64,000 nt of DNA from Bacillus sp. ISL-34. GTDB lineage: Bacteria; Bacillota; Bacilli; Bacillales; DSM-1321. The translations under genes and the position numbers were made by a program. This document shows, one piece after another, positions 1 through 64,000 of the stretch (the stretch's first letter is position 1; each line of letters begins with the position of its first letter). Where the stretch lies: assembly GCF_018613325.1 (NCBI RefSeq), contig NZ_JAGGQJ010000004.1, forward strand, positions 248,001 to 312,000. The letters are read 5' to 3'. The notes beneath the pieces were generated by a model. It saw nothing but the letters and a program-made list of their open reading frames with translations, made no database searches and was not told where the DNA came from.

Positions 1-51
1 TTTGAAAATGCGCCAGCTGCCAAGCGCAAGAGAAAACCAAAAAAGAGATAA
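1..51 (+). CDS. rnr: Ribonuclease R, C-terminal end only
   Basis: Only the last 16 codons are in the window. They encode a Lys/Arg-rich tail (ending KRKRKPKKR) and stop at TAA 49-51. RNase R, a 3'-5' exoribonuclease, usually has such a basic tail and lies directly upstream of smpB in Bacillus. RNase R also works with SmpB-tmRNA in degrading non-stop mRNAs, so the neighbourhood supports the call. The identification rests on the tail composition and synteny, because the catalytic part lies outside the window. Confidence 0.75.
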   Translation, partial: FENAPAAKRKRKPKKR

Positions 52-118
52 AGATTGAGGCGGGAGGATGATCAGTTCATCCTCTTGCCGCGATTGGATG
101 TAAAAAGGGGAGAGTTAG

Positions 119-586
119 ATGCCAAAAGGCTCAGGTAAACAACTTGCACAAAATAAAAAGGCTTATCATGATTTCTTTATTGAACAAACTTTTGAAGCGG
201 GAATCGTTTTAAAAGGGACCGAAATCAAAGCAATCCGTGCCGCTCGAGTGAATTTGAAGGATGCCTTTGCTAAAATAGAAAATGGTGAAATTTATCTTCA
301 TAATATGCATGTCAGCCCGTATGAGCAGGGAAACCAGTTTAACCATGACCCGTTGCGGACACGGAAGCTTCTTTTGCATAAGAAAGAAATCAGTAAACTG
401 ATCGGTGAAACAAAGGAAACAGGTTACACCATCGTCCCATTGAAAATGTATTTAAAGAATGGCTTTGCCAAAGTTTTAATCGGACTTGGAAAAGGGAAGA
501 AACAATATGACAAGCGCGAAGACCTGAAGAAGAAGGAAGCGAAACGTGATATCGAACGGGCTTTCCGTGATCGGCAGAAGATGTAG
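119..586 (+). CDS. smpB: SsrA-binding protein SmpB
   Basis: A 155-residue protein, the normal family length. It binds tmRNA and delivers it to stalled ribosomes for trans-translation in the cytoplasm. Visible family features are the N-terminal [20 protein letters not shown] stretch, the GTEIKAIR segment, and the basic C-terminal tail ([17 protein letters not shown]) that occupies the empty mRNA channel. AGGGGAGAG lies just upstream of ATG 119. Between rnr and smpB (about 60-91) an inverted repeat of AGGATGA with TCATCCT could fold in the intercistronic RNA. The next locus is ssrA itself, the RNA partner. Confidence 0.97.
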
Positions 587-605
587 AACTGCCAAGACCT
601 TACAA

Positions 606-633
606 TTGATTTTTTGAACCAATCTGTTATAAT
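606..633 (+). promoter_or_regulatory. Sigma-A promoter of ssrA
   Basis: TTGATT at 606-611 and a perfect TATAAT at 628-633 are separated by 16 bp. The predicted start lies about 70 nt before the mature tmRNA 5' end, so the precursor would need 5' processing, as expected for a tRNA-like domain (RNase P). Confidence 0.75.
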
Positions 634-709
634 TAATCCTGTACCGATGACAATTGAATATCAGCCAACATGCTGACTATTCTTCTCTCGTACGCTCCAT
701 TTCTATCAT

Positions 710-1071
710 GGGGACGTTACGGATTCGACAGGGATAGTTCGAGCTTAAGTTGCGAGTCGAGGGGATCGGCCTCGTTAAAACGTCAACGCCTATAACTGGC
801 AAACAAAACAACAACCTAGCTTTCGCTGCTTAATAACAGTCGATAGCTGTTCCTCCCTCCATGGCCCACGTGGTAGGGTAAGGGACTCACTCTAAGTGGG
901 ATACGCCGGAATCCACCGTCTGAGGATGAAGGAAGAGACCAATCAGACTAGCTGCTCTGCCGCCTGTCGATAGGCTAATGAGTTCGCGAAATGCGAATAT
1001 ATCGACTACACTCGTAGAAGCTTAAGTGCCGTTATGTCTGGACGTGGGTTCGACTCCCACCGTCTCCACCA
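710..1071 (+). ncRNA. ssrA: tmRNA (transfer-messenger RNA)
   Basis: This RNA rescues stalled ribosomes and tags the incomplete peptide for proteolysis. The 5' end GGGGACG (710-716) pairs with CGTCTCC (1061-1067) to form the acceptor stem, followed by ACCA (1068-1071) encoded in the DNA. The T-arm sequence GTGGGTTCGACTCCCAC precedes it. The tag reading frame runs from GGC at 798 to tandem TAA stops at 831-836 and encodes GKQNNNLAFAA; with the Ala from the charged tmRNA the tag is A-GKQNNNLAFAA. The hydrophobic LAFAA end fits recognition by ClpXP-type proteases. Length is about 362 nt, normal for Bacillus. Confidence 0.97.
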
Positions 1072-1092
1072 ATACATATATTGGTGGTTTTT
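1066..1092 (+). terminator. Intrinsic terminator overlapping the tmRNA 3' end
   Basis: CCACCAATA (1066-1074) pairs with TATTGGTGG (1079-1087), followed by a T-run from 1088. The 5' arm of the hairpin contains the last bases of mature tmRNA including its CCA end, so the precursor 3' end is held in the terminator until it is trimmed. Confidence 0.85.
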
Positions 1093-1120
1093 TATTTGTT
1101 TTTTAGTTATATTTTGTCGA

Positions 1121-1240
1121 AAAATCGATAAATCGTATAATTCGCAGATAAATCAGGAGTTTTCGTTGATATATCTCCATTTTCGAAGATATATTCCCGA
1201 TTTCGCAGATAAATTGTACAATCGCTATCAATTAAAGGAA
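1121..1240. repeat. Degenerate 20-bp periodic repeat, about six units
   Basis: Consecutive 20-bp blocks start at 1121, 1141, 1161, 1181, 1201 and 1221. The middle four share TTCG followed by GATA and AT at constant positions (for example TTTCGAAGATATATTCCCGA and TTTCGCAGATAAATTGTACA). The outer two are weaker. The array fills the gap between the tmRNA terminator and the NERD gene. It lacks spacers and is not CRISPR. Any ORF through it gives periodic low-information peptide and is not credible. Confidence 0.7.
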
Positions 1241-1294
1241 TATTCCCTATTGCTGTAGAATCCTTTGGGAGAAACCAAGATTGGAGCGATAAAG

Positions 1295-2263
1295 TTGATT
1301 GTAAAAAAGCGAAAAGTTCCTCTTGCCATCCGCAAATTACGTGCATTAGCGTGCAGACTTCCTCCGAATCACCCTAAAGTTCCCTTAATCATGAACGATC
1401 TCAAAAAAAGGGAAGCGGGCTATAAAGGGGAATGTTCGATTGATTTTCCATTAAGCTTTCTTGAACCGAAAAGCTATTTCATCTTCCACGATTTAAGGCT
1501 GCAGGATCAATCCCGATTTTTTCAGCTGGATACCTTATTAGTCACCAAGAAATATGCGCTTATCATTGAAGTGAAGAACATGGCAGGGTCGCTTTATTTT
1601 GATCCTCATTTCTATCAGCTCATTCGAACGATAGAAGGAAAAGAAAGAGCATTTCCAGATCCAATCATACAAGTCAGCCGCCAGGAATCACAGTTGACCA
1701 ATTGGTTCTTTAAAAACGGTTTTCCCTCACTGCCCATCCTTTCATTGATTGTCATCAGTAATCCCCAAACAATCATCCGTACAGCTCCTGAAAACCATGA
1801 ACTCCACTATAAAGTTATCCATCGCGATACACTTCCTGCTAAAATTAAGCAAATGGAGCATTCCATAACAGAATCCAGTTTTAGTGAAAAACATTTGAAG
1901 AAAGCAGTCCGTGTAATCAATAAACAACATATCGATGCGGACTTTTCCATCTTGGAACGATACAATCTTACCGATAAGGACCTAATAAAAGGAGTGATAT
2001 GTGAGAATTGCAAGGGGAATCAGTTATTTAGAAGGCATGGCACATGGCTTTGCAATCAATGCCAACAATCCAGTAAAACAGCACATATCCATGCTTTACG
2101 AGATTATTTTTATCTAATTGGCTCGACTATAACGAATCGGCAGTTGAGGGATTTTTTAAGCATTTCCTCTTCATCCAGTGCAACACGGATTTTGCAATCA
2201 TTGAATCTGACAAGCACCGGTGCGAATAAGGGAAGGGTGTACAGCCTGAATTTTGATGAGTGA
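1295..2263 (+). CDS. NERD domain-containing protein
   Basis: A 322-residue protein with a nuclease-related (NERD) domain in the first half. The segment FFQLDTLLVTKKYALIIEVKN (positions given from the TTG 1295 start, about residues 75-95) carries the D...E-V-K pattern of the endonuclease-like fold. The C-terminal third has a possible zinc ribbon: CENCKGN and, 15-20 residues on, CNQC. I chose TTG 1295 because GGAG lies 8 nt before it; an in-frame TTG at 1265 has no ribosome binding site. NERD proteins are presumed nucleases, but their substrates are mostly unknown. There is no operon partner, and no sign of a defence island nearby. Confidence 0.75.
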   Translation: MIVKKRKVPLAIRKLRALACRLPPNHPKVPLIMNDLKKREAGYKGECSIDFPLSFLEPKSYFIFHDLRLQDQSRFFQLDTLLVTKKYALIIEVKNMAGSLYFDPHFYQLIRTIEGKERAFPDPIIQVSRQESQLTNWFFKNGFPSLPILSLIVISNPQTIIRTAPENHELHYKVIHRDTLPAKIKQMEHSITESSFSEKHLKKAVRVINKQHIDADFSILERYNLTDKDLIKGVICENCKGNQLFRRHGTWLCNQCQQSSKTAHIHALRDYFYLIGSTITNRQLRDFLSISSSSSATRILQSLNLTSTGANKGRVYSLNFDE

Positions 2264-2345
2264 TATCTGGGTGATCAGGCCCTCATCAGACTAATTGTTT
2301 TAAACTATTCTTTAATTTTGCATTATTAAATTTCGTAATACATGA

Positions 2346-2388
2346 TAAAAAAAGACTCAAAAGAAGCATGAACTTCTCTTAAGTCTTT
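2346..2388 (-). terminator. Intrinsic terminator of the fdhF operon
   Basis: On the minus strand AAGACTT...AGAAG pairs with CTTCT...GAGTCTT and runs into TTTTTTT (complement of 2347-2353). It lies just after the stop of the DUF1641 gene. Confidence 0.85.
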
Positions 2389-2397
2389 GTCCCGATT

Positions 2398-2874
2398 CTA
2401 CTCTTTCAATTCCTTGCCCATTCCCTTTAGGAAGTGAACGCCAAAGCCGATCGCCCGGTTTATGTCTGGATCATTCAATGTTTTCATTAAATCCAAAACT
2501 CCGATCTTCTTATCGGCCTGAAGGAATTTGTTTCCTTCATCGATTCCAGCAAGTGCACTGTTAAGCAGTTTCGTGGATTGTGCGGCATCGGCGTTCATCA
2601 AGGCTCCTGTTGCCCCCATAAGGGTATTGATCAGGTTTGTGACGGGTTGCCTTGTGATTTGTTGAAGAGCGATTTTGGCAATTTGTTCTTTTCCTTGAAG
2701 CATGGAGGTCGCGGCTTCGAATACTCCCGAGTCATTCAGTTCATTGACGATTTTAAACATATTGTTCAATGCATCTTCATTATCGGTGATCAACGTTTTC
2801 AGTTCTTCCAGTTTTTGCAGCTTTATTTCTTCCTCAGTAATGGGATTATGGATTTCCGTAATAGGAGCTGCCAT
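2398..2874 (-). CDS. DUF1641 protein of the formate dehydrogenase operon (YjgD-like)
   Basis: A 158-residue DUF1641 family protein, resembling the product of B. subtilis yjgD, which follows the FDH-like gene yjgC. The role of DUF1641 is not established. The protein is soluble and helical, with a conserved-looking C-terminal part (GVLDLMKTLNDPDINRAIGF and GVHFLKGMGKEL). The start is ATG 2874 because AAGGAGGG sits 8-9 nt before it; an upstream in-frame GTG would overlap that site. It begins 18 bp after the fdhF stop, so the two are co-transcribed. By inference it is an accessory or electron-transfer partner of the dehydrogenase. Confidence 0.85.
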   Translation of the reverse strand: MAAPITEIHNPITEEEIKLQKLEELKTLITDNEDALNNMFKIVNELNDSGVFEAATSMLQGKEQIAKIALQQITRQPVTNLINTLMGATGALMNADAAQSTKLLNSALAGIDEGNKFLQADKKIGVLDLMKTLNDPDINRAIGFGVHFLKGMGKELKE

Positions 2875-2892
2875 GATCTTCACCCTCCTTGT

Positions 2893-5832
2893 TTATTTAT
2901 CCGTTAAGTGAACATAGCCTGGACGGGCCCACTTACGTTCAACCTCGACACCATTTTGAGGATGACGTTTTTTGTTCCGTGGATTGGTATCCGGTAATGG
3001 GATGTCTCCGCTTGCGCTTAATACTTCCATGCGGACCATCGTCTGTTTGTAAGCAGGCGTGCTTGTGCGCCGATCATATATAGGACCAGTCAGGAAGTTA
3101 ATGGCAGAGTCTTTATCGACGGAGTTCATCGGTAAAAATAGTTCATTATTTTTTACACGGTCCGTGATCAGGGCTTTTAATTTAACGGCCCCGAATGGAG
3201 ACACTAAGCGAACGAGTCCGCCATCACTGACTTTGCGTTCTTGGGCAAGTTCAGGTGAAACCTCAACGAAAATATCAGGTACTTTCGATTGGATTCCATT
3301 GGATTTGTTCGTCATATTGCCTTCATGGAAATGCTCCAGCATGCGTCCATTATTGACATGAAGGTCATATTCTTCCGGGAATTTATGAGGTTCCACCCAG
3401 TCAGCCAGTGCAAAGCGCGCTTTCTTATCAGGGAAATTGAAGCCATCCACATAAAGAAGCGGCGTGCTTGATCCATCAAGGCTTCCCCAAAGGAAGCTGT
3501 TCCATCCTTCCAGCACCTCGTAATTCGCTTGGCTGAATATCGGTGAAAGGCTTGCCATTTCATCATAGATTTCACCAGGATGTTCGTAGTTCCAATTCGC
3601 ACCTAAGCGGTTGGCGATCTCCTGGGTGATCTCCCAGTCCGCCTTAGAATCTCCCATAGTGGGAAGGGCTTTATATAAACGCTGTACACGGCGCTCTGTA
3701 TTGGTGAACGTTCCGTCTTTTTCAAGGGATGGAGCTCCGGGTAATACCACGTCGGCATATTGGGCTGTCCTTGAAAGGAAAATATCCTGGACAACAAAGA
3801 AATCCAATCCGGATAGCACTTTATCAACATGGTTTGCATCCGCATCAACAAGTGCCATATCTTCACCTACAAGATACATCGCCTTCATGTCGCCTTTTTC
3901 TATCGCTTTAAGCATTTCAATATTATTCAAGCCTGGTTTGCCATCGATTTTCACTCCATAAGCTTTTTCGAATTTAGCACGTGCTACATCATCGGTAACA
4001 TGCTGATATCCTGGAAGCCATGTTGGAAGGGTGCCCATATCGCAAGCGCCCTGTACATTGTTATGGCCGCGAAGCGGATAAGCTCCCGCTCCCGGGCGAC
4101 GGTAGTTACCTGTAGCTAATAGTAGGTTGGAAATTGCAGCCGAAGTATCGGAAGCACCAGTGTTTTGTGTAACGCCCATTCCCCAGAGGATGCAAGTTCC
4201 GTCAGCATCGCGAATGGCTTCAGCTATTTGGATCAATGTTTCTCTTGAAATGCCTGTGTGTGTTTCTGCATATCCCAGGGTATATTTTTCAAGTACTTCT
4301 TTATAATCGTCGAAGAAGTTAACATTCTCATTGATGAATTCTTGATCATGCCAGCCTTGATCGATCATATATTTTGTAACCGCCATCAACCAAACTTGAT
4401 CCGTTCCTTGTTTTGGACTTATATGGATGTCGGAACGCTCGGCCATTTCGTTTTTGCGGATGTCAGCTACGATCAGTTTTTGTCCGTGAAGCTTGTGAGC
4501 CCGTTTAACGCGTGTCGCCAGTACGGGATGGCCTTCTGCCGGGTTAGCACCAACGATGATGACAAGACCTGCTGCGGCGATATCTTTGATCGTACCAGCA
4601 TCTCCGCCCATGCCGACTGTACGGAACAGTCCGTCTGTTGCTGGCGATTGACAGTAACGGGAGCAATTGTCGACGTTATTCGTTTCGAATATTTGCCGTG
4701 CCAGCTTTTGAATTACATAGTTTTCTTCATTCGTGATCTTGGAAGAGGAAATGAAGCCAACTGAATTTCCGCCGTATTGCTGTTTGATCGACCCCAGTCT
4801 GGATGCAACCAAATCAAGTGCTTCATCCCAGCTTGATTCAACGAATCTTCCATTTTTCCGAATCAGGGGCTTTGTCAACCGTTTTTCCGAGTTTACGAAG
4901 TCCCAACCGAATTTCCCTTTGACACAAGTGGATATCGCATTGACGGGTGCTTCATGAGTAGGTTGGACTTTAAGGATTTTACGGCCTTTTGTCCAGACTT
5001 CGAATGAACATCCTACCCCACAGAACGTACAGACCGTTTTTGTCTTCTTCGTCCGTGTATCACGCATTGCCGCTTCAATTTCCGAAATGGCAAAAATCCC
5101 GCTGTATCCAGGTTCCACTTCCTTGACAAGGTCAATCATTGGTTCAAGCATATCGTTTTTCAAACCTGACATGAAACCAGCCTCACCGAGCATCGATTTT
5201 TCCATTAGTGCATTACATGGACAAATTGTTACACACTGTCCGCAGCCTACACAAGATGAGTTATTGATTTCCGTTCCTTCATCCCAGATTACCCGAGGGC
5301 GTTCCGCTTCCCAGTCGATGGACAGCGTCTCGTTGACCTGAAGGTTTTGGCAGACTTCGACACATTGACCGCATGCGATGCATTGATTGGCATCATAGCG
5401 GTAAAATGGATGGGACATATCGACGGCACCCAATTCCACTTTCGGCGTGTAAGGATATTTTTGGTGTTCAATTTCCATTAATTCCGCTGTGTTATGCAGT
5501 TTGCAATTTCCGTTATTATTATCACATACAGTACAGTATAAAGAATGGTTTTCAAGGATCCGGTCCATGGCTTCGGTTTGGGCTTCTTTTGCCTTGCTTG
5601 AGTCCAAGGCTATATCCATGCCGCTCACTGCTTTTGTCGAACATGATCGGATGAGTTTCCCATTAACTTCGACGATGCATGTGTCGCATGTTTGGATCGG
5701 ATCCACTTCAGGAACATAACAAATCTGTGGATGAGCTATCTCATTTTGGTTGATGACCTCCAGAATTGTCGCTCCTTCATTAGCGGTATAACCCTTCCCA
5801 TTGATTTTGATGGTGATGTTTGAATCGCTCAT
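2893..5832 (-). CDS. fdhF: Formate dehydrogenase alpha subunit, molybdopterin-dependent (YjgC-like)
   Basis: A 979-residue cytoplasmic molybdopterin oxidoreductase predicted to oxidise formate to CO2. Domain order: N-terminal [2Fe-2S] ferredoxin domain (residues 1-75, with CDTC), a His/Cys cluster domain (CTVC...C near 110-125), two [4Fe-4S] ferredoxin motifs (CIACGQC and CVGCGQC, about 155-210), then the molybdopterin domain beginning with CTFCGVGC near residue 270. The metal ligand is a cysteine in RYCQSPATDG (about residue 400), so this is a Cys enzyme rather than a selenocysteine one. A C-terminal molydop-binding domain completes it. ATG 5832 follows AAGGGGG. No NAD-binding beta subunit lies nearby. 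Maturation would need FdhD, encoded divergently at 6585. A terminator in the leader suggests attenuation. Confidence 0.93.
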   Translation of the reverse strand: MSDSNITIKINGKGYTANEGATILEVINQNEIAHPQICYVPEVDPIQTCDTCIVEVNGKLIRSCSTKAVSGMDIALDSSKAKEAQTEAMDRILENHSLYCTVCDNNNGNCKLHNTAELMEIEHQKYPYTPKVELGAVDMSHPFYRYDANQCIACGQCVEVCQNLQVNETLSIDWEAERPRVIWDEGTEINNSSCVGCGQCVTICPCNALMEKSMLGEAGFMSGLKNDMLEPMIDLVKEVEPGYSGIFAISEIEAAMRDTRTKKTKTVCTFCGVGCSFEVWTKGRKILKVQPTHEAPVNAISTCVKGKFGWDFVNSEKRLTKPLIRKNGRFVESSWDEALDLVASRLGSIKQQYGGNSVGFISSSKITNEENYVIQKLARQIFETNNVDNCSRYCQSPATDGLFRTVGMGGDAGTIKDIAAAGLVIIVGANPAEGHPVLATRVKRAHKLHGQKLIVADIRKNEMAERSDIHISPKQGTDQVWLMAVTKYMIDQGWHDQEFINENVNFFDDYKEVLEKYTLGYAETHTGISRETLIQIAEAIRDADGTCILWGMGVTQNTGASDTSAAISNLLLATGNYRRPGAGAYPLRGHNNVQGACDMGTLPTWLPGYQHVTDDVARAKFEKAYGVKIDGKPGLNNIEMLKAIEKGDMKAMYLVGEDMALVDADANHVDKVLSGLDFFVVQDIFLSRTAQYADVVLPGAPSLEKDGTFTNTERRVQRLYKALPTMGDSKADWEITQEIANRLGANWNYEHPGEIYDEMASLSPIFSQANYEVLEGWNSFLWGSLDGSSTPLLYVDGFNFPDKKARFALADWVEPHKFPEEYDLHVNNGRMLEHFHEGNMTNKSNGIQSKVPDIFVEVSPELAQERKVSDGGLVRLVSPFGAVKLKALITDRVKNNELFLPMNSVDKDSAINFLTGPIYDRRTSTPAYKQTMVRMEVLSASGDIPLPDTNPRNKKRHPQNGVEVERKWARPGYVHLTDK

Positions 5833-5862
5833 TATATTTCCCCCTTTTATAGCCAAAAACAC

Positions 5863-5921
5863 GAAAAAAAACCACCATGATCACACCTCCGGCTCTGAAC
5901 GGAAATGTAGGTCATGGTGGA
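5863..5921 (-). terminator. Intrinsic terminator inside the fdhF 5' leader (attenuator candidate)
   Basis: On the minus strand CCACCATGA pairs with TCATGGTGG. Inside it ATTTCCG pairs with CGGAGGT through two G-U pairs, and the hairpin is followed at once by eight T. It stands downstream of the likely promoter (6033-6061) and 30 nt upstream of the fdhF start. No minus-strand gene ends before it, so it can only act on the fdhF transcript or, much less likely, on plus-strand transcription. The ligand or factor controlling it is unknown. Confidence 0.75.
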
Positions 5922-6032
5922 ATAGTTTAATAGCAAAGCTTGCCAATATACCAATCCATACCATAATGGATAATTTTTAAAAAAGATAGGACACAACAGT
6001 ACACTATTATGCTCCCAACTTTCCTCCTTGAT

Positions 6033-6061
6033 ATTATACCTTTAATTTTAACAAGAAACAA
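6033..6061 (-). promoter_or_regulatory. Putative promoter of the fdhF operon
   Basis: On the minus strand TTGTTT (6061-6056) and TATAAT (6038-6033) have 17 bp between them. This gives an unusually long leader of about 190 nt before fdhF, which contains the terminator at 5863-5921. Confidence 0.6.
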
Positions 6062-6166
6062 TCCTGGAAAGAGGGTATCATTACCAAATTTCTTTCGTTT
6101 TTCCTCGCGTTGATTTATGATAAGAAAATTGAGAACTTAATTTTCTTGAATTGGAGTGACGTAACG

Positions 6167-6529
6167 GTGTCAAAAGTTATCCATGAATTCAATGATATGA
6201 TTCGAAAGCTGCGCAAGGAACTATTCGGTAAAGGACCAGAACGGATACACACAGTTTTCGTGGAAAATATGGCCGTTTCTACGTTATATGGGAATTTGAC
6301 TCCTACGGAAATGTTTATATCAAGATCGGAGGAAGGAAGGGATATGGTCCATTCAGCACGAACCAAAATGGTTCAGGATGTGTATTCGGAGAGTCCTCCT
6401 GATGGAATGGAAGAACTGGTTGGAGCTAAACTTGTCCATTTGTTTTCAGACATCAAAATCAAAGAGAACATAGCGATTTCCGTATTCGTATTCGATAAGA
6501 ATATAGCGGACAAACTCAACGGGCATTGA
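6167..6529 (+). CDS. DUF2294 domain-containing protein
   Basis: A 120-residue protein matching the DUF2294 pattern: a short helix, LFGKGPERIHTVF near residues 20-32, a central LTPTEMFI element, and a C-terminal DIKIKENIAISVFVF strand. I placed the start at GTG 6167, with GGAG 10 nt upstream; the in-frame TTG at 6110 has no binding site, and the shorter form fits the usual family length. Biochemical function is unknown. It lies directly upstream of fdhD (55 bp) and divergent from fdhF, so a link to formate dehydrogenase or molybdenum metabolism is plausible but inferred from position alone. Confidence 0.8.
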   Translation: MSKVIHEFNDMIRKLRKELFGKGPERIHTVFVENMAVSTLYGNLTPTEMFISRSEEGRDMVHSARTKMVQDVYSESPPDGMEELVGAKLVHLFSDIKIKENIAISVFVFDKNIADKLNGH

Positions 6530-6584
6530 CCATGTTCCTTACATATTGGTCAATTGGCTCCTGGATAGTAAAAGGAGTGGGAAC

Positions 6585-7382
6585 ATGAAAGCGATTGAAA
6601 AGAAGAGGGACATCATCAGGATAGCCAAAGGCAACATCGAGCGGACGGAAGATACGATCGTAACGGAGCATCCCGTTACTGTCAAAATAAATGGCCAGGA
6701 ATTCGTCACGATGGTTTGTACACCGGAGCACATCGAGGATATGGTGATTGGTTATTTGGCCTCGGAAGGCATCATCAAAAAATATGATGAGATAAAAGAA
6801 ATCTGGGTCCAGGAAAAAGAAGGCTTTGTTCATGTGAAGACAGATAAAGTGAATCCTTACTTCCAGGACTTTCAAAATAAGCGGTATATTACATCTTGCT
6901 GCGGAATGAGCAGACAAGGTTTCGTCTTTGTGAATGATGCATTGACTGCCAAGAAAATGGATCATGTTTCGGTGAAACTGACTCCTGATGACTGCTTTCG
7001 CTTGATGAAGGATTTACAAAATTCTGCCGTCACCTTCCAGAACACAGGCGGAGTCCACAATGCCGCCTTATGTGACGTCGATGGCCTCGTATTAAGCAGG
7101 ATGGACATCGGTCGGCATAATGCCTTGGACAAAATATACGGTCATTGCTTGAAAAATGGTATTTCGATAGAAGGGAAAGCTATCGTGTTCAGCGGCCGGA
7201 TTTCATCGGAAATTCTCTTGAAGGTGGCAAAAATCGGGTGTGAACTGATACTCTCGAAATCAGCTCCAACCGAATTGGCTTTGGAGTTGGCTGAAGGATT
7301 GGGAATCACAACGGTCGGTTTCATTCGTAATGATTCACTGAATATCTATACATGCCCTGAAAGAATTCTATTGAAAGACTGA
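6585..7382 (+). CDS. fdhD: Formate dehydrogenase accessory sulfurtransferase FdhD
   Basis: A 265-residue FdhD. It passes sulfur from a cysteine desulfurase to the molybdenum cofactor of formate dehydrogenase, which is required for activity. The catalytic cysteine region is TSCCGMSRQG near residues 100-110, the Bacillus form of the CGxCG loop of E. coli. Also visible are the conserved segments TGGVHNAALC and DIGRHNALDKIYG (cofactor site) and FSGRISSEILLK. ATG 6585 follows AAAGGAG with good spacing; an in-frame ATG at 6546 lacks one. The gene serves the fdhF enzyme encoded divergently. Confidence 0.96.
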   Translation: MKAIEKKRDIIRIAKGNIERTEDTIVTEHPVTVKINGQEFVTMVCTPEHIEDMVIGYLASEGIIKKYDEIKEIWVQEKEGFVHVKTDKVNPYFQDFQNKRYITSCCGMSRQGFVFVNDALTAKKMDHVSVKLTPDDCFRLMKDLQNSAVTFQNTGGVHNAALCDVDGLVLSRMDIGRHNALDKIYGHCLKNGISIEGKAIVFSGRISSEILLKVAKIGCELILSKSAPTELALELAEGLGITTVGFIRNDSLNIYTCPERILLKD

Positions 7383-7414
7383 GCATCCCTCGCTTAAAAG
7401 GTGCTTATGGGAAG

Positions 7415-7443
7415 GTCCTTGCCAACATGGCTTGGGCTTTTTT
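7415..7443 (+). terminator. Intrinsic terminator after fdhD
   Basis: GTCC-TT-GCCA / TGGC-TT-GGGC hairpin (7415-7437) followed by TTTTTT. It is moderate in strength because of the TT/TT internal loop. Confidence 0.6.
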
Positions 7444-7523
7444 GTACTTGGATATATCCAACAGGCCTTTTGTGGTACAGTTTGGATAAAACATTCAAGG
7501 AAAAGCGTATCGGGGGAAGGGTT

Positions 7524-8396
7524 ATGAACGAACGGGATTGGCATATTTTAAAGGTGTTGCATGAGCATAAGAACATTACTAAAACGGCGCAAAGTCTATA
7601 TATATCGCAACCTTCTTTAACGAAACGAATTCAACAAATAGAGAAGGAATTCAACCTAAAGATTGTGGAGCGGGGAACAAGGGGAGTGCAGTTCACCCCT
7701 CAAGGAGAATATTTGGCCAACTGTGCAGATGAGATGCTGATCAGGCTCCGGCAGATAAAAGAGACAGCGTTCAATATGGGTCAGGAGATCAGTGGGACAT
7801 TACGGCTGGGTGTTTCCAACTATATCACGCTCCATAAATTGCCTGGCCTGTTGAGATTATTTCGTGAGCGATATCCTAAAGTGGATTTCCATGTGACCAC
7901 TGGTTGGAGTAAAGAAGTGCTGAACCTCATTTACAAGGAAGAAGTGCATGTGGGGATCGTTCGGGGGGACTATCAATGGTCAGGATCAAGGCACCATCTT
8001 TTTGAGGAAACGATTTGTATTGCTTCCAAGGAAAAAATCGAAGTCAGGAACCTGCCTTTCCTGCCGAGGATCGATTATGGGACAGATGCTCTTTTGAAAA
8101 CCATGATCGATAATTGGTGGAGAGACAATTTTTCAGGACCGCCTTTGGTTGGGATGGAAGTGGACAAAGGTGATACATGTAAAGAAATGGTAAGGAATGG
8201 CCTTGGCTATGGCATCCTCCCCAGTGTTTTATTGGAGAAGGACCAAAATCTCTGTCAAATGGACCTTAAGGATAAGCAAGGTAATCCCCTTATCAGGAAT
8301 ACGTGGATGTTATATCATGAAAAGTCGCTGGAATTAAAACTGGTCAAAGCGTTTGTCGAATTTGTCAAAGACGTCGATTTCATGAGTGATATTTAA
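7524..8396 (+). CDS. LysR-family transcriptional regulator
   Basis: A 290-residue regulator with an N-terminal winged helix-turn-helix (NITKTAQSLYISQPSLTKRIQQIE, residues 17-40 region) and a C-terminal periplasmic-binding-like effector domain from about residue 90. ATG 7524 follows GGGGGAAGG; upstream in-frame starts run through the preceding terminator. It is followed by an AEC-type carrier and then tricarboxylate uptake genes, all on the same strand, so control of organic-acid transport is a fair guess. The effector cannot be read from sequence. Confidence 0.9.
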   Translation: MNERDWHILKVLHEHKNITKTAQSLYISQPSLTKRIQQIEKEFNLKIVERGTRGVQFTPQGEYLANCADEMLIRLRQIKETAFNMGQEISGTLRLGVSNYITLHKLPGLLRLFRERYPKVDFHVTTGWSKEVLNLIYKEEVHVGIVRGDYQWSGSRHHLFEETICIASKEKIEVRNLPFLPRIDYGTDALLKTMIDNWWRDNFSGPPLVGMEVDKGDTCKEMVRNGLGYGILPSVLLEKDQNLCQMDLKDKQGNPLIRNTWMLYHEKSLELKLVKAFVEFVKDVDFMSDI

Positions 8397-8400
8397 CTGG

Positions 8401-8428
8401 AAGCGCAGAAATCTCTGTGCTTTTTTTG
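8401..8428 (+). terminator. Intrinsic terminator after the LysR gene
   Basis: AGCGCAGA (8402-8409) pairs with TCTGTGCT (8414-8421) with a short loop, then a run of T to 8427. This separates the regulator from the AEC carrier gene. Confidence 0.8.
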
Positions 8429-8550
8429 TCATTCCTTTTTTGAATGGATAACGATAATTTATTGGTATTTTAACTATGGTTATCACGGCATTATGATAGA
8501 TGGGAGATGTTAATCATCAGGAATTGCCTAAGGAATGGAGAGGAAGTCAA

Positions 8551-9477
8551 GTGAGTGTCCTGTTTCTGATCGTATTGAATGTCATTGTGCCGGTCTTTTT
8601 CCTAATAGGGGCTGGGGCCATCCTGCATCGTAAATTCAAGTTGGATATGAATACGCTGTCTAAATTGAATCACTTCCTGCTCATGCCTGCCATTAGCTTT
8701 GTCAATATATATCAGAGTAAAATGGGCGGGGGAATGATTGTCCAGATATTCAGCTTCCTTGCTCTTCAAGCAGTAAGCCTCATCATCGTGAGTACAGTGA
8801 TTGCTAAACTTGCCAGGTTTGATCAAAGTCTTTCTGCCACGTTTAAAAATAGTGTAGTCCTGAATAACTCAGCCAATTTCGGGTTACCCGTCAGTCAGAT
8901 GGTTTTTAATGGAAATCCTCTTGGCCTGTCGATCCAAGTCATCGTGATCATTTTTCAAAACCTGTTGACCTATACCTATGGATTGATGAATTCCGTTTCC
9001 GTCCATTCAAAAAGTACGAAGGGCGCCATTCGCGAGTTCTTGAAGAATCCAGTCATTTATGCTTTATTACTCGGTTTTCTATTACATTCTGCTTCTTTCG
9101 ACATTCCGCTGTTCTTATGGACCCCGATTGAAAATATCGCGAGTGCCTTCATAGCCATTGCCTTGATTACCTTGGGTGCACAGAGTGCCTATTTGAAAAT
9201 GACGCAATTTCCGCTTCCGCTTATCCTTAGCTTGATTGGCCGGTTAATACTCTCGCCATCCATCGCCTTCCTTATCATCCTCCTGCTGGGCCTGGAAGGA
9301 ACTGTCGCTCAGGGATTATTTATCGCAAGTTCATTTCCCACATCGAGAAACAGCGCATTATTCGCTTTGGAATATGACAACCATCCGGAGTATGCGGCAC
9401 AGGCAGTCTTGATGTCGACTTTATTCAGCAGTATAACGGTAACGATGGTCGTTTATCTATCAAAAATATTATTCTAG
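8551..9477 (+). CDS. AEC-family transporter (auxin efflux/malate permease type)
   Basis: A 308-residue membrane protein with about ten hydrophobic segments in two five-helix halves, typical of the AEC family that carries malate, malonate or other small organic acids. Family features are the N-terminal VIVPVFFLIGAGAILHRKF and the central NNSANFGLPVSQMVFNG motif in the first repeat. I start at GTG 8551, with AGAGG upstream; the in-frame ATG at 8500 would add 17 polar residues uncharacteristic of the family. Substrate is not determinable, but the neighbouring LysR and Tct genes suggest a di- or tricarboxylate. Confidence 0.85.
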   Translation: MSVLFLIVLNVIVPVFFLIGAGAILHRKFKLDMNTLSKLNHFLLMPAISFVNIYQSKMGGGMIVQIFSFLALQAVSLIIVSTVIAKLARFDQSLSATFKNSVVLNNSANFGLPVSQMVFNGNPLGLSIQVIVIIFQNLLTYTYGLMNSVSVHSKSTKGAIREFLKNPVIYALLLGFLLHSASFDIPLFLWTPIENIASAFIAIALITLGAQSAYLKMTQFPLPLILSLIGRLILSPSIAFLIILLLGLEGTVAQGLFIASSFPTSRNSALFALEYDNHPEYAAQAVLMSTLFSSITVTMVVYLSKILF

Positions 9478-9608
9478 CAGGGCTCCTCTTTGTGGGCGGG
9501 CCTTTTCCCCATGTCTCCCGATAAAACTTTATGAACATTATAGAGGTTATGGAATTTATGCATCTTAGGTTAATAATCAAAGAAAACGAAGATATTTTTG
9601 TAGAATTA

Positions 9609-9622
9609 AGAAAACGCTTTCA
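9609..9622 (+). promoter_or_regulatory. Catabolite-responsive element (cre) upstream of tctC
   Basis: AGAAAACGCTTTCA reads on the reverse strand as TGAAAGCGTTTTCT, one mismatch from the CcpA consensus TGWNANCGNTNWCA. It sits 14 bp before tctC ATG, overlapping the 5' leader, a position suited to carbon catabolite repression of tricarboxylate uptake. Confidence 0.7.
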
Positions 9623-9636
9623 AAAGGGGGATTATC

Positions 9637-10659
9637 ATGTTTTCTCGTAAAAAGATTTCAGCGGTCATATTGGCGGGTTCGTTAGCTTTAAGTTTAGGTG
9701 CATGCAGCAGTTCGGGTACATCAGGAGAAAAGAAAGAAAGTACAGGTTATCCGAAAAAAGCCATAACGGTCGTTGCTCCATCGGGCGCAGGCGGTGGATG
9801 GGATTTAACGGCCCGTTCATTTACAAAGGTCTTGAGTGAGACAAAACTGGTGAACCAGCCATTGACCGTCGAAAACAAACCCGGTGGCGGGGGCGCAGTC
9901 TTCATGGCGGATTATGCAACACAGCAAGTGGATAATAATGACATGCTTTTCGTGAATTCACCGCCTGTCATCATCAATAACCTTAAAAAAGAAGGCAACA
10001 GTCCTTATGGATATAAAAATACGACTCCTTTGGCGCAGCTGACAAAGGATTATGGGGCGATAGTGGTAAAGGCAGATTCTGAATTCAAGGATTTGAAATC
10101 AGTGCTGGAAGCGGTGAAGAAAGATCCGCGTAAGTTGACCTTTGCAGGAGGATCGGCTCCGGGATCCATGGATCATTTGATTTCCATTCTTCCAGCCTAT
10201 GAATATGGCTTGAATCCAACTGAACTTAAATACGTTTCGTACGACGGTGGCGGGGAAGCGATTACGGCATTGCTTGGCGGAAATGCGGATGTGATCGGAA
10301 CGGATGCATCCAGTGTCAGGGAATTTTTAAAAGCAGGAAAGATTAGAGTGTTGGCCGTAACCTCGACTGAACGTTTAGGTGGAGATTTAAAAGACATACC
10401 GACGGCAAAGGAACAGGGTGTTGATGCTGAATTCACGATTTGGAGAGGTGTTTTTGGACCTCAGAATATGTCTGGTGAAGCGAAAACCTTTTGGGACGGA
10501 ACCATTGAGAAGCTAGTTGAAACTTCTGAATGGAAAAAGGAAGTGGAAGTTCAAGGATGGGAACAAGAATATAAAAATAGTGAAGAATTCAGCAAGTTTT
10601 TAGAAGAACAGGAGAAACAGGTTCAGCAATTATTGGAAGCTTTAGGCATGGAAAAATAA
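9637..10659 (+). CDS. tctC: Tripartite tricarboxylate transporter substrate-binding lipoprotein
   Basis: A 340-residue extracytoplasmic solute receptor of the TTT/BUG family. A lipoprotein signal with lipobox LGAC (Cys about residue 23) anchors it to the outer membrane face. The mature part starts YPKKAITVVAPSGAGGGWD, the usual first ligand-binding loop, and continues with the conserved VENKPGGGGAV segment. ATG 9637 follows AAAAGGGGG. It heads tctC-tctB-tctA and is preceded by a cre site. The ligand is probably citrate or a related acid, as judged from the CitA/DcuS-like kinase downstream. Confidence 0.93.
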   Translation: MFSRKKISAVILAGSLALSLGACSSSGTSGEKKESTGYPKKAITVVAPSGAGGGWDLTARSFTKVLSETKLVNQPLTVENKPGGGGAVFMADYATQQVDNNDMLFVNSPPVIINNLKKEGNSPYGYKNTTPLAQLTKDYGAIVVKADSEFKDLKSVLEAVKKDPRKLTFAGGSAPGSMDHLISILPAYEYGLNPTELKYVSYDGGGEAITALLGGNADVIGTDASSVREFLKAGKIRVLAVTSTERLGGDLKDIPTAKEQGVDAEFTIWRGVFGPQNMSGEAKTFWDGTIEKLVETSEWKKEVEVQGWEQEYKNSEEFSKFLEEQEKQVQQLLEALGMEK

Positions 10660-10663
10660 TCGA

Positions 10664-10690
10664 GAAGAAGGGGGTGCTTTCACCTTCTTC
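10664..10690 (+). terminator. Intercistronic hairpin between tctC and tctB
   Basis: GAAGAA...GGTG pairs with CACCTTCTTC, with a small G bulge, and is followed by TTATTTT. It probably stabilises the tctC mRNA 3' end or partially terminates, giving more binding protein than membrane subunits. Strand and position exclude its use by any other gene. Confidence 0.6.
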
Positions 10691-10716
10691 TTATTTTCTG
10701 AAATGGAGGGATTGTG

Positions 10717-11172
10717 ATGGATGTTAAATTTGATCGCTTTGCATCTGTAGCCTTTCTGGCAGTCGGGGTGCTGTTCATGATAGGAAGCAGGAAGCTGGCC
10801 AGTTCTTCATATGGAAGTTCGGTAGGACCGGACATTTTCCCTTTTGTATTGGGGCTCGTTCTTGCTGTTTTAAGTATTCGCCTGTTCTATGAGGCATTTC
10901 GGGCCAAGGTGCAGGAATCGGGTAAGGAAAAGCTGGAATATAAACCTTTTATCATCATTCTGCTCTCCACCTTGATTTATATTTTGACATTGGAAACGAT
11001 AGGATATGTCATTACGACCTTTCTCTTTTTGTTTGTTTGCTTTCAAACGATGGAACGAAATAAGTGGGTGACATCGCTCATCATTTCCGCAGGATTTTCC
11101 GGAATCATCTATTATTTGTTCGTGAATGTTTTAAAGGGAACACTGCCGGGTTGGCCAATCTGGTTTTCATAA
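10717..11172 (+). CDS. tctB: Tripartite tricarboxylate transporter small membrane subunit TctB
   Basis: A 151-residue protein with four predicted membrane segments, the size and topology of TctB. It carries the family's early SSYGSSVGPDIFPFVLG segment (about residues 28-45). It forms the permease with TctA. ATG 10717 has TGGAGGG 6 nt upstream; the in-frame GTG three bases earlier is too close. The next gene starts 18 bp after the stop. Confidence 0.9.
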   Translation: MDVKFDRFASVAFLAVGVLFMIGSRKLASSSYGSSVGPDIFPFVLGLVLAVLSIRLFYEAFRAKVQESGKEKLEYKPFIIILLSTLIYILTLETIGYVITTFLFLFVCFQTMERNKWVTSLIISAGFSGIIYYLFVNVLKGTLPGWPIWFS

Positions 11173-11190
11173 AAGGAAGGGGGATGTGAA

Positions 11191-12717
11191 GTGGGCACTT
11201 TTGATTATTTAATGCATGGTTTTGAAACGGCACTAACTTGGTATAACATACTTTTTGCATTTGTCGGGGTATTGATCGGTACGGCTGTCGGCGTTTTGCC
11301 GGGGATCGGGCCGATGAGCGGTGTTGCTCTTTTAATTCCGGTAACCGCTTCGATTACAGGGGGACTTCCGCCAGAGCAAGCGGCAACAAGCGCCATCATT
11401 TTACTTGCAGGTGTTTATTATGGAGCTATGTATGGAGGGTCGACAACATCTATCCTATTGAATACACCTGGTGAATCCTCTTCTGTCGTCACCACACTGG
11501 ATGGCTACCAAATGGCGAAGAAGGGAAGAGCCGGGAGTGCTTTATCCATTTCGGCAATCGGTTCCTTCGTCGGAGGGATTGTCACCCTTATCGCCATGAT
11601 TGCCTTGGCTCAGCCATTATCGACGATTGCCATTAAATTCGGTCCGGCTGAGTATTTTTCGCTCATGCTTCTAGGGTTGGCGGCAGTCAGCGGCCTTGCG
11701 GGAAAATCCGTAACCAAGGCACTGATCATGACTGTTTGCGGTTTGTTGATCGGGACGATAGGCATTGATAATGTATCCGGGATCGCCCGTTTTTCATTCG
11801 ACATTCCTTGGCTGTATCAAGGGGTCGAATTCCTGACGATCGCAGTTGGTCTATTCGCCCTTGGAGAAGTATTCAAGACAATCTTGGAAAAAGAAGAGGA
11901 TGATGGGGAAATTGCAAAGATCAATAATTTGCTTCCTTCCAAAGAAGAATTCAAGGAATCCGCGGGTCCCATTGCGAGGGGGTCGCTCTTAGGATTCTTT
12001 GTAGGGATCCTGCCGGGTGCAGGGGCCACTCTGGCTTCTTTCTTCTCATACCTTATGGAAAAACGGATTTCAAAAAAACCCGGGAGATTTGGTACAGGGG
12101 CGATCGCTGGAGTGGCTGGACCTGAAACGGCCAATAACGCGGCGTCTGGCGGAGCGATGATTCCATTATTGACGCTGGGAATTCCGGGTTCCGGTACAAC
12201 GGCGATTTTAATGGGTGCGCTCATGATGTACAATGTTCAGCCAGGTCCATTATTATTCGAGGACCATCCTCAGGTGGCTTGGGGACTTATCGCCAGTATG
12301 TTCATCGGAAATCTGATGCTGCTGATCCTTAATCTCCCGCTCGTTAAGGTTTTTGCGAAAATCATTGAAACGCCAAAGAAATATTTGATTCCGATCATCA
12401 TCGCGATTTCCATTTTTGGAGTTTATGCGGTACAAGTATCGACATATGATTTATTGCTATTATTAGGATGCGGGGTCTTGGGATATTTCTTAAGTAAAAA
12501 TGATTATCCGATTGCCCCATTGGTATTAGGACTGGTTTTAGGACCGATGATAGAAAATAATATGCGCAGGGCCCTGACGATATCCGATGGGGATTACAGT
12601 TTGTTTTTCACTCGGCCGCTTTCCCTGACATTCCTGATCATAACGGCATTATGGCTGCTCATTCCGGTTTTACTTAAGAAGAGAGGGAAGGATGTTGTCA
12701 TCAATATTGAAGGTTAA
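11191..12717 (+). CDS. tctA: Tripartite tricarboxylate transporter large permease TctA
   Basis: A 508-residue integral membrane protein with about twelve hydrophobic segments, the channel-forming subunit. It shows the two family signatures: the N-terminal GTAVGVLPGIGPMSGVALL and the second-repeat GILPGAGATLASFFSY with PETANNAASGGAMIPLLTLG. Start is GTG 11191, with AAGGGGG 7 nt upstream. Translation is probably coupled with tctB. The operon ends at the strong terminator at 12740. Confidence 0.96.
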   Translation: MGTFDYLMHGFETALTWYNILFAFVGVLIGTAVGVLPGIGPMSGVALLIPVTASITGGLPPEQAATSAIILLAGVYYGAMYGGSTTSILLNTPGESSSVVTTLDGYQMAKKGRAGSALSISAIGSFVGGIVTLIAMIALAQPLSTIAIKFGPAEYFSLMLLGLAAVSGLAGKSVTKALIMTVCGLLIGTIGIDNVSGIARFSFDIPWLYQGVEFLTIAVGLFALGEVFKTILEKEEDDGEIAKINNLLPSKEEFKESAGPIARGSLLGFFVGILPGAGATLASFFSYLMEKRISKKPGRFGTGAIAGVAGPETANNAASGGAMIPLLTLGIPGSGTTAILMGALMMYNVQPGPLLFEDHPQVAWGLIASMFIGNLMLLILNLPLVKVFAKIIETPKKYLIPIIIAISIFGVYAVQVSTYDLLLLLGCGVLGYFLSKNDYPIAPLVLGLVLGPMIENNMRRALTISDGDYSLFFTRPLSLTFLIITALWLLIPVLLKKRGKDVVINIEG

Positions 12718-12739
12718 CCTGTATTTTCTGAATGTTATG

Positions 12740-12770
12740 AAAAAACCCCTTTTTTAAAGGGGTTTTTTTT
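12740..12770 (+). terminator. Intrinsic terminator of the tctCBA operon
   Basis: AAAAAACCCC pairs with GGGGTTTTTT around a T/A loop and continues in T. The symmetric A and T tracts could let it work in both directions. Confidence 0.9.
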
Positions 12771-12796
12771 TATATGATGTAAGTAGAGGTGATTGA

Positions 12797-14389
12797 ATGC
12801 GTTTACACACCAAGTTGATGCTGGGCATCTGTACGTTAATCATCTTAATGGGTGGAATCTTTGAAGTTATTTTCATAAATATCCTGGAAAATAACCTGAA
12901 GCAGGAAACAGGGGAAAAAGCATTGTCGGTTGCCCAGACCATTTCATTGCTGCCTGAAATTAAACAAGCTTTTGGAACGGATAATCCTTCTGTAATCATC
13001 CAGCCCATCGCGGAAAGAGTTCGCAGGCAGATCAATGCGGAATTCATAGTAATAGGAGATGAGAATGAAACACGGCTGTCCCATCCAAATCCCAGTTTGA
13101 TCGGGAAGAAAATGGTAGGGGGAGATAACGCCGAGGTGTGGGATGGGAAATCCATCATCACGGAGTCCACTGGGACATTGGGTCCTTCCATAAGGGGGAA
13201 ATCCCCGATAATCGCCAATGAAAAGGTCATTGGTGTTGTCTCCGTTGGCTACCTTCAGGATGATATTGAAAAAGAAGTGTTCAGTATACAAAGAAAGATC
13301 GTCTGGATCATCTCTTTTATATTAATCGGAGGTTTGTTGGTAGCCTTTTTCATTTCATTCAATATAAAAAAGGCGATATTGGGTCTGGAGCCGAAAGAGA
13401 TCGCCTGGATGTTTCAAGAGAAGCATGCCATTTTGGAATCCATTCATGAAGGCATCATTGCCATTGATGTACATGGGAAAATCACGGTCGTCAATGAAAC
13501 GGCGCATAAAATCCTTCATATTCCTAAAGACGTCGTTCTTCGAGGGAAAAAAATCGAAGAAGTCATAACGCATACACATTTGCTTGATGTAGTCAGCACG
13601 GCACGGGCCGAGTATGATCAGGAATTCATGATTGACGGTGAAGTTTTTTTGGCAAGCCGGATTCCCATTTTGAATGGACAGGGTGAAATCATCGGTGCAG
13701 TTGCAAGTTTGAGAAATAAATCGGAACTATCCAATCTCCTTCAGGAACTGTCACATGTAAAGGCGTATGCAGAAGGGCTGAGGGCCCAGACACATGAATA
13801 TTCGAATCGGCTATATACACTGCTAGGCTTGATTCAACTCGGTTCATATAAAGAAGCGATGGATTTCATATCGAAGGAAGTCGATGTCACCCAAGGCTTC
13901 ATTCACTTTCTAATGAAGGAAGTACCTGATCCGATTATTGCTGGGTTCATCTTAGGGAAGGTAAGTTTAGCAAGCGAGCTGAAAATTGATTTTACTATTG
14001 ATAGAGAAAGCAGTTTTAAAGATATTCCGTCCGAAATAGATCGGGATTTATTAGTGACGGTCATCGGCAATCTCATCAATAATGCCTTCGAAGCTGTACG
14101 GGAAAACGAAAGGGAGGAAAAAAGGGTATCGTTGTTCGTCACGGACTTGGGTAAAGAGTTGATCATCGAGGTTGAAGATAATGGAAAAGGGATGAACCCA
14201 GATGTTACCGAACTGATTTTCCAGAACGGTTTTACGACGAAAAGCCATCAAACCAATTCAGGTATAGGTTTGAGCCTTGTTCAGGAAGCGATTGATGGAT
14301 TAGGGGGATATATCACTTTTTCGACGAAGGAAGGGGAATATACGATTTTTACTGTTGCCATACCAAAAAACAGAGGGGGGATTAAATGA
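12797..14389 (+). CDS. Sensor histidine kinase, CitA/DcuS (DctS) type
   Basis: A 530-residue membrane kinase. A first membrane helix (about residues 8-30), an extracytoplasmic PAS-like/Cache sensor (35-165), a second helix (170-190), a cytoplasmic PAS domain (about 205-305) and a SPOB-type dimerisation plus ATPase domain. The phosphoaccepting His is His333 in RAQTHEYSNRL, a hallmark of the citrate/C4-dicarboxylate kinase subfamily. N and G boxes are visible (NLINNAFEAV, DNGKGM, GIGLSLV). The stop overlaps the response regulator start. Its position after tctCBA suggests it senses the transported tricarboxylate and induces that operon. Confidence 0.93.
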   Translation: MRLHTKLMLGICTLIILMGGIFEVIFINILENNLKQETGEKALSVAQTISLLPEIKQAFGTDNPSVIIQPIAERVRRQINAEFIVIGDENETRLSHPNPSLIGKKMVGGDNAEVWDGKSIITESTGTLGPSIRGKSPIIANEKVIGVVSVGYLQDDIEKEVFSIQRKIVWIISFILIGGLLVAFFISFNIKKAILGLEPKEIAWMFQEKHAILESIHEGIIAIDVHGKITVVNETAHKILHIPKDVVLRGKKIEEVITHTHLLDVVSTARAEYDQEFMIDGEVFLASRIPILNGQGEIIGAVASLRNKSELSNLLQELSHVKAYAEGLRAQTHEYSNRLYTLLGLIQLGSYKEAMDFISKEVDVTQGFIHFLMKEVPDPIIAGFILGKVSLASELKIDFTIDRESSFKDIPSEIDRDLLVTVIGNLINNAFEAVRENEREEKRVSLFVTDLGKELIIEVEDNGKGMNPDVTELIFQNGFTTKSHQTNSGIGLSLVQEAIDGLGGYITFSTKEGEYTIFTVAIPKNRGGIK

Positions 14390-15093
14390 TGGCCAGTCGC
14401 GATATAGAAGTTTTAATCGTAGAAGATGACCTGCGGATTGCCGAGATACAAAAGCTATTCATCGAAAAGCTTGAGGGGTTTCAAACGATCGGGATCGCCT
14501 CAAGCTATGACGAAGCTAAAAGCTTCATTAAAATCATGCAGCCGAATCTATTGCTGCTCGATATGTATTTTCCGGATATGAATGGGCTCGATATCCTGAA
14601 AGAAATCAAGCAGCAAAGCAAACAAATGGATGTCATCATGATAACGGCGGCTAAAGAAATCGAAAAAGTCCAGGAAGCCATCAAGATCGGCATATTTGAT
14701 TATATTATCAAGCCTGTCGCATTTGAACGTTTCAAGCAGTCCTTACTTCGATATCAAGAGTATCACATTAAATTGTCTGAATTGGAAAAGGGCAATTTTC
14801 CCGTAACACAGCAACAGGTGGATAAGCTTTTGCGAAAGGAAATGAAAGAAAAAGAGAGGGAACAGTCTTCACTGCCAAAAGGGATCGATCGGATGACTTT
14901 GGAGAAGGTGATGGTTGTGTTGGGGAAATCCTCCCCTGGGTTAACTGCCGAAATAGTGGCAAAGGAGATCGGGGTGAGCAGGACAACGGCAAGGCGTTAT
15001 CTTGAGCACTTGATGTCAGAGGAAAAAATTGATGCCGATTTAACATATGGCACGGTTGGACGTCCTGAACGGGTTTATGCGATCAAGTTATAA
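14386..15093 (+). CDS. Response regulator, CitB/DcuR (DctR) type
   Basis: A 235-residue regulator with a receiver domain (acidic pair ED near residues 13-14, phosphoacceptor Asp59 in LLLLDMYFPDMNG, Lys in IIKPVAF) and a C-terminal helix-turn-helix (LTAEIVAKEIGVSRTTARR) characteristic of the CitB subfamily. ATG 14386 overlaps the kinase stop; ATG 14389 is equally possible, with the GAGGGGGG site a better 8 nt away. It is the cognate partner of the preceding kinase, with tctCBA the probable target. Confidence 0.93.
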   Translation: MMASRDIEVLIVEDDLRIAEIQKLFIEKLEGFQTIGIASSYDEAKSFIKIMQPNLLLLDMYFPDMNGLDILKEIKQQSKQMDVIMITAAKEIEKVQEAIKIGIFDYIIKPVAFERFKQSLLRYQEYHIKLSELEKGNFPVTQQQVDKLLRKEMKEKEREQSSLPKGIDRMTLEKVMVVLGKSSPGLTAEIVAKEIGVSRTTARRYLEHLMSEEKIDADLTYGTVGRPERVYAIKL

Positions 15094-15097
15094 AGGG

Positions 15098-15124
15098 TTC
15101 GCCAAACGGCGGATTTTTTTTTAT
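15098..15124 (+). terminator. Intrinsic terminator after the two-component operon
   Basis: TTCGCC pairs with GGCGGA across an AAAC loop, followed by at least nine T. Confidence 0.85.
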
Positions 15125-15245
15125 TTGATCGCATAAATGTCAGGCATATATGGAACCAGATTGATTGGAATTCATCGTTTTTTGAAGTGTAAAAATGGTG
15201 AAAGAGGAAAAAATACGTGTGAAAGGTGTTGAATCAGACAAGTAT

Positions 15246-15302
15246 ATGACAAGTGTCATGGCAGTGAATTGACGTTTATGACTATAGAAAATCGGTTATA
15301 AT
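15246..15302 (+). promoter_or_regulatory. des promoter region with a DesR operator candidate
   Basis: ATGACA-AG-TGTCAT (15246-15259) is an inverted repeat located 38 bp upstream of a perfect TATAAT (15297-15302). No good -35 hexamer stands at 17 bp, which fits a promoter that needs an activator. In B. subtilis phosphorylated DesR activates des from sites just upstream of the promoter. Assignment of this dyad to DesR is inference. Confidence 0.55.
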
Positions 15303-15367
15303 TCCTATACTTAAAGAAGAGATGTAAGCATAACCAATCCATTCCTATATATTATGAGGAGGAAATC

Positions 15368-16426
15368 ATGAATAATCATAATCATAATCAAAAACAATTG
15401 AGAAAAGATATTGCCCCTTTTGAAAAATCCAATACTAAATCAAGCGTGAAACAGCTCATAAATACATTTCCGCCATTTTTCCTGTTATGGTTTTTAGCTT
15501 ATCAAAGCTTAACCATTTCATACTGGCTGACCCTTGCATTTGCTGTCCTGGCTTCAGGATTCGTAGTCAGGATTTTCATCATTTTCCATGATTGCTGTCA
15601 TCAATCGTTTTTCAAAAGCAGGAAAGCGAATAGCATCCTGGGTACAATCAGTGGAATCGTTACATTATTTCCGTATGAGCAATGGAAGCATAGCCACTCC
15701 ATACACCATGCAACAAGCAGTAATTTAAACAAACGCGGTACAGGAGATATTTGGATCATGACCGTTGATGAATATATCGCCGCTTCATTCTGGGGGCGTC
15801 TGGCTTACCGTTTATATAGGAATCCGATCGTCATGTTTGGATTAGGTCCATTTTATCTATTTCTTGTATCGAACCGTCTGAATAAAAAGGGCGCTAAAAA
15901 GAAAGAACGGATGAATACGTATTTGACAAATGCCGCAATCGTGGCAATTTATGGTCTTTTATGCTTGGCTATCGGATGGCAGGCATTCCTGATGATTCAG
16001 GTACCGATGCTTTTTGTAACGGGATCGCTGGGCATCTGGCTGTTTTATGTACAGCATCAGTTCGAAGATTCTTATTTCGAAGAGGAATCGGAATGGGATT
16101 ACGTGAAGGCTGCCATTGATGGAAGTTCTTATTATAAACTTCCAAAGGTTTTGCAATGGGTAACTGGTAATATCGGTTTTCACCACGTGCATCATCTTAG
16201 TCCAAGAGTGCCAAACTATAATCTGGAAAAAGTCCATGATTCCACCCTGCCTTTGCAGCAGGCTACGACAATCACCATTAGTTCAAGTTTAAAATCACTT
16301 CGCTTCCGCCTATATGATGGAGAAAACAAGACGTTTGTAAGTTTTAAAGAGATTAAGGAACGTCTAAATGAAACAAAATCTAAGGTGGAAATCAATAATA
16401 AACGTCCAAGTCTTCAAGAAAAATAA
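15368..16426 (+). CDS. des: Membrane phospholipid fatty acid desaturase
   Basis: A 352-residue integral membrane desaturase that introduces a double bond (delta-5 in B. subtilis) into acyl chains of membrane lipids on cooling. The three histidine boxes that hold the di-iron centre are visible: HDCCHQSF, HSIHH (in HSHSIHHATS) and HHVHH (in GFHHVHHLSP). Hydrophobic segments lie between the boxes as in the family. ATG 15368 follows AGGAGG. The desK-desR sensor system follows directly, the same arrangement as in B. subtilis. Confidence 0.95.
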   Translation: MNNHNHNQKQLRKDIAPFEKSNTKSSVKQLINTFPPFFLLWFLAYQSLTISYWLTLAFAVLASGFVVRIFIIFHDCCHQSFFKSRKANSILGTISGIVTLFPYEQWKHSHSIHHATSSNLNKRGTGDIWIMTVDEYIAASFWGRLAYRLYRNPIVMFGLGPFYLFLVSNRLNKKGAKKKERMNTYLTNAAIVAIYGLLCLAIGWQAFLMIQVPMLFVTGSLGIWLFYVQHQFEDSYFEEESEWDYVKAAIDGSSYYKLPKVLQWVTGNIGFHHVHHLSPRVPNYNLEKVHDSTLPLQQATTITISSSLKSLRFRLYDGENKTFVSFKEIKERLNETKSKVEINNKRPSLQEK

Positions 16427-16428
16427 AT

Positions 16429-16479
16429 AGTTCATCAAAAAACCATTCAATTTCCATTGGGTGGTTTTTTGATGAAACT
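16429..16479 (+). terminator. Hairpin terminator between des and desK
   Basis: CATCAAAAAACCA pairs with TGGTTTTTTGATG, the T-rich 3' arm serving as the run. It would separate the inducible des transcript from constitutive desKR expression. Confidence 0.75.
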
Positions 16480-16520
16480 CCTTAGTATATACTAGGATAA
16501 AAAGAAATAGAGGCGGCGCC

Positions 16521-17642
16521 ATGCAAAGTTGGTATCATATCTTTCCGAAAAACACAGGGCTGAGCCCTTATGTCTGGATCATTTTTTGTATCCTTCCTTT
16601 TTACTTCATCTTCAAATCTTCTTCGATGTTGGAGATTGTCTTTGGAATCGTCATGATCATTTTGTTTTTCATATCATATGGTCTCTCATTCGTTTCGAAG
16701 GGATGGCCCGTATACGTATGGACGGCGATACAAATAATCATATCCATATCGATGACCATATTTTTCAGCTACATTTACTTTTCACTTTTTTTAGCATTCT
16801 TTATTGGGAATGTTCAAAATAAGGTTGGCTTTTTCGTATTATATTCGATCCAGCTATTAGCTACCATCGTGTCTGTCAATATTGGCTTCATCATGAAAGA
16901 CCCTACCTTCTTTTCGCAATTTCCGTTTATGCTCATTTGTGTGGTAGGCGTGATCCTTCTCCCTTTCAATACGTATAATCGGAATAAACGGGGTAGGCTG
17001 GAAGAACAATTGGAGGACGCTCATAAAAGAATATCAGAGCTTGGCAAAATGGAAGAACGTCAGCGGATTGCCCGTGACTTACATGATACACTTGGACAAA
17101 AGCTGTCTTTGATTGGCTTGAAAAGTGATCTTGCAGGGAAATTGATCGATTTGAAACCGGAGACGGCCAAGAAGGAAATCAAGGATATCCGTCAAACGGC
17201 GAGGACGGCACTCAAGGAAGTACGTGAAATGGTGTCGGAAATGCGTGGGGCCAAGCTAAGCGATGAAATCATCCGGGTCAAGCAAATATTGAAAGCGGCA
17301 GAGATAGATTTTAATTTGGATGGCACCACGGAATTGCAAGATACCCCATTGCTTGTTGAAACGGTTTTGAGCATGTGCTTGAAGGAAGCCGTGACCAATA
17401 TCGTCAAACATAGCGGTGCCGACTGCTGTAATATCGTCATCGAAGAATTACAAACAGGAGTGACGATCATAGTACAGGATAATGGAGTGGGGCTTTCACA
17501 TAGATCAGAGTATATTAAAGGCAATGGGCTTCAAGGAATGAAAGAAAGGCTCGAATTCGTTAATGGCAGCCTGGATATTAAATCAAAAGATGGAACGACA
17601 CTTTATATAAGGGTTCCGAATGCGATAAAAAATAATGGATAG
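16521..17642 (+). CDS. desK: Membrane-thickness sensor histidine kinase DesK
   Basis: A 373-residue kinase-phosphatase sensing membrane fluidity. Four to five membrane segments occupy residues 15-150, followed by a coiled-coil linker (RLEEQLEDAHKRISELGKMEER) and a HisKA_3 domain. The phosphorylated His is His188 in RIARDLHDTLGQ, the same number as in B. subtilis DesK. ATPase motifs EAVTNIVKHS and DNGVGL follow. ATG 16521 follows AGGCGG. desR begins 12 bp after the stop. Confidence 0.95.
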   Translation: MQSWYHIFPKNTGLSPYVWIIFCILPFYFIFKSSSMLEIVFGIVMIILFFISYGLSFVSKGWPVYVWTAIQIIISISMTIFFSYIYFSLFLAFFIGNVQNKVGFFVLYSIQLLATIVSVNIGFIMKDPTFFSQFPFMLICVVGVILLPFNTYNRNKRGRLEEQLEDAHKRISELGKMEERQRIARDLHDTLGQKLSLIGLKSDLAGKLIDLKPETAKKEIKDIRQTARTALKEVREMVSEMRGAKLSDEIIRVKQILKAAEIDFNLDGTTELQDTPLLVETVLSMCLKEAVTNIVKHSGADCCNIVIEELQTGVTIIVQDNGVGLSHRSEYIKGNGLQGMKERLEFVNGSLDIKSKDGTTLYIRVPNAIKNNG

Positions 17643-17654
17643 GTGGGATTAACC

Positions 17655-18263
17655 TTGATTCGAATCGTAATTGCCGAAGATCAGCGGATGCTGCTTGGCG
17701 CGCTAGGTTCCATCCTTGATTTGGAAAGTGATATGGAAGTTGTAGGAAAAGCGAGCAATGGGGAAGAAGCAATGAATCTGGTCAATCAATTAAAGCCGGA
17801 TATCTGCATAACCGATATTGAAATGCCAGTTAAAACCGGGCTCGATGTAGCGGAGGAAATCAAGGATCAGGGCCACCAATGCAAAGTCATCATTTTAACC
17901 ACCTTTGCACGTCCTGGGTATTTTGAAAGAGCGAGAAAGGCCGAGGTAGGTGGATATCTTCTGAAGGATAGCCCAAGTGAGGAACTGGCGAACTCGATCC
18001 GTGTCATCATGGATGGGCGGCGCATTTATGCTCCTGAGCTGGTGGATATGGCTTTCGAAGAAGAAAACCCTTTGACTGAACGCGAGTGCCAAGTGCTCAA
18101 ATTGATTGCAGATGGTAAGACCACAAAGGAAATCGCAAGCCAGCTTTATCTGACCAACGGAACGGTTCGTAATTACATTTCGGTCATCCTTGATAAATTG
18201 GATGTAAGCAACCGTGTTGAAGCGATTGTAAGATTCAAGGAAAAAGGCTGGTCAAAGGATTGA
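17655..18263 (+). CDS. desR: Response regulator DesR
   Basis: A 202-residue NarL/FixJ-type regulator activating des. Receiver domain with Asp54 (CITDIEMP), the same position as in B. subtilis, and a C-terminal LuxR helix-turn-helix (LTERECQVLKLIADGKTTKEIA onwards, residues 138-195 region). I start at TTG 17655: AGGTGGG lies 7 nt upstream and the protein then begins MIRIVIAEDQ like its homologue. An in-frame GTG at 17643 overlaps that binding site. Confidence 0.94.
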   Translation: MIRIVIAEDQRMLLGALGSILDLESDMEVVGKASNGEEAMNLVNQLKPDICITDIEMPVKTGLDVAEEIKDQGHQCKVIILTTFARPGYFERARKAEVGGYLLKDSPSEELANSIRVIMDGRRIYAPELVDMAFEEENPLTERECQVLKLIADGKTTKEIASQLYLTNGTVRNYISVILDKLDVSNRVEAIVRFKEKGWSKD

Positions 18264-18368
18264 TCAAAGCGTAAATCCATGGCGGCTTCGCAAATCAAAA
18301 AAGCATAGTGTCAGGATTGGAATATGGTATATTAATTTTTATTACATAGTAGGAAGGGGATGACCATT

Positions 18369-18887
18369 ATGCAAAAGGCCACATTTGCTGGAGGCTGTTT
18401 CTGGTGCATGGTGACACCATTTGAAGAACAACCGGGGATTGGGGGGATCGTATCAGGTTATACGGGAGGACATGTTGAAAACCCGACTTACGAGGAAGTG
18501 AAGACAGGAACTACGGGACATTATGAAGTCGTGGAAATCACTTTCGATCCTCAGTTATTTCCTTATGAAAGATTGCTGGAGCTATATTGGCAGCAAATCG
18601 ATCCAACCGACGATGGCGGTCAATTCCATGACAGAGGAAGCCAATATCGGACGGCCATCTTCTATCATGATGAAGCTCAAGAGAAACTGGCTCATGAAGC
18701 GAAAGAAAAGGTAGCGGCCAGCGGGAAGTTCCAGAAACCCATCGTAACGGAAATCCTTCCGGCCCAAACCTTTTATCCTGCCGAAGAATACCATCAAGGC
18801 TATCATAAAAAAAACAAAGATGATTATAAAGCGGACCGTGCGAAATCGGGACGCGATGAATTCATTGACCAGCATTGGAACGGTTAA
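18369..18887 (+). CDS. msrA: Peptide methionine sulfoxide reductase MsrA
   Basis: A 172-residue cytoplasmic repair enzyme that reduces methionine-S-sulfoxide. The catalytic Cys10 is in GGCFWC, and the family's GYTGGH and EEYHQGYHKKN segments are present. The only other cysteine is Cys13, so there is no separate C-terminal recycling cysteine. ATG 18369 has AAGGGG at a 9-nt distance; the in-frame ATG at 18360 touches it. No msrB follows; the gene is monocistronic. Confidence 0.96.
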   Translation: MQKATFAGGCFWCMVTPFEEQPGIGGIVSGYTGGHVENPTYEEVKTGTTGHYEVVEITFDPQLFPYERLLELYWQQIDPTDDGGQFHDRGSQYRTAIFYHDEAQEKLAHEAKEKVAASGKFQKPIVTEILPAQTFYPAEEYHQGYHKKNKDDYKADRAKSGRDEFIDQHWNG

Positions 18888-18893
18888 TGAAAT

Positions 18894-18925
18894 GGATCGG
18901 ATGTGATTCACATCCGGTTCTTTTT
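18894..18925 (+). terminator. Intrinsic terminator of msrA
   Basis: GGATCGGATGTG pairs with CACATCCGGTTC across ATT, followed by TTTTTATT. Confidence 0.9.
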
Positions 18926-19046
18926 ATTGTCTTTTAAAGGCACAAAAAATAATGTCATTATTTCATGGGATTTTTAAGCGGAGTGTTCAATTTCTCATGA
19001 TATTTTCATATTTCTTCAGTAAACTAAGGGGTAGGTGGTGATGATC

Positions 19047-19742
19047 ATGAATAAAAGAATTTTAATAATAGAAGATGAAGAAAAAATTGCGAGGGTTCTC
19101 CAGCTGGAACTTAATCATGAGGGTTATCAAACTGAATCGGCTTTTACCGGAAAGACAGGTCTGGAAAGGGCAGAAGCCGAAGAGTGGGATTTAATCTTAT
19201 TGGATGTAATGCTGCCCGAGCTGAATGGCATAGAAGTACTTAGGCGTTACCGGAAAAAGAATGAATCGACACCAGTCATCCTCCTGACCGCAAGGGATGC
19301 TGTACCAGACAAAGTGAATGGCCTGGACCATGGTGCAAATGATTATGTAACGAAACCGTTTGAAATTGAAGAGCTGCTGGCACGGATCCGTGCTTGTTTT
19401 CGTACTAATGTACGGGAGAGCCAATCAGAAGGGGAAGTGGATGAACTAAAGATTCATGATCTGAAGTTGAACCTTGGAACAAGGGACATTCACAGGCAAG
19501 GCAAAAGGATTGAGCTGACTTCCCGCGAGTTCGATTTGCTGGTTTATCTTTTGCAAAATAAAAATCAAGTACTTTCGAGGGAGCAGATCCTGACCCATGT
19601 ATGGGGATATGACTTTGCAGGCGATACGAATGTGGTTGATGTGTATATTCGTTATTTACGCAAAAAAATAGATTATCCGTTTGAGTTGCAGCTTATCCAT
19701 ACTTACCGCGGTGTAGGTTACAGCTTGAAGGAGCCAGTATGA
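19047..19742 (+). CDS. OmpR-family response regulator (YkoG-like)
   Basis: A 231-residue regulator. Receiver domain with EDEE at the start, phosphoacceptor Asp53 (LILLDVMLPELNG) and KPFEIEELLARI, followed by an OmpR/PhoB winged helix (ELTSREFDLLVYLLQNKNQV ... GDTNVVDVYIRYLRKKI). ATG 19047 has AGGTGG 8 nt away; ATG 19041 and GTG 19035 are alternatives. It overlaps the kinase gene by 4 bp. With the downstream PepSY gene the set resembles B. subtilis ykoGH and ykoI/ykoJ. Confidence 0.92.
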   Translation: MNKRILIIEDEEKIARVLQLELNHEGYQTESAFTGKTGLERAEAEEWDLILLDVMLPELNGIEVLRRYRKKNESTPVILLTARDAVPDKVNGLDHGANDYVTKPFEIEELLARIRACFRTNVRESQSEGEVDELKIHDLKLNLGTRDIHRQGKRIELTSREFDLLVYLLQNKNQVLSREQILTHVWGYDFAGDTNVVDVYIRYLRKKIDYPFELQLIHTYRGVGYSLKEPV

Positions 19743-21094
19743 AGATTCGGACGAAAATCCAATCGTATTCCAGTCTTTTTTTAAGCGTCATGCTTATATT
19801 GTTGAGTATCATCGTTTTAATCGCCTTTCTTTGGATATCTGTAGAGAGGGAACGGGATCTGCTTGAAGACCAAGCTTCATTAATCGAAGAAAATATCCTT
19901 ACGAAAGATTTGATTTCCGGTGACTCCGATTTAATGGAGCCGTATATCCCGGACGATGGAATGGTGCGGATATTTGACACAGATGGAAGATTGGTAAAAT
20001 CATTTACGGATGAAGAGGACCTTGAGGGGATGGCGGTTAAAGCCATTAATGAGAAAGGATATGATTTTACCAAAGCTGACGGGGAATATGTATTGACCTA
20101 CCGTTACCCTTATCCCGATGAAGGAAAAAAGCTAGGGATGATCGAGGTCACACAGCCGCAGGATACCCTCCTTGATAATTTATCGACGCTTGCCCTCGTT
20201 TTAGGCGGTGCATCCCTTTTTGTCATTCTTTTATCCATTCTTGCCGGTAAATGGCTGGCCAATCTGATCCTTAAACCGATATCGATCATGAGCGGAACGA
20301 TGAAGGATATTGAGAAAAGCGGAGAATTCAAACGGATACCGCTTACGGATCAATCAAAGGACGAGCTGCAGGTGATGGGAGTGGCATTCAACAGGATGAT
20401 GGAAAGGCTGGAGCGGAATTATAACCAACAGCAGCAATTCCTTTCAGATGCTTCACATGAATTGAAAACACCGATTACGGTCATAGAAAGCTACTCCTCT
20501 CTATTGAAACGCTGGGGAATGAAGGATGAGGCGATCCAGGAAGAGGCAGTGGAGGCAATCCATCATGAAGCCGTCCGGATGAAAAAGCTGACGGAACATC
20601 TACTGCAGTCAGCTTCCCAAACGGAACCATCGGCAGATGTGGAAGGGAAAATAGAACTTATTTCGTTTTGTGAAGGGATTGCCCAAACATTCAGAAGGAC
20701 GGGGAATCGAGAAATAAAGATAGAATCAGAGTTTAAGGAAATATATGCAATGACCATTTCCAGTAAGCTTGAACAGGTTATTGTCATCCTATTGGATAAT
20801 GCAATGAAATATAGTGAATCAAGTATAAAGATCATGATAAAACGGCAGGATAATGAAATTCTCATTGGTGTGAAAGATCAAGGCGCAGGGATTCCACCAG
20901 AACATCTCCCACATGTATTTGAACGTTTTTATCGCGTGGATTCATCGAGGGCAAGGAAAACGGGAGGCAATGGACTCGGGCTTTCCATCGCCCGGAAGCT
21001 TGTAGAGTCATTCGACGGTAAATTGGAGATTCAAAGCGAAGTGGGAGAGGGAACGTTGGTGACGATCACTCTTTCTCATCAAATTCTAATCTAA
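19739..21094 (+). CDS. Sensor histidine kinase (YkoH-like)
   Basis: A 451-residue membrane kinase: helix 1 (about residues 12-34), an extracytoplasmic domain (35-145), helix 2 (148-170), HAMP linker (175-228), HisKA with His240 in SDASHELKTPITV, and an ATPase domain (NAMKYS, DQGAGIPPEH, GGNGLGLSIARK). ATG 19739 overlaps the regulator stop (ATGA). Signal unknown. In this family the gene downstream often encodes a PepSY protein, as here. Confidence 0.92.
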   Translation: MKIRTKIQSYSSLFLSVMLILLSIIVLIAFLWISVERERDLLEDQASLIEENILTKDLISGDSDLMEPYIPDDGMVRIFDTDGRLVKSFTDEEDLEGMAVKAINEKGYDFTKADGEYVLTYRYPYPDEGKKLGMIEVTQPQDTLLDNLSTLALVLGGASLFVILLSILAGKWLANLILKPISIMSGTMKDIEKSGEFKRIPLTDQSKDELQVMGVAFNRMMERLERNYNQQQQFLSDASHELKTPITVIESYSSLLKRWGMKDEAIQEEAVEAIHHEAVRMKKLTEHLLQSASQTEPSADVEGKIELISFCEGIAQTFRRTGNREIKIESEFKEIYAMTISSKLEQVIVILLDNAMKYSESSIKIMIKRQDNEILIGVKDQGAGIPPEHLPHVFERFYRVDSSRARKTGGNGLGLSIARKLVESFDGKLEIQSEVGEGTLVTITLSHQILI

Positions 21095-21159
21095 CGTTCA
21101 TGTTCGTTTCATGAAGGATGCTTATTATTAAGGTAACAACTTAAAGGAGGAATTCATTC

Positions 21160-21708
21160 ATGAAAAAACAGTGGAGTACGATCAAAGAAGGTATCATTCA
21201 AAAGAAAAAGGTAATAATGACGGTGTCCATAGCCTCTGTATTGCTTTTCGGCGGTGCAGCTGGAACGGCGGTATATGCAGTCAATAAGGGGAACCTATCC
21301 GAGGATGAGGCTGTCAAAATGATTTCAGAAAAACTAGGCGGGGAAGTTACTCAATTTGAAAAGGATTGGGACCAGCCGATGACCTATGAGATGACCGTTA
21401 AAACGAAAGAAGGCTATCAAGACGTTGACGTTGATGCTGAAAAAGGAGAGATTCTTTCTCAGGAGATGGAAGACGGTGACGATGAGGATATGAGCACACA
21501 ACAAGCCGTGGAAACTGCAAAAGTCAGCAGTGATCAAGCTGAAAAGATTGCCTTGAAAGCAGTGGATGGTCAAGTAACGGATATGGAGCTGGATTCGGAG
21601 AATGGCACACTTGTGTACGAGCTGGAAATAAAACAAGGACAAAAGGAATATGATGTAGTGGTGGATGCCAACACGGGAAAAATATTGAAAAACCAGTTGG
21701 ATGATTAA
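21160..21708 (+). CDS. Membrane-anchored protein with two PepSY domains
   Basis: A 182-residue protein. After a basic N-terminus one membrane helix (about residues 20-42) leads to two copies of the PepSY fold: residues 45-105 (LSEDEAVKMISEKLGG ... GYQDVDVDAEKGEILS) and 115-182 (VSSDQAEKIALKAVDG ... YDVVVDANTGKIL). PepSY modules are thought to inhibit or modulate secreted peptidases. ATG 21160 follows AAAGGAGG. Located 65 bp after the kinase gene, it may be a target or modulator of that system. Confidence 0.85.
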   Translation: MKKQWSTIKEGIIQKKKVIMTVSIASVLLFGGAAGTAVYAVNKGNLSEDEAVKMISEKLGGEVTQFEKDWDQPMTYEMTVKTKEGYQDVDVDAEKGEILSQEMEDGDDEDMSTQQAVETAKVSSDQAEKIALKAVDGQVTDMELDSENGTLVYELEIKQGQKEYDVVVDANTGKILKNQLDD

Positions 21709-21759
21709 TCAATATCTCATGTCGATAGTAATATGTGATAATTGAACTGAAATATATGA

Positions 21760-21788
21760 AAGGATTTGCCAAGTGGCAGATCCTTTTT
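21760..21788 (+). terminator. Intrinsic terminator after the PepSY gene
   Basis: AAGGATTTGCC pairs with GGCAGATCCTT across AAGT and ends in TTTTTTT. Confidence 0.85.
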
Positions 21789-21960
21789 TTAATAGCCATT
21801 ATGAATCTAAAGCGAAATTAGGGGAAATGTAGAGGCGGATGGGTGGAAGAAACCACCATGTAGCTGACCATACTCTGAAATTAACTGCGGTTATAAAGGA
21901 ATTAAAATGAAGAAACGCGAATAGAGGCAATAAGGAATTTTTTTCAATGGAGGATTGATT

Positions 21961-22443
21961 ATGGGAAGTTTGGAAGAGGCACTGTCATTAAGGGGAAAGA
22001 AAGAATTCGAAAAATCCAATCGATTATTGATGGAGCTGGCAAAGCAAAACCCCGGCGATGCAGTCATACAGTATCATTGTGCCTGGAGTTTGGATATTCT
22101 CGGATTTGAGGTAAAGGCGGTGCCTTATTATGAAGCGGCACTCAAATTGGGTTTGCCAAAGGAGGATGAAAAAGGGGCCTTCCTAGGGTTGGGGAGCACA
22201 TATCGAACCATAGGGGAATATGAAAAATCAAGACAGACATTGGAAACTGGGCTGGCGCAGTTTCCTGAGGATAAGGCTTTATTGGTATTCAGGGCCATGG
22301 CATTTTATAATTTGGGCCAACATGATCTTGCAATGGAGTCTCTATTGAAGATAATTGCCGAAACTTCTAAGGATCAAGAAATACAATCTTATGCCAAGGC
22401 CATAGAATTTTATAGTGATAAACTGGATAAAGTTTTCACATAA
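21961..22443 (+). CDS. Tetratricopeptide repeat protein
   Basis: A 160-residue helical protein with about three TPR-like units (for example AVIQYHCAWSLDILGFEVKA, GLGSTYRTIGEYEKSRQTL and VFRAMAFYNLGQHDLAMESL), indicating a protein-binding scaffold. No signal peptide or membrane segment. ATG 21961 lies 7 nt from GGAGG; an in-frame TTG at 21955 is too close to it. The partner is unknown. Confidence 0.85.
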   Translation: MGSLEEALSLRGKKEFEKSNRLLMELAKQNPGDAVIQYHCAWSLDILGFEVKAVPYYEAALKLGLPKEDEKGAFLGLGSTYRTIGEYEKSRQTLETGLAQFPEDKALLVFRAMAFYNLGQHDLAMESLLKIIAETSKDQEIQSYAKAIEFYSDKLDKVFT

Positions 22444-22460
22444 TAGTGATCATCCCCAAA

Positions 22461-22636
22461 CTATCCACAAAGCCTGTATAAAACAAGTCATTCCTACATA
22501 TCCGAAATGAATTAATCAACAAAAATGACAGAAAATTTCTTGTGTTTAGCACTTTTACGGTTAAATGAATGTGGATAACCTCGGATTGTGGATAACTTTC
22601 CGGTGTTATTCACTACTTTTCCACAGGTAATCCACA
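22461..22636. promoter_or_regulatory. Cluster of DnaA boxes
   Basis: Two perfect DnaA boxes (TGTGGATAA, reverse of TTATCCACA) stand at 22570-22578 and 22587-22595. Four single-mismatch sites accompany them: CTATCCACA 22461-22469, TTATTCACT 22606-22614, TTTTCCACA 22617-22625 and TAATCCACA 22628-22636. Six sites in 176 bp of non-coding DNA is far above chance. The flanking genes are convergent, so promoter control is unlikely. No dnaA, dnaN or AT-rich unwinding region is nearby, so it is not oriC. A titration-type cluster as known in B. subtilis is the best reading. Confidence 0.75.
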
Positions 22637-22669
22637 TATTCACCTTTTAATGATAATAAACACTGTTGT

Positions 22670-24565
22670 TTAAGTCTTCAGGAATTTTTTATTATAATGA
22701 CTTAAGGCTAAAAGGGGGTAAATATAGCGATAGCTATGATAATGGATATACAAAAAATCTGCCATTCCCTGGCCTGCAGGATAATCATTGGTCCAGCTAT
22801 CTTGTTGACCTGCACGGATGAGATAGGCAATGCCTTTTTCGATTTCGGCTGTCGGCTTTTCGGATGCAGATATCAACGCATCCACAGCCCAAGCTGTATG
22901 TGTCAGGGTACTTGCTCCGAGGGGGATATATCGTTGCTTGATATCACTGTAACAAGATTCACCCCAGCCACCATCTTCATTTTGAATTTTCTTCAACCAA
23001 GTTAAGGCTTTTTGGATGGATGGATGTCCAGTGGCTTGCCCCGCTGCCTTCATGCCGGTCAGTGCAGACCATGTGCCATATAGATAGCAGATGCCCCAGC
23101 GCCCATACCAGGAACCATCATGCTTCTGGTCCTCCAATAGCCAATCCACAGCTCTTTTACTGACTTCTTCCGGCTTCTTCATTTTTGTATAGTTCCCCAG
23201 GAATTCAAGCGTTCTTCCTGTCAGATCAGCGGTAGAAGGGTCAGTCAGGAGATATTTCGAACTCTCTATAGGAAGAAGGTGCAGCCATTTATGGTCGTTA
23301 TTCCGTTCGAAGGCTGGAAATCCACCATCATCATTTTGCATAGATATCGTGAAAGAGACACCTCGCTGCCAACTGTCCCGATTATCCGGTTTTGCCTGCA
23401 GTTGCTTTGCCAGGGCCCGCAGTGAGGCAGTCGTATCATCGACATCAGGATTCATGGTATTGAAATCAGAGAACCCCCAGCCTCCTGGAATAGCGTTAGG
23501 ATTATGAATCAGCCAATCTCCATACATATAATGCTGGCGTGACAGTAAGTACTGGTTGGCGTCCTTAACCGTTGGGTCATTGGAAGGTATGCCCGCTTCT
23601 TGAAGGGCGTAGCTTATTAAGGAGGTATTCCAAACATGGGGCGTCGTGAACTGGATATGTGTGTGTCCCTCAATGGAGCAGGCCATTCCCTTCAGACCGG
23701 CAACGGCCTTTAGAATCACTGGATCTCTTTTCGAATATCCAATTGAAAGGAGGGCAAAGATCATGAAAAAGGTAGAACCGAAATAATTGTACAGTGTCCC
23801 GTCTGGTTCCAGCCTGTCGAGCATGAACCTTTTCGTTGAATCCAAGGCTAAGGAATGCAAATAATCCGGATAACCAATCAAAGCTTTGACGCCTGTTTGA
23901 AGTTTGGAGAAAAAGGAACGATATTCCTCGGTGCGATACTCTTCCCACATATGCTCTTCGGATCGGTCCTCCCTTGTTTGAAATAAATTTTTTAGACTTG
24001 GCGTGTCCGGGGTCTTGATCTGAAACCTTTTATGACCAAGCAATAGCAATGGAATCATGTTGACCCGCCCATATACGGAAAGGTCATAAATGCTGACGAA
24101 AAAGGTCGGGGGCAGTAAGACTACTTCGAGAGGAATGGGGAATAGGCGCGGCCACTGATATTGTCCGGTGACAGTAAGCATCATTTTCGTTAACATTTTG
24201 GCCTGTTTGATGCCGCCCTTGGAAAGGATGAATTTTTTGGCTTTCCTCATATGGGGATCGTTCTTATTGCGGAGTCCGCTAAAAAGAAGGCCATAGTAAG
24301 CCTCAATCGTTACCGTAACATTGCCATCCTTCTCGTCTTGGAAAAGTTTCCATGAACCGTTATCCGTTTGCTTGCTTTCGATTCTTTTTACTAAAGCCTC
24401 TATAAGAGGAGCATCTTCCATATCTAAAATTTTTAATAATATGATCATATAGGCATCTGCCGTTATCCCGGTGTCAAAGGGATAATTCCACGAACCATCA
24501 GCGGATTGGTCTTGTTTCAAGCGATGAACAAGGCGATTGATTTCCAATTGTACATGTTGGTTCAA
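22670..24565 (-). CDS. sqhC: Squalene-hopene/tetraprenyl-beta-curcumene cyclase family protein
   Basis: A 631-residue class II terpene cyclase. The protonating motif DVDD lies at residues 374-377 (MNPDVDDTTASL), and several QW repeats are visible, for example DQSADGSW near the N-terminus, QNDDGGF, DQKHDGSWYGRWG and QNEDGGWGES. Its B. subtilis counterpart makes sesquarterpenes in spores from C35 isoprenoids rather than hopene, and the same may hold here. The start is TTG 24565 with AGGAGG about 8 nt upstream; an in-frame ATG at 24631 has no binding site. Confidence 0.92.
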   Translation of the reverse strand: MNQHVQLEINRLVHRLKQDQSADGSWNYPFDTGITADAYMIILLKILDMEDAPLIEALVKRIESKQTDNGSWKLFQDEKDGNVTVTIEAYYGLLFSGLRNKNDPHMRKAKKFILSKGGIKQAKMLTKMMLTVTGQYQWPRLFPIPLEVVLLPPTFFVSIYDLSVYGRVNMIPLLLLGHKRFQIKTPDTPSLKNLFQTREDRSEEHMWEEYRTEEYRSFFSKLQTGVKALIGYPDYLHSLALDSTKRFMLDRLEPDGTLYNYFGSTFFMIFALLSIGYSKRDPVILKAVAGLKGMACSIEGHTHIQFTTPHVWNTSLISYALQEAGIPSNDPTVKDANQYLLSRQHYMYGDWLIHNPNAIPGGWGFSDFNTMNPDVDDTTASLRALAKQLQAKPDNRDSWQRGVSFTISMQNDDGGFPAFERNNDHKWLHLLPIESSKYLLTDPSTADLTGRTLEFLGNYTKMKKPEEVSKRAVDWLLEDQKHDGSWYGRWGICYLYGTWSALTGMKAAGQATGHPSIQKALTWLKKIQNEDGGWGESCYSDIKQRYIPLGASTLTHTAWAVDALISASEKPTAEIEKGIAYLIRAGQQDSWTNDYPAGQGMADFLYIHYHSYRYIYPLLALSHYNKKFLKT

Positions 24566-24649
24566 TGACTTTCCTCCTCTTAAAACACATTTCCGTTTAT
24601 ATGTATATTCAAAACTTGTCGTTGCATTCAAGAAAGGAGGGAGGAAACT

Positions 24650-24683
24650 AAAAACGCTTTGGCAGCGAAAGCTGCCAAAGCGT
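24650..24683 (-). terminator. Intrinsic terminator after the M14 peptidase gene
   Basis: A perfect 13-bp stem (ACGCTTTGGCAGC with its complement) with a four-base loop, followed on the minus strand by TTTTT. It isolates the peptidase gene from sqhC. Confidence 0.85.
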
Positions 24684-24701
24684 CATTTTAGATACTATGC
24701 A

Positions 24702-26351
24702 TCATTTAACGGGTAAGGAAGATGGCTGCATATAGCGGTAAATCGGAAGTTCTTTTCCTTTGTCAGCCGGGATGAAATTGAACGTCACATAGCTGTCTAT
24801 GCCTTCAGGTTCTAGGGCAAGGGAGATGAAGTTGGCATCGGGCTGGGCCATGTCGAAAACAAAGCTTCCTTTTGGGAAATCCCGAGTTTTTGAAGTAACC
24901 GTGGTCGTGACTTCCCTTGTGGAGTGTCCGCTTTCCAGTTCAGCGGGAACTTTTAAATCCTTGACCCTATAGCTTTCAACAGCTACTTTCATAGGTTTTT
25001 TTAATTTTTTCACTTCCACTCCCAATAGCTGAAGTTTCTTGGCGATATTTTTATATTCAGGTGGAAGGATATAAGCTGTCGGACGATCTCTAACAAGGGT
25101 AGGGTAGGCATCGGTAGAATCCAGCCAATCGATGGAGGCATTGACCATTTTAGCTTTCGCTAAATCGACTACTGTCAATTTTTGATCCTTAACCAATTTA
25201 TTTTCGCTGGTGATGACAATTTTGTCGTTATCATTTGCTTTTCGCCCTTTTTGCACGACTTCAGTTTCTGCCTGGTTAACGGCCTTTTTAATTTTACTGG
25301 CCTGATCAGCTGCCGTTTTGATGAATGCTGCCTGTGCTGTAGCTTGTGCAAAAACACGTCTCTTGAAATCCGTACGGCCGATATTGATTCCCCTTGTTTC
25401 AATTAAATAGGTCATTGTATTTTTCAAACCGAGGGCGTTTCGGCCAATCCGGGCTTCTGTGCTTCCTTCTGTGGCGGTAAGGACTCCATCATCAGAATTA
25501 GCCAGAGTATAGTAATCGTGATAGGAAAGCTTTTCTTTTTCCAATGTTTTAAAAACATTAGGCAAAAGCAGTTCATCGGAAGCTTTTCGAAGCTGTTCGG
25601 GAATATTTAAATTCTTGGCTGAGGAGATGAGTAAATCATAGGAAGCGATCGATCCATTTGCTCCCACCTTTTTCAGGGGAGCGGGATTCACTGTATATTC
25701 ATGTACATCCAGAATGACTTCTGGTTCATAAACATCGATTGAATGATGAATCGTCTGTACTTCAGGATATTCCACTTTTAAGTAGTCCCTATTCGCATCC
25801 ATGTCATTTGCGGTATATCGTTTGAAATAATAAGAGCCATCAGGATTCACGCGTGGAACGATGGCAACATTCACTTTATCGAGGACATCACCAAGCTTGC
25901 CTTCAGCCAGCCATTGTGCAAGGACTAATGTGGATTCACCTGAAGCGGGTTCATTGCCATGGATCTGACCTTGAATCCAAATCAATGGTTTATGGGAATT
26001 CTTACTCGGCCTTTTTGAATCCTTGCTGAAAAGAAGCATCGGGATGTCGCGTCCTTCTGTCGATTTACCTATTGTCTTGACCTGGGTGTTTTTGTTTTTA
26101 TGGGAGAGGGAATTGATAAAATTCAACATTTCTTCCTGGCTCGTAAAGGCGATCTTGTTTTGTTTAAAGGCAGGGGTCTTGAAAGAAACATTAGGGTCAG
26201 GGAAAAGGTGGGAGAGGTTATCTGGTTGAATGTAGCTTGGACCATTTCCATAATAAGGGGTGAATTCTTCCGCTTCGGCTTTGGGGCCAGGCAATCCAGT
26301 GACAAGACCTAGTGTTACGACTGTTACGATGGTAGGAATGATTTTTTTCAT
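24702..26351 (-). CDS. Secreted M14-family zinc carboxypeptidase
   Basis: A 549-residue exported metallopeptidase. An N-terminal signal peptide (MKKIIPTIVTVVTLGLVTGL, cleavage likely after AEA) precedes a zinc carboxypeptidase domain of about 320 residues. Zinc ligands are His and Glu of QIHGNEPASGE and His of ILDVHEY; the likely catalytic Glu is in TYLIETRGI. The last 180 residues form an accessory region without obvious motif. The start follows CAGGAGG. It probably removes C-terminal residues from peptides in the medium. Monocistronic. Confidence 0.92.
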   Translation of the reverse strand: MKKIIPTIVTVVTLGLVTGLPGPKAEAEEFTPYYGNGPSYIQPDNLSHLFPDPNVSFKTPAFKQNKIAFTSQEEMLNFINSLSHKNKNTQVKTIGKSTEGRDIPMLLFSKDSKRPSKNSHKPLIWIQGQIHGNEPASGESTLVLAQWLAEGKLGDVLDKVNVAIVPRVNPDGSYYFKRYTANDMDANRDYLKVEYPEVQTIHHSIDVYEPEVILDVHEYTVNPAPLKKVGANGSIASYDLLISSAKNLNIPEQLRKASDELLLPNVFKTLEKEKLSYHDYYTLANSDDGVLTATEGSTEARIGRNALGLKNTMTYLIETRGINIGRTDFKRRVFAQATAQAAFIKTAADQASKIKKAVNQAETEVVQKGRKANDNDKIVITSENKLVKDQKLTVVDLAKAKMVNASIDWLDSTDAYPTLVRDRPTAYILPPEYKNIAKKLQLLGVEVKKLKKPMKVAVESYRVKDLKVPAELESGHSTREVTTTVTSKTRDFPKGSFVFDMAQPDANFISLALEPEGIDSYVTFNFIPADKGKELPIYRYMQPSSLPVK

Positions 26352-26569
26352 GGACGTCCTCCTGTCTATCTTTTTCCATAAATTATCATGTTTTAAGCTA
26401 TTTATACAGTAAAAACGTAGGAAATAGTGAAAAACAGGAAGTAACGACTAGATTAATGATTCCATGGCAAATTCGCAATTCCTTTTATTAGATGTTCATC
26501 ACCTGTATTCTGTATAATTACAGGTGGAAAGTCAAATTGACACGGATCAAGCAATTGGCTTGGCCCGTA

Positions 26570-26842
26570 TCATTTCAATTCATCATGTAACCGATTTAAA
26601 AGATCCTGTGAATCTTCGCCACTCATAATCTGGCCATTCACTTTCGCATAGGGGGTTTTCAAACAAAGTTTACACTCACTCAAACATTCATATTCCTTAT
26701 ATTGAATCCTTGGATTCGCTAAGAACTTGCCATAGTCGGCAACTGTTTGTTCATTAAGGAAGCGGTCAAGATTATTTTGGCAAAATTCAATCTGGATTTT
26801 CGCCTTTTTTGAGAACACTTTGGATAGCAAGTTTTTCATCAT
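26570..26842 (-). CDS. DUF1450 (YuzB-like) protein
   Basis: A small protein of 90 residues from ATG 26842 (ATG 26839 equally possible). It has the DUF1450 pattern: IEFCQNNLDRF near the start and the cysteine cluster CLSECKLCLKTPYAKVNG (residues about 58-75), which could bind metal or a [Fe-S] cluster. Function unknown. The ORF extends upstream to 26932 but without a binding site; the site before 26842 is also weak (AAAGAAG). Confidence 0.75.
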   Translation of the reverse strand: MMKNLLSKVFSKKAKIQIEFCQNNLDRFLNEQTVADYGKFLANPRIQYKEYECLSECKLCLKTPYAKVNGQIMSGEDSQDLLNRLHDELK

Positions 26843-26979
26843 ATCGCTTCTTTCATTAAAAGAGTAAATATTTGTTAGTTTGATTTTAGCACTTCCTGTA
26901 ACGAAATGCATGATTGGTTCATCCCAATTCATTACAATCTGACTATCCGGAGTTTATCAAAGTAATTCCCTTGTATATA

Positions 26980-27007
26980 TTGACACATGTCAAAGAAATG
27001 ATAGAAT
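26980..27007 (+). promoter_or_regulatory. Sigma-A promoter of the siderophore transporter operon
   Basis: TTGACA (26980-26985) and TAGAAT (27002-27007) are spaced by 16 bp. The -35 hexamer forms half of a TTGACA-CA-TGTCAA inverted repeat (26980-26993), which could be a second operator. A Fur box follows at the transcription start. The rest of the 340-bp spacer 26843-27182 holds no gene I can support. Confidence 0.75.
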
Positions 27008-27017
27008 AAGAATAACT

Positions 27018-27043
27018 GATATTGATAATGAATCTCATTATCA
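27018..27043 (+). promoter_or_regulatory. Fur box
   Basis: TGATAATGA (27023-27031) and TCATTATCA (27035-27043) form a perfect inverted repeat around ATC, with an extra TGATA unit just upstream. This matches the 7-1-7 type Fur consensus and overlaps the predicted start of transcription, so iron should repress the operon. Confidence 0.85.
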
Positions 27044-27182
27044 CGAATGGAAAAACCTTGTAACTATTGCAACCTCATGATTTCCATTTCAATAGGTGAC
27101 TTTGCGATAGTCTTTATTCAAATATATTTAATTACAAATATTATCGCTGTATTATCTGAGATAGGAAGAGTAGGAAATGTAG

Positions 27183-28133
27183 ATGAAGATAAGATATTTA
27201 GTCATGGCGTTAATTGTTTTATCATTTACGTCATTATTCATTGGCGTAAAAGATATTACCCCCCTGGATTTATTGGATCTAAGTGATGATAAAGTGCAAA
27301 TCATGCTGCAAAGCCGTTTCCCTAGAATGGTGACCATAGTCATTGCCGGTATCGTGATGAGTATAAGCGGTCTGATCATGCAGCAATTGAGCCGTAATAA
27401 ATTTGTATCCCCGACGACTGCCGGAACCATGGATTCTGCAAGGCTTGGACTTCTTCTTGCCATTATCATTTTTCCATCGGCAGCACTTATTGAGAAAATG
27501 GCATTCGCTTTCATATTCGCTTTGGCAGGTACATTCTTGTTCATGAAAATTCTTGATCAAGTGAAATATAAGGATACGATTTTCATTCCATTGGTTGGTT
27601 TGATGTTTGGTAATATCGTCGGATCCATCTCGACTTTCTTTGCCTATAAATATGATTTGATTCAAAGCCTCAACACATGGATGAATGGGGACTTCTCGAT
27701 GATCATGTCGGGAAGGTATGAACTTATATATGTAAGTATCCCTCTAGTCATTCTCGCATACTTCTTTGCCAATAAATTCACTGTGGCAGGGATGGGTGAG
27801 GAGTTTGCTATCAATCTAGGACTCAATTATAAGCTTATAGTCAATTTTGGATTGATCATCGTGGCATTATCCTCCACTGTCGTTTTGTTAACGGTGGGAA
27901 CGATACCTTTCATAGGATTGATCGTACCAAATATTGTATCCCTTTACCTTGGTGACAATTTGAAAAAGAGTCTTTCTCATACAGCATTGCTAGGGGCAGT
28001 ATTCCTATTGATCTGCGATATTCTGGGCAGGATCCTCATATATCCATTTGAAATCCCGATCGGACTCGTCGTTGGTGTCATAGGAAGCGCCGTATTTATC
28101 TATCTGATACTGAGGAGAAAGGCATATGAATAA
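27183..28133 (+). CDS. yclN: Iron-siderophore ABC transporter permease (YclN-like)
   Basis: A 316-residue FecCD-family permease with nine to ten membrane segments. Family hallmarks are RFPRMVTIVIAGIVMSISGLIMQ near residues 43-66 and the ATPase-contact region with GTIPFIGLIVPNI (about 238-250). It pairs with the next permease. The gene order permease, permease, ATPase, binding protein is that of B. subtilis yclNOPQ, a petrobactin uptake system; that substrate is inferred from the similarity. Overlaps the next gene by 8 bp. Confidence 0.92.
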   Translation: MKIRYLVMALIVLSFTSLFIGVKDITPLDLLDLSDDKVQIMLQSRFPRMVTIVIAGIVMSISGLIMQQLSRNKFVSPTTAGTMDSARLGLLLAIIIFPSAALIEKMAFAFIFALAGTFLFMKILDQVKYKDTIFIPLVGLMFGNIVGSISTFFAYKYDLIQSLNTWMNGDFSMIMSGRYELIYVSIPLVILAYFFANKFTVAGMGEEFAINLGLNYKLIVNFGLIIVALSSTVVLLTVGTIPFIGLIVPNIVSLYLGDNLKKSLSHTALLGAVFLLICDILGRILIYPFEIPIGLVVGVIGSAVFIYLILRRKAYE

Positions 28134-29073
28134 TAAAAGTAGGATCATTATATTGGCTGTTCTTGCAGCAGCTTTAACGGCAGGTTATATCTTTTGGGAC
28201 CTTGGCCCGAATTGGGATTATGCACTGCCGAGAAGGGTTATAAAAATCATAGCCATCATCGTGGTTGGCTGTGCAATAGCTTTTTCAACAGTGATTTTCC
28301 AGACGGTCACGAATAATAAAATCCTGACACCAAGCATTTTAGGGTTGGACTCCATGTATATGCTGATCCAAACGGGAGTGATTTTCCTCTTCGGATCAAC
28401 GCATATCATGATCATGAATAAAAATCTCAATTTCCTGATTACACTTGCGGCCATGCTTATTTTTTCCAGCCTGCTGTTCAAGTTCATGTTCAAGAAAAAC
28501 CGTAATATTTACTTCCTATTGCTGATCGGTATCATCTTCGGAACCTTATTCGGCAGCATGTCTTCATTCATGCAGGTATTGATTGACCCGAATGAATTTC
28601 AAATCATTCAAAATAAAATGTTCGCCAGCTTCAATAATGTCAACACGGACCTGTTAACGTTAGCTATTATCCTCATGATAGCGGCAATGATATATTTCAT
28701 GAGATTTTTGAAGTATTTAGATGTCATGTCCCTGGGGAGGGACCAAGCCATAAACTTGGGTGTGGATTATGATTTTGTCACGAAGCGGGTTTTAATCGTC
28801 GTTACGGTTTTAATCTCCATTTCGACTGCCCTGATCGGTCCGATCACGTTCCTCGGATTGCTGGTTGCAAATGTGGCTTATCAATTCATTAAGTCCTATC
28901 AGCATAAACATATCATCCCCGGTGCAATGCTGATCAGTGTGGTTGCCTTGGTCGGCGGCCAATTCATTGTGGAGAGGATATTTACGTTCACCACCACCTT
29001 AAGTGTCATCATCAACTTTGTCGGCGGTGTCTATTTCATCTATCTTCTATTAAAGGAGAATAAATCATGGTAG
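28126..29073 (+). CDS. yclO: Iron-siderophore ABC transporter permease (YclO-like)
   Basis: A 315-residue FecCD-family permease, the second membrane half of the transporter. Recognisable segments are RRVIKIIAIIVVGCAIAFS near residue 35 and LIGPITFLGLLVANVAYQ (about 243-260). It starts inside the end of yclN and overlaps the ATPase gene by 7 bp, indicating tight translational coupling. Confidence 0.92.
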   Translation: MNNKSRIIILAVLAAALTAGYIFWDLGPNWDYALPRRVIKIIAIIVVGCAIAFSTVIFQTVTNNKILTPSILGLDSMYMLIQTGVIFLFGSTHIMIMNKNLNFLITLAAMLIFSSLLFKFMFKKNRNIYFLLLIGIIFGTLFGSMSSFMQVLIDPNEFQIIQNKMFASFNNVNTDLLTLAIILMIAAMIYFMRFLKYLDVMSLGRDQAINLGVDYDFVTKRVLIVVTVLISISTALIGPITFLGLLVANVAYQFIKSYQHKHIIPGAMLISVVALVGGQFIVERIFTFTTTLSVIINFVGGVYFIYLLLKENKSW

Positions 29074-29825
29074 AAGTGAAAAATTTATTCAAAAAATATA
29101 ATAGTAAAACGGTTGTCGAGGATGTTTCCATTGAAATTATGAAAGGGAAAATCACATCCTTCATCGGTCCCAATGGAGCCGGGAAAAGTACCGTCCTTTC
29201 GATGATCAGCCGTCTCATTACCCGGGATTCAGGAGAAGTCCTGATCGAGGGTAAGGATATGGGGAAGTTCAATAGCAATGAACTTGCGAAAAAGATTGCC
29301 ATCTTAAAGCAGGCTAACCACATCAATATCCGTTTAACGATTCGTGAACTCGTCGCCTTTGGCCGTTTTCCTTATTCACAAGGCAAGCTGACTAAAGAGG
29401 ATTGGAAATACGTCGATGAAGCGATTGAATATATGGAACTTGCCGACATGCAGGATAAGTTTCTTGACCAGCTTAGCGGCGGGCAGCAACAGCGGGCATT
29501 CATTGCCATGGTTATTGCTCAGAACACGGAGTATGTACTTCTTGATGAACCCCTGAACAATCTTGACATGAAGCATTCCGTCCAAATCATGAAGGTATTG
29601 AGGAGATTGGCCGATGAATTAGGCAAAACGGTCATTATCGTCATTCATGACATTAATTTTGCATCCTGTTATTCCGACTATATTGTCGCATTGAAGGATG
29701 GCAAGGTTGTTCACAATGGACCTACTGAACAAGTCATCAATTCCAATGTATTAAAGGAAATCTATGATATGGATATTGAAATCCAAAGCATCAATGACAA
29801 TAAGATCTGTGTGTACTTCACGTAA
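29067..29825 (+). CDS. yclP: Iron-siderophore ABC transporter ATPase (YclP-like)
   Basis: A 252-residue ABC ATPase of the FepC/FhuC type that powers siderophore import. Walker A GPNGAGKST (about residues 34-42), Q-loop ILKQANHIN, signature LSGGQQQRAFIA, Walker B YVLLDEPLNNLD and the switch His in VIHDINFA. It overlaps yclO. About 200 bp separate it from the binding-protein gene; the spacer holds no obvious gene. Confidence 0.95.
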   Translation: MVEVKNLFKKYNSKTVVEDVSIEIMKGKITSFIGPNGAGKSTVLSMISRLITRDSGEVLIEGKDMGKFNSNELAKKIAILKQANHINIRLTIRELVAFGRFPYSQGKLTKEDWKYVDEAIEYMELADMQDKFLDQLSGGQQQRAFIAMVIAQNTEYVLLDEPLNNLDMKHSVQIMKVLRRLADELGKTVIIVIHDINFASCYSDYIVALKDGKVVHNGPTEQVINSNVLKEIYDMDIEIQSINDNKICVYFT

Positions 29826-30034
29826 GACAATTCCATTTGGTTTTAAATTACTTCAGTATTCGTAGCCGTCCCAGAAATCACCACATACGCTTCTTAGGCT
29901 GGTAAGAGTTGGCGGGCGCCCAAGATTATAGCCGCCTCCTGTTCATATGGCAGGGAAAGTGATGAAGGTGAATTCTGTGAAGGTGAGGACTCAATATGTA
30001 ATTTTAAATAAAAAAATTTTTCGAGGTGACCATA

Positions 30035-30982
30035 ATGATTAAGAAATTATCTTTATTTCTTTTGATTGCAATGCTGGCTGTAGTGGCTGTAGCTTGTGGA
30101 TCAGATAAGGAAAAAGAAGAATCAAGCGCGAAAAAAGAAAGTGCTAAAAGCGAAGAAATTACGGTTAAGCACCAACTAGGCGAAACGAAAGTAAAAACCA
30201 ACCCTGAAAAAGTCGTTGTATTCGATATGGGTGCTCTTGATACTCTTGATAAATTTGGTGTGGAAGTGGTAGCTGTCCCTCATGATGGCCTTCCAGAATA
30301 CCTATCTAAATATGAAGGTACAACCGAAAATGCCGGCGGATTAAAAGAGCCTGACTTCGAAAAAATCAACGAGATTGCTCCTGACTTAATCCTTATTTCT
30401 GGCCGTCAATCTGAAGCATACAAAGAATTAAGCAAAATTGCCCCTACTGTTTTTGTGGGTGTGGATACAACAAAATATATGGAATCCTTTGAAGAAAACG
30501 TAACACTTTTGGGTAAGATCTTCGATAAAGAAGACGAAGCAGCTAAAGAATTGGCAAGTGTTGAAGAAAACATTAATGCTTTGAAAGAAAAAGCTCCAAC
30601 TGACAAAACTGGTTTAATCGTTCTTGCCAGCGGTGGAAAAGTAAGTGCTTACGGACCGGATTCAAGATTTGGAATCATACATGATGTATTCGGAGTACCT
30701 GCAGTAGATGATAAATTGGAAGTATCGACACATGGTCAAAGTATTTCTTTCGAATACATTGCTGAAAAGAATCCTGACTACCTATTCGTTGTAGACAGAG
30801 ATGCGGTTGCCGGTGATGGAGCTGCAGCAAAAGAAACTGTTGAAAATGACATTGTGAAAAATACAAAAGCATTTAAAGAAGGCAACATCATTTATCTAGA
30901 CCCTAACTACTGGTACTTATCAGGCGGCGGTATAGAGTCTGTTAACGCTATGGTTAAAGAAGTTTCAGAAGGCATTAAGTAA
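30035..30982 (+). CDS. yclQ: Siderophore-binding lipoprotein (YclQ-like)
   Basis: A 315-residue substrate-binding lipoprotein. Signal peptide with lipobox VAVAC, then a Lys/Glu/Ser-rich linker and the two-lobed FepB/TroA-type fold joined by a long helix (near residues 160-180). ATG 30035 is preferred: GAGGTG lies 6 nt upstream, and the in-frame GTG at 30026 overlaps that site. It captures the ferric siderophore for the YclNOP complex. Confidence 0.93.
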   Translation: MIKKLSLFLLIAMLAVVAVACGSDKEKEESSAKKESAKSEEITVKHQLGETKVKTNPEKVVVFDMGALDTLDKFGVEVVAVPHDGLPEYLSKYEGTTENAGGLKEPDFEKINEIAPDLILISGRQSEAYKELSKIAPTVFVGVDTTKYMESFEENVTLLGKIFDKEDEAAKELASVEENINALKEKAPTDKTGLIVLASGGKVSAYGPDSRFGIIHDVFGVPAVDDKLEVSTHGQSISFEYIAEKNPDYLFVVDRDAVAGDGAAAKETVENDIVKNTKAFKEGNIIYLDPNYWYLSGGGIESVNAMVKEVSEGIK

Positions 30983-31000
30983 TATAAATATAGTTAAAGA

Positions 31001-31034
31001 AATCCTGTCCTCGATCGAGGGCAGGATTTTTTTA
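31001..31034 (+). terminator. Intrinsic terminator of the siderophore operon
   Basis: AATCCTGTCCTCGATCGAGGGCAGGATT forms a nearly perfect stem (positions 31001-31027 region) followed by seven T. Confidence 0.92.
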
Positions 31035-32083
31035 TTTTTTATAATAAAGCTGGATGAAACAAATATACTAACAAAGGGGACGAAAAGAATTCACTTGTAA
31101 AGGTACCCATCAAAACACAGGTGAGCTTATAAGGCCCCCACAACCCAATTAAGGGGAATGGAAAAGGACAAGGCACATATTCGCGCCTCTTGCTGTTTAC
31201 GGCTCATAGGAGCTGCTTTCGAAAGAATATGACCCTTCAGCCAATATGAAATAATTCAGTTTCTTCCTATTATAATATCAAAACAATGGATACTTGAGAC
31301 TTTCCGGTTCCAGAAGGGGTTTTTAAATTGTAATTTAAGTGAATTTTGGTAAAACGAATCTTTTATGGAAGATAAAAATTATCTTCGAGAGTAAAAATAT
31401 AAAAATAATATGATCATCATTTCAGGAAAATTATTCAAAAAAAGCTAATCAATTAAGCCGGAGAGGAATGATGTCGATATTACACGAAATCCAATTGTTA
31501 GTTTATGGGATTTTAAAGGGACAGGATGCAATAATATATTTGTCAAACTTTTGCAGGCTTGGATTTTGGATGGGGTACAAAAGTGCGGAGGAGAGATGAA
31601 TCCATGTAACCGGCAATCCATTTTTAACTGTCGAATTATCGGGGAATAAATCCTGGAAATTTAAGATAGCCTCCAATAATTGAAGATTAATACCTTTACA
31701 TATTTTGTAATGCACTGGTTTTTTTATAAAGAGTCGTTTATAATGGAAAAGGCTCAAGGACATGAAACTAAACAGTGACTGTCATCCGCAGTCACCCCAA
31801 AAATTACGGTAATATTTATTGGATTAAGACATGGAGTTCCTATATATTTATTATAGGTGCGCTGAACATTCGAGACGGGCGAAACTCTGTTATTTTTTCA
31901 AAGGCTTGTTCATAAGCTTAAGAAGTGTTCTGGATATAGGAGTTATGGATGTGACAAAAGGTGGTTTTCACAATCTTGACTATCCAAGTGAAAGAATGCT
32001 ATTATAAGGTTTCCGATTTTCCGTCTTTTGTAAGTTTGTAAAAATTTATATAAATAAACCACTAGATTAATAGAGGTGAAAGC
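31035..32083. other. 1-kb spacer before ltaS, no supported gene
   Basis: AT-rich DNA with no convincing coding sequence. The most gene-like item is a 42-codon plus-strand ORF at 31471-31599 with AGAGG only 4 nt upstream; I do not call it. An 86-codon minus-strand ORF (31503-31763) lacks a binding site. GTGACTG/CAGTCAC forms a hairpin at 31775-31795 without a T-run. Near the end TTGACT (31976-31981) and TATTAT (32000-32005), 18 bp apart, look like the ltaS promoter. Confidence 0.6.
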
Positions 32084-34051
32084 ATGAATAATTTTCTTAA
32101 AAAAAGCCGGCATTTATTTGCAGATAACATACTAGGCTTTTTCTTTATTGCGGTAGTCTTGTTTTGGATAAAAACTTATATTGGATATCGAATTGAATTC
32201 AACTTAGGTCTTGAAAATGGCTTGCAACAGTTCTTGCTGTTCATTAACCCGATTAGTTCAGCCATTTTATTCTTTGGTCTGGCACTATTGGCTAGAGGCA
32301 AAAAATCGTTTAAATGGATCATCAGGTTGAACTTATTGATGTCACTATGGTTATTCTTCAATATTGTATACTACAGGTCATTTACCGATTTCATTACATT
32401 GCCAACCTTGACGCAAGTGCAAAATGCCGGGGATTTGGGACCGAGTATTTTAGAATTATTTAAAGGCCATGACGTATTTTATTTCCTTGATACGGTTCTT
32501 TTGATCGTGTTGTACAGATTCAAAGACTTTAAATTGGAAGACTTCAAAGTCAAACGCCGTACAGTCGGAATGGTTTACCTAGCGGGACTTGCAATTTTCG
32601 CAATTAATTTAGGACTTGCTGAAAAGGATCGCCCGCAATTATTATCAAGAACATTCGACCGGAACTATATCGTCAAATATTTGGGCATGTTCAACTATAC
32701 GGTTTATGATGCCGTTCAGAATACTAAAACATACGCTCAGCGTGCGACTGCGAACAGCACGGATATCGCCGAGGTCGTCAACTATACGAAGGCAACAAGT
32801 GCTGAACCGAACCCGAAGTATTTTGGAGCAGCCAAAGGTAAGAATGTCATCTACCTGCATTTGGAATCGATGCAGAATTTCCTGATCGATTATAAGCTGA
32901 ATGGGGAAGAAGTAACTCCATTTTTGAACTCACTTGCAGCAGATAAGTCAGATTTCATGCACTTTGATAATTTCTTCCATCAAGTGGGCCAAGGTAAAAC
33001 GGCGGATGCCGAGTTCATGCTCGAAAATTCCCTGTTCGGTTTACCACAGGGGGCAGCATTCACAAACCGTTCCCAAAATACGTATCAAGCAGCACCTGCG
33101 ATTTTAGGACAACAAGGATACACATCTGCTGTGTTCCATGGTAATTACAAATCTTTCTGGAACCGGGATAATATGTATAAGTCTCTTGGTTTTAATCAGT
33201 TCTTCGATGCAAACCATTATAATATGGAAAATAAAGAGGAAGTACTAAGTTATGGATTAATGGATAAGCCTTTCTTTAAGGAATCGATTCCAATGTTAGA
33301 AACGCTTAAACAGCCTTTCTATACAAAATTCATCACGGTATCACATCATTTCCCATATTCCATGGACCAGGAAAAAGCGACAATCGGTAAGCATACGACA
33401 GGCGATGCTTCCGTTGATAGTTACTTCCAAACTGCACGCTATGCCGATGAGGCGCTTAAAGAGTTTTTCGATTACCTGAAGGAATCAGGTCTATATGATA
33501 ATTCGGTAATCGTTATGTATGGTGATCACTATGGTATTTCCGAAAACCATAAAGAAGCCATGTCAAAAGTGCTTGGCGAGGATGTTGGCGCATTTGAGAA
33601 TGCCCAATTGCAACGTGTACCATTATTGATTCATGTTCCAGGTGTTGAAGGCGGGGAAATGCACCAATACGGAGGACAGATTGACCTTCTCCCGACTTTA
33701 TTGCATCTGTTAGGAATTGAATCTAAAGATTATGTACAATTCGGTTCCGATTTATTGTCAAAAGATCATAATGAAGTAGTACCTTTCAGGAACGGTGATT
33801 TTGTAACACCGGATGTCACCTCCATAAAAGGTAAATACTACGATACTAAAACAGGAGAATTGGTCGAGGAAAATGATGACATCCTCAATTATAAAACGAG
33901 AGCTGAAACGATGCTCAATTTATCAGACCAAGTAGTGAATGGTGACTTACTCCGTTTCTATACTCCAAATGGTTTTAAACCGATAGACCCTACTGATTAT
34001 GATTACACATATGATGAAGAGGCTTCAAAGGAAGATAAGCCCGATAAATAA
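32084..34051 (+). CDS. ltaS: Lipoteichoic acid synthase family protein (LtaS/YflE/YqgS type)
   Basis: A 655-residue membrane enzyme that polymerises glycerol phosphate from phosphatidylglycerol onto a lipid anchor outside the cell. Five membrane helices occupy residues 12-185, a linker reaches about 245, and a sulfatase-fold catalytic domain follows. The nucleophile is Thr306 in GQGKTADAEF; metal-site residues include Glu of YLHLESMQNF, and YGDHYG with SHHFPY. ATG 32084 follows GAGGTG. Bacillus has several paralogues (LtaS, YfnI, YqgS, YvgJ), and I cannot tell which this is. Confidence 0.93.
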   Translation: MNNFLKKSRHLFADNILGFFFIAVVLFWIKTYIGYRIEFNLGLENGLQQFLLFINPISSAILFFGLALLARGKKSFKWIIRLNLLMSLWLFFNIVYYRSFTDFITLPTLTQVQNAGDLGPSILELFKGHDVFYFLDTVLLIVLYRFKDFKLEDFKVKRRTVGMVYLAGLAIFAINLGLAEKDRPQLLSRTFDRNYIVKYLGMFNYTVYDAVQNTKTYAQRATANSTDIAEVVNYTKATSAEPNPKYFGAAKGKNVIYLHLESMQNFLIDYKLNGEEVTPFLNSLAADKSDFMHFDNFFHQVGQGKTADAEFMLENSLFGLPQGAAFTNRSQNTYQAAPAILGQQGYTSAVFHGNYKSFWNRDNMYKSLGFNQFFDANHYNMENKEEVLSYGLMDKPFFKESIPMLETLKQPFYTKFITVSHHFPYSMDQEKATIGKHTTGDASVDSYFQTARYADEALKEFFDYLKESGLYDNSVIVMYGDHYGISENHKEAMSKVLGEDVGAFENAQLQRVPLLIHVPGVEGGEMHQYGGQIDLLPTLLHLLGIESKDYVQFGSDLLSKDHNEVVPFRNGDFVTPDVTSIKGKYYDTKTGELVEENDDILNYKTRAETMLNLSDQVVNGDLLRFYTPNGFKPIDPTDYDYTYDEEASKEDKPDK

Positions 34052-34058
34052 GGCTAAT

Positions 34059-34100
34059 GAAAAAACAGGCAGGAAGCCCTCGCTTCCTGCCTGTTTTTTA
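34059..34100. terminator. Bidirectional terminator between ltaS and the RraA gene
   Basis: AAAAACAGGCAGGAAGC pairs with GCTTCCTGCCTGTTTTT across CCTC. A and T tracts on both sides let it end both convergent transcripts. Confidence 0.92.
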
Positions 34101-34111
34101 TATGCGTTAGA

Positions 34112-34729
34112 TCATTCCTTATTGGTCATCATGGCTATATATTTTCTTATTTCATCAGGCTTCCCCGCATATTGTTCAGCACGACGTTCATCTTTCATGA
34201 ATTTATCCTTTGCTTTTATCAGGATTTCTTCGCCCAAGGCTTGCGGTACGACCACCACTCCATCCATGTCCCCTATGATGATGTCACCTGGAAATACGGT
34301 GACACCTCCACAGGAAATGGGGATATTGGTTTGGCCTACACCTGCCTTGCCGCTTGAGGCAACCGTCGTCCCTTTACTGAAAACAGGGAAATTCATTTCT
34401 TTAATTGCTTCAAGATCGCGAATGGCTCCATCGACAACGAGGCCGCCAACCTCCATGGTCTGCATCATGCCGACAACAAAGTCTCCAGCTATAGCCCGGT
34501 ATGTATCACCCTTACTGTCAACGACTATTACATCCCCAGGTTTTGCTTCACCGATTGCTTTTAACACGGCTGAATTATCACCCACAGGCATCTGTACGGT
34601 CAAAGCTCGTCCTGCCAGACGAAATTCTTCCTTTAAGGGTTTAATGGATTCCAGATTGCTTAACCCTTCCATTGCATCAGAAATGGCCGTGGTGGGCAAA
34701 TTCCTGAACTGTTGAATGAGAGTATCCAT
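34112..34729 (-). CDS. RraA-family protein (4-hydroxy-4-methyl-2-oxoglutarate aldolase-like)
   Basis: A 205-residue protein of the RraA/class II aldolase-like fold. The catalytic-type Arg-Asp pair is in VVDGAIRDLEAIKE (about residues 100-112), preceded by the GDFVVGMMQT glycine region. Bacterial members with this pair cleave 4-hydroxy-4-methyl-2-oxoglutarate or decarboxylate oxaloacetate; the E. coli RraA action on RNase E is unlikely here because Bacillus lacks that enzyme. ATG follows AAGGAGG. Standing alone, its pathway is unknown. Confidence 0.85.
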   Translation of the reverse strand: MDTLIQQFRNLPTTAISDAMEGLSNLESIKPLKEEFRLAGRALTVQMPVGDNSAVLKAIGEAKPGDVIVVDSKGDTYRAIAGDFVVGMMQTMEVGGLVVDGAIRDLEAIKEMNFPVFSKGTTVASSGKAGVGQTNIPISCGGVTVFPGDIIIGDMDGVVVVPQALGEEILIKAKDKFMKDERRAEQYAGKPDEIRKYIAMMTNKE

Positions 34730-34739
34730 GATTATGATT

Positions 34740-35273
34740 CCTCCTTAAAAATAATGAATATAGCCTAATTATACACAAATTTTGTAATTTTCTAATAGTT
34801 TCATCTTTTGAAAAATGGTAATGTGGTGTAATCATTAAATGAAGGGGGAGGGAAGTTCTCTGTCACAAGGACTTCAAGGCATTTAATCAATCGATTGATT
34901 AAACTTTATATGTAATGGTTTTGAAGGGATTTGAAGCACCAATGGTAAAATCGAAGTGCGCGCATTAAACTGCTGTCTTAAACGGAAATCCCCATTATTT
35001 CAGATGAGTGAATATAGGGAGTAAATCATGTATCCCATTTATCATTGATAGAGTTTACTTGTGAGGCCCGTTGCCCGCTTGATTCCGTATATACTTCTAT
35101 ATGATAGTGTCACAAATGCTGTAGGCTTTTTCATATCCGATATGGCGTTTTGATAGCCATCCTGACTGACTCCAGACCATGTCGAGTCTCCATGGCAGGT
35201 CCCTTTCTGATGTTTGAATGATCAATGGATGGCCACCGCTCCGTGCAGGAACGGTCTTCTAAGGAAGAGAAGA
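34740..35273. other. Spacer with a palindrome, no supported gene
   Basis: About 530 bp upstream of the RraA gene. Apart from the 22-bp palindrome at 34882-34903, I see stop codons in all frames and no RNA structure that I recognise. Confidence 0.6.
34882..34903. repeat. Perfect 22-bp palindrome, operator-like
   Basis: The sequence reads identically on both strands, centred on TCGA at 34891-34894, with arms TTTAATCAA and TTGATTAAA. The length and symmetry resemble TetR/AcrR-family operators. It is not followed by a T-run. No TetR gene is in the window, so the regulator is unknown. Confidence 0.55.
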
Positions 35274-35459
35274 ATGTTGTTGTATATCCTCGGTGTTTTC
35301 CTGATCTGGATGTCGATTTTAGCTAAGAAAGCCATAACTCAACAAGCGTTGCTAAAGGTCACTAATGGGGCGCAACATTCTTCAAAGCAGGAGCAGAATC
35401 AAGACGGAGGTTGCCAATGTAAGCCAAAGGGGGCTGAAAACTTCTGGATGAATGATTAA
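35274..35459 (+). CDS. Possible small membrane protein
   Basis: A 61-codon ORF. The product has one hydrophobic N-terminal helix (MLLYILGVFLIWMSILAKK) followed by a polar, Gln/Lys-rich tail with CQC. AAGGAAGAG lies about 4-8 nt upstream of ATG 35274. No family recognised. Its last 78 bp overlap, on the opposite strand, the ORF at 35382-35561, so at least one of the two may be false. Confidence 0.35.
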   Translation: MLLYILGVFLIWMSILAKKAITQQALLKVTNGAQHSSKQEQNQDGGCQCKPKGAENFWMND

Positions 35460-35561
35460 AAAAATGATTCCTGCAATAGTGGCCGCCTGCTGTATGGTCA
35501 TATGTCTGATGAAGTGTATTCCAGCTTTAAAACAGGCTTTAAGCAGAGGCATTTGATTCAT
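35382..35561 (-). CDS. Small hydrophobic protein
   Basis: A 59-residue product with two hydrophobic stretches (QQAATIAGIIFLIIHP and LWLTLATSVLILLLL). AAAGGAGG stands 7 nt before ATG 35561, an excellent binding site, which favours a real gene over the antisense ORF. No family recognised; it could be a small membrane protein of unknown role. Confidence 0.5.
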   Translation of the reverse strand: MNQMPLLKACFKAGIHFIRHMTIQQAATIAGIIFLIIHPEVFSPLWLTLATSVLILLLL

Positions 35562-35678
35562 TTTCATTCCTCCTTTTACTTCAATAATATGACCAGGCAT
35601 AAAAGAAAATACATGGGGATTCGTTTTCTGCTCAATTATTACGGGTATAGTAAAGGTAAAATAAAAGGAGGAATCTAG

Positions 35679-36008
35679 GTGGTCATTGTATATATTAGTC
35701 TTGCCCTCTTTATCGGATCGATTATCTATTTAGCGTTTTTTGCTTTTAAAACATTTAAGGATTCCAAACCGACAATTGACAATGTGAATGAAACCGTTAC
35801 ACGCATCCAGGCCAAAACGGACCAGATTAAATCGGAGACGGATCAACTCGCCATGACACAGCAAGAAATCACTGAAGATGTTCAATATAAAAAAGAGGCC
35901 GTACAATATACGGTTGATGCGGCTAAAGAAATACCTGAACCCTTTAAAAATATTTGGTTTTCAATAAAAGGTGACAAGTGGAAGCTTAGAAACAGAAGCG
36001 ATGCATAA
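35679..36008 (+). CDS. DUF948 membrane-anchored protein (YtxG-like)
   Basis: A 109-residue protein with one N-terminal membrane helix (residues 1-22) and a helical, probably coiled-coil cytoplasmic part (IDNVNETVTRIQAKTDQIKS), the DUF948 arrangement seen in general stress protein YtxG. Start is GTG 35679, 6 nt after AAAGGAGG. Function unknown. Monocistronic; a riboswitch-controlled gene follows. Confidence 0.8.
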   Translation: MVIVYISLALFIGSIIYLAFFAFKTFKDSKPTIDNVNETVTRIQAKTDQIKSETDQLAMTQQEITEDVQYKKEAVQYTVDAAKEIPEPFKNIWFSIKGDKWKLRNRSDA

Positions 36009-36012
36009 GTGT

Positions 36013-36042
36013 TTGACCGATTTGAAATGTACATGATATAGT
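36013..36042 (+). promoter_or_regulatory. Sigma-A promoter of the guanidine exporter
   Basis: TTGACC (36013-36018) and TATAGT (36037-36042), 18 bp apart, directly upstream of the riboswitch. Confidence 0.7.
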
Positions 36043-36055
36043 ATGGAAATAATAA

Positions 36056-36146
36056 GTTTCTAGGGTTCCTCGGTTGAATTTTACCGGAATGGTCCAAGAG
36101 AAACGCGCAGGAATCTGCGTACACGGAGGGAAAAAAGCCCGGGAGG
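36056..36146 (+). ncRNA. Guanidine-I (ykkC) riboswitch
   Basis: The leader shows the ykkC core in order: CTAGGGTTCC, then GGTCCAAGAGAAACGC, the GCGC/GCGT-type stem, ACACGGAGGG and AAAAGCCCGGGAGG. This aptamer binds free guanidinium. Its 3' segment AGCCCGGGAGG is also the 5' arm of the following terminator, so guanidine binding should prevent termination and switch the exporter on. Confidence 0.93.
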
Positions 36147-36175
36147 TTATGATTTATGACCTTTCGGGCTTTTTC
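36136..36175 (+). terminator. Riboswitch-controlled terminator
   Basis: AGCCCG...AGGT pairs with ACCT...CGGGCT, then TTTTT. The 5' arm is shared with the guanidine-I aptamer, giving an ON switch. Confidence 0.88.
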
Positions 36176-36195
36176 TGTAATTGGAGGGAAAAAAG

Positions 36196-36516
36196 ATGGC
36201 TTGGATTCAATTGGTGATTGCAGGATTATTTGAAGTGGTATGGGCGACAAGTTTAAAGTATACCGAGGGTTTTACGAAATTATTACCTTCCATCATAACG
36301 ATTGCTGGTATGGTTATTAGTTTTTATTTTTTATCATCGGCGATAAAAACCTTGCCTATGGGAACAGCGTATGCAATTTGGACCGGAATAGGGGCTCTTG
36401 GAGCTGTTCTGGTAGGAATCATCGTATTTAACGAGCCTAAGGATGCGATGCGTTTGGTATTCGTCGGTTTAATTTTGGTGGGGATTATCGGCTTGAAGGT
36501 CACTTCTTCTGAATAA
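36196..36516 (+). CDS. gdx: SMR-family guanidinium exporter (Gdx/SugE type)
   Basis: A 106-residue small multidrug resistance protein with four membrane helices. The first helix has the essential Glu and the Gdx-type pattern [20 protein letters not shown] (Glu13), with the LKYTEGF loop. [19 protein letters not shown] is the usual helix 3 region. ATG 36196 has GGAGGG nearby; an in-frame TTG at 36181 does not. The guanidine-I riboswitch upstream supports guanidinium/H+ antiport rather than drug export. A single gene suggests a homodimer, unlike the paired YkkCD. Confidence 0.92.
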
Positions 36517-36570
36517 TCCATGCACTCCTCGCGAATAGTAATGTTAAACGATTTTAGAGGAGTGAAGAAT

Positions 36571-37116
36571 ATGAATTATAAAGCGATAGTATCAAGTGCG
36601 ATGATGGCTTTAGTGATTACAGGTTGTTCACCTAATGATAATGAAGGTGCCAGTGAAAATCTTGGCCTGAATCGTACCCATCAAGATAATTTAGATAATC
36701 CGATGAATGTAAGCGACACAAGACAAAATGCTAATAATAACAATAATGCTAATAATAACAACAATAATGATAATGGCATAAACGATATGAGGGTCTCCGA
36801 GGATATCTCAAATCGAGTCGAAGCCATGAACGAAGTAAGTAACGCAAGAGTCATCGTCACTGATAATAATGCTTATGTAGGGGCAGTATTAAAAGATGGC
36901 GGGGATAAGGATATCTCGAATGACCTTAAAGAAAGGGTTGCTGATACAGTAAGGGGAGCCGATCCATCGGTAGACCAGGTTTATGTGTCTACAAACCCGG
37001 ACTTTGTTCAAAGAATGGATGGGTATGCGAATGATATCGAGAATGGAAAACCTGTTGCAGGATTCGCTGAAGAGTTCCGTGAACTTGTAACACGAATTTT
37101 TCCAAGCCCAAGGTAA
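36571..37116 (+). CDS. YhcN/YlaJ-family sporulation lipoprotein
   Basis: A 181-residue lipoprotein. Signal peptide with lipobox VITGC (Cys near residue 18), an asparagine-rich low-complexity linker (residues about 50-70) and a C-terminal YhcN/YlaJ domain (DISNRVEAMNEVSNARVIVT onwards). Members are found in the spore membrane of Bacillus and may aid germination or outgrowth. ATG 36571 follows GAGGAG; upstream in-frame starts lack a site. Confidence 0.88.
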   Translation: MNYKAIVSSAMMALVITGCSPNDNEGASENLGLNRTHQDNLDNPMNVSDTRQNANNNNNANNNNNNDNGINDMRVSEDISNRVEAMNEVSNARVIVTDNNAYVGAVLKDGGDKDISNDLKERVADTVRGADPSVDQVYVSTNPDFVQRMDGYANDIENGKPVAGFAEEFRELVTRIFPSPR

Positions 37117-37137
37117 TCAATAAAGAATTAAGACGTT

Positions 37138-37173
37138 AAGACTTATCCGGTTGATTCCGGATAGGTCTTTTCC
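37138..37173 (+). terminator. Intrinsic terminator after the spore lipoprotein gene
   Basis: AAGACTTATCCGG pairs with CCGGATAGGTCTT, then TTCC. Stem strong, T-run short. Confidence 0.75.
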
Positions 37174-37296
37174 TATTGTAAGAACTGATTCAAACGGGAA
37201 CAGCTGAATAAAAGTAGAATATTCTGAAGTTTTCCCTTTTATAATAGGGGTATTGGTGTAATGATTATATCAATGCGGCCAAAGAGGGGGAAAGGC

Positions 37297-38976
37297 ATGG
37301 ACAAAGCATGGTGGAAAGAGGCAGTTGTGTATCAAGTGTATCCAAGGAGTTTTATGGATTGTGATGGCGATGGGATAGGGGATATTAACGGGATCTTGAT
37401 GAAGCTTGATTATTTACAAGAGCTGGGTGTGAACGTGATATGGCTGTCCCCCGTTTATCAATCTCCCAATGATGACAATGGGTACGATATCAGTGATTAT
37501 AAATCAATCATGACTGAATTCGGGACCATGGCTGATTTCGAAAGGTTATTGAAGGCGGTACATGAACGTGGAATGAAGATCATGATGGACCTGGTTGTCA
37601 ACCATTCTTCAGATGAACATCCGTGGTTCAAGGAATCCCGATCGTCAAAAGGTAATCCGAAACGTGATTATTATATTTGGAAACCTGGCAGGAACGGGAA
37701 AGAGCCTAATAATTGGGAGTCCATTTTTAAAGGTTCAGCATGGGAATATGATGAGAGAACCGATGAATATTATTTACATTTATTCAGCCGGAAACAACCT
37801 GATTTAAATTGGGAGAACCCTAAGCTCCGTGAAGAGATCTACAGCATCATGACATGGTGGCTGGATAAGGGTGTCGATGGCTTCCGGATGGATGTTATCA
37901 ACTTCCTTTCAAAAGATCAAAGCTATTCAGATGGAGCGGTTCATCATGAGAAGCAATTTGGTGATGGAAGCCCATTTTTCCTGAATGGCCCGCGCATACA
38001 TGAGTTTTTACAGGAAATCAATCAACGGGCACTTTCCGGATATGACGTGATTACGGTTGGGGAGATGCCAGGCGTCACACCGGAGGACGCGCAATTGTTT
38101 ACAGGTAAAGATCGTGGTGAGCTACATATGGTCTTTCAATTCGAACACATGGATTTGGGGAGCGGGCCAGAAGGAAAGTGGAGTAATGATAAGTGGAAGC
38201 TTACCGATTTAAAGCGAATTCTTTCCAAGTGGCAGACTGGTTTGGAGAGGGATGGCTGGAACAGTTTATACTGGAACAACCATGATCAGCCCCGGGTTGT
38301 CTCAAGGTTTGGTCATGATGGAAAGTATCGTATTGAAAGCGCTAAGATGCTTGCCGCTTGTCTTCATATGCTTCAAGGTACACCCTATATATATCAAGGG
38401 GAAGAGCTGGGCATGACCAATGTTACCTTTGAAAGCATCGATGAATACCGGGATATCGAAACAGTGAATTCATACGACGAACTCGTCAATTCACATGGCT
38501 GGTCGAAAGAGCGGATGATGTCAGCCATCCATGCCCGCAGCAGGGATAATGCGAGGACACCGATTCAGTGGAATGACTCCCGGAACGCGGGATTCACGAA
38601 AGGGACTCCTTGGATTAAGGTTAATCCCAATTTTCCCGAGATTAATGCAGAAAAGGCCTACAATGATCCGAATTCCATTTTTCATTTTTATAAAAAGCTT
38701 ATCCAATTACGCAAGAAACATGAAATCGTCGTGTATGGCCGTTTTGAACTGCTGTTGCCGGATGATGAACGAATATTTGCCTACACGAGATCGTTTGAAG
38801 AAGAAAAGCTGTTAGTGCTATGTAACTTTAAAGAGGAGCAGGCTCCCTATACTTTGCCTGAAGAGCTGCATGCTTATTCCGCTACAAAGCTGATCGGCAA
38901 TTATGATCAGGAGGAAGAAGGGATCTCCAGCAAACCTCTGCGTCCATATGAGTGCCGTGTTTATCATTTGAAATGA
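37297..38976 (+). CDS. malL: Oligo-1,6-glucosidase (GH13)
   Basis: A 559-residue cytoplasmic alpha-glucosidase, the same size as the classic Bacillus oligo-1,6-glucosidases. GH13 residues visible: DLVVNHSSDEH (region I), GFRMDVINFL (nucleophile Asp), VGEMPG (acid/base Glu) and NNHDQPR (third Asp). The Val after the region II Asp in MDVI is typical of enzymes that cut alpha-1,6 bonds of isomaltose. ATG 37297 follows GAGGGGG. Isolated from any sugar transporter; the LacI gene at 41 kb is on the other strand and need not be related. Confidence 0.93.
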   Translation: MDKAWWKEAVVYQVYPRSFMDCDGDGIGDINGILMKLDYLQELGVNVIWLSPVYQSPNDDNGYDISDYKSIMTEFGTMADFERLLKAVHERGMKIMMDLVVNHSSDEHPWFKESRSSKGNPKRDYYIWKPGRNGKEPNNWESIFKGSAWEYDERTDEYYLHLFSRKQPDLNWENPKLREEIYSIMTWWLDKGVDGFRMDVINFLSKDQSYSDGAVHHEKQFGDGSPFFLNGPRIHEFLQEINQRALSGYDVITVGEMPGVTPEDAQLFTGKDRGELHMVFQFEHMDLGSGPEGKWSNDKWKLTDLKRILSKWQTGLERDGWNSLYWNNHDQPRVVSRFGHDGKYRIESAKMLAACLHMLQGTPYIYQGEELGMTNVTFESIDEYRDIETVNSYDELVNSHGWSKERMMSAIHARSRDNARTPIQWNDSRNAGFTKGTPWIKVNPNFPEINAEKAYNDPNSIFHFYKKLIQLRKKHEIVVYGRFELLLPDDERIFAYTRSFEEEKLLVLCNFKEEQAPYTLPEELHAYSATKLIGNYDQEEEGISSKPLRPYECRVYHLK

Positions 38977-38979
38977 AAA

Positions 38980-39022
38980 AAGGACCTGTTCTTCTCCGTT
39001 TTCAGGGAAGAACAGGTCCTTT
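38980..39022. terminator. Bidirectional terminator between malL and lysP
   Basis: AAAGGACCTGTTCTTC pairs with GAAGAACAGGTCCTTT; A/T tracts flank both sides, fitting the convergent genes. Confidence 0.88.
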
Positions 39023-39027
39023 GCTTA

Positions 39028-40479
39028 TTATTTTGATTTAAGGTCACATTCCTCTAGGGGAATGATTTTCGTTTTATGCTTAATTTTATAGCCGAACCAT
39101 AGGACGAAAAATAGAATCAAGCCAATGTAGGAAACAATCATTGAATTCCAGTCGATCCCATCGCTGCTGAAAGCTTGGTAGCCTTGTCCGATAATAATGA
39201 TAATACAAAGGACAAGTGCGAATATAGGCCCGAATGGGAAGCCTTTTGCCCGGAATGGTAAAGCATTCATATCAAGGCCTTGAGCTGCGTAGGCTTTACG
39301 GAACCGATAATGGGCAATCGCAATCCCTACCCAGGTGACGAATCCCGCCATGCCTGAAGCATTCAATAACCAGATATAAACGACGCCGTCACCGAAAAAC
39401 GAAGCTAGGAATGCAACGCAGCCTACTAAAGAAGTCACGATAAGTGCGTTCACGGGTACTCCTCTTTTATCTAACTTGCCTAGGAATTTAGGTGCTTTCC
39501 CATCACGTGCCAAGTCCCATAGCATGCGGGTTGAAGCGTACATGCCAGAGTTACCGGCAGAGAGTACGGACGATAGAATGATCGCGTTCATGATGGATGC
39601 AGCAAATGCAAGGCCGGCACGTTCGAATACAAGCGTGAATGGACTTACGGCAACATCTTCACTCAACAAACGGGAATCGGTAAACGGAATGATCATTCCA
39701 ATTACAAAAATGGCTAAAATATAGAATAAGATGATACGCCAGAAAACGGATCTGATCGCTTTTGGGATATTTTTTTCTGGATCCTCACTTTCACCAGCCG
39801 TCACTCCAAGCAATTCCGTTCCTTGGAATGAAAAGCCGGCAGCCATGAATACGCCTAGAATCGTGAAGAACCCTCCGTTAAAGGGACCTTCGCCCATTGT
39901 GAAATTGGAAAAACCTATTGGGTCATTCCCGCCCATGATTCCGAGAATGATCAGAACACCCGTGATCAAGAAAATGATGACTGTCACGACCTTGATCATG
40001 GCAAACCAGAATTCTGTTTCCCCGAAACCTTTGACTGACATGTAATTGATAAGAAACATAATGATTAACGCAATGGCACTCCAGATAATTGAAGGGCTAT
40101 CCGGGAACCAGAACTTCATAATTAAGACAACGGCTGCCAATTCAGCGGCAATGGTGATTGCCCAGTTATACCAGTAGTTCCAACCAATCGCAAAACCGAA
40201 AGACGGATCGACGAATTTGGATGCATAGACACGGAACGAACCGGCCACTGGCATGAACGCTGCCATTTCTGCAAGACTTGTCATTAAGTAATAAACCATG
40301 ATGCCGATGATCGCGTATGCCACCAAGGCACCGCCTGGACCGGCTGAATGAATGGCACCGCCACTTGCTAAAAATAAACCTGTTCCAATCGTTCCACCTA
40401 ATGAAATCATCATTAAATGACGCGCTTTCAGGCTCCTTTTCAGTTCAGTTGGGCTTGATGATGATTGTAAATTTGACAA
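39028..40479 (-). CDS. lysP: Lysine-specific permease (APC family)
   Basis: A 483-residue amino acid permease with twelve predicted membrane helices. The APC signature is the N-terminal HLMMISLGGTIGTGLFLASG, followed by SAGPGGALVAY and the SLAEMAAFMPVAGSF segment typical of LysP-like permeases. A lysine riboswitch in the leader makes lysine the probable substrate. Start is TTG 40479 with AAAGGAG about 11 nt away, a long spacing but the only plausible one. Confidence 0.88.
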   Translation of the reverse strand: MSNLQSSSSPTELKRSLKARHLMMISLGGTIGTGLFLASGGAIHSAGPGGALVAYAIIGIMVYYLMTSLAEMAAFMPVAGSFRVYASKFVDPSFGFAIGWNYWYNWAITIAAELAAVVLIMKFWFPDSPSIIWSAIALIIMFLINYMSVKGFGETEFWFAMIKVVTVIIFLITGVLIILGIMGGNDPIGFSNFTMGEGPFNGGFFTILGVFMAAGFSFQGTELLGVTAGESEDPEKNIPKAIRSVFWRIILFYILAIFVIGMIIPFTDSRLLSEDVAVSPFTLVFERAGLAFAASIMNAIILSSVLSAGNSGMYASTRMLWDLARDGKAPKFLGKLDKRGVPVNALIVTSLVGCVAFLASFFGDGVVYIWLLNASGMAGFVTWVGIAIAHYRFRKAYAAQGLDMNALPFRAKGFPFGPIFALVLCIIIIIGQGYQAFSSDGIDWNSMIVSYIGLILFFVLWFGYKIKHKTKIIPLEECDLKSK

Positions 40480-40514
40480 TTGATGTTACACTCCTTTTTA
40501 TTGGAAGGGAACGA

Positions 40515-40554
40515 AAAATAAAAAAACAGCAGTCGAAAAAGATCGACGGCTGTT
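40515..40554 (-). terminator. Terminator of the lysine riboswitch
   Basis: On the minus strand AACAGCCGTCGA pairs with TCGACTGCTGTT and is followed by TTTTTTT. It lies between the aptamer and the permease start, giving lysine-dependent attenuation. Confidence 0.85.
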
Positions 40555-40576
40555 TATAATAAACCCGTTTATCCTT

Positions 40577-40762
40577 CCGAAGATAGCTCCCCACGCTTTT
40601 TGAAAAAACGTGACAGTGGTGTTCCTGTTAGGTAACACCGCCAGCAAGAATATACATGGAATATACCCTAACTTCGGCAACTTATCCTTTCAAACGGAGT
40701 CTTTAATTTTCCAGAATCTCGTCCGTTTTACTTTTATAAGCTGCAGCCTCTAACTCATCGGT
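40577..40762 (-). ncRNA. Lysine riboswitch (L box)
   Basis: Read on the minus strand, the leader contains the L-box conserved blocks in order: GAGTTAGAGGCTGCAG, AAAAGTA, a hairpin, AAAGGATAAGTTGCCGAAG, TTGCTGGC, CACTGTCACG and GGGGAGCTATCTTCGG closing stem P1. Lysine binding should favour the terminator and shut off the permease gene. Confidence 0.9.
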
Positions 40763-40891
40763 AAATGAGGAAGTATTCAATTTTCTAATATCGTTGCGCC
40801 AGCTTGTTAGTGACGTCGGACGATTGTACTCATGAAATTCATGCAATCGCTACTAGATTGCTAGTAATTGAGTAAACTTTACTATATCAAA

Positions 40892-40920
40892 ATTATAAAA
40901 TAACTTCTTGGATATCGCAA
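40892..40920 (-). promoter_or_regulatory. Sigma-A promoter of lysP
   Basis: Minus-strand TTGCGA (40920-40915) and TATAAT (40897-40892) with 17 bp between. This leaves about 120 nt between the start site and the aptamer, containing small dyads such as GCAATC/GATTGC. Confidence 0.65.
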
Positions 40921-41015
40921 TGATTATTTTATGTGGTTATTTTTTCCTAGTTAATGAGTAATGGCAATAATGAAAAATTCAAATGACGGTATACCAAAAA
41001 AAGAATCCTGATAAC

Positions 41016-41978
41016 TTAAACGGTACTCCTTTTTATAAGGGCATAGTCCAGTTTTACATGTTTGACCACTTCAGGATTCTCAAATAGATCCACTGCCATT
41101 TTCCCAATCCATTCGAGTGGTAAGGAAATGGTCGTGATGTCGAGCATTTCACTCAGGCTATCATTATTAAAGCCGAGAATGGCCACATCTTCCGGTACCC
41201 TTATACCCGATTTCTTAGCGGTAAGAATGAAGCCTGCCGCCGTGTCATCATTCGTGATGATGAGAGCTTCAGGTTTATCCATCAATGAATTCCAATCCTG
41301 AAACAATTGTTCACCGTCTTTGATGTGATAACTGCCTTCAAACAGCCATTCTTTATTGTTCATCAGTTGATGTTTACTCATGATATCGTTAAATGCCTTT
41401 GTTCGATGAGAGCTATTTCTGCTCTTTTTACGGCCGAGGCTGTATCCAATTTTCTTATATCCTTTAGCAATCACGTACTCAAGGGCACAGGAGAAAGCTG
41501 CATAATGATCGATGCTGATGGATGAGAATTCAGCCTGGGCTGTATCTTCACATAAGATAATCGGCCCGTATTTTTGATAATCCAAGAGGATTTTCATTTC
41601 TGAAATCCTTGAACAAACGATAATGCCATCGAGCTGCTTCATTTGCAGCATATTCAGAGCCTGGATTTCTTTCTCTCTGTCATAATTGGTTTGAAAGATG
41701 ACGATATGACAGCCAATTGCATTTGCCTGTTTAGTGATTCCGTTAACGATTGCCCCGTAATAGGGGTGATTGGTGAAGGGGATGATGATGCCGATAAGAT
41801 TTGTTTTGCCTTTTGAAAGATGAATGGCGTTGATGTTTCTCGAATAATTCAAACGATCGATGGCTTCTAAGACGCTTTTTCTTTTATCGGGGCTTACATA
41901 TGGATGATCATTCAATACACGAGACACTGTTGTGACAGATACACCAGCACATTGAGCTATTTCTTTAATATTTGTCAT
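41016..41978 (-). CDS. LacI-family transcriptional regulator
   Basis: A 320-residue repressor. The N-terminal helix-turn-helix is IKEIAQCAGVSVTTVSRVLN (residues 4-23), followed by the hinge and a periplasmic-binding-protein type sensor domain (IGIIIPFTNHPYYGAIVNGI; ITNDDTAAGFI). These usually bind sugars. The gene is solitary; no sugar operon is adjacent, so its target is unknown. GGTGAT precedes the ATG. Confidence 0.9.
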   Translation of the reverse strand: MTNIKEIAQCAGVSVTTVSRVLNDHPYVSPDKRKSVLEAIDRLNYSRNINAIHLSKGKTNLIGIIIPFTNHPYYGAIVNGITKQANAIGCHIVIFQTNYDREKEIQALNMLQMKQLDGIIVCSRISEMKILLDYQKYGPIILCEDTAQAEFSSISIDHYAAFSCALEYVIAKGYKKIGYSLGRKKSRNSSHRTKAFNDIMSKHQLMNNKEWLFEGSYHIKDGEQLFQDWNSLMDKPEALIITNDDTAAGFILTAKKSGIRVPEDVAILGFNNDSLSEMLDITTISLPLEWIGKMAVDLFENPEVVKHVKLDYALIKRSTV

Positions 41979-42137
41979 GGTATCACCGTTTTTTCTTTTT
42001 TTATATTGTACCGTATGAAACCCATTTCAGGGCAAGAGAACAGAGTGAGCCTGCTGAAGATTTCTTCAAATAAGGTCTTGTTCTGGTATTGGTTTCATCC
42101 TTTAAGATTAGTTTAAGTCTTAGAGGAGGAGGAGATC

Positions 42138-42230
42138 ATGATGTTCCAAACTTTAATCACCCTGTTTGTGCTTTGCGGAATCGAATTGGGATTTGCGTAC
42201 TTGGCAATTTCCTTGAGGCAGGAAAAATGA
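42138..42230 (+). CDS. Very small membrane protein, 30 residues
   Basis: ATG 42138 (or 42141) follows GAGGAGGAGG with ideal spacing. The product has a single hydrophobic helix (FQTLITLFVLCGIELGFAYL) ending in SLRQEK, the shape of regulatory or holin-like small membrane peptides. No family recognised. The array at 42251 starts 20 bp later, and a terminator stands at 42419. Confidence 0.55.
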   Translation: MMFQTLITLFVLCGIELGFAYLAISLRQEK

Positions 42231-42250
42231 GTGGCAATGCACATTGAATG

Positions 42251-42330
42251 CGTGAAATCCGCGTTTACTCGTGAATTCTGCCGCTTTACTTGTGAAATCC
42301 ACACATTTACTCGTGAATTTCATGTGTCCC
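42251..42330. repeat. Degenerate 19-21-bp tandem repeat, four units
   Basis: Units start at 42251, 42270, 42291 and 42312 and share CGTGAA(A/T)TC at the start and TTTACT at the end, for example TGTGAAATCCACACATTTAC. ORFs through it on the minus strand give a seven-residue period (FTSK...), which marks them as artefacts of the repeat. Confidence 0.75.
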
Positions 42331-42418
42331 GAAATAACCCCCATAGTTTATATTCACCATAAAAACTCCACAATATAAATATAACTTCATCGTTACGTTT
42401 CATGTACGGAATATCTTA

Positions 42419-42457
42419 CTGTCAGGGAGCTCTCTAGTAGAGATTCCTGACAGTTTT
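42419..42457 (+). terminator. Intrinsic terminator after the small membrane gene
   Basis: ACTGTCAGG...TCTCT pairs with AGAGA...CCTGACAGT, then TTTTTG. It closes the transcript of the 30-residue peptide and insulates mntA. Confidence 0.8.
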
Positions 42458-42503
42458 TGCTGTGTATTTAAGTCATTCGCCTTTTGAAATGTTTGAAAAA
42501 TAG

Positions 42504-42533
42504 TTGCACTTTTTTTGTATATTTGTGTATAGT
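42504..42533 (+). promoter_or_regulatory. Sigma-A promoter of mntABCD
   Basis: TTGCAC (42504-42509) and TATAGT (42528-42533) with 18 bp between. The MntR-like site begins at the expected start of transcription. Confidence 0.65.
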
Positions 42534-42540
42534 ATAAAAT

Positions 42541-42562
42541 AAGTTGTGTAGAGGAAACTTTT
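42541..42562 (+). promoter_or_regulatory. MntR operator candidate
   Basis: AAGTTGTGTAGAGGAAACTT resembles the B. subtilis MntR sites before mntA and mntH, especially in the right half (AGGAAACT). Its location at +1 fits manganese-dependent repression. Confidence 0.65.
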
Positions 42563-42649
42563 TAGCATTTACGACAATGTAAAAAAATTTACACTTAGTT
42601 TTGTACTTGGCAAACTATTTTAGAAAGATGAAAAAGGGAGGGTATATGG

Positions 42650-43573
42650 ATGGGTTTTCTAAAAACTATTGGGGGCGTGCTTGCTGCTTTGCTGATTATA
42701 ACGGGATGCAGCAATGATACGGCCCAAAGGGATAAAGGCAATGGCAAGCTGAATGTCGTTACAACAACGGGAATGATTGGGGATTTGGTTGAGAATATCG
42801 GCGGTAAACATGTCGAGGTCACCAGTTTAATGGGACCGGGAGTCGACCCCCATCTATATAAAGCGACACAGGGTGATGTGAAGACACTGGATTCGGCTGA
42901 TATGATTTTTTATAACGGTTTGCATCTTGAAGGGAAAATGACGGATATATTTGAAATGATGAGCAAGGATAAACCGACGATTGCCGTAACGGAGGACTTC
43001 AAGGAGAACCAGCTTCGCAAAGTGAGTGCAACGGAACATGATCCACACGTATGGTTTGATGTAAAGCTTTGGATCGTTGCGTCGGAGTCCGTTAAGAAAG
43101 AATTGATTGCCAATGATCCGGACCATGAAGCGGAGTATCGTGAAAATTATGAGGAGTATGTCCTGCAATTGGAGGAACTTGATGAATATGTTCAGGAGGA
43201 AATCAATAAAGTACCGGAAGATCAACGGGTACTCGTTACAGCACATGATGCATTTGGATACTACGGTCAGTCATATGGCTTGGACGTAAGAGGGCTCCAA
43301 GGGGTCAATACATTATCTGAATATGGATCAAAAGATGTGACGGATATGCGGAATTATCTTGTGGAGAACAAAATAAAAGCGATTTTCATAGAGTCAAGCG
43401 TACCAAGGAAGGCTATCGAGGCTGTCATTCAAGGAGCGGGTAAGCAGGGTCACAAAGTGGAAATCGGCGGGGAATTGTTCTCGGATGCAATGGGTGAAAA
43501 AGGGACGGAAGAAGGAACGTATATCGGAATGGTCCGTCATAATACCGACACCATCGTCCGTGCTTTGAGATAA
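42650..43573 (+). CDS. mntA: Manganese ABC transporter, binding lipoprotein
   Basis: A 307-residue ZnuA/TroA-type cluster A-I lipoprotein. Lipobox ITGC near residue 20. Metal ligands visible in order: His in MGPGVDPHLYKAT (about 65), His of HDPHVWFDVKLW (about 128), Glu of the EYG/ESS region (about 220-235) and Asp of FSDAMG (about 285). ATG 42650 has AAAGGGAGGG 7 nt away. It heads the mntABCD operon behind an MntR-like site, which favours Mn2+ over Zn2+. Confidence 0.92.
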   Translation: MGFLKTIGGVLAALLIITGCSNDTAQRDKGNGKLNVVTTTGMIGDLVENIGGKHVEVTSLMGPGVDPHLYKATQGDVKTLDSADMIFYNGLHLEGKMTDIFEMMSKDKPTIAVTEDFKENQLRKVSATEHDPHVWFDVKLWIVASESVKKELIANDPDHEAEYRENYEEYVLQLEELDEYVQEEINKVPEDQRVLVTAHDAFGYYGQSYGLDVRGLQGVNTLSEYGSKDVTDMRNYLVENKIKAIFIESSVPRKAIEAVIQGAGKQGHKVEIGGELFSDAMGEKGTEEGTYIGMVRHNTDTIVRALR

Positions 43574-43585
43574 GGGGGAGAAACT

Positions 43586-44341
43586 ATGAATCAAGCAGCT
43601 TTGAAGGTCGAGAATTTAACGATTGCTTATCATAAGAAGCCGGTTGTCGAAGATGTCTCATTTGAGGTGCCGGAAGGAAATTTAATTGGTATCATTGGCC
43701 CCAATGGAGCAGGGAAGTCCACTTTGATAAAGGGAATACTCGAATTGATCCCAAAAATATCGGGGCAAATCACAATAAAGGGTTCTACTTATAAATCGAT
43801 GAGGAAGAGTATCGGCTATGTACCACAGCGGGAGTCAGTGGATTGGGATTTTCCGACCAACGCACTCGATGTCGTGATGATGGGCAGATATGGTCATCTC
43901 GGATGGCTGAAGCGGCCTGGTAAGTCCGAAAGGCAGAAGGGGATGGAGTGCCTGGAAAAGGTGGGGATGGCTGAATATGCCAACCGCCAGATCAGCCAGC
44001 TATCAGGTGGACAGCAGCAACGGATATTCCTGGCACGTGCATTGGCACAGGAAGCGGATATTTATTTTATGGATGAACCGTTCGTAGGGGTGGATGCCGC
44101 AACGGAGAAAGCAATCATACAATTGCTGATGGAATTGAAGGAAAAAGGCAAAACCGTTCTGGTTGTGCACCATGATCTATCTACCGTGAAGGAATATTTC
44201 GACTGGACGATGTTATTGAATAAAAAGGTGATGAAAATAGGTCCGACAGAGGAAGTGTTCATTCCCGAATATTTGCAGGCAACATATGGAGGCCGCCTGG
44301 CGATACTTTCAGACACAAAGTCCGGCCTTTTATTAAAATGA
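43586..44341 (+). CDS. mntB: Manganese ABC transporter ATPase
   Basis: A 251-residue ABC ATPase. Walker A GPNGAGKST, Q-loop YVPQRESVDW, signature LSGGQQQRIFLA, Walker B IYFMDEPFVGVD and switch His in VVHHDLST. It powers the MntCD permease. Starts 13 bp after mntA, following GGGGGAG. Confidence 0.94.
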   Translation: MNQAALKVENLTIAYHKKPVVEDVSFEVPEGNLIGIIGPNGAGKSTLIKGILELIPKISGQITIKGSTYKSMRKSIGYVPQRESVDWDFPTNALDVVMMGRYGHLGWLKRPGKSERQKGMECLEKVGMAEYANRQISQLSGGQQQRIFLARALAQEADIYFMDEPFVGVDAATEKAIIQLLMELKEKGKTVLVVHHDLSTVKEYFDWTMLLNKKVMKIGPTEEVFIPEYLQATYGGRLAILSDTKSGLLLK

Positions 44342-44351
44342 GGTGTACACG

Positions 44352-45275
44352 ATGAACATACTGGATATTATTACTGATCCAAATACAAGGTGGATATTGC
44401 TTGGCACGATGTTCCTCGGATTAAGCAGCGGAGTCATCGGCAGCTTTGCCTACCTCAGAAAGCAGTCTTTGCTCGGAGACACGCTCGCGCATGCAGCGTT
44501 ACCCGGTATCTGTGTGGCCTTTATGTTAACTGGGGTGAAATCGACTTCCTACTTTCTAATAGGTGCCGCCTTGGCTGGCTTAGTTGCTGTCTTCTTGATC
44601 AGTGTGCTTACGAGATACAGTAAGATCAAACAGGATGCGGCCTTGGGAATCGTCTTATCTTCCTTCTTTGGCTTCGGAATTGTCATGCTTACGCAGATCC
44701 AGCAGAGCGAGTATGGAAACCAGAGTGGATTGGATACCTTTTTATTCGGGCAGACGGCGTCAATGGTCATGTCCGATGTATATATGATGATGACGGTTTC
44801 CTTTATTCTCATTTTCACTTGTACCGTATTTTTTAAAGAATTCAAATTACTGTCCTTTGATCCTGGGTTTGCTAAGGGGCTGGGATTGCCGGTTGTTTTT
44901 CTGGATTATTTCATCATGATGCTGATCGTGGCAGCTGTAGTGATTGGTATCCAGGCTGTAGGCGTCGTATTGATGGCATCTTTGCTGATCACGCCTGCGG
45001 TTTCTGCAAGGTATTGGACGGAGCGGCTGCATATCATGGTCATCCTGTCTGGTATATTCGGAATGTTGAGCGGTGTTTCTGGAACGTTGATAAGTACATC
45101 GGTCAATGATTTGCCAACAGGACCGTTAATTGTCTTATCCGCGACGGTATGGTTTTTCTTTTCCATGCTTTTTGCACCTAAACGCGGAGTGCTTTCATCT
45201 GTATGGAGAAGAGTGTCGACGAAAAAGAAATATTCTCTCGAACAGGATAGAAGGAAAGGGAGCCACACATCATGA
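44352..45275 (+). CDS. mntC: Manganese ABC transporter permease
   Basis: A 307-residue ABC-3 family permease with eight to nine membrane helices. Recognisable elements: LRKQSLLGDTLAHAALPGI near residue 37-55 and the ATPase-contact helix VVLMASLLITPAVSAR (about 205-220). ATG 44352 follows GAGGTG at 6 nt; the in-frame GTG at 44343 lies in that site. Overlaps mntD by 4 bp. Confidence 0.92.
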   Translation: MNILDIITDPNTRWILLGTMFLGLSSGVIGSFAYLRKQSLLGDTLAHAALPGICVAFMLTGVKSTSYFLIGAALAGLVAVFLISVLTRYSKIKQDAALGIVLSSFFGFGIVMLTQIQQSEYGNQSGLDTFLFGQTASMVMSDVYMMMTVSFILIFTCTVFFKEFKLLSFDPGFAKGLGLPVVFLDYFIMMLIVAAVVIGIQAVGVVLMASLLITPAVSARYWTERLHIMVILSGIFGMLSGVSGTLISTSVNDLPTGPLIVLSATVWFFFSMLFAPKRGVLSSVWRRVSTKKKYSLEQDRRKGSHTS

Positions 45276-46153
45276 ATGATTTTTGGATTATCTTAGTCGG
45301 GGCATTGGTGGCGGGTTCTTGCAGTGTATTAGGATGTTTTTTGATAGTCAGGAAAATGACGTTGATTGGGGATGCAATCAGTCATTCCGTTCTGCCGGGA
45401 ATCGTATTGGCATTTTTAATAACCGGGACCCGTGACTCTGTTCCAATGCTGATCGGGGCTGCAGCGCTCGGCTTGCTTACCGTATTCTTGATCCAGCTTT
45501 TCCAATCGTCGGGCGTTCAATCCGACGCGGCGATCGGGATTGTATTCACTTCCCTTTTTGCAACTGGGATCGTACTCGTGAGCTTGTATACGCAACAAAT
45601 AGATTTTGATCTGGAACATGTCCTTTATGGAGAAATAGCCTATACTCCCTGGAATACGATGACAATCGCGGGAATCGAGGCTGGACCAAAAGCAGTTTGG
45701 ATTGTCGGCAGTTGTTTTATCCTGAACCTCATACTGATTTTCCTTTTCTTCAAGCAGTTTAAACTCGTGTCTTTTGATCCATCACTTGCGGCAGCAATGG
45801 GAATTCCTGTACTGTTCTTTCATTATTTATTGATGAGCCTCATTTCTCTGACCACTGTAGCTTCTTTTGATAGTGTAGGTTCCATTTTAGTAGTTGGGAT
45901 GCTCATCATACCTGCGGCAACGGCTTACCTGCTTTCAGACCGTTTAAGCAGCATGATATTGGTCAGTATCGGGGTCGGGGTGCTAAGTTCCATCATCGGC
46001 TACTATTCAGCCACCATTTTGGATGCCTCGATATCAGGCTGCATGGTGGGATCGGCCGCCATTTTATTCGGATTGGCCTTTCTCTTTTCCCCAAGCCATG
46101 GATTGGTCAGCCTATTGCGTAAACGGAGAAAATCAAAGGAATCGCATGCATAG
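45272..46153 (+). CDS. mntD: Manganese ABC transporter permease
   Basis: A 293-residue ABC-3 family permease, paralogous to MntC and forming the second membrane half. Shows IVRKMTLIGDAISHSVLPGI and ILVVGMLIIPAATAYLL. ATGA overlap with mntC signals translational coupling. Last gene of the operon. Confidence 0.92.
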   Translation: MNDFWIILVGALVAGSCSVLGCFLIVRKMTLIGDAISHSVLPGIVLAFLITGTRDSVPMLIGAAALGLLTVFLIQLFQSSGVQSDAAIGIVFTSLFATGIVLVSLYTQQIDFDLEHVLYGEIAYTPWNTMTIAGIEAGPKAVWIVGSCFILNLILIFLFFKQFKLVSFDPSLAAAMGIPVLFFHYLLMSLISLTTVASFDSVGSILVVGMLIIPAATAYLLSDRLSSMILVSIGVGVLSSIIGYYSATILDASISGCMVGSAAILFGLAFLFSPSHGLVSLLRKRRKSKESHA

Positions 46154-46164
46154 CTCCTCCTGCC

Positions 46165-46200
46165 TACAGGCTTCTTGGAAATGATTCCATGAAGCCTGTA
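46165..46200 (+). terminator. Hairpin after mntD
   Basis: TACAGGCTTC...GGAA pairs with TTCC...GAAGCCTGTA. The stem is strong but the T-run after it is poor, so termination may be inefficient. Confidence 0.6.
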
Positions 46201-46300
46201 AACTATTCTTCTATATAGTTGTGATTTTATTTGTTTAAAGTATAATGAATAAGTGTATTTATAGATGTATCGCTGGAGCCTTTTTAAGGGAGAGTTAAGT

Positions 46301-47473
46301 ATGGAAGAACAAAATAAATTTTCATCACGAATAGATTTTTCTTTGGTCACAATATTGCTGTTATTATGCGTTGGAAGTTGCTTAGCAATCTATAGTGCCC
46401 AAACGACTGGACAGTACGCTGAAAACTTCTTAATTAAACAAATCTTTTGGTATATAGTTGGAATTGGAATCGTATTAGGTTTCATCACCTTGGATTCTGA
46501 TCAGCTGAAAAAAATTTCTTGGTACGCCTATGGCTTCGGATTGTTTTTGCTTTTTTTGCTGATCATTATGCCGGAAAGCATTGTTCCTGTCCGGAATGGT
46601 GCGAAAAGTTGGTTCATCATTCCGGGAATCGGTTCAATTCAGCCATCGGAATTCATGAAGGTTTTCCTGATCCTGGCTTTAGCAAATGTTATCTCGAACC
46701 ATCATCTCAAAAACACGCTGAAAACGATCCAATCGGATATCTGGCTGCTTATTAAAATCGGTCTTGTGACCGGTGCCCCCTTATTGTTAATCATGCAACA
46801 GCCGGATTTGGGTACTTCGCTTGTCATCATGTCCATCATGCTCGGAATGATTTTCATATCAGGGGTATCATGGAAGATCCTGCTGCCAATCGTGTCGGGA
46901 GGAATTGTCGTCGCTTCAACGGTCCTATATTTTGTACTTTGGAAGCCGGAAATCCTGGAGAAATACCTAGGGGTAAAATCCTATCAATTCGGCCGTATCT
47001 ATTCTTGGCTGGATCCATATAATTATGCCAGCTCCGAAGGGTATCACTTAACCAAATCCTTACTGGCCATCGGCTCCGGCCAGACCACAGGTAAGGGAAT
47101 CGGTTCGAGGGAAGTGTATTTGCCTGAGAGTCATTCGGATTTCATTTTCAGCATCATCGGTGAGGAATTCGGCTTCATCGGATCAAGCATCATCATTTCC
47201 TTGTTTTTCCTATTGATTTACCATATAACAAAAACGGGAATGGACACGAAAAATAACTTCTATACATATATCTGTGTTGGCGTTATCAGCATGTTGACGT
47301 TTCACGTTTTTCAAAATATCGGCATGACTGTAGGCCTTTTACCGATAACGGGGATTCCGCTTCCATTTGTCAGTTATGGAGGAAGCTCGCTAATGGGGAA
47401 CATGATGGCCATGGGCTTAATATTCAGCATTCGGTATCACTATAAGAAGTATATGTTTTCAACGGATATCTAA
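46301..47473 (+). CDS. SEDS-family cell-wall glycosyltransferase (RodA/FtsW/SpoVE type)
   Basis: A 390-residue membrane protein with about ten helices, the peptidoglycan polymerase family. The family signature is near the end: GMTVGLLPITGIPLPFVSYGGSSL (split: GMTVGLLPITG and IPLPFVSYGGSS). The catalytic Asp region is GWLDPYN-like (YSWLDPYNYASSEGYHL), followed by GKGIGSREVYLPESHSDFIF. ATG 46301 follows AAGGGAGAG. RodA is the closest family feel, but distinguishing it from FtsW or SpoVE paralogues needs a tree. Confidence 0.88.
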   Translation: MEEQNKFSSRIDFSLVTILLLLCVGSCLAIYSAQTTGQYAENFLIKQIFWYIVGIGIVLGFITLDSDQLKKISWYAYGFGLFLLFLLIIMPESIVPVRNGAKSWFIIPGIGSIQPSEFMKVFLILALANVISNHHLKNTLKTIQSDIWLLIKIGLVTGAPLLLIMQQPDLGTSLVIMSIMLGMIFISGVSWKILLPIVSGGIVVASTVLYFVLWKPEILEKYLGVKSYQFGRIYSWLDPYNYASSEGYHLTKSLLAIGSGQTTGKGIGSREVYLPESHSDFIFSIIGEEFGFIGSSIIISLFFLLIYHITKTGMDTKNNFYTYICVGVISMLTFHVFQNIGMTVGLLPITGIPLPFVSYGGSSLMGNMMAMGLIFSIRYHYKKYMFSTDI

Positions 47474-47477
47474 ATAT

Positions 47478-47508
47478 AAAGCCGGCCCCCGATGTGCCGG
47501 CTTTATTT
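47478..47508 (+). terminator. Intrinsic terminator after the SEDS gene
   Basis: AAAGCCGGC pairs with GCCGGCTTT, followed by ATTTG. The A-tract could serve the convergent coat genes too. Confidence 0.8.
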
Positions 47509-47554
47509 GTAGCAAAAAACAAAAGGAGCAGAATCCACTCCCCTGAATGTTTGC

Positions 47555-47890
47555 TTATTGAATGTTCGTTCCGGATGGAAATTGATTTTTATAACCGGAA
47601 AATTGTTGATACGATTGGCTTATGCTGTTAGCTTGCGCCTTTTCTAAACTATACCAGCCCTTTTCGAACATAAGGTTATAGAGTTCACGCTGCATCTCCT
47701 GATTTTCTTTGGCAACGGAAAAAATGTCTTGGAATAATGCTTGGTTACTCATTTCATGCAGGGCAACGGAAAGGGAATTGCAAAAGTACTTTTCAGTTGT
47801 GAGCATATCATTTATAAAATCCCTGTCATTCATTTGCGGTGTCTTTGCCACGGGAGATTCTGGATTTTGGACTTTGTTTTCGTTGGGCAT
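47555..47890 (-). CDS. CotF-family spore coat protein
   Basis: A 111-residue protein with a CotF-type helical pair: MNDRDFINDMLTTEKYFCNS and the segment after it, with ending FEKGWYSLEKA. CotF-like proteins are found in the spore coat of Bacillus. ATG follows AAAGGAGGG. Downstream of and co-directional with the related gene at 47904-48179, separated by 13 bp, so probably one sporulation transcript. Confidence 0.82.
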   Translation of the reverse strand: MPNENKVQNPESPVAKTPQMNDRDFINDMLTTEKYFCNSLSVALHEMSNQALFQDIFSVAKENQEMQRELYNLMFEKGWYSLEKAQANSISQSYQQFSGYKNQFPSGTNIQ

Positions 47891-47903
47891 CTAGAACCCT
47901 CCT

Positions 47904-48179
47904 TTACTGGTATTGTTGTTGACCCTGATTTTGGTCCGGGTTCAAATGTTTCAAAATGGTATCGTAATGGCGTTGATGCATGAGTCCGCACCGATTTAAC
48001 GCATCAATGATTTGCGGGTCCTTGCATTGTGTGGCAAAAAAATGTGCTTTTTTAACTGCATTCAGATTCCATGCAAGCATATCGGTTAAGTATAAACTAT
48101 CTTTCACCGTAACCATTTCCGGCGGCTGTTTCATGAAGCCGGTCTGCTGTTGGCTGTTAAACGAATTTTGCTGTTCCAT
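47904..48179 (-). CDS. Spore coat-like protein (YusN/YhcQ-type)
   Basis: A 91-residue Gln/Asn-rich protein with a ferritin-like helix pair (VKDSLYLTDMLAWNLNAVKK; DALNRCGLMHQRHYDTILKHL) seen in CotF-related coat proteins. Its location beside fadM matches B. subtilis yusN. AAGGAGG stands 7 nt before the second of two adjacent ATGs (48179). Confidence 0.78.
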   Translation of the reverse strand: MEQQNSFNSQQQTGFMKQPPEMVTVKDSLYLTDMLAWNLNAVKKAHFFATQCKDPQIIDALNRCGLMHQRHYDTILKHLNPDQNQGQQQYQ

Positions 48180-48329
48180 CATTCTACCTCCTTAAGTGTT
48201 CTTTTAAACGAGCTTAATTTTCCCTTCATGAATTTTTTTTATACTTGATTCTAAATATCTGAAAAATGAATTAAATGGTAAAATAATCTTGTGCATCTAT
48301 TTTCCAAAATGATTTGGAGGGGAATGCAG

Positions 48330-49247
48330 ATGGAAAGAATATTGAAAAATCTATTCCTTTTTTTATCAAAGAACAAAGGCATGACGAAGGCAGCGAAAAA
48401 ATACGGGCTGCGGTTTGGGGCATCTCGTTTCGTGGCAGGAGAATCCTTGGATATGGCATGTGAAGTGATTGCAGATCTTAACCGGAAAGGGCTTGCCGTC
48501 ACCATCGATTATTTAGGTGAATTCATTGAAGATGAACAAGAAGCAGGGAAGATGGCAGATGAGTGCATCGAAGCGATCCGCATGATTGGCAGAAATAAAC
48601 TGGATTCACAGTTATCCCTGAAGCTGACCTCGATGGGCTTGGATGTGTCCGAACGAGTCGTAATGGATAACATGCGGAGGATCTTAGATGAAGCTAAAGC
48701 CCATCAGGTTTTCGTGACGCTCGATATGGAAGATTTTCATCGATGTCAACCGACTTTGGATGTATTCAAAAACCTAAAGTCTGAATATAATGAATTGGGG
48801 ACTGTCATCCAAGCTTATCTGTATCGGACTGAGAAGGATATTGAGGAGCTGGATGCATACCATCCGAATCTAAGGCTTGTTAAAGGGGCTTATAAAGAAC
48901 CATGGGAAGTGGCTTTTCCCGAGAAAAAAGATGTGGATGAGAATTTCAAGAAAATCATCAAGAAGCATATGCAAAATGGTAATTACACAGCTGTTGCCAC
49001 ACATGATGATAAAATCATTGATTATACGAGGGACTTGGTCAAAGATCAGGGAATTCCCCGGGATCGATTTGAATTCCAAATGTTATACGGCATCCGCAAT
49101 GAAAAGCAGCTCGAGCTTGTTAAAGAAGGATATAAGGTAAGGGTGTATGTTCCTTATGGTACGGATTGGTATGGATATTTCATGCGCCGCCTTGCGGAGA
49201 GACCGGCCAATATTGCTTTCGTTTTAAAAGGCCTTTTCAAGAAATAG
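48330..49247 (+). CDS. fadM: Proline dehydrogenase (FadM/PutB type)
   Basis: A 305-residue flavoenzyme with the PutA/PRODH barrel. Visible motifs are LKLTSMGLDVSE, VTLDMEDFHR, the FAD-contact VKGAYKEPWE, AVATHDDKII and FEFQMLYGIR, with the C-terminal RVYVPYGTDWYGYFMRRLAERPAN. It oxidises proline to pyrroline-5-carboxylate. In B. subtilis its counterpart lies beside the fad operon, an unexplained but conserved association. ATG 48330 follows GGAGGGG by 7 nt. Confidence 0.92.
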   Translation: MERILKNLFLFLSKNKGMTKAAKKYGLRFGASRFVAGESLDMACEVIADLNRKGLAVTIDYLGEFIEDEQEAGKMADECIEAIRMIGRNKLDSQLSLKLTSMGLDVSERVVMDNMRRILDEAKAHQVFVTLDMEDFHRCQPTLDVFKNLKSEYNELGTVIQAYLYRTEKDIEELDAYHPNLRLVKGAYKEPWEVAFPEKKDVDENFKKIIKKHMQNGNYTAVATHDDKIIDYTRDLVKDQGIPRDRFEFQMLYGIRNEKQLELVKEGYKVRVYVPYGTDWYGYFMRRLAERPANIAFVLKGLFKK

Positions 49248-49296
49248 GAAGCGAAAGCCGCCCCGGATAAGGGACGGCTGATCAAATTAAGAAGGA

Positions 49297-49428
49297 TTAT
49301 CTTTTGAACTGATTGTTCTGGCTGTTCACTTTATTGATTCCGTGTTGACGTTCAGCGCCAGGGCCGGCATTGCCTTTAACGCTTGCTGCGCTTACGGCTG
49401 CTTTAGAAGGATTATCTTTACGCTTCAT
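49297..49428 (-). CDS. yuzL: YuzL-family small protein
   Basis: A 43-residue protein too short for most ORF finders. It starts MKRKDNPSKAAVSAASVKGN and continues AGPGAERQHG, the YuzL pattern (KxDPSKAxVSAASVxGNAGP). GGGAGGTGA precedes ATG 49428. yuzL lies in the same position near yusM/yusN in B. subtilis. The lysine-rich disordered composition resembles small spore proteins; function unknown. Confidence 0.85.
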   Translation of the reverse strand: MKRKDNPSKAAVSAASVKGNAGPGAERQHGINKVNSQNNQFKR

Positions 49429-49524
49429 TATATAAGTCACCTCCCGCCCAGTTATTTTTTACTGAACGGAGGAGAAATAACCAAAGGAATTCGGAGAAAA
49501 AAATATTTTTTTCCTGTTTAATTA

Positions 49525-49553
49525 TTGCGGAATTTCCAATTATATTCTATATT
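49525..49553 (+). promoter_or_regulatory. Promoter of the fadNAE operon
   Basis: TTGCGG (49525-49530) and TATATT (49548-49553) with 17 bp between, upstream of the FadR operator. Confidence 0.6.
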
Positions 49554-49594
49554 AGTAATAAGAAAAAATATTCAAAATTTTTTTGAATTAAAAA

Positions 49595-49612
49595 TGAATG
49601 AGCATTCATTCA
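49595..49612 (+). promoter_or_regulatory. FadR operator
   Basis: TGAATGAGCATTCATTCA is an 18-bp inverted repeat matching the Bacillus FadR consensus TGAATGANTANTCATTCA at all arm positions. It lies between the promoter and fadN, so long-chain acyl-CoA would relieve repression. Confidence 0.9.
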
Positions 49613-49638
49613 ATAAATTGCGTAAGGGGGATATAAAC

Positions 49639-52023
49639 TTGGTTCGACAAATACGAAAGGCTGCTGTTCTAGGGTCAGGAGTTATGGGATCAGGGATTGC
49701 TGCACACCTTGCTAACATCGGCATTCCGACTTTACTATTGGATATTGTACCTCGTGAACTCACTGAGGATGAAAAGAAAAAGGGACTGACATTAGATAAT
49801 AAACAAGTGCGTAACCGCATCAGCCAAACTGCGATTACGAAACTTTTAAAACAGAAACCTGCTCCGCTTTCGGCTAAGGGAAACATTGCGTTGATCGAGG
49901 CGGGAAACCTGGAAGATGATATAAGTCGATTAAAGGATGTCGATTGGATCATCGAAGTGGTCGTTGAGAAGCTTGAGGTTAAGCAAAGCGTGTTTGCCAA
50001 GGTTGATCAGCATCGTAAACCAGGAAGCATCGTTTCATCGAATACATCCGGAATTTCAATTGAAGCGATGGCAGAAGGCCGTTCGGAAGACTTTCAAAAG
50101 CACTTCCTGGGAACCCACTTCTTCAATCCGCCGCGTTATCTTAAATTATTGGAGATCATCCCTACTAAAGCAACTTCACCAGAAGTGCTCGAATACATGA
50201 AACGATTCGGCGAAGATGTTCTGGGAAAAGGTGTTGTCGAAGCCAAGGATACCCCTAACTTCATCGCAAACCGCATTGGAACGTATGGTTTATTGGTCAC
50301 TCTGCGGGAAATGCAAAAAGGCGGATACAGTGTTGGTGAGGTCGATTCGGTTACAGGTCCGTTGATTGGAAGGGCAACTAGCGCGACTTTCCGGACACTT
50401 GATGTAGTTGGATTGGATACCTTTGCACATGTTGCCAGAAACGTATACGACCAGGTGGATGGAGAAGAAAAAGAAGTTTTCAAAATACCTGATTTCATGA
50501 ATGAAATGCTTAAGAATGGGTGGCTTGGAAGCAAGTCAGGCCAAGGATTCTTCTTGAAAAAGGGCAAGGAAATCCTTGAACTGAATCCAGAAACCCTTGA
50601 ATATGATGCACGAAAAAGATTAAAAACGCCATCCATCGAAATGGCAAAACAGGCCAAGGGCTTGGAAAATAAAATGAAAGCGCTTGTTTATAGCGAAGAC
50701 CGTGCCGGCCAATTACTTTGGAACGTGCTGAATCCGGCGTTAGTGTATTCTGCCCAGCTGCTTGGGGACATCGCGGACGACATCGTGGCGATCGATCAAG
50801 CGATGAAATGGGGCTTCGGATGGTCAACAGGTCCTTTTGAAACCTGGGATTCGATAGGTGTAGGGAAATCGGTAGCCCGAATGGAAGCGGAAGGCATCAT
50901 CGTTCCGCAATGGGTGAAGGATATGCTCGCCAAGGGCATCACTTCTTTCTATAAAGAAGAAAATGGCATAGTTCACTATTATGATAATGGTGAATATAAA
51001 GAACTTGTCGAAAACCCTAAAGTGATCAATCTTAAAGCGATCAAGAAGCAAAAAGGCGTAATCAAGAAAAACAGCGGTGCAAGCTTGATGGATATCGGCG
51101 ATGGAGTGGCTCTTCTTGAATTCACTTCACCGAATAATGCAATTGGTCTGGATATCATACAAATGATCAATGCGGCGGTCGACGAAGCGGAAGCGAATTT
51201 CAAAGGCCTTGTCATCGGAAATCAAGGAAAGAATTTCTGTGTAGGCGCTAATATTGCAATGATGCTGATGGAAGCGCAGGATGACAATATTTTTGAACTC
51301 GATATGGTCATCAGCCAATTCCAAAAGGCGATGCTTAAAATCAAGTACAGTGCAGTTCCTGTAGTGGTTGCACCGTTTAATATGACACTTGGCGGGGGAG
51401 CTGAAGTGTCCCTTCCGGCAGCGCGCATCCAAGCAACGACAGAAACGTATATGGGACTAGTGGAAGCTGGTGTAGGTTTGATCCCAGGCGGCGGCGGGAC
51501 TAAAGAACTTTATGTGAAGACTTTGAGGAATATGCCGAAGGGCGTCGACTTCGACTTACAGAAAGTGGCCAACCAAGTATTTGAAACGGTAGCCATGGCA
51601 AAAGTTTCGACCTCTGCCGAGGAAGCAAGAGAGAATAATTTCCTTAATTCAGCTGATGGAATAAGCGTGAATTCGGATCACCAGCTATATGATGCGAAAC
51701 AGGCGGTACTTTCCATGCATGAACAAGGTTATACCGCTCCAGCCCGCACAAAGATTCCTGTCGTAGGTGAAACGGGATATGCCGCACTTCTATTAGGGGC
51801 AGAATCCATGCGCCTTTCAGGTTTCTTATCAGAGCATGACCTTGTCATAGCCAAAGAGCTTGCCTACGTCCTGGCAGGGGGAAAACTCCCTTTTGGCACG
51901 GAAGTAGATGAACAGTATATCTTGAACTTAGAAAAACAAGCGTTCCTAAAACTAATTTCAACTCCGAAATCTCAGGCGAGGATGCAGCATATGCTTGTTA
52001 AAGGGAAACCACTGCGTAATTGA
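49639..52023 (+). CDS. fadN: 3-hydroxyacyl-CoA dehydrogenase / enoyl-CoA hydratase FadN
   Basis: A 794-residue beta-oxidation enzyme, close to the 789 residues of B. subtilis FadN. N-terminal NAD-binding Rossmann domain (IRKAAVLGSGVMGSGIAAHLA, residues 4-24), HAD helical domains (TPNFIANRIGTYG region), and a C-terminal crotonase domain (VIGNQGKNFCVGANIAMM; GGGAEVSLPA). TTG 49639 follows AAGGGGG; the frame is open far upstream but crosses the FadR box. First gene of fadNAE. Confidence 0.94.
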   Translation: MVRQIRKAAVLGSGVMGSGIAAHLANIGIPTLLLDIVPRELTEDEKKKGLTLDNKQVRNRISQTAITKLLKQKPAPLSAKGNIALIEAGNLEDDISRLKDVDWIIEVVVEKLEVKQSVFAKVDQHRKPGSIVSSNTSGISIEAMAEGRSEDFQKHFLGTHFFNPPRYLKLLEIIPTKATSPEVLEYMKRFGEDVLGKGVVEAKDTPNFIANRIGTYGLLVTLREMQKGGYSVGEVDSVTGPLIGRATSATFRTLDVVGLDTFAHVARNVYDQVDGEEKEVFKIPDFMNEMLKNGWLGSKSGQGFFLKKGKEILELNPETLEYDARKRLKTPSIEMAKQAKGLENKMKALVYSEDRAGQLLWNVLNPALVYSAQLLGDIADDIVAIDQAMKWGFGWSTGPFETWDSIGVGKSVARMEAEGIIVPQWVKDMLAKGITSFYKEENGIVHYYDNGEYKELVENPKVINLKAIKKQKGVIKKNSGASLMDIGDGVALLEFTSPNNAIGLDIIQMINAAVDEAEANFKGLVIGNQGKNFCVGANIAMMLMEAQDDNIFELDMVISQFQKAMLKIKYSAVPVVVAPFNMTLGGGAEVSLPAARIQATTETYMGLVEAGVGLIPGGGGTKELYVKTLRNMPKGVDFDLQKVANQVFETVAMAKVSTSAEEARENNFLNSADGISVNSDHQLYDAKQAVLSMHEQGYTAPARTKIPVVGETGYAALLLGAESMRLSGFLSEHDLVIAKELAYVLAGGKLPFGTEVDEQYILNLEKQAFLKLISTPKSQARMQHMLVKGKPLRN

Positions 52024-52098
52024 TGAATAGATGAAGATATGGCTAAAACGAAGAAGATTAAGAGATCGATAGCTTAAAAATGAGTAAGGGGGATCCTC

Positions 52099-53277
52099 AT
52101 GAAAGAAGCGGTAATAGTAGCTGGAGCAAGGACTCCGGTAGGAAGAGCGAAAAAAGGTTCTCTTGCTAGTGTACGTCCTGATGATTTAGGGGCTCTTGTT
52201 GTAAAGGAAACGTTAAAGCGTGCAGGGAATTATGAAGGCACCATCGATGACCTGATTATCGGTTGTGCAATGCCTGAAGCGGAGCAAGGATTGAACATGG
52301 CCCGTAACATTGGGGCATTGGCAGGATTGCCTTATACAGTACCGGCCATAACCATTAATCGTTACTGTTCAAGTGGGCTGCAAAGTATCGCTTATGGAGC
52401 GGAAAGGATCATGCTCGGCCAAAGTGATACTGTCATTGCAGGCGGAGCGGAATCCATGAGCCTTTTGCCAATGATGGGTCATGTAACACGTCCGAACGCG
52501 AGACTTGCGGAAACGGCACCGGAATATTATATGGGTATGGGACACACTGCTGAAGCTGTTGCAAAAAAATACGGCATTTCCCGTGACGATCAAGATGCAT
52601 TTTCTGTTCGTAGTCATCAAAAGGCGGCGAAGGCCATTGCAGAAGGAAAGTTTTCGGATGAGATCGTACCGGTTGACGTAACCCTTCGTTCAGTGGGACC
52701 AGATCTTAAGTTAAAGGAAAAATCATTTACATTTACACAGGATGAGGGCGTTCGTCCAGGCACCACTGCTGAAGTGCTAAAGAAACTAAGACCTGCATTC
52801 TCTGTTACAGGATCCGTAACAGCAGGGAATTCATCACAAACCAGTGACGGTGCAGCGGCGGTAATGGTGATGGATGGGGAAAAGGCCTCTTCATTAGGGA
52901 TGAAACCGATGGGTAAGTTCCGTTCCTTTGCAGTAGCAGGTGTACCGCCTGAAATCATGGGCATCGGACCGATTGCAGCCATTCCTAAAGCTTTGAAGCT
53001 AGCGGGTCTTGAGTTGTCGGATATTGGTTTATTTGAATTGAATGAAGCCTTTGCTTCCCAATCCATACAAATCATTCGTGAGCTCGGTTTGAATGAAGAG
53101 ATTGTCAATGTAAATGGCGGCGCCATCGCCTTAGGCCATCCACTAGGATGTTCGGGAGCAAAATTGACATTAAGCCTGCTACATGAAATGAAGCGCAGAA
53201 ACCAACAGTTCGGGGTCGTGACAATGTGTATCGGCGGCGGAATGGGTGCTGCTGGAGTATTTGAATTATTGGCATAA
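52099..53277 (+). CDS. fadA: Acetyl-CoA C-acyltransferase (3-ketoacyl-CoA thiolase)
   Basis: A 392-residue thiolase that cleaves 3-ketoacyl-CoA. Nucleophile Cys90 in NRYCSSGLQS, catalytic His in ALGHPLGCSG and the second Cys in TMCIGGGMGAAG. ATG 52099 follows AAGGGGG. It lies 75 bp after fadN; a hairpin (CCCGGAAGC/GCTTCTGG, 53287-53317) separates it from fadE without a clear T-run. Confidence 0.96.
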   Translation: MKEAVIVAGARTPVGRAKKGSLASVRPDDLGALVVKETLKRAGNYEGTIDDLIIGCAMPEAEQGLNMARNIGALAGLPYTVPAITINRYCSSGLQSIAYGAERIMLGQSDTVIAGGAESMSLLPMMGHVTRPNARLAETAPEYYMGMGHTAEAVAKKYGISRDDQDAFSVRSHQKAAKAIAEGKFSDEIVPVDVTLRSVGPDLKLKEKSFTFTQDEGVRPGTTAEVLKKLRPAFSVTGSVTAGNSSQTSDGAAAVMVMDGEKASSLGMKPMGKFRSFAVAGVPPEIMGIGPIAAIPKALKLAGLELSDIGLFELNEAFASQSIQIIRELGLNEEIVNVNGGAIALGHPLGCSGAKLTLSLLHEMKRRNQQFGVVTMCIGGGMGAAGVFELLA

Positions 53278-53346
53278 TCCCACCCCTCCCGGAAGCTGTC
53301 ATGCTTCTGGCGGGTTTACTATCTTAAATACTTAGGAGGAAATAAC

Positions 53347-55134
53347 ATGTCCAATCAAACTACAGATAACCTCATTAAAGGCGGAGCCTTTCTGGTAGAA
53401 GATATTACGTATGATCAAGTGTTTACACCGGAAGATTATTCTGATGAGCATAAAATGATCGCCAAAACTGCCGAGGATTTCGTGGTGAATGAAATTCTGC
53501 CGCAGGTTGAACATTTAGAAAACCACGAATTTGACCGTTCCGTTAAATTATTGAAACATGCAGGTGAAATCGGTTTACTTGGTGCTGACGTTCCTGAGGA
53601 ATACAGCGGTTTGGGTCTTGATAAAATCAGTTCGGCATTGATTACAGAAAAAATGGCACTTGCAGGCGGCTTCGGAATTACGCATGGTGCACATGTAGGT
53701 ATCGGATCTTTGCCGATCGTATTATTCGGGAATGAAGAACAAAAGAAAAAATACCTTCCTTTACTGGCAACGGGTGAGAAGATTGCTGCGTATGCCTTAA
53801 CGGAACCAAGCTCAGGTTCAGATGCCTTGGGAGCAAAAACGACAGCGAAATTGAATGCAGAAGGAACACACTATATTCTAAATGGTGAAAAACAATGGAT
53901 TACAAATGCAGGTTTTGCAGATGTCTTCTGTGTATACGCCAAAATCGATGGCGAACAATTCTCCGCTTTTATTGTTGAGCGTGATTATGAAGGCGTATCA
54001 ACTGGTGCTGAAGAGAAGAAAATGGGAATCAAAAGCTCATCTACACGTACATTAATCCTTGAAGATGTACATGTACCAGTCGAAAACCTTTTGGGGGTAG
54101 CCGGAAAAGGGCATGTCATCGCTTTCAATATCCTGAATATCGGCCGTTATAAATTAGGCGTCGGTGCTGTCGGCGGATCTAAACGTGCCCTTGAGATTAC
54201 AGCAGCTTATACGAATCAACGTCAACAGTTCAAAACGAAAATTTCCGATTTTAACTTGACGAAAGAAAAACTTGCAACAATGGCATCTAAAATTTATGCA
54301 GCAGAAAGCTCTGTATACCGTACCGTTGGCCTTTATGATCAAAGGCAAAGCAAATTGACGGATGAGCAAGTGAAGGATGGGAAATCAATGGCGGCTGCAA
54401 TCGCTGAATATGCCATTGAGTGTTCATTGAATAAATTTTTCGCTTCCGAAGTGTTGGATTATGTTACGGACGAAGGCGTACAGCTTCATGGCGGCTATGG
54501 TTTCATGCAGGAGTATGAAATTGAAAAAGCATATCGTGATTCCCGGATAAACCGGATCTTTGAAGGTACAAATGAAATCAATCGATTGCTTGTCCCTGGA
54601 ACTTTCCTGAAGAAAGCACTTAAAGGGGAATTGCCGCTTCTTCAAAAGGCTCAAGGCCTGCAAGAGGAATTAATGATGATGATGCCGGAAGAACCTGGCG
54701 ATGAGCCATTGGCACAAGAAAAAATGCTTGTTAGAAACGCTAAGAAAATCGGGATTTTGGCAGCTGGCCTTGCTGCACAGAAATACGGCAAAACTCTTGA
54801 TCAAGAACAAGAAATCCTCTCCAACATTGCTGATATCGCATCCCTTGCCTATGCAGCGGAATCTGTGGTTTTGCGTACGGAAAAAGCAATTTCAGCTACA
54901 GGTCTGGAGAAGAACAAACAAAAAGTGCTTTACACTGAAATCTTCGTTCAGGAAGCTTTCAATGAAATAGAACAGCATGCAAAGGAAACATTAATTGCCG
55001 TGGAAACAGGCGATACTCTTCGCATCATGCTTGCATCGCTCCGCAAGCTGACAAGACACAATCCGATCAATGTCATTGCGAAAAAACGTGAAGCTTCCGT
55101 CAAGGTGATCGAAACGGAAAAATATGCTCTTTAA
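53347..55134 (+). CDS. fadE: Acyl-CoA dehydrogenase FadE
   Basis: A 595-residue FAD enzyme for the first step of beta-oxidation. The first 390 residues form the acyl-CoA dehydrogenase core: YALTEPSSGSDALG (flavin/substrate loop), EKQWITNAGFADVF and RDSRINRIFEGTNEINR. A C-terminal extension of about 200 helical residues is normal for the Bacillus FadE/VLCAD-like group. ATG 53347 follows TAGGAGG. Confidence 0.95.
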   Translation: MSNQTTDNLIKGGAFLVEDITYDQVFTPEDYSDEHKMIAKTAEDFVVNEILPQVEHLENHEFDRSVKLLKHAGEIGLLGADVPEEYSGLGLDKISSALITEKMALAGGFGITHGAHVGIGSLPIVLFGNEEQKKKYLPLLATGEKIAAYALTEPSSGSDALGAKTTAKLNAEGTHYILNGEKQWITNAGFADVFCVYAKIDGEQFSAFIVERDYEGVSTGAEEKKMGIKSSSTRTLILEDVHVPVENLLGVAGKGHVIAFNILNIGRYKLGVGAVGGSKRALEITAAYTNQRQQFKTKISDFNLTKEKLATMASKIYAAESSVYRTVGLYDQRQSKLTDEQVKDGKSMAAAIAEYAIECSLNKFFASEVLDYVTDEGVQLHGGYGFMQEYEIEKAYRDSRINRIFEGTNEINRLLVPGTFLKKALKGELPLLQKAQGLQEELMMMMPEEPGDEPLAQEKMLVRNAKKIGILAAGLAAQKYGKTLDQEQEILSNIADIASLAYAAESVVLRTEKAISATGLEKNKQKVLYTEIFVQEAFNEIEQHAKETLIAVETGDTLRIMLASLRKLTRHNPINVIAKKREASVKVIETEKYAL

Positions 55135-55157
55135 CCCAATGGAATCAAAAAATCTGT

Positions 55158-55192
55158 AAAGGGAATGCCCGTATAGGCATTCCCTTTATTTC
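55158..55192 (+). terminator. Intrinsic terminator of fadNAE
   Basis: AAAGGGAATGCC pairs with GGCATTCCCTTT, then ATTTCC. Confidence 0.85.
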
Positions 55193-55278
55193 CTTGATGA
55201 AATCCCATTGGAAATTCAAAAGACAATTCGTTGTATTGCGTGATGAAAACGGGTATTCTATTGATAGGTGGTGAAATG

Positions 55279-55635
55279 ATGGGCTTAACATTATATTGGT
55301 ACCCAAAATGCGGCACATGCCGTAACGCGAAGAAGTGGCTGGATAATCATGAACTTGAATATGAAGCGATCCATATAGCGGAAAATCCGCCTTCGCGAAC
55401 AGAAATAGAACAACTATATAAAATCAGCAATTTGGAGTTGAAGAAGTTTTTCAATACTAGCGGTCAAAAATATCGGGAGCTGGGCTTAAAGGATAAGCTG
55501 AAAGAAGCTTCTGAGGCAGAGATGCTTGATATATTGTCCACAGATGGCATGCTTCTGAAAAGGCCGATTGTTACGGACGGCACCAAAGTGACGGTAGGTT
55601 TCAAAGAAGAGCAATTCGAACAGGCTTGGAACTGA
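55279..55635 (+). CDS. yusI: ArsC/Spx-family thioredoxin-fold protein YusI
   Basis: A 118-residue protein, the same length as B. subtilis YusI. The thioredoxin-like fold starts LTLYWYPKCGTCRNAKKWL with a CxxC pair (residues about 10-13), followed by the RPIVTD element of the ArsC/Spx family near residue 95. Role uncertain: arsenate-reductase homologue or redox regulator. ATG 55279 is 7 nt from AGGTGG; longer in-frame starts at 55231 and 55276 fit less well. Confidence 0.88.
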   Translation: MGLTLYWYPKCGTCRNAKKWLDNHELEYEAIHIAENPPSRTEIEQLYKISNLELKKFFNTSGQKYRELGLKDKLKEASEAEMLDILSTDGMLLKRPIVTDGTKVTVGFKEEQFEQAWN

Positions 55636-55663
55636 AAATTTCACAAAATATTTGGTTAATTCC

Positions 55664-55692
55664 TTACTTAAACAAACAATCTACCTTATAAT
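55664..55692 (+). promoter_or_regulatory. Sigma-A promoter of gcvH
   Basis: TTACTT (55664-55669) and TATAAT (55687-55692) with 17 bp between. Confidence 0.65.
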
Positions 55693-55731
55693 GGTATAGA
55701 TAAAATAAGATGTACATATGGAGGGTTAATG

Positions 55732-56115
55732 ATGACAACAACACCAAAAGAACTTCGTTACACTAAAGAACATGAATGGGTCAAAACGGAAGATGGAACA
55801 GTGCGCATTGGAATTACTGCTTTCGCACAGTCCGAGCTTGGGGACATCGTATTCGTTGAGCTTCCGGAAATCGGCGATGAATTGAAAGCGAACGAACCAT
55901 TTGGAAGTGTTGAATCCGTTAAGACCGTTTCTGAGCTTTATGCTCCTATCAGTGGCAAGGTTGTAGAAGTAAACGAAGATTTAAGTGACAACCCTGAATA
56001 TGTAAATGAATCTCCTTATGAAAAGGCATGGATGATCGTGCTTGAACCATCAGATAGCAGTGATATTGAAAAATTGATGAGTGCTGAAGAATATGAGAGT
56101 TTAATCAACGGTTAA
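55732..56115 (+). CDS. gcvH: Glycine cleavage system H protein
   Basis: A 127-residue lipoyl carrier, as in B. subtilis. The lipoylated Lys is about residue 64 in [15 protein letters not shown], followed by [14 protein letters not shown]. No gcvT or gcvP is nearby. In Bacillus GcvH also acts as the relay for lipoate transfer from LipM to the 2-oxoacid dehydrogenases. Second of two adjacent ATGs (55732) has GGAGGG at 6 nt. A GAGAG/CTCTC hairpin with a T-run follows (56124-56158). Confidence 0.95.
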
Positions 56116-56208
56116 AAAGAAGGAGAGGGGGGGACTGAAAAGGCCTGCTCTCTTTTTCATTTTGTACAGTGGCAGTTGCGCACATAATTCGTGAGATGGA
56201 GTGATGAC

Positions 56209-56574
56209 ATGGAGTGGGGCGAATTCGATAAAGTGATCATTGTAGAAGGCAGTTCCGATAGAAGAAAAGTTGCCTCCGTTTTAAATGAAGATGTGGAAAT
56301 AAGATGTACGAATGGGACCATATCATTAACTAAGCTGGATGAATTAGTCGATGAATTGATGGACCGTGATGTTTACCTCCTTTTTGACGCAGATGAATCA
56401 GGAGAAAAGCTGCGGAAGCAATTCCGAAGGGAAATGCCTGAAGCGAACCACCTGTATATTAATAAAATGTACAAAGAAGTGGAAAGCTCACCCGAACATC
56501 ATATCGCAACTGTGCTTCTATCTGCCAATATGAATGTGAAAATGAAATTTTTAAGTCAAAGGGTGAACGACTAA
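56209..56574 (+). CDS. yusF: Toprim-domain protein YusF
   Basis: A 121-residue stand-alone Toprim (primase/topoisomerase/OLD) domain. The catalytic Glu is in VIIVEGSSDRRKV and the DxD pair in LLFDADESGEKLRK. It is similar in size and place to B. subtilis yusF. Possibly a small nuclease such as RNase M5-like; not characterised. ATG 56209 follows GGAG at 7 nt; an in-frame GTG upstream is less likely. Confidence 0.85.
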   Translation: MEWGEFDKVIIVEGSSDRRKVASVLNEDVEIRCTNGTISLTKLDELVDELMDRDVYLLFDADESGEKLRKQFRREMPEANHLYINKMYKEVESSPEHHIATVLLSANMNVKMKFLSQRVND

Positions 56575-56577
56575 TTG

Positions 56578-56886
56578 ATGCAGGAATGGAAAGAAGAAGA
56601 GTGTAAGCTTGCTGTTGAAAATGGGGAAACCTTTTGCTTATATTTATATACGCCTTTATGCGGCACCTGTCAGGTTGCCGGCAAGATGCTGACGATATCC
56701 ATGGAGCTTTTCCCGGAATTGAAGGCAGGTAAAATGAATATGAACTATGTCCAAGCAATTGCCGAATCATATGAAATCGAAAGTGTTCCTTGTTTATTGC
56801 TTTTCAAACAAGGACAGCTGCACAAAAAAATATATGCCTTTCAATCCGTTCCTTATTTGTACGGATTGCTTAAGGAAATCAGCTAA
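56578..56886 (+). CDS. yusE: Thioredoxin-like protein YusE
   Basis: A 102-residue thioredoxin-fold protein with the active site CGTC in LYTPLCGTCQVAG (about residues 28-31) and the cis-Pro region ESVPCLLLF. Follows yusF immediately (3 bp), as in B. subtilis. Substrate unknown. ATG 56578 is preferred over the TTG just before it, though the binding site (AAGGGTG) is modest. Confidence 0.85.
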   Translation: MQEWKEEECKLAVENGETFCLYLYTPLCGTCQVAGKMLTISMELFPELKAGKMNMNYVQAIAESYEIESVPCLLLFKQGQLHKKIYAFQSVPYLYGLLKEIS

Positions 56887-56923
56887 GAAACCAATCAGAA
56901 CCGTGGTTGGTTTCTTTGTTTTG
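56885..56923 (+). terminator. Intrinsic terminator after yusE
   Basis: AAGAAACCAA pairs with TTGGTTTCTT; the following TGTTTTGG is a modest T-run. Confidence 0.7.
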
Positions 56924-56973
56924 GACATTTGAAATGCGAGTTTGAAATAAAAAAAGAATATTCTAACAACTCA

Positions 56974-57002
56974 TTGACTGATTTATTCTAAAATGCTATA
57001 TT
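56974..57002 (+). promoter_or_regulatory. Sigma-A promoter of the metY leader
   Basis: TTGACT (56974-56979) and TATATT (56997-57002) with 17 bp between. Confidence 0.75.
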
Positions 57003-57034
57003 TTGAATTAATAAGTAACGGCAGAATTTAATAG

Positions 57035-57140
57035 TTCTTATCAAGAGTGGCGGAGGGACTGGCCCGACGAAGCCCGGCAACCGGTATAAATTTTATATAC
57101 GGTGCTAATTCCAGCAGAGTGTTGGCTCTGGTAGATGAGG
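57035..57140 (+). ncRNA. SAM-I riboswitch (S box) of metY
   Basis: Shows TTATCAAGAGTGGCGGAGGGA, split here as TTATCAAGAG and GGCGGAGGGA, then CTGGCCCGACGAAGCCCGG, CAACC and GGTGCTAATTCCAGCAGA, closing with GATGAGG that pairs with TTATC for P1. This is the complete S-box core. SAM binding should favour the following terminator and lower metY expression. Confidence 0.95.
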
Positions 57141-57151
57141 TGTGGTCTTGA

Positions 57152-57179
57152 AACCTCTTCTTATGGAAGTGGTTTTTTT
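57152..57179 (+). terminator. S-box terminator before metY
   Basis: AACCTCTTC pairs with GAAGTGGTT, then TTTTTTT. The 5' arm is available to an antiterminator when SAM is absent. Confidence 0.88.
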
Positions 57180-57241
57180 GTTTATGTAAGAATGGGTCTT
57201 CATATAATTCCAACTAAATCCATAGAAAAAGGTGAAATCAT

Positions 57242-58552
57242 ATGTCAGAGAAAAAGTTGCGTTTCGAAACATTGAGTGTCCATGGCGGTCTGCAAGCTGA
57301 TGAAACAGGTGCCCGTGCAGTTCCTATTTACCAAAGCAATGCATACTTGTTCAAAGACACCGACCATGCAGCGAATTTATTTGGCCTAAAGGAGAATGGC
57401 TATATATATACAAGACTCCATAATCCCACGGTCAGCGTTTTTGAGGAAAGAATGGCCTTATTGGAAGGCGGTATCGGCGCATTGGCGACAGCAAGCGGAA
57501 TGGCTGCCATCTCACTTTCAATCCTGAATATTGCCGCTGCAGGGGATGAGATTGTTTCAGCCTCTACATTATATGGCGGTACGTATAACCTTTTTGAAAA
57601 TACTCTTCCTAAATATGGGATCAAAGTGAAGTTCGTTTCTCCCGATGACCCTGAAAATTTCAAAAGGGCGATTACGCCAAGAACTAAAGCCATATTTGCT
57701 GAAACGATCGGAAATCCAAGTTTGAGGGTGCTTGATATTGAAGCGGTAGCGAAAATCGCCCATGATGCCGGCATACCATTAATCATTGATAATACCTTCG
57801 CGACACCGTATCTATGCAGACCAATTGATTTTGGAGCGGATATTGTCATCCATTCCGCTACAAAATGGCTTCTGGGAAATGGAACGACGCTAGGCGGTGT
57901 CATCGTGGATGGAGGGAAGTTCGATTGGAACTCGCCAAACTACCCTGGCTTCACGGAGCCTGACCCAAGTTACGACGGTCTGGTATACGCCGAGGCAGTT
58001 GGACCTGCTGCATTCATAACGAAAGCCCGAGTCCAGTTACTCCGTGATTTAGGCCCTGCGCTAAGTGCCCAAAGCGCATTCCAGTTTACGCTTGGGCTTG
58101 AAACGCTGCATGTAAGGATGAAAGAGCATCTATCAAACACCAAGTCTGTCATTGAATATTTAAAAAACCACCCTGCCGTGACATGGGTTTCCCATCCTGG
58201 TGATGAGGATCATCCAGATAAAGCCCTTGCGGATAAATATTTGCCTAAAGGAGCTGGATCTGTCGTGACTTTTGGAATACAAGGCAATCGCGAAGCTGGG
58301 GCAAAACTTATCAATTCGGTGGAATTATGGTCCCATGTAGCGAATGTAGGGGATGCGAAGAGCTTGATCATCCACCCAGCCAGTACGACCCATCAACAAT
58401 TGAATGAGACGGGTCTTGCGAAAGCGGGTGTGCGTGCTGATCAAGTCCGTTTATCGATTGGGATTGAAAATGTAGAGGATTTAATAGAAGATTTGGAGCA
58501 GGCAATTGAAAAAGCGACGAATATCGTCTCCTTGTCATCCAAAACGGTTTAA
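57242..58552 (+). CDS. metY: O-acetylhomoserine sulfhydrylase (homocysteine synthase)
   Basis: A 436-residue PLP enzyme of the Cys/Met metabolism family that makes homocysteine from O-acetylhomoserine and sulfide. PLP Lys208 in IVIHSATKWLLGNGT, with RLHNPTVSVFEERMALLEGG and STLYGGTYNLF upstream. The length above 420 and the GNGTTLGG loop separate it from MetB/MetI cystathionine synthases. ATG 57242 follows AAAGGTG. Controlled by the S box. Confidence 0.93.
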   Translation: MSEKKLRFETLSVHGGLQADETGARAVPIYQSNAYLFKDTDHAANLFGLKENGYIYTRLHNPTVSVFEERMALLEGGIGALATASGMAAISLSILNIAAAGDEIVSASTLYGGTYNLFENTLPKYGIKVKFVSPDDPENFKRAITPRTKAIFAETIGNPSLRVLDIEAVAKIAHDAGIPLIIDNTFATPYLCRPIDFGADIVIHSATKWLLGNGTTLGGVIVDGGKFDWNSPNYPGFTEPDPSYDGLVYAEAVGPAAFITKARVQLLRDLGPALSAQSAFQFTLGLETLHVRMKEHLSNTKSVIEYLKNHPAVTWVSHPGDEDHPDKALADKYLPKGAGSVVTFGIQGNREAGAKLINSVELWSHVANVGDAKSLIIHPASTTHQQLNETGLAKAGVRADQVRLSIGIENVEDLIEDLEQAIEKATNIVSLSSKTV

Positions 58553-58668
58553 GTAAAGTTCCTGTTCATGCATATACTAGAAATAATATACATTGCGCTC
58601 CTTTTTTATCTATGATAAAATTTCACCATACTAAAGAACTTAATGATGTACAAATATTCTATATATTA

Positions 58669-58782
58669 GCTCTTATCAAGAGAGGTGGAGGGATGTGCCC
58701 GATGAAACCCGGCAACCGACAAGGAGATTTCCTTGGAAAGGTGCCAATTCACACAAAGTTTAATCACTTTGGAAGATGAGAG
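58669..58782 (+). ncRNA. SAM-I riboswitch (S box) of metNPQ
   Basis: CTCTTATCAAGAGAGGTGGAGGGATGTGCCCGATGAAACCCGGCAACC is the canonical S-box 5' half (here cited by position: 58670-58716), followed by AAGGTGCCAATTC and GATGAGAG, which pairs with CTCTTATC for P1. SAM should repress the methionine transporter. Confidence 0.96.
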
Positions 58783-58803
58783 GAAGGCCTGTTTCTTCAC
58801 CTG

Positions 58804-58831
58804 CCTTTCTGCTCATGCAGAAAGGTTTTTT
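58804..58831 (+). terminator. S-box terminator before metNPQ
   Basis: CCTTTCTG pairs with CAGAAAGG, then TTTTTT. Confidence 0.9.
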
Positions 58832-58935
58832 CTGTTTTAATGGGGGAAACCTTTGCATGATATGAGAAACAGACTAATAATGTAGTGAAATCAACTAAGT
58901 TCATAGGTTTTATTGGATAAAAGAGGTGAGGATTA

Positions 58936-59970
58936 ATGATTACATTGACGAAAGTCAGTAAACTGTTCCGAACAGGAAAAGGAAACAGTGAGACGATCAA
59001 GGCTGTAAATAATGTGAATGTTGAAATAAATAAAGGCGAGATTTTCGGTATCATCGGTTACAGTGGAGCGGGGAAAAGTACTTTGATCAGAATGCTCAAT
59101 GGATTGGAAACACCAACAGAGGGGTCCGTTGTGGTTGCTGAGAAGGAAATTTCTAAAATTAAAGGGGCTCAGCTCCGTAAGGCCCGTCAAGAAATCAGCA
59201 TGATTTTCCAACATTTCAATCTATTATGGTCAAGGACCGTTCAGGAGAATATATCTTTCCCATTGGAAATTGCAGGAGTTTCTAAACCTGAACGAACCAA
59301 GCGTGTGAACGAATTGATCAAGTTAGTCGGACTGGAAGGCAGGGAAAAGGCATATCCATCACAATTAAGCGGAGGGCAAAAGCAAAGGGTGGGAATTGCC
59401 AGGGCTCTGGCAAATGACCCTAAAGTGCTGCTGTGTGATGAAGCGACTTCTGCCTTGGATCCGCAGACTACCGACTCCATACTCGAATTGCTTGTCGACA
59501 TCAATCAGCGCTTGGGATTGACGATCGTCTTGATAACACATGAAATGCATGTGATTCGTAAAATCTGTCATCGCGTCGCCGTGATGGAAAGCGGGCAAGT
59601 TGTTGAACAGGGACCTGTCCTGGATGTTTTCAAGAATCCTAAAGAACAAATGACGAAGCGTTTCGTGCAACAGGTAACGGAACCAGAAGAAACGAAAGAA
59701 ACGATGGACCATTTGCTCGAACGCTTTCCTGCAGGCAAAGTGATTCAATTGACCTTTGTAGGTGATCATGCAGAAAGCCCATTGATCACCAAGCTTGTAC
59801 GTAACTTCGAGTTGGACGTCAATATCGTTCAAGGTAAGATATCCCAAACAAGAAGCGGTTCATATGGAACATTGTTTATCCATCTTGATGGCAAAGAGGA
59901 TGAAATGCTCCGCGCAATCGAATTCATTAAAGCACAGCAGGTAGGCGTGGAGGTGATTACTCATGCTTGA
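58936..59970 (+). CDS. metN: Methionine ABC transporter ATPase MetN
   Basis: A 344-residue ATPase. Walker A GYSGAGKST (residues about 38-46), signature LSGGQKQRVGIA, Walker B VLLCDEATSALD, switch His in ITHEMHV. The last 90 residues are a NIL domain that binds methionine and inhibits transport. ATG 58936 follows GAGGTGAGG. Overlaps the permease gene by 8 bp. Confidence 0.96.
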   Translation: MITLTKVSKLFRTGKGNSETIKAVNNVNVEINKGEIFGIIGYSGAGKSTLIRMLNGLETPTEGSVVVAEKEISKIKGAQLRKARQEISMIFQHFNLLWSRTVQENISFPLEIAGVSKPERTKRVNELIKLVGLEGREKAYPSQLSGGQKQRVGIARALANDPKVLLCDEATSALDPQTTDSILELLVDINQRLGLTIVLITHEMHVIRKICHRVAVMESGQVVEQGPVLDVFKNPKEQMTKRFVQQVTEPEETKETMDHLLERFPAGKVIQLTFVGDHAESPLITKLVRNFELDVNIVQGKISQTRSGSYGTLFIHLDGKEDEMLRAIEFIKAQQVGVEVITHA

Positions 59971-60631
59971 AGAATTATTGCCGAATATTGATTGGGAAGA
60001 CATTATTGAAGCAACGAAAGAAACGCTTTACATGACAAGCGTCTCTGTAGTAGCAACCTTTTTTATAGGCATAATATTAGGATTGATCCTGTTTTTGACA
60101 GGGAAGGGTAATATGTGGGAAAACCGGGCAATCAACGGGATCATGAGTGCTGTCGTCAATATATTCCGTTCCATTCCATTTCTTATTTTGATCGTGCTGC
60201 TCATTCCTTTCACTAAAGCGCTTGTCGGTTCCATGATCGGAGAGAACGCTGCACTGCCGGCACTTATTATCGGTGCGGCCCCATTTTATGCGCGTATGGT
60301 TGAAATCGGCCTTCGTGAAATCGATAAAGGTGTAATTGAAGCTGCTAAATCGATGGGGGCAAAAACGAGCACGATCATTTGGAAGGTCCTTCTTCCAGAG
60401 TCGATGCCTGCCCTTATTTCCGGGATTACGGTAACATCGATTGCATTGGTTGGATATACCGCAATGGCCGGGGTCATCGGCGCAGGCGGGCTTGGTAATC
60501 TAGCCTATTTGGACGGCTATCAAAGAAATCAAAATGACGTTACGCTTGTAGCGACGATCGTTATTCTAATTATCGTCTTCATAATTCAAATTATTGGAGA
60601 TGTGATTACATCTAAATTGGACAAAAGATAA
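59963..60631 (+). CDS. metP: Methionine ABC transporter permease
   Basis: A 222-residue MetI-type permease with five to six membrane helices and the EAA-like loop (IEAAKSMGAKTSTIIWKVLLP, about residues 120-140) that contacts the ATPase. Starts within the metN 3' end. Confidence 0.95.
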   Translation: MLEELLPNIDWEDIIEATKETLYMTSVSVVATFFIGIILGLILFLTGKGNMWENRAINGIMSAVVNIFRSIPFLILIVLLIPFTKALVGSMIGENAALPALIIGAAPFYARMVEIGLREIDKGVIEAAKSMGAKTSTIIWKVLLPESMPALISGITVTSIALVGYTAMAGVIGAGGLGNLAYLDGYQRNQNDVTLVATIVILIIVFIIQIIGDVITSKLDKR

Positions 60632-60646
60632 AGGGAGATGAATAGG

Positions 60647-61483
60647 ATGAAAAAGTTTTTAGGGTTTGCATTAATTTTAGTGTTATCTATCGCTTTGGCT
60701 GCATGTGGAAGTGAAAAGGATAAAAGCGGCAGTGATACGGAAAAAGAATCGAAGAAATTAGTTGTAGGGGCATCCAATGTTCCACATGCTGAAATTCTTG
60801 AGGAAGCTAAGCCGTTACTTAAAGAAAAAGGAATTGAATTGGAAATCGAAACATTCCAGGACTATGTTTTACCGAATAAGGCGTTGAACGATAAGGAATT
60901 GGATGCTAACTATTTCCAGCACATTCCTTACTTAGAGTCGCAAATTAAAGAAAACGGATATGATTTCGTCAATGCTGGCGGAATTCATATCGAGCCGATT
61001 GCTCTATATTCACAAAAGTATAAAAGCATTGATAAACTTCCGGAAGGCGCAACAATTATTATGAGCAGCTCTGTTGCTGACCACGGACGTGCGTTATCTC
61101 TATTAGAAAAAAATGGCCTGATTACATTAAAAGAAGGCATAGATAAAACGACGGCTACAACTAAAGACATCGTTGAAAATAAGAAAAACCTTAAATTCGA
61201 TGCTGAATATGAAGCGGCCCTGCTTCCTAAAATTTATGAGAGCGGCGAAGGCGATGCTGTCTTGATCAACTCCAACTATGCAATTGACGCAGGTTTGAAT
61301 CCGCTTGAAGATTCGATTGCGATTGAAGATTCGGAATCACCATATGTGAATGTCATTGCCGTAAACAAAGGTGACGAAAATAAAGAAGCAATAAAAGCGC
61401 TTGTAGAAGTACTGCATTCTAAAGAAATTCAAGATTTCATCATTAATGAATACAAAGGTGCAGTCGTACCGGCAGATAAATAA
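60647..61483 (+). CDS. metQ: Methionine-binding lipoprotein
   Basis: A 278-residue NlpA-family lipoprotein with lipobox LAAC near residue 20. Mature part starts KKLVVGASNVPHAEIL, with the NYFQHIPYLESQ region that lines the methionine site. ATG 60647 lies 9 nt from GGGAG; the ATG at 60638 would leave no spacing. Completes metNPQ. Confidence 0.95.
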   Translation: MKKFLGFALILVLSIALAACGSEKDKSGSDTEKESKKLVVGASNVPHAEILEEAKPLLKEKGIELEIETFQDYVLPNKALNDKELDANYFQHIPYLESQIKENGYDFVNAGGIHIEPIALYSQKYKSIDKLPEGATIIMSSSVADHGRALSLLEKNGLITLKEGIDKTTATTKDIVENKKNLKFDAEYEAALLPKIYESGEGDAVLINSNYAIDAGLNPLEDSIAIEDSESPYVNVIAVNKGDENKEAIKALVEVLHSKEIQDFIINEYKGAVVPADK

Positions 61484-61501
61484 TTCAAGAATGGCGAACT
61501 G

Positions 61502-61516
61502 ATTTAATTCAGGCCG
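61502..61516. repeat. Direct repeat copy 1 (ATTTAATTCAGGCCG)
   Basis: The identical 15-mer occurs again at 62161-62175, so the two copies bracket 644 bp of non-coding, repeat-bearing DNA. Confidence 0.7.
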
Positions 61517-61528
61517 CAGTTTGTAGAC

Positions 61529-61574
61529 AAAAAGGTTTCGGAATGGTCACATTCCGAAACCTTTTTGATTTTTT
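61529..61574 (+). terminator. Intrinsic terminator of metNPQ
   Basis: AAAAAGGTTTCGGAATG pairs with CATTCCGAAACCTTTTT across GTCA, then GATTTTTT. A 17-bp perfect stem. Confidence 0.94.
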
Positions 61575-61980
61575 ATTGGATTTGAAGCAGTTAAAGCGAT
61601 TTGTACTCACGATAGCCCTTTTTATTTGTTGTTGAGTGCTTTAAAATCTCGTCCGATGGGCAGCGATAACAATCAAAACGATCATATTACACAAAGTCAT
61701 GATTGCGGAAGCATCTTTTTTTGTACGAGGACGTGTACAGGGTAGGTGGTATTTTGTATGTTGCATCTGCGGCAACAGCTTCAGTTACGACTATCATGAG
61801 TATTTCCGGGTGTTACTATCGTCCCTTTACAAAAATCCGTTACGGTTTGCTACCGCATAAATGAATAGGCGCAATTCGTTCATCTTTTACATAATGCGTA
61901 GCTCATAATTTTTTTTCCGAACTTAGAGAAGTAAGGCACTTTATTATGGAAACCGTAACATAAAACCTAACGGTATGGTA

Positions 61981-62090
61981 CGAGACTTCTGCGGCAAAAA
62001 CGAGTCCAAGGGAGACCCCGGCGCAAAAGCGCCGAGGAGGCTCCCGGACCGCCCGTGGAAAGCGAGTGCCTGAAGTGGAAAGTGACGTTC
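61981..62090. repeat. Bacillaceae interspersed GC-rich repeat element
   Basis: The block running from GAGACTTCTGCGGC through CGAGTCCAAGGGAGACCCCG, GCGCCGAGGAGGCTCCCGG and CCGCCCGTGGAAAGCGAGTG to CCTGAAGTGGAAAGTGACG matches a family of short elements I know from many Bacillaceae chromosomes, where it is often mis-annotated as tiny ORFs. GGGAG/CTCCC and GGCGC/GCGCC pairs give a multi-stem fold. GC content is well above the surroundings. No transposase or coding frame. Confidence 0.75.
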
Positions 62091-62111
62091 AAATTTTGAA
62101 AACCTAAAAAA

Positions 62112-62149
62112 CTGTAGACAAACTTAATGATCATCCAGTTTGTCTACAG
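62112..62149. repeat. 13-bp inverted repeat beside the interspersed element
   Basis: CTGTAGACAAACT (62112-62124) and AGTTTGTCTACAG (62137-62149) form a perfect stem. A related GTTTGTAGACAAA string stands at 61519-61531 just before the metNPQ terminator stem. Confidence 0.75.
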
Positions 62150-62160
62150 TCTGCAACCTA

Positions 62161-62175
62161 ATTTAATTCAGGCCG
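62161..62175. repeat. Direct repeat copy 2 (ATTTAATTCAGGCCG)
   Basis: Second copy of the 15-mer at 61502-61516; here it is followed by TTTTTTT. Confidence 0.7.
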
Positions 62176-62243
62176 TTTTTTTATGTTTAATCAAGAAAGT
62201 GAAGGGTATAGAGATAATGAAGGTAATGAAATGATACACAAAT

Positions 62244-62447
62244 TTGAAAGGATGGTTCACTATCAATACTCTGGATTTAAATGTAACAAGCGAAATGGAA
62301 AAGGCGATGCAGTCTTCACATGGGGTTGGCTACAGTGAGTACAGTAGAAACTTAGACCTCCGTATCGAGGTTGAGAAAGAACGGGATAGGGAACATGTAA
62401 AGTGCAACAAAATGGTCCAGGACCTGCAACGTAAAATTCACGGCTAA
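62244..62447 (+). CDS. Possible small charged protein
   Basis: A 67-codon frame starting TTG 62244 with no binding site; AAAGGATGG inside it could serve an unconventional ATC at 62262 or a later ATG (62295, in EMEKAMQSSHG). The product is highly charged (EVEKERDREHVKCNKM) and may form one helix. No family recognised. It might be a decayed or small regulatory protein. Confidence 0.35.
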   Translation: MKGWFTINTLDLNVTSEMEKAMQSSHGVGYSEYSRNLDLRIEVEKERDREHVKCNKMVQDLQRKIHG

Positions 62448-62898
62448 GCATATAAAAGAGTTCTTTAAAAGATCGGTCTGTAGAGGTAAAATGGAAAGTG
62501 GTCCATAAAATAAGGGTTTCCTTATTGGATAAACTTACATAATACCTGACAGTCCGATTTTTTTCTTTTTAAAGCGGAACGTTCATACCTTGCAATCGAA
62601 TGCTTCGGACATATATTAATAAGGACGAAGGTTTGCCGAATAATAAGATAATTTTAACAAAAGCTAAAATAAGTATGGATATGCAGTAAACAGGCTATAT
62701 CTGTTAGTATTGTAGGAATAGGACAGGTTTTTAACATGGCAGAAGTAGAAACCCCTATCTATTTAGTTGATTCTAAATTGGATTTGTTATAAAATTGGAA
62801 TGAGAATAAAGTGAGAATGCTTTTACGAAAATTATAGTAAAGAAAGTAATCTTTACTTTCTGGTAATAAAATTGGAATTAGTTCACGGAGGTATTATT
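62448..62898. other. Leader region of the suf operon
   Basis: About 450 bp without a supported gene. It should contain the suf promoter; TTGATT (62767) and TATAAA (62788) are only 15 bp apart, so I do not call them firmly. AGTAAAGA (62836-62843) and TCTTTACT (62850-62857) form an inverted repeat 41 bp upstream of sufC that could be an operator or RNA stem. Confidence 0.5.
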
Positions 62899-63684
62899 AT
62901 GTCAGCTTCTACATTAACGGTTAAAGATCTTCACGTATCAATTGAAGGTAAAGAGATTTTAAAAGGGGTAAACCTTGAAGTTAAAGGTGGAGAAATCCAT
63001 GCGATCATGGGACCAAATGGAACTGGTAAATCCACTTTATCATCAGCGATCATGGGTCACCCTAAATATGAAGTAACTAGCGGAAGCATCACATTCGATG
63101 GTGAAGATGTATTGGAAATGGAAGTAGACGAGCGCGCTCGTGTCGGTCTATTCCTAGCTATGCAATATCCAAGTGAAATCAGCGGTGTTACAAATGCAGA
63201 CTTCTTACGTTCTTCCATTAACGCACGCCGTGAAGAAGGCGATGAAATTTCATTGATGAAATTCATCCGTCAAATGGATCAAAAAATGGAATTCCTTGAA
63301 ATGGATGAAGATATGGCGCAACGTTATTTGAATGAAGGTTTCTCCGGCGGAGAGAAAAAACGCAACGAGATTCTTCAATTAATGATGATCCAACCTAAAA
63401 TTGCAATCCTTGATGAGATTGATTCAGGTCTAGATATCGATGCACTTAAAGTCGTTTCAAAAGGAATCAACCAAATGCGCGGAGAAGACTTTGGATGCTT
63501 GATCATCACCCACTACCAACGTCTATTAAATTACATCACTCCTGATTTTGTACATGTAATGATGCAAGGACGTGTCGTAAAATCAGGCGGTCCTGAACTT
63601 GCTGCCCGCTTGGAAGCGGAAGGTTATGATTGGATCAAACAAGAATTGGGCATTGAAGACGAAACTGTTGGCGAAGAAGCGTAA
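62899..63684 (+). CDS. sufC: Fe-S cluster assembly ATPase SufC
   Basis: A 261-residue ABC-type ATPase, the same length as in B. subtilis, working with SufB and SufD as scaffold for [Fe-S] clusters. Walker A GPNGTGKST, signature FSGGEKKRNEI, Walker B AILDEIDSGLD and switch His in IITHYQRLLNY. ATG 62899 follows ACGGAGG; an in-frame TTG-type start upstream is unneeded. First gene of the suf operon, with sufD 15 bp downstream. Confidence 0.96.
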   Translation: MSASTLTVKDLHVSIEGKEILKGVNLEVKGGEIHAIMGPNGTGKSTLSSAIMGHPKYEVTSGSITFDGEDVLEMEVDERARVGLFLAMQYPSEISGVTNADFLRSSINARREEGDEISLMKFIRQMDQKMEFLEMDEDMAQRYLNEGFSGGEKKRNEILQLMMIQPKIAILDEIDSGLDIDALKVVSKGINQMRGEDFGCLIITHYQRLLNYITPDFVHVMMQGRVVKSGGPELAARLEAEGYDWIKQELGIEDETVGEEA

Positions 63685-63699
63685 GTAGGAGGATTTGCA

Positions 63700-64000
63700 A
63701 TGACTACAGAAACGAAATTACCGTTTGAACAAGAGGATATAAGCTCCTATTCAACTAAAAATAATGATCCAGCTTGGCTATCCGAGCTTCGGATTCAAGC
63801 GTTTTCTGAATTAGAAAAGCTCCCGATGCCAAAGCCGGATAAAACGAAAATCGATAAATGGAATTTTACTTCTTTCCAGACCCATACGGTTGAAAGTGAA
63901 GCTTTTGCCTCTTTAGAGGAGCTTCCGGAAGAAATTAAATCCATCATTGAAGAAAATGAAAACTTATATATTCAACGCAATAATACGCCGGCACATATCA
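63700..64000 (+). CDS. sufD: Fe-S cluster assembly protein SufD, N-terminal part (cut by window edge)
   Basis: ATG 63700 follows GTAGGAGG, 15 bp after sufC. The 100 visible residues (starting MTTETKLPFEQEDISSYSTK, with KPDKTKIDKWNFTSF) match the N-terminal region of SufD. The gene is intact as far as seen and continues beyond the window. Confidence 0.9.
   Translation, partial: MTTETKLPFEQEDISSYSTKNNDPAWLSELRIQAFSELEKLPMPKPDKTKIDKWNFTSFQTHTVESEAFASLEELPEEIKSIIEENENLYIQRNNTPAHI

Follow-up and report, generated by a model that had tools for sequence, protein, structure and literature searches.

The window analyzed here is a 64,000-nucleotide stretch of the genome of Bacillus sp. ISL-34. On its minus strand, fdhF (forC; 2893..5832) encodes the 979-residue catalytic subunit of a molybdopterin formate dehydrogenase, and next to it lies the gene for a DUF1641 protein (2398..2883, minus; PF07849), a forE-like partner subunit; both were assigned by Pfam, and the forC/forE names follow the accessible text of PMC8808070. 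The divergent plus-strand genes, also assigned by Pfam, encode a DUF2294/MpsC protein (PF10057; 6167..6529, with an inferred GTG start), which we propose to be an RNA-binding antiterminator, and, 3′ of it, FdhD (FdhD/NarQ family; 6546..7382). The DUF2294 protein scored 108.4 bits against PF10057, whose curated cut-off is 23, and was the only PF10057 match found in the genome of the window. The divergent DUF2294 and fdhF genes are separated by a minus-strand leader of about 190 nt.

The first-pass annotation had described this leader as attenuator-like, ending in a strong hairpin with a run of eight T shortly before fdhF, and both the coordinates and the folding energies bear this out. The intrinsic terminator (5864..5920, minus) consists of a stem from 5920 to 5872 (CCACCATGA...TCATGGTGG) and eight T (5871-5864), and it ends about 30 nt ahead of the fdhF ATG (5832). 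The terminator region folds with -27 kcal/mol (z -5.3) and the whole leader with -58.6 kcal/mol (z -5.5); none of 200 shuffles equaled either value. Because the upstream gene, DUF2294, is divergent, no minus-strand gene ends at this terminator, as had been claimed. The promoter proposed at 6033..6061 (minus; TTGTTT-17-TATAAT), identified by reading the sequence, comprises a TATAAT at 6038-6033 and a weak -35 box, TTGTTT, at 6061-6056, with a predicted start near 6026. The pair was absent from the list of a consensus promoter scan, promoter-like sites in window positions 1-12000 occurred at chance level (23 versus 22.9 expected), and the one thing that speaks for this pair is the conservation of its -10 box in relatives, judged by eye.

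Upstream of the terminator the leader contains two conserved hairpins that had been overlooked, HP1 (5975..6019, minus) and HP2 (5919..5957, minus), which were defined by covariation and lie within a covariance model match at 5913-6020 (models R1 and R2). HP2 carries the best conserved sequence of the leader and is the proposed antiterminator; it has a CC in common with the 5′ arm of the terminator. A DNA similarity search of 61 genomes gave full-length leader matches within the genus of the window and only a short core in more distant genomes. As similarity beyond the near relatives was limited to the HP2 core, covariance models were needed. In all 30 leader loci tested, among them that of the window itself (L001), the downstream gene was fdhF.

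Fourteen distinct leaders, without near-copies and the deleted leader L028, were aligned with MAFFT. Over the 30 pairs of the two hairpins 87.7% of the cells were paired, and this value dropped to between 29% and 59% in slid controls. Changes on both sides of a pair were found in 30 cells compared to 11.8 in shuffles, with none of 500 shuffles reaching 30, and they affected 9 of the 30 pairs, a number reached by 7 of 500 shuffles. RNAalifold, run unaided, predicted the same helices. In the alignment of 72 sequences (A3), which was fitted to the structure model and hence leans towards the structure, 19 of the 30 pairs changed on both sides, including 15 of the 16 pairs of HP1 (0 of 500 shuffles), and one HP2 pair was G-U in all 72 sequences. 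The first-pass annotation had named beforehand one observation that would speak against it, a stem not conserved in homologous leaders; the stem turned out to be conserved.

The two hairpins share one design, UGG-8 nt-UA-loop-UG-8 nt-CUA, which occurs in two copies followed by the strong terminator. In A3, HP1 is represented at the marked columns in 65 of the 72 rows, and 56 of these 65 show, on each of the four strands, a spacing of 8 nt between the UGG/CUA at the base and the UA/UG near the tip. UGG/CUA was found in HP1 of 50 and in HP2 of 54 of the 65 rows, and UA/UG in 58 and 48, respectively, with a further 14 rows having CA/UG in HP2. The length of the HP1 loop ranges from 3 to 47 nt. 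HP1 and HP2 are thus one module present twice. Since the stems are fixed, the loops are free, and the two copies are equal, the hairpins may be the sites of a dimeric RNA-binding protein.

The relationship between the hairpins and the terminator was analyzed in 177 pooled elements (72 from A3 and 21 and 84 from other searches, in overlapping sets), which gave 137 distinct elements after identical ones and those with less than 70 nt downstream had been left out. A terminator stem started within the last 14 nt of the element in 136 of the 137; the single exception was the second R2 match of locus L335, which is misplaced and was rejected. The terminator was stronger than HP2 in 136 of 136 cases, with median energies of -27.2 and -11.0 kcal/mol. 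It overlapped HP2 by at least one base in 117 of 126 measurable elements (median 3) and showed no overlap in 9, and giving up the bases taken by HP2 weakens the terminator by a median of 7.9 kcal/mol. Among 400 random windows of named loci, used as a control, 99 were terminator-like and 35 matched the strength of the weakest of the 136 terminators. Judged from sequence and predicted energy, the element thus contains a hairpin that is mutually exclusive with an intrinsic terminator. As the terminator is by far the stronger of the two in these predictions, termination would be the default and HP2 would need help to form. Together with the conservation and covariation of the leader, these data strongly support the earlier claim that the terminator ahead of fdhF is conditional.

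Covariance model R1 matched in 69 of 397 genomes of the order (18 of 135 genera) and R2 in 35 of 398 genomes of the class (18 of 146 genera). In a sample of the phylum R2 matched in 4 of 398 genomes, all four inside the class, and no element was found outside Bacilli in the samples searched. Owing to the stricter filters applied in large searches, the genome counts are lower bounds; the fdhF leader of G476 was missed by R2 yet is visible by eye. At least one class-level match, that of R2 at L197 (G611), was taken as false since it lies inside a reading frame. Where an element also gave a weak second match on its other strand, the near-palindromic sequence of the hairpins is the probable cause.

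For 66 of the 82 R1 matches, most near-copies having been left out, the next recognized gene was fdhF in 56 cases, DUF2294 in 7, Gly_transporter in 2, and Mrp in 1. A DUF2294 gene was present in 61 of these 66 loci; the other five are fdhF loci of the Gottfriedia group (g24), four of them with only 1.5-2 kb of upstream sequence. Further contexts, with gene families confirmed by Pfam, are a formate/nitrite transporter, where the element lies behind fdhD-moaA (L196/L318), Gly_transporter at L178 and L187, and PsiE followed by Mrp at L182. In 80 named DUF2294 loci, 84 elements preceded fdhF (65), the formate/nitrite transporter FNT (10), DUF2294 (7), Mrp (1), and Gly_transporter (1); these 84 include 10 extra elements that score 22-35 bits, of which one (L335) is misplaced. 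The element is the leader of DUF2294 itself in 7 of the 84 and in 7 of the 66 of the overlapping set, with 6 common to both, and this arrangement is found in Gottfriedia and near relatives. At L183 (G597:C1, 646659-646758) an element precedes a frame of 179 amino acids without a Pfam match, followed by an EamA transporter; no DUF2294 was found within the 5 kb examined, and the frame is a possible further member of the regulon.

PF10057 was present in all 69 genomes with an element compared to 289 of the 397 genomes overall (hypergeometric 2e-11, for species that are related and hence not independent); the counts take in all PF10057 subfamilies, and 220 of the 397 genomes had PF10057 and no element of the type described above (type a) found. 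Of the genomes with matches at the class level, 21 of 23 had PF10057, the exceptions being G611 with its false match and G656. When loci were picked by the DUF2294 protein only, 74 of the best 80 of 254 loci carried an element of at least 37 bits, whose sequence was identical to an R2 input sequence in 33 cases and not in 41. An element of 37 bits was not found at the remaining six of these 80 loci (L312, L338, L343, L349, L353, and L368). At the 30 best-scoring PF10057 loci, which belong to the canonical subfamily, R1 detected no type-a element and gave three weak matches with E values of 0.076 or worse. In the divergent layout the element is part of the transcript of the target and lies outside the DUF2294 transcript. 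Judged from gene order, this is as expected of a regulator and its target, and an element before DUF2294 is as expected of autoregulation.

Losses of the element follow the same pattern. An fdhF orthologue (82-100% identity) was found in 29 of 36 genomes of the genus of the window, and 28 of these 29 have an element of at least 70 bits and an adjacent DUF2294 gene. In the remaining one, G025, fdhF (91%), the promoter, and an intact terminator are kept, HP1 and half of HP2 are deleted, and no DUF2294 gene lies next to fdhF; the sole PF10057 match of this genome is canonical (72% identical to L235, 29% to the window protein). Both the fdhF orthologue and any element above 30 bits are missing from the other seven genomes. 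G656 has kept fdhF and has no DUF2294, and its hairpins, which score 33.5 bits, look degraded by eye; six relatives in the same genus keep both DUF2294 and the hairpins. The link between DUF2294 and the RNA comes from sequence comparison, which leaves some room for another protein, or a ribosome on a leader peptide, to work the switch. We regard this as extremely unlikely, as the hairpins are lost together with DUF2294 and no conserved leader reading frame was seen by eye in the aligned leaders.

An AlphaFold model of the window protein, based on an alignment of 53 sequences, had a pLDDT of 92.3 and the order helix, two strands, helices, two strands, helix. Neither Foldseek nor a second fold comparison of this model gave a confident relative or a known RNA-binding fold, and the fold thus lends no support to RNA binding. 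A pairing of HP2 mismatch types with DUF2294 types inside type a was dropped because G563 has the A-C type before Gly_transporter yet a single PF10057 match, of the usual fdh type.

A paralogous fdhF is accompanied by a second DUF2294 subfamily, whose identity to the window protein is about 41-47%. The leader of this paralogue (type b) differs in sequence but likewise forms two hairpins, here with GUAA/UUGC-like tips, next to a terminator. It was found in six genomes of the genus of the window and in G623, which belongs to another family and whose sole PF10057 match is of the type-b subfamily. With a similarity of 86% among the seven sequences, the type-b leader showed slight covariation. Throughout the seven type-b loci seen (L370-L376), the RNA type follows the DUF2294 type; L374 and L375 have two type-b DUF2294 genes around an Mrp-fdhD-moaA-fdhF cluster. 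In a tree, whose labels derive partly from how the loci were picked, type-a proteins grouped together (87/60) and the canonical proteins apart (100/100). The mean net charge up to the GxG motif was +3.9 for type a (n = 39), +2.8 for type b (n = 5), and +0.2 for canonical proteins (n = 29).

These observations bear on whether the leader might itself sense a metabolite (formate, bicarbonate, or a compound related to one-carbon metabolism or the molybdenum cofactor), with DUF2294 being just a frequent member of the pathway. The RNA is highly conserved, and its regulon, which takes in fdhF as well as formate channel, Mrp, and Gly_transporter genes, partly far from any DUF2294, does look like that of a riboswitch. 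We nevertheless consider a riboswitch unlikely. In the divergent layout DUF2294 is outside the transcript, yet where it is lost the hairpins are lost or decayed too and fdhF is retained; the RNA type tracks the DUF2294 type in the seven type-b loci; two copies of a simple stem module, with a variable loop in HP1, look like protein sites; and there was no match to a riboswitch of Rfam. The small-molecule sensor suggested in the first-pass annotation is therefore less well supported than a DUF2294-dependent antiterminator, and its proposal of formate or a one-carbon metabolite would fit the regulon as the ultimate signal.

Upstream of canonical DUF2294 genes lies a second conserved leader (L120-L149, L382-L411), composed of ACCGAGAGAU, a long hairpin CUUUAG/GAAAAAG, and an AUCGGUAUAUUU...AUACCGAUUUUUU terminator. 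It occurs in 47 of 199 genomes, shows two-sided changes in 25 of 32 predicted pairs (10 sequences), and had no Rfam match in 10 loci. In 27 of the 30 best loci it is located directly upstream of DUF2294, and 22 of these 27 have an Sbt_1-like transporter next or within reach, an assignment made by Pfam for L126. The second leader is a candidate for a new riboswitch or attenuator of bicarbonate transport. Three loci (L406, L410, and L411) have the second leader and no DUF2294 downstream, so it may have targets in trans; at L406 it precedes a frame of 291 amino acids, and at L410 it lies 748 nt before a frame that by eye resembles isocitrate dehydrogenase. A carbonic-anhydrase-like reading of a frame at L145 was dropped, as it had no Pfam match.

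The conserved and covarying dual hairpin, its overlap with the terminator, the regulon, and the coupling to DUF2294 are features of the sequences themselves. From them we infer DUF2294 binding, its positive direction, the dimer, and the effector, and we consider it probable that the fdhF leader works as an antiterminator of transcription that depends on a protein, the neighboring DUF2294. Against this count the 220 genomes with PF10057 and no type-a element found, the six DUF2294 loci without one of 37 bits, the nine elements whose terminator does not overlap HP2, and G025 with its intact fdhF behind an intact terminator. By default, RNA polymerase would halt at the strong terminator. Active DUF2294, probably as a dimer or in two copies, would grip both hairpins of the same design and keep HP2 closed, which would take away the bases that close the terminator stem. 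The terminator would then be prevented from forming and fdhF-forE would be transcribed. Genes for the formate channel, Mrp, and Gly_transporter would be under the same control, as would DUF2294 itself in Gottfriedia and near relatives. Formate or CO2/bicarbonate is the probable effector: the genes of the regulon suggest formate, the position of the canonical branch beside Sbt_1 suggests bicarbonate/CO2, and either could be the ligand of the family. More tentatively, with rather less than even odds, all of PF10057 may be RNA-binding regulators whose signals are small anions with one carbon, namely formate and bicarbonate/CO2; a first branch would act on the dual-hairpin antiterminators of formate genes and the other on the second leader before DUF2294-Sbt_1 operons.

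Bacillus subtilis offers a testable form of the antiterminator model in yrhF and the leader of yrhE (forC2), which show the same arrangement, yrhF - leader - yrhE. In its close relatives B. spizizenii and B. inaquosorum (L314 and L315) the element scored 86.8 and 85.9 bits, and DUF2294 and fdhF are in place. We take yrhF to be the DUF2294 gene, based on gene order and a single control genome with a PF10057 match; the accessible text of PMC8216469 calls YrhF unknown. A 139-nt RNA between yrhF and yrhE, enriched with Hfq, is listed as ‘New sRNA or yrhE leader region’ in the accessible part of PMC3574147, which reports it just as a possible sRNA or leader and gives no mechanism there. This discrete RNA would be in line with the terminated leader acting mainly in trans as a small RNA; we judge that highly unlikely, since the element is tied to the directly downstream gene, before several different genes, and, in 136 of 137 cases, runs into a terminator.

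After induction of the small RNA RoxS for 15 min, the yrhF mRNA fell to 0.42 and forC2/forE2 to 0.69, as far as PMC10433868 is accessible. The fall of forC2 alongside yrhF is what a positive regulator would give, and it could also be a direct effect of RoxS. It bears as well on the opposite sense of regulation, in which HP2 would form without DUF2294 and DUF2294 would favor termination as a repressor. Both states would follow from the same overlap of HP2 and terminator, but the predicted energies, with a far stronger terminator in all 136 comparisons, imply that HP2 is the partner in need of a helper, and forC2 falls rather than rises when RoxS lowers yrhF in those data; we therefore hold a repressor to be quite improbable. 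The yrhEFG genes are up at low pH and with benzoate (accessible text of PMC2788229). ForCE2 is described as an active formate:menaquinone oxidoreductase, and its authors state that forCE2 was apparently not expressed under formate induction (accessible text of PMC8808070), which counts against formate as the inducer.

A comparison of the leader with the 4227 families of Rfam gave no match at gathering score, in accord with the earlier remark that it resembles no riboswitch class that could be named. The best sub-threshold match, to the Listeria sRNA rliG (5867-6106, minus; 21.4 bits versus a threshold of 55, E 0.015), shares letters of the terminator and is probably due to chance. There was likewise no Rfam match at the elements of L073, L088, L091, and eight further loci, with one Bacillaceae-1 match elsewhere in L178. 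Five matches elsewhere in the window (tmRNA, lysine, two SAM, and guanidine-I) show that the search works; the riboswitches among them lie at 36049-36147 (guanidine-I), 40576-40760 (lysine), and 57035-57141 and 58670-58782 (SAM). As far as the open literature is accessible, with most subscription papers and bioRxiv outside its scope, we found no account of the mechanism of the element, and the accessible parts of PMC2965389 and PMC11109978 do not mention it. No open literature treating DUF2294 together with formate dehydrogenase was found.

The fdhF element resembles the RNAs of the ANTAR antiterminators EutV, NasR, and AmiR in having two small hairpins before an intrinsic terminator, as tandem sites for a protein dimer; ANTAR dual-hairpin RNA is recognized at hexanucleotide loops with A1 and G4 (accessible text of PMC3369931). 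In the fdhF element, in contrast, it is stem pairs that are fixed, and hexaloops with A1 and G4 show no conservation: among 66 rows, HP1 had hexaloops in 30 by either of two loop definitions, 2 of them with A1 and G4, and HP2 had hexaloops in 8, none with A1 and G4. The putative partner, the DUF2294 protein of the window, matches PF10057 only and has no ANTAR domain. In the BglG/LicT/SacY systems a protein-stabilized RAT hairpin overlaps the 5′ arm of the terminator, just as is proposed for HP2, but RAT is a single hairpin of other sequence whereas the fdhF element has two, and a RAT-like start pattern was found in none of 72 elements. By the RNA features tested, the fdhF element is neither an ANTAR nor a RAT element, and it is not in Rfam.

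The likeness of the window DUF2294 to MpsC of Staphylococcus aureus mpsABC lies in the Pfam name, PF10057. In S. aureus, mpsC, too, lies behind a weak terminator, and its deletion caused no growth phenotype (accessible text of PMC6689103), the latter a point against the model. The canonical DUF2294 subfamily forms the separate branch described above (100/100), in many cases next to Sbt_1 transporters and preceded by another leader RNA, and the antiterminator model provides a mechanistic hypothesis for MpsC, whose other branch adjoins bicarbonate transporters. Our analysis connects an RNA element that Rfam does not list with a protein family that is widespread in Bacilli and has had no assigned role. 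The model, if true, explains the switching of a widely shared formate oxidation and transport regulon; the wider reading of PF10057, if true, would give the domain a function and define a new class of CO2/formate sensing through RNA. Protein-dependent antitermination, as in the ANTAR and BglG systems, is a known kind of control, to which this system would add a new RNA, a new protein family, and a new regulon.
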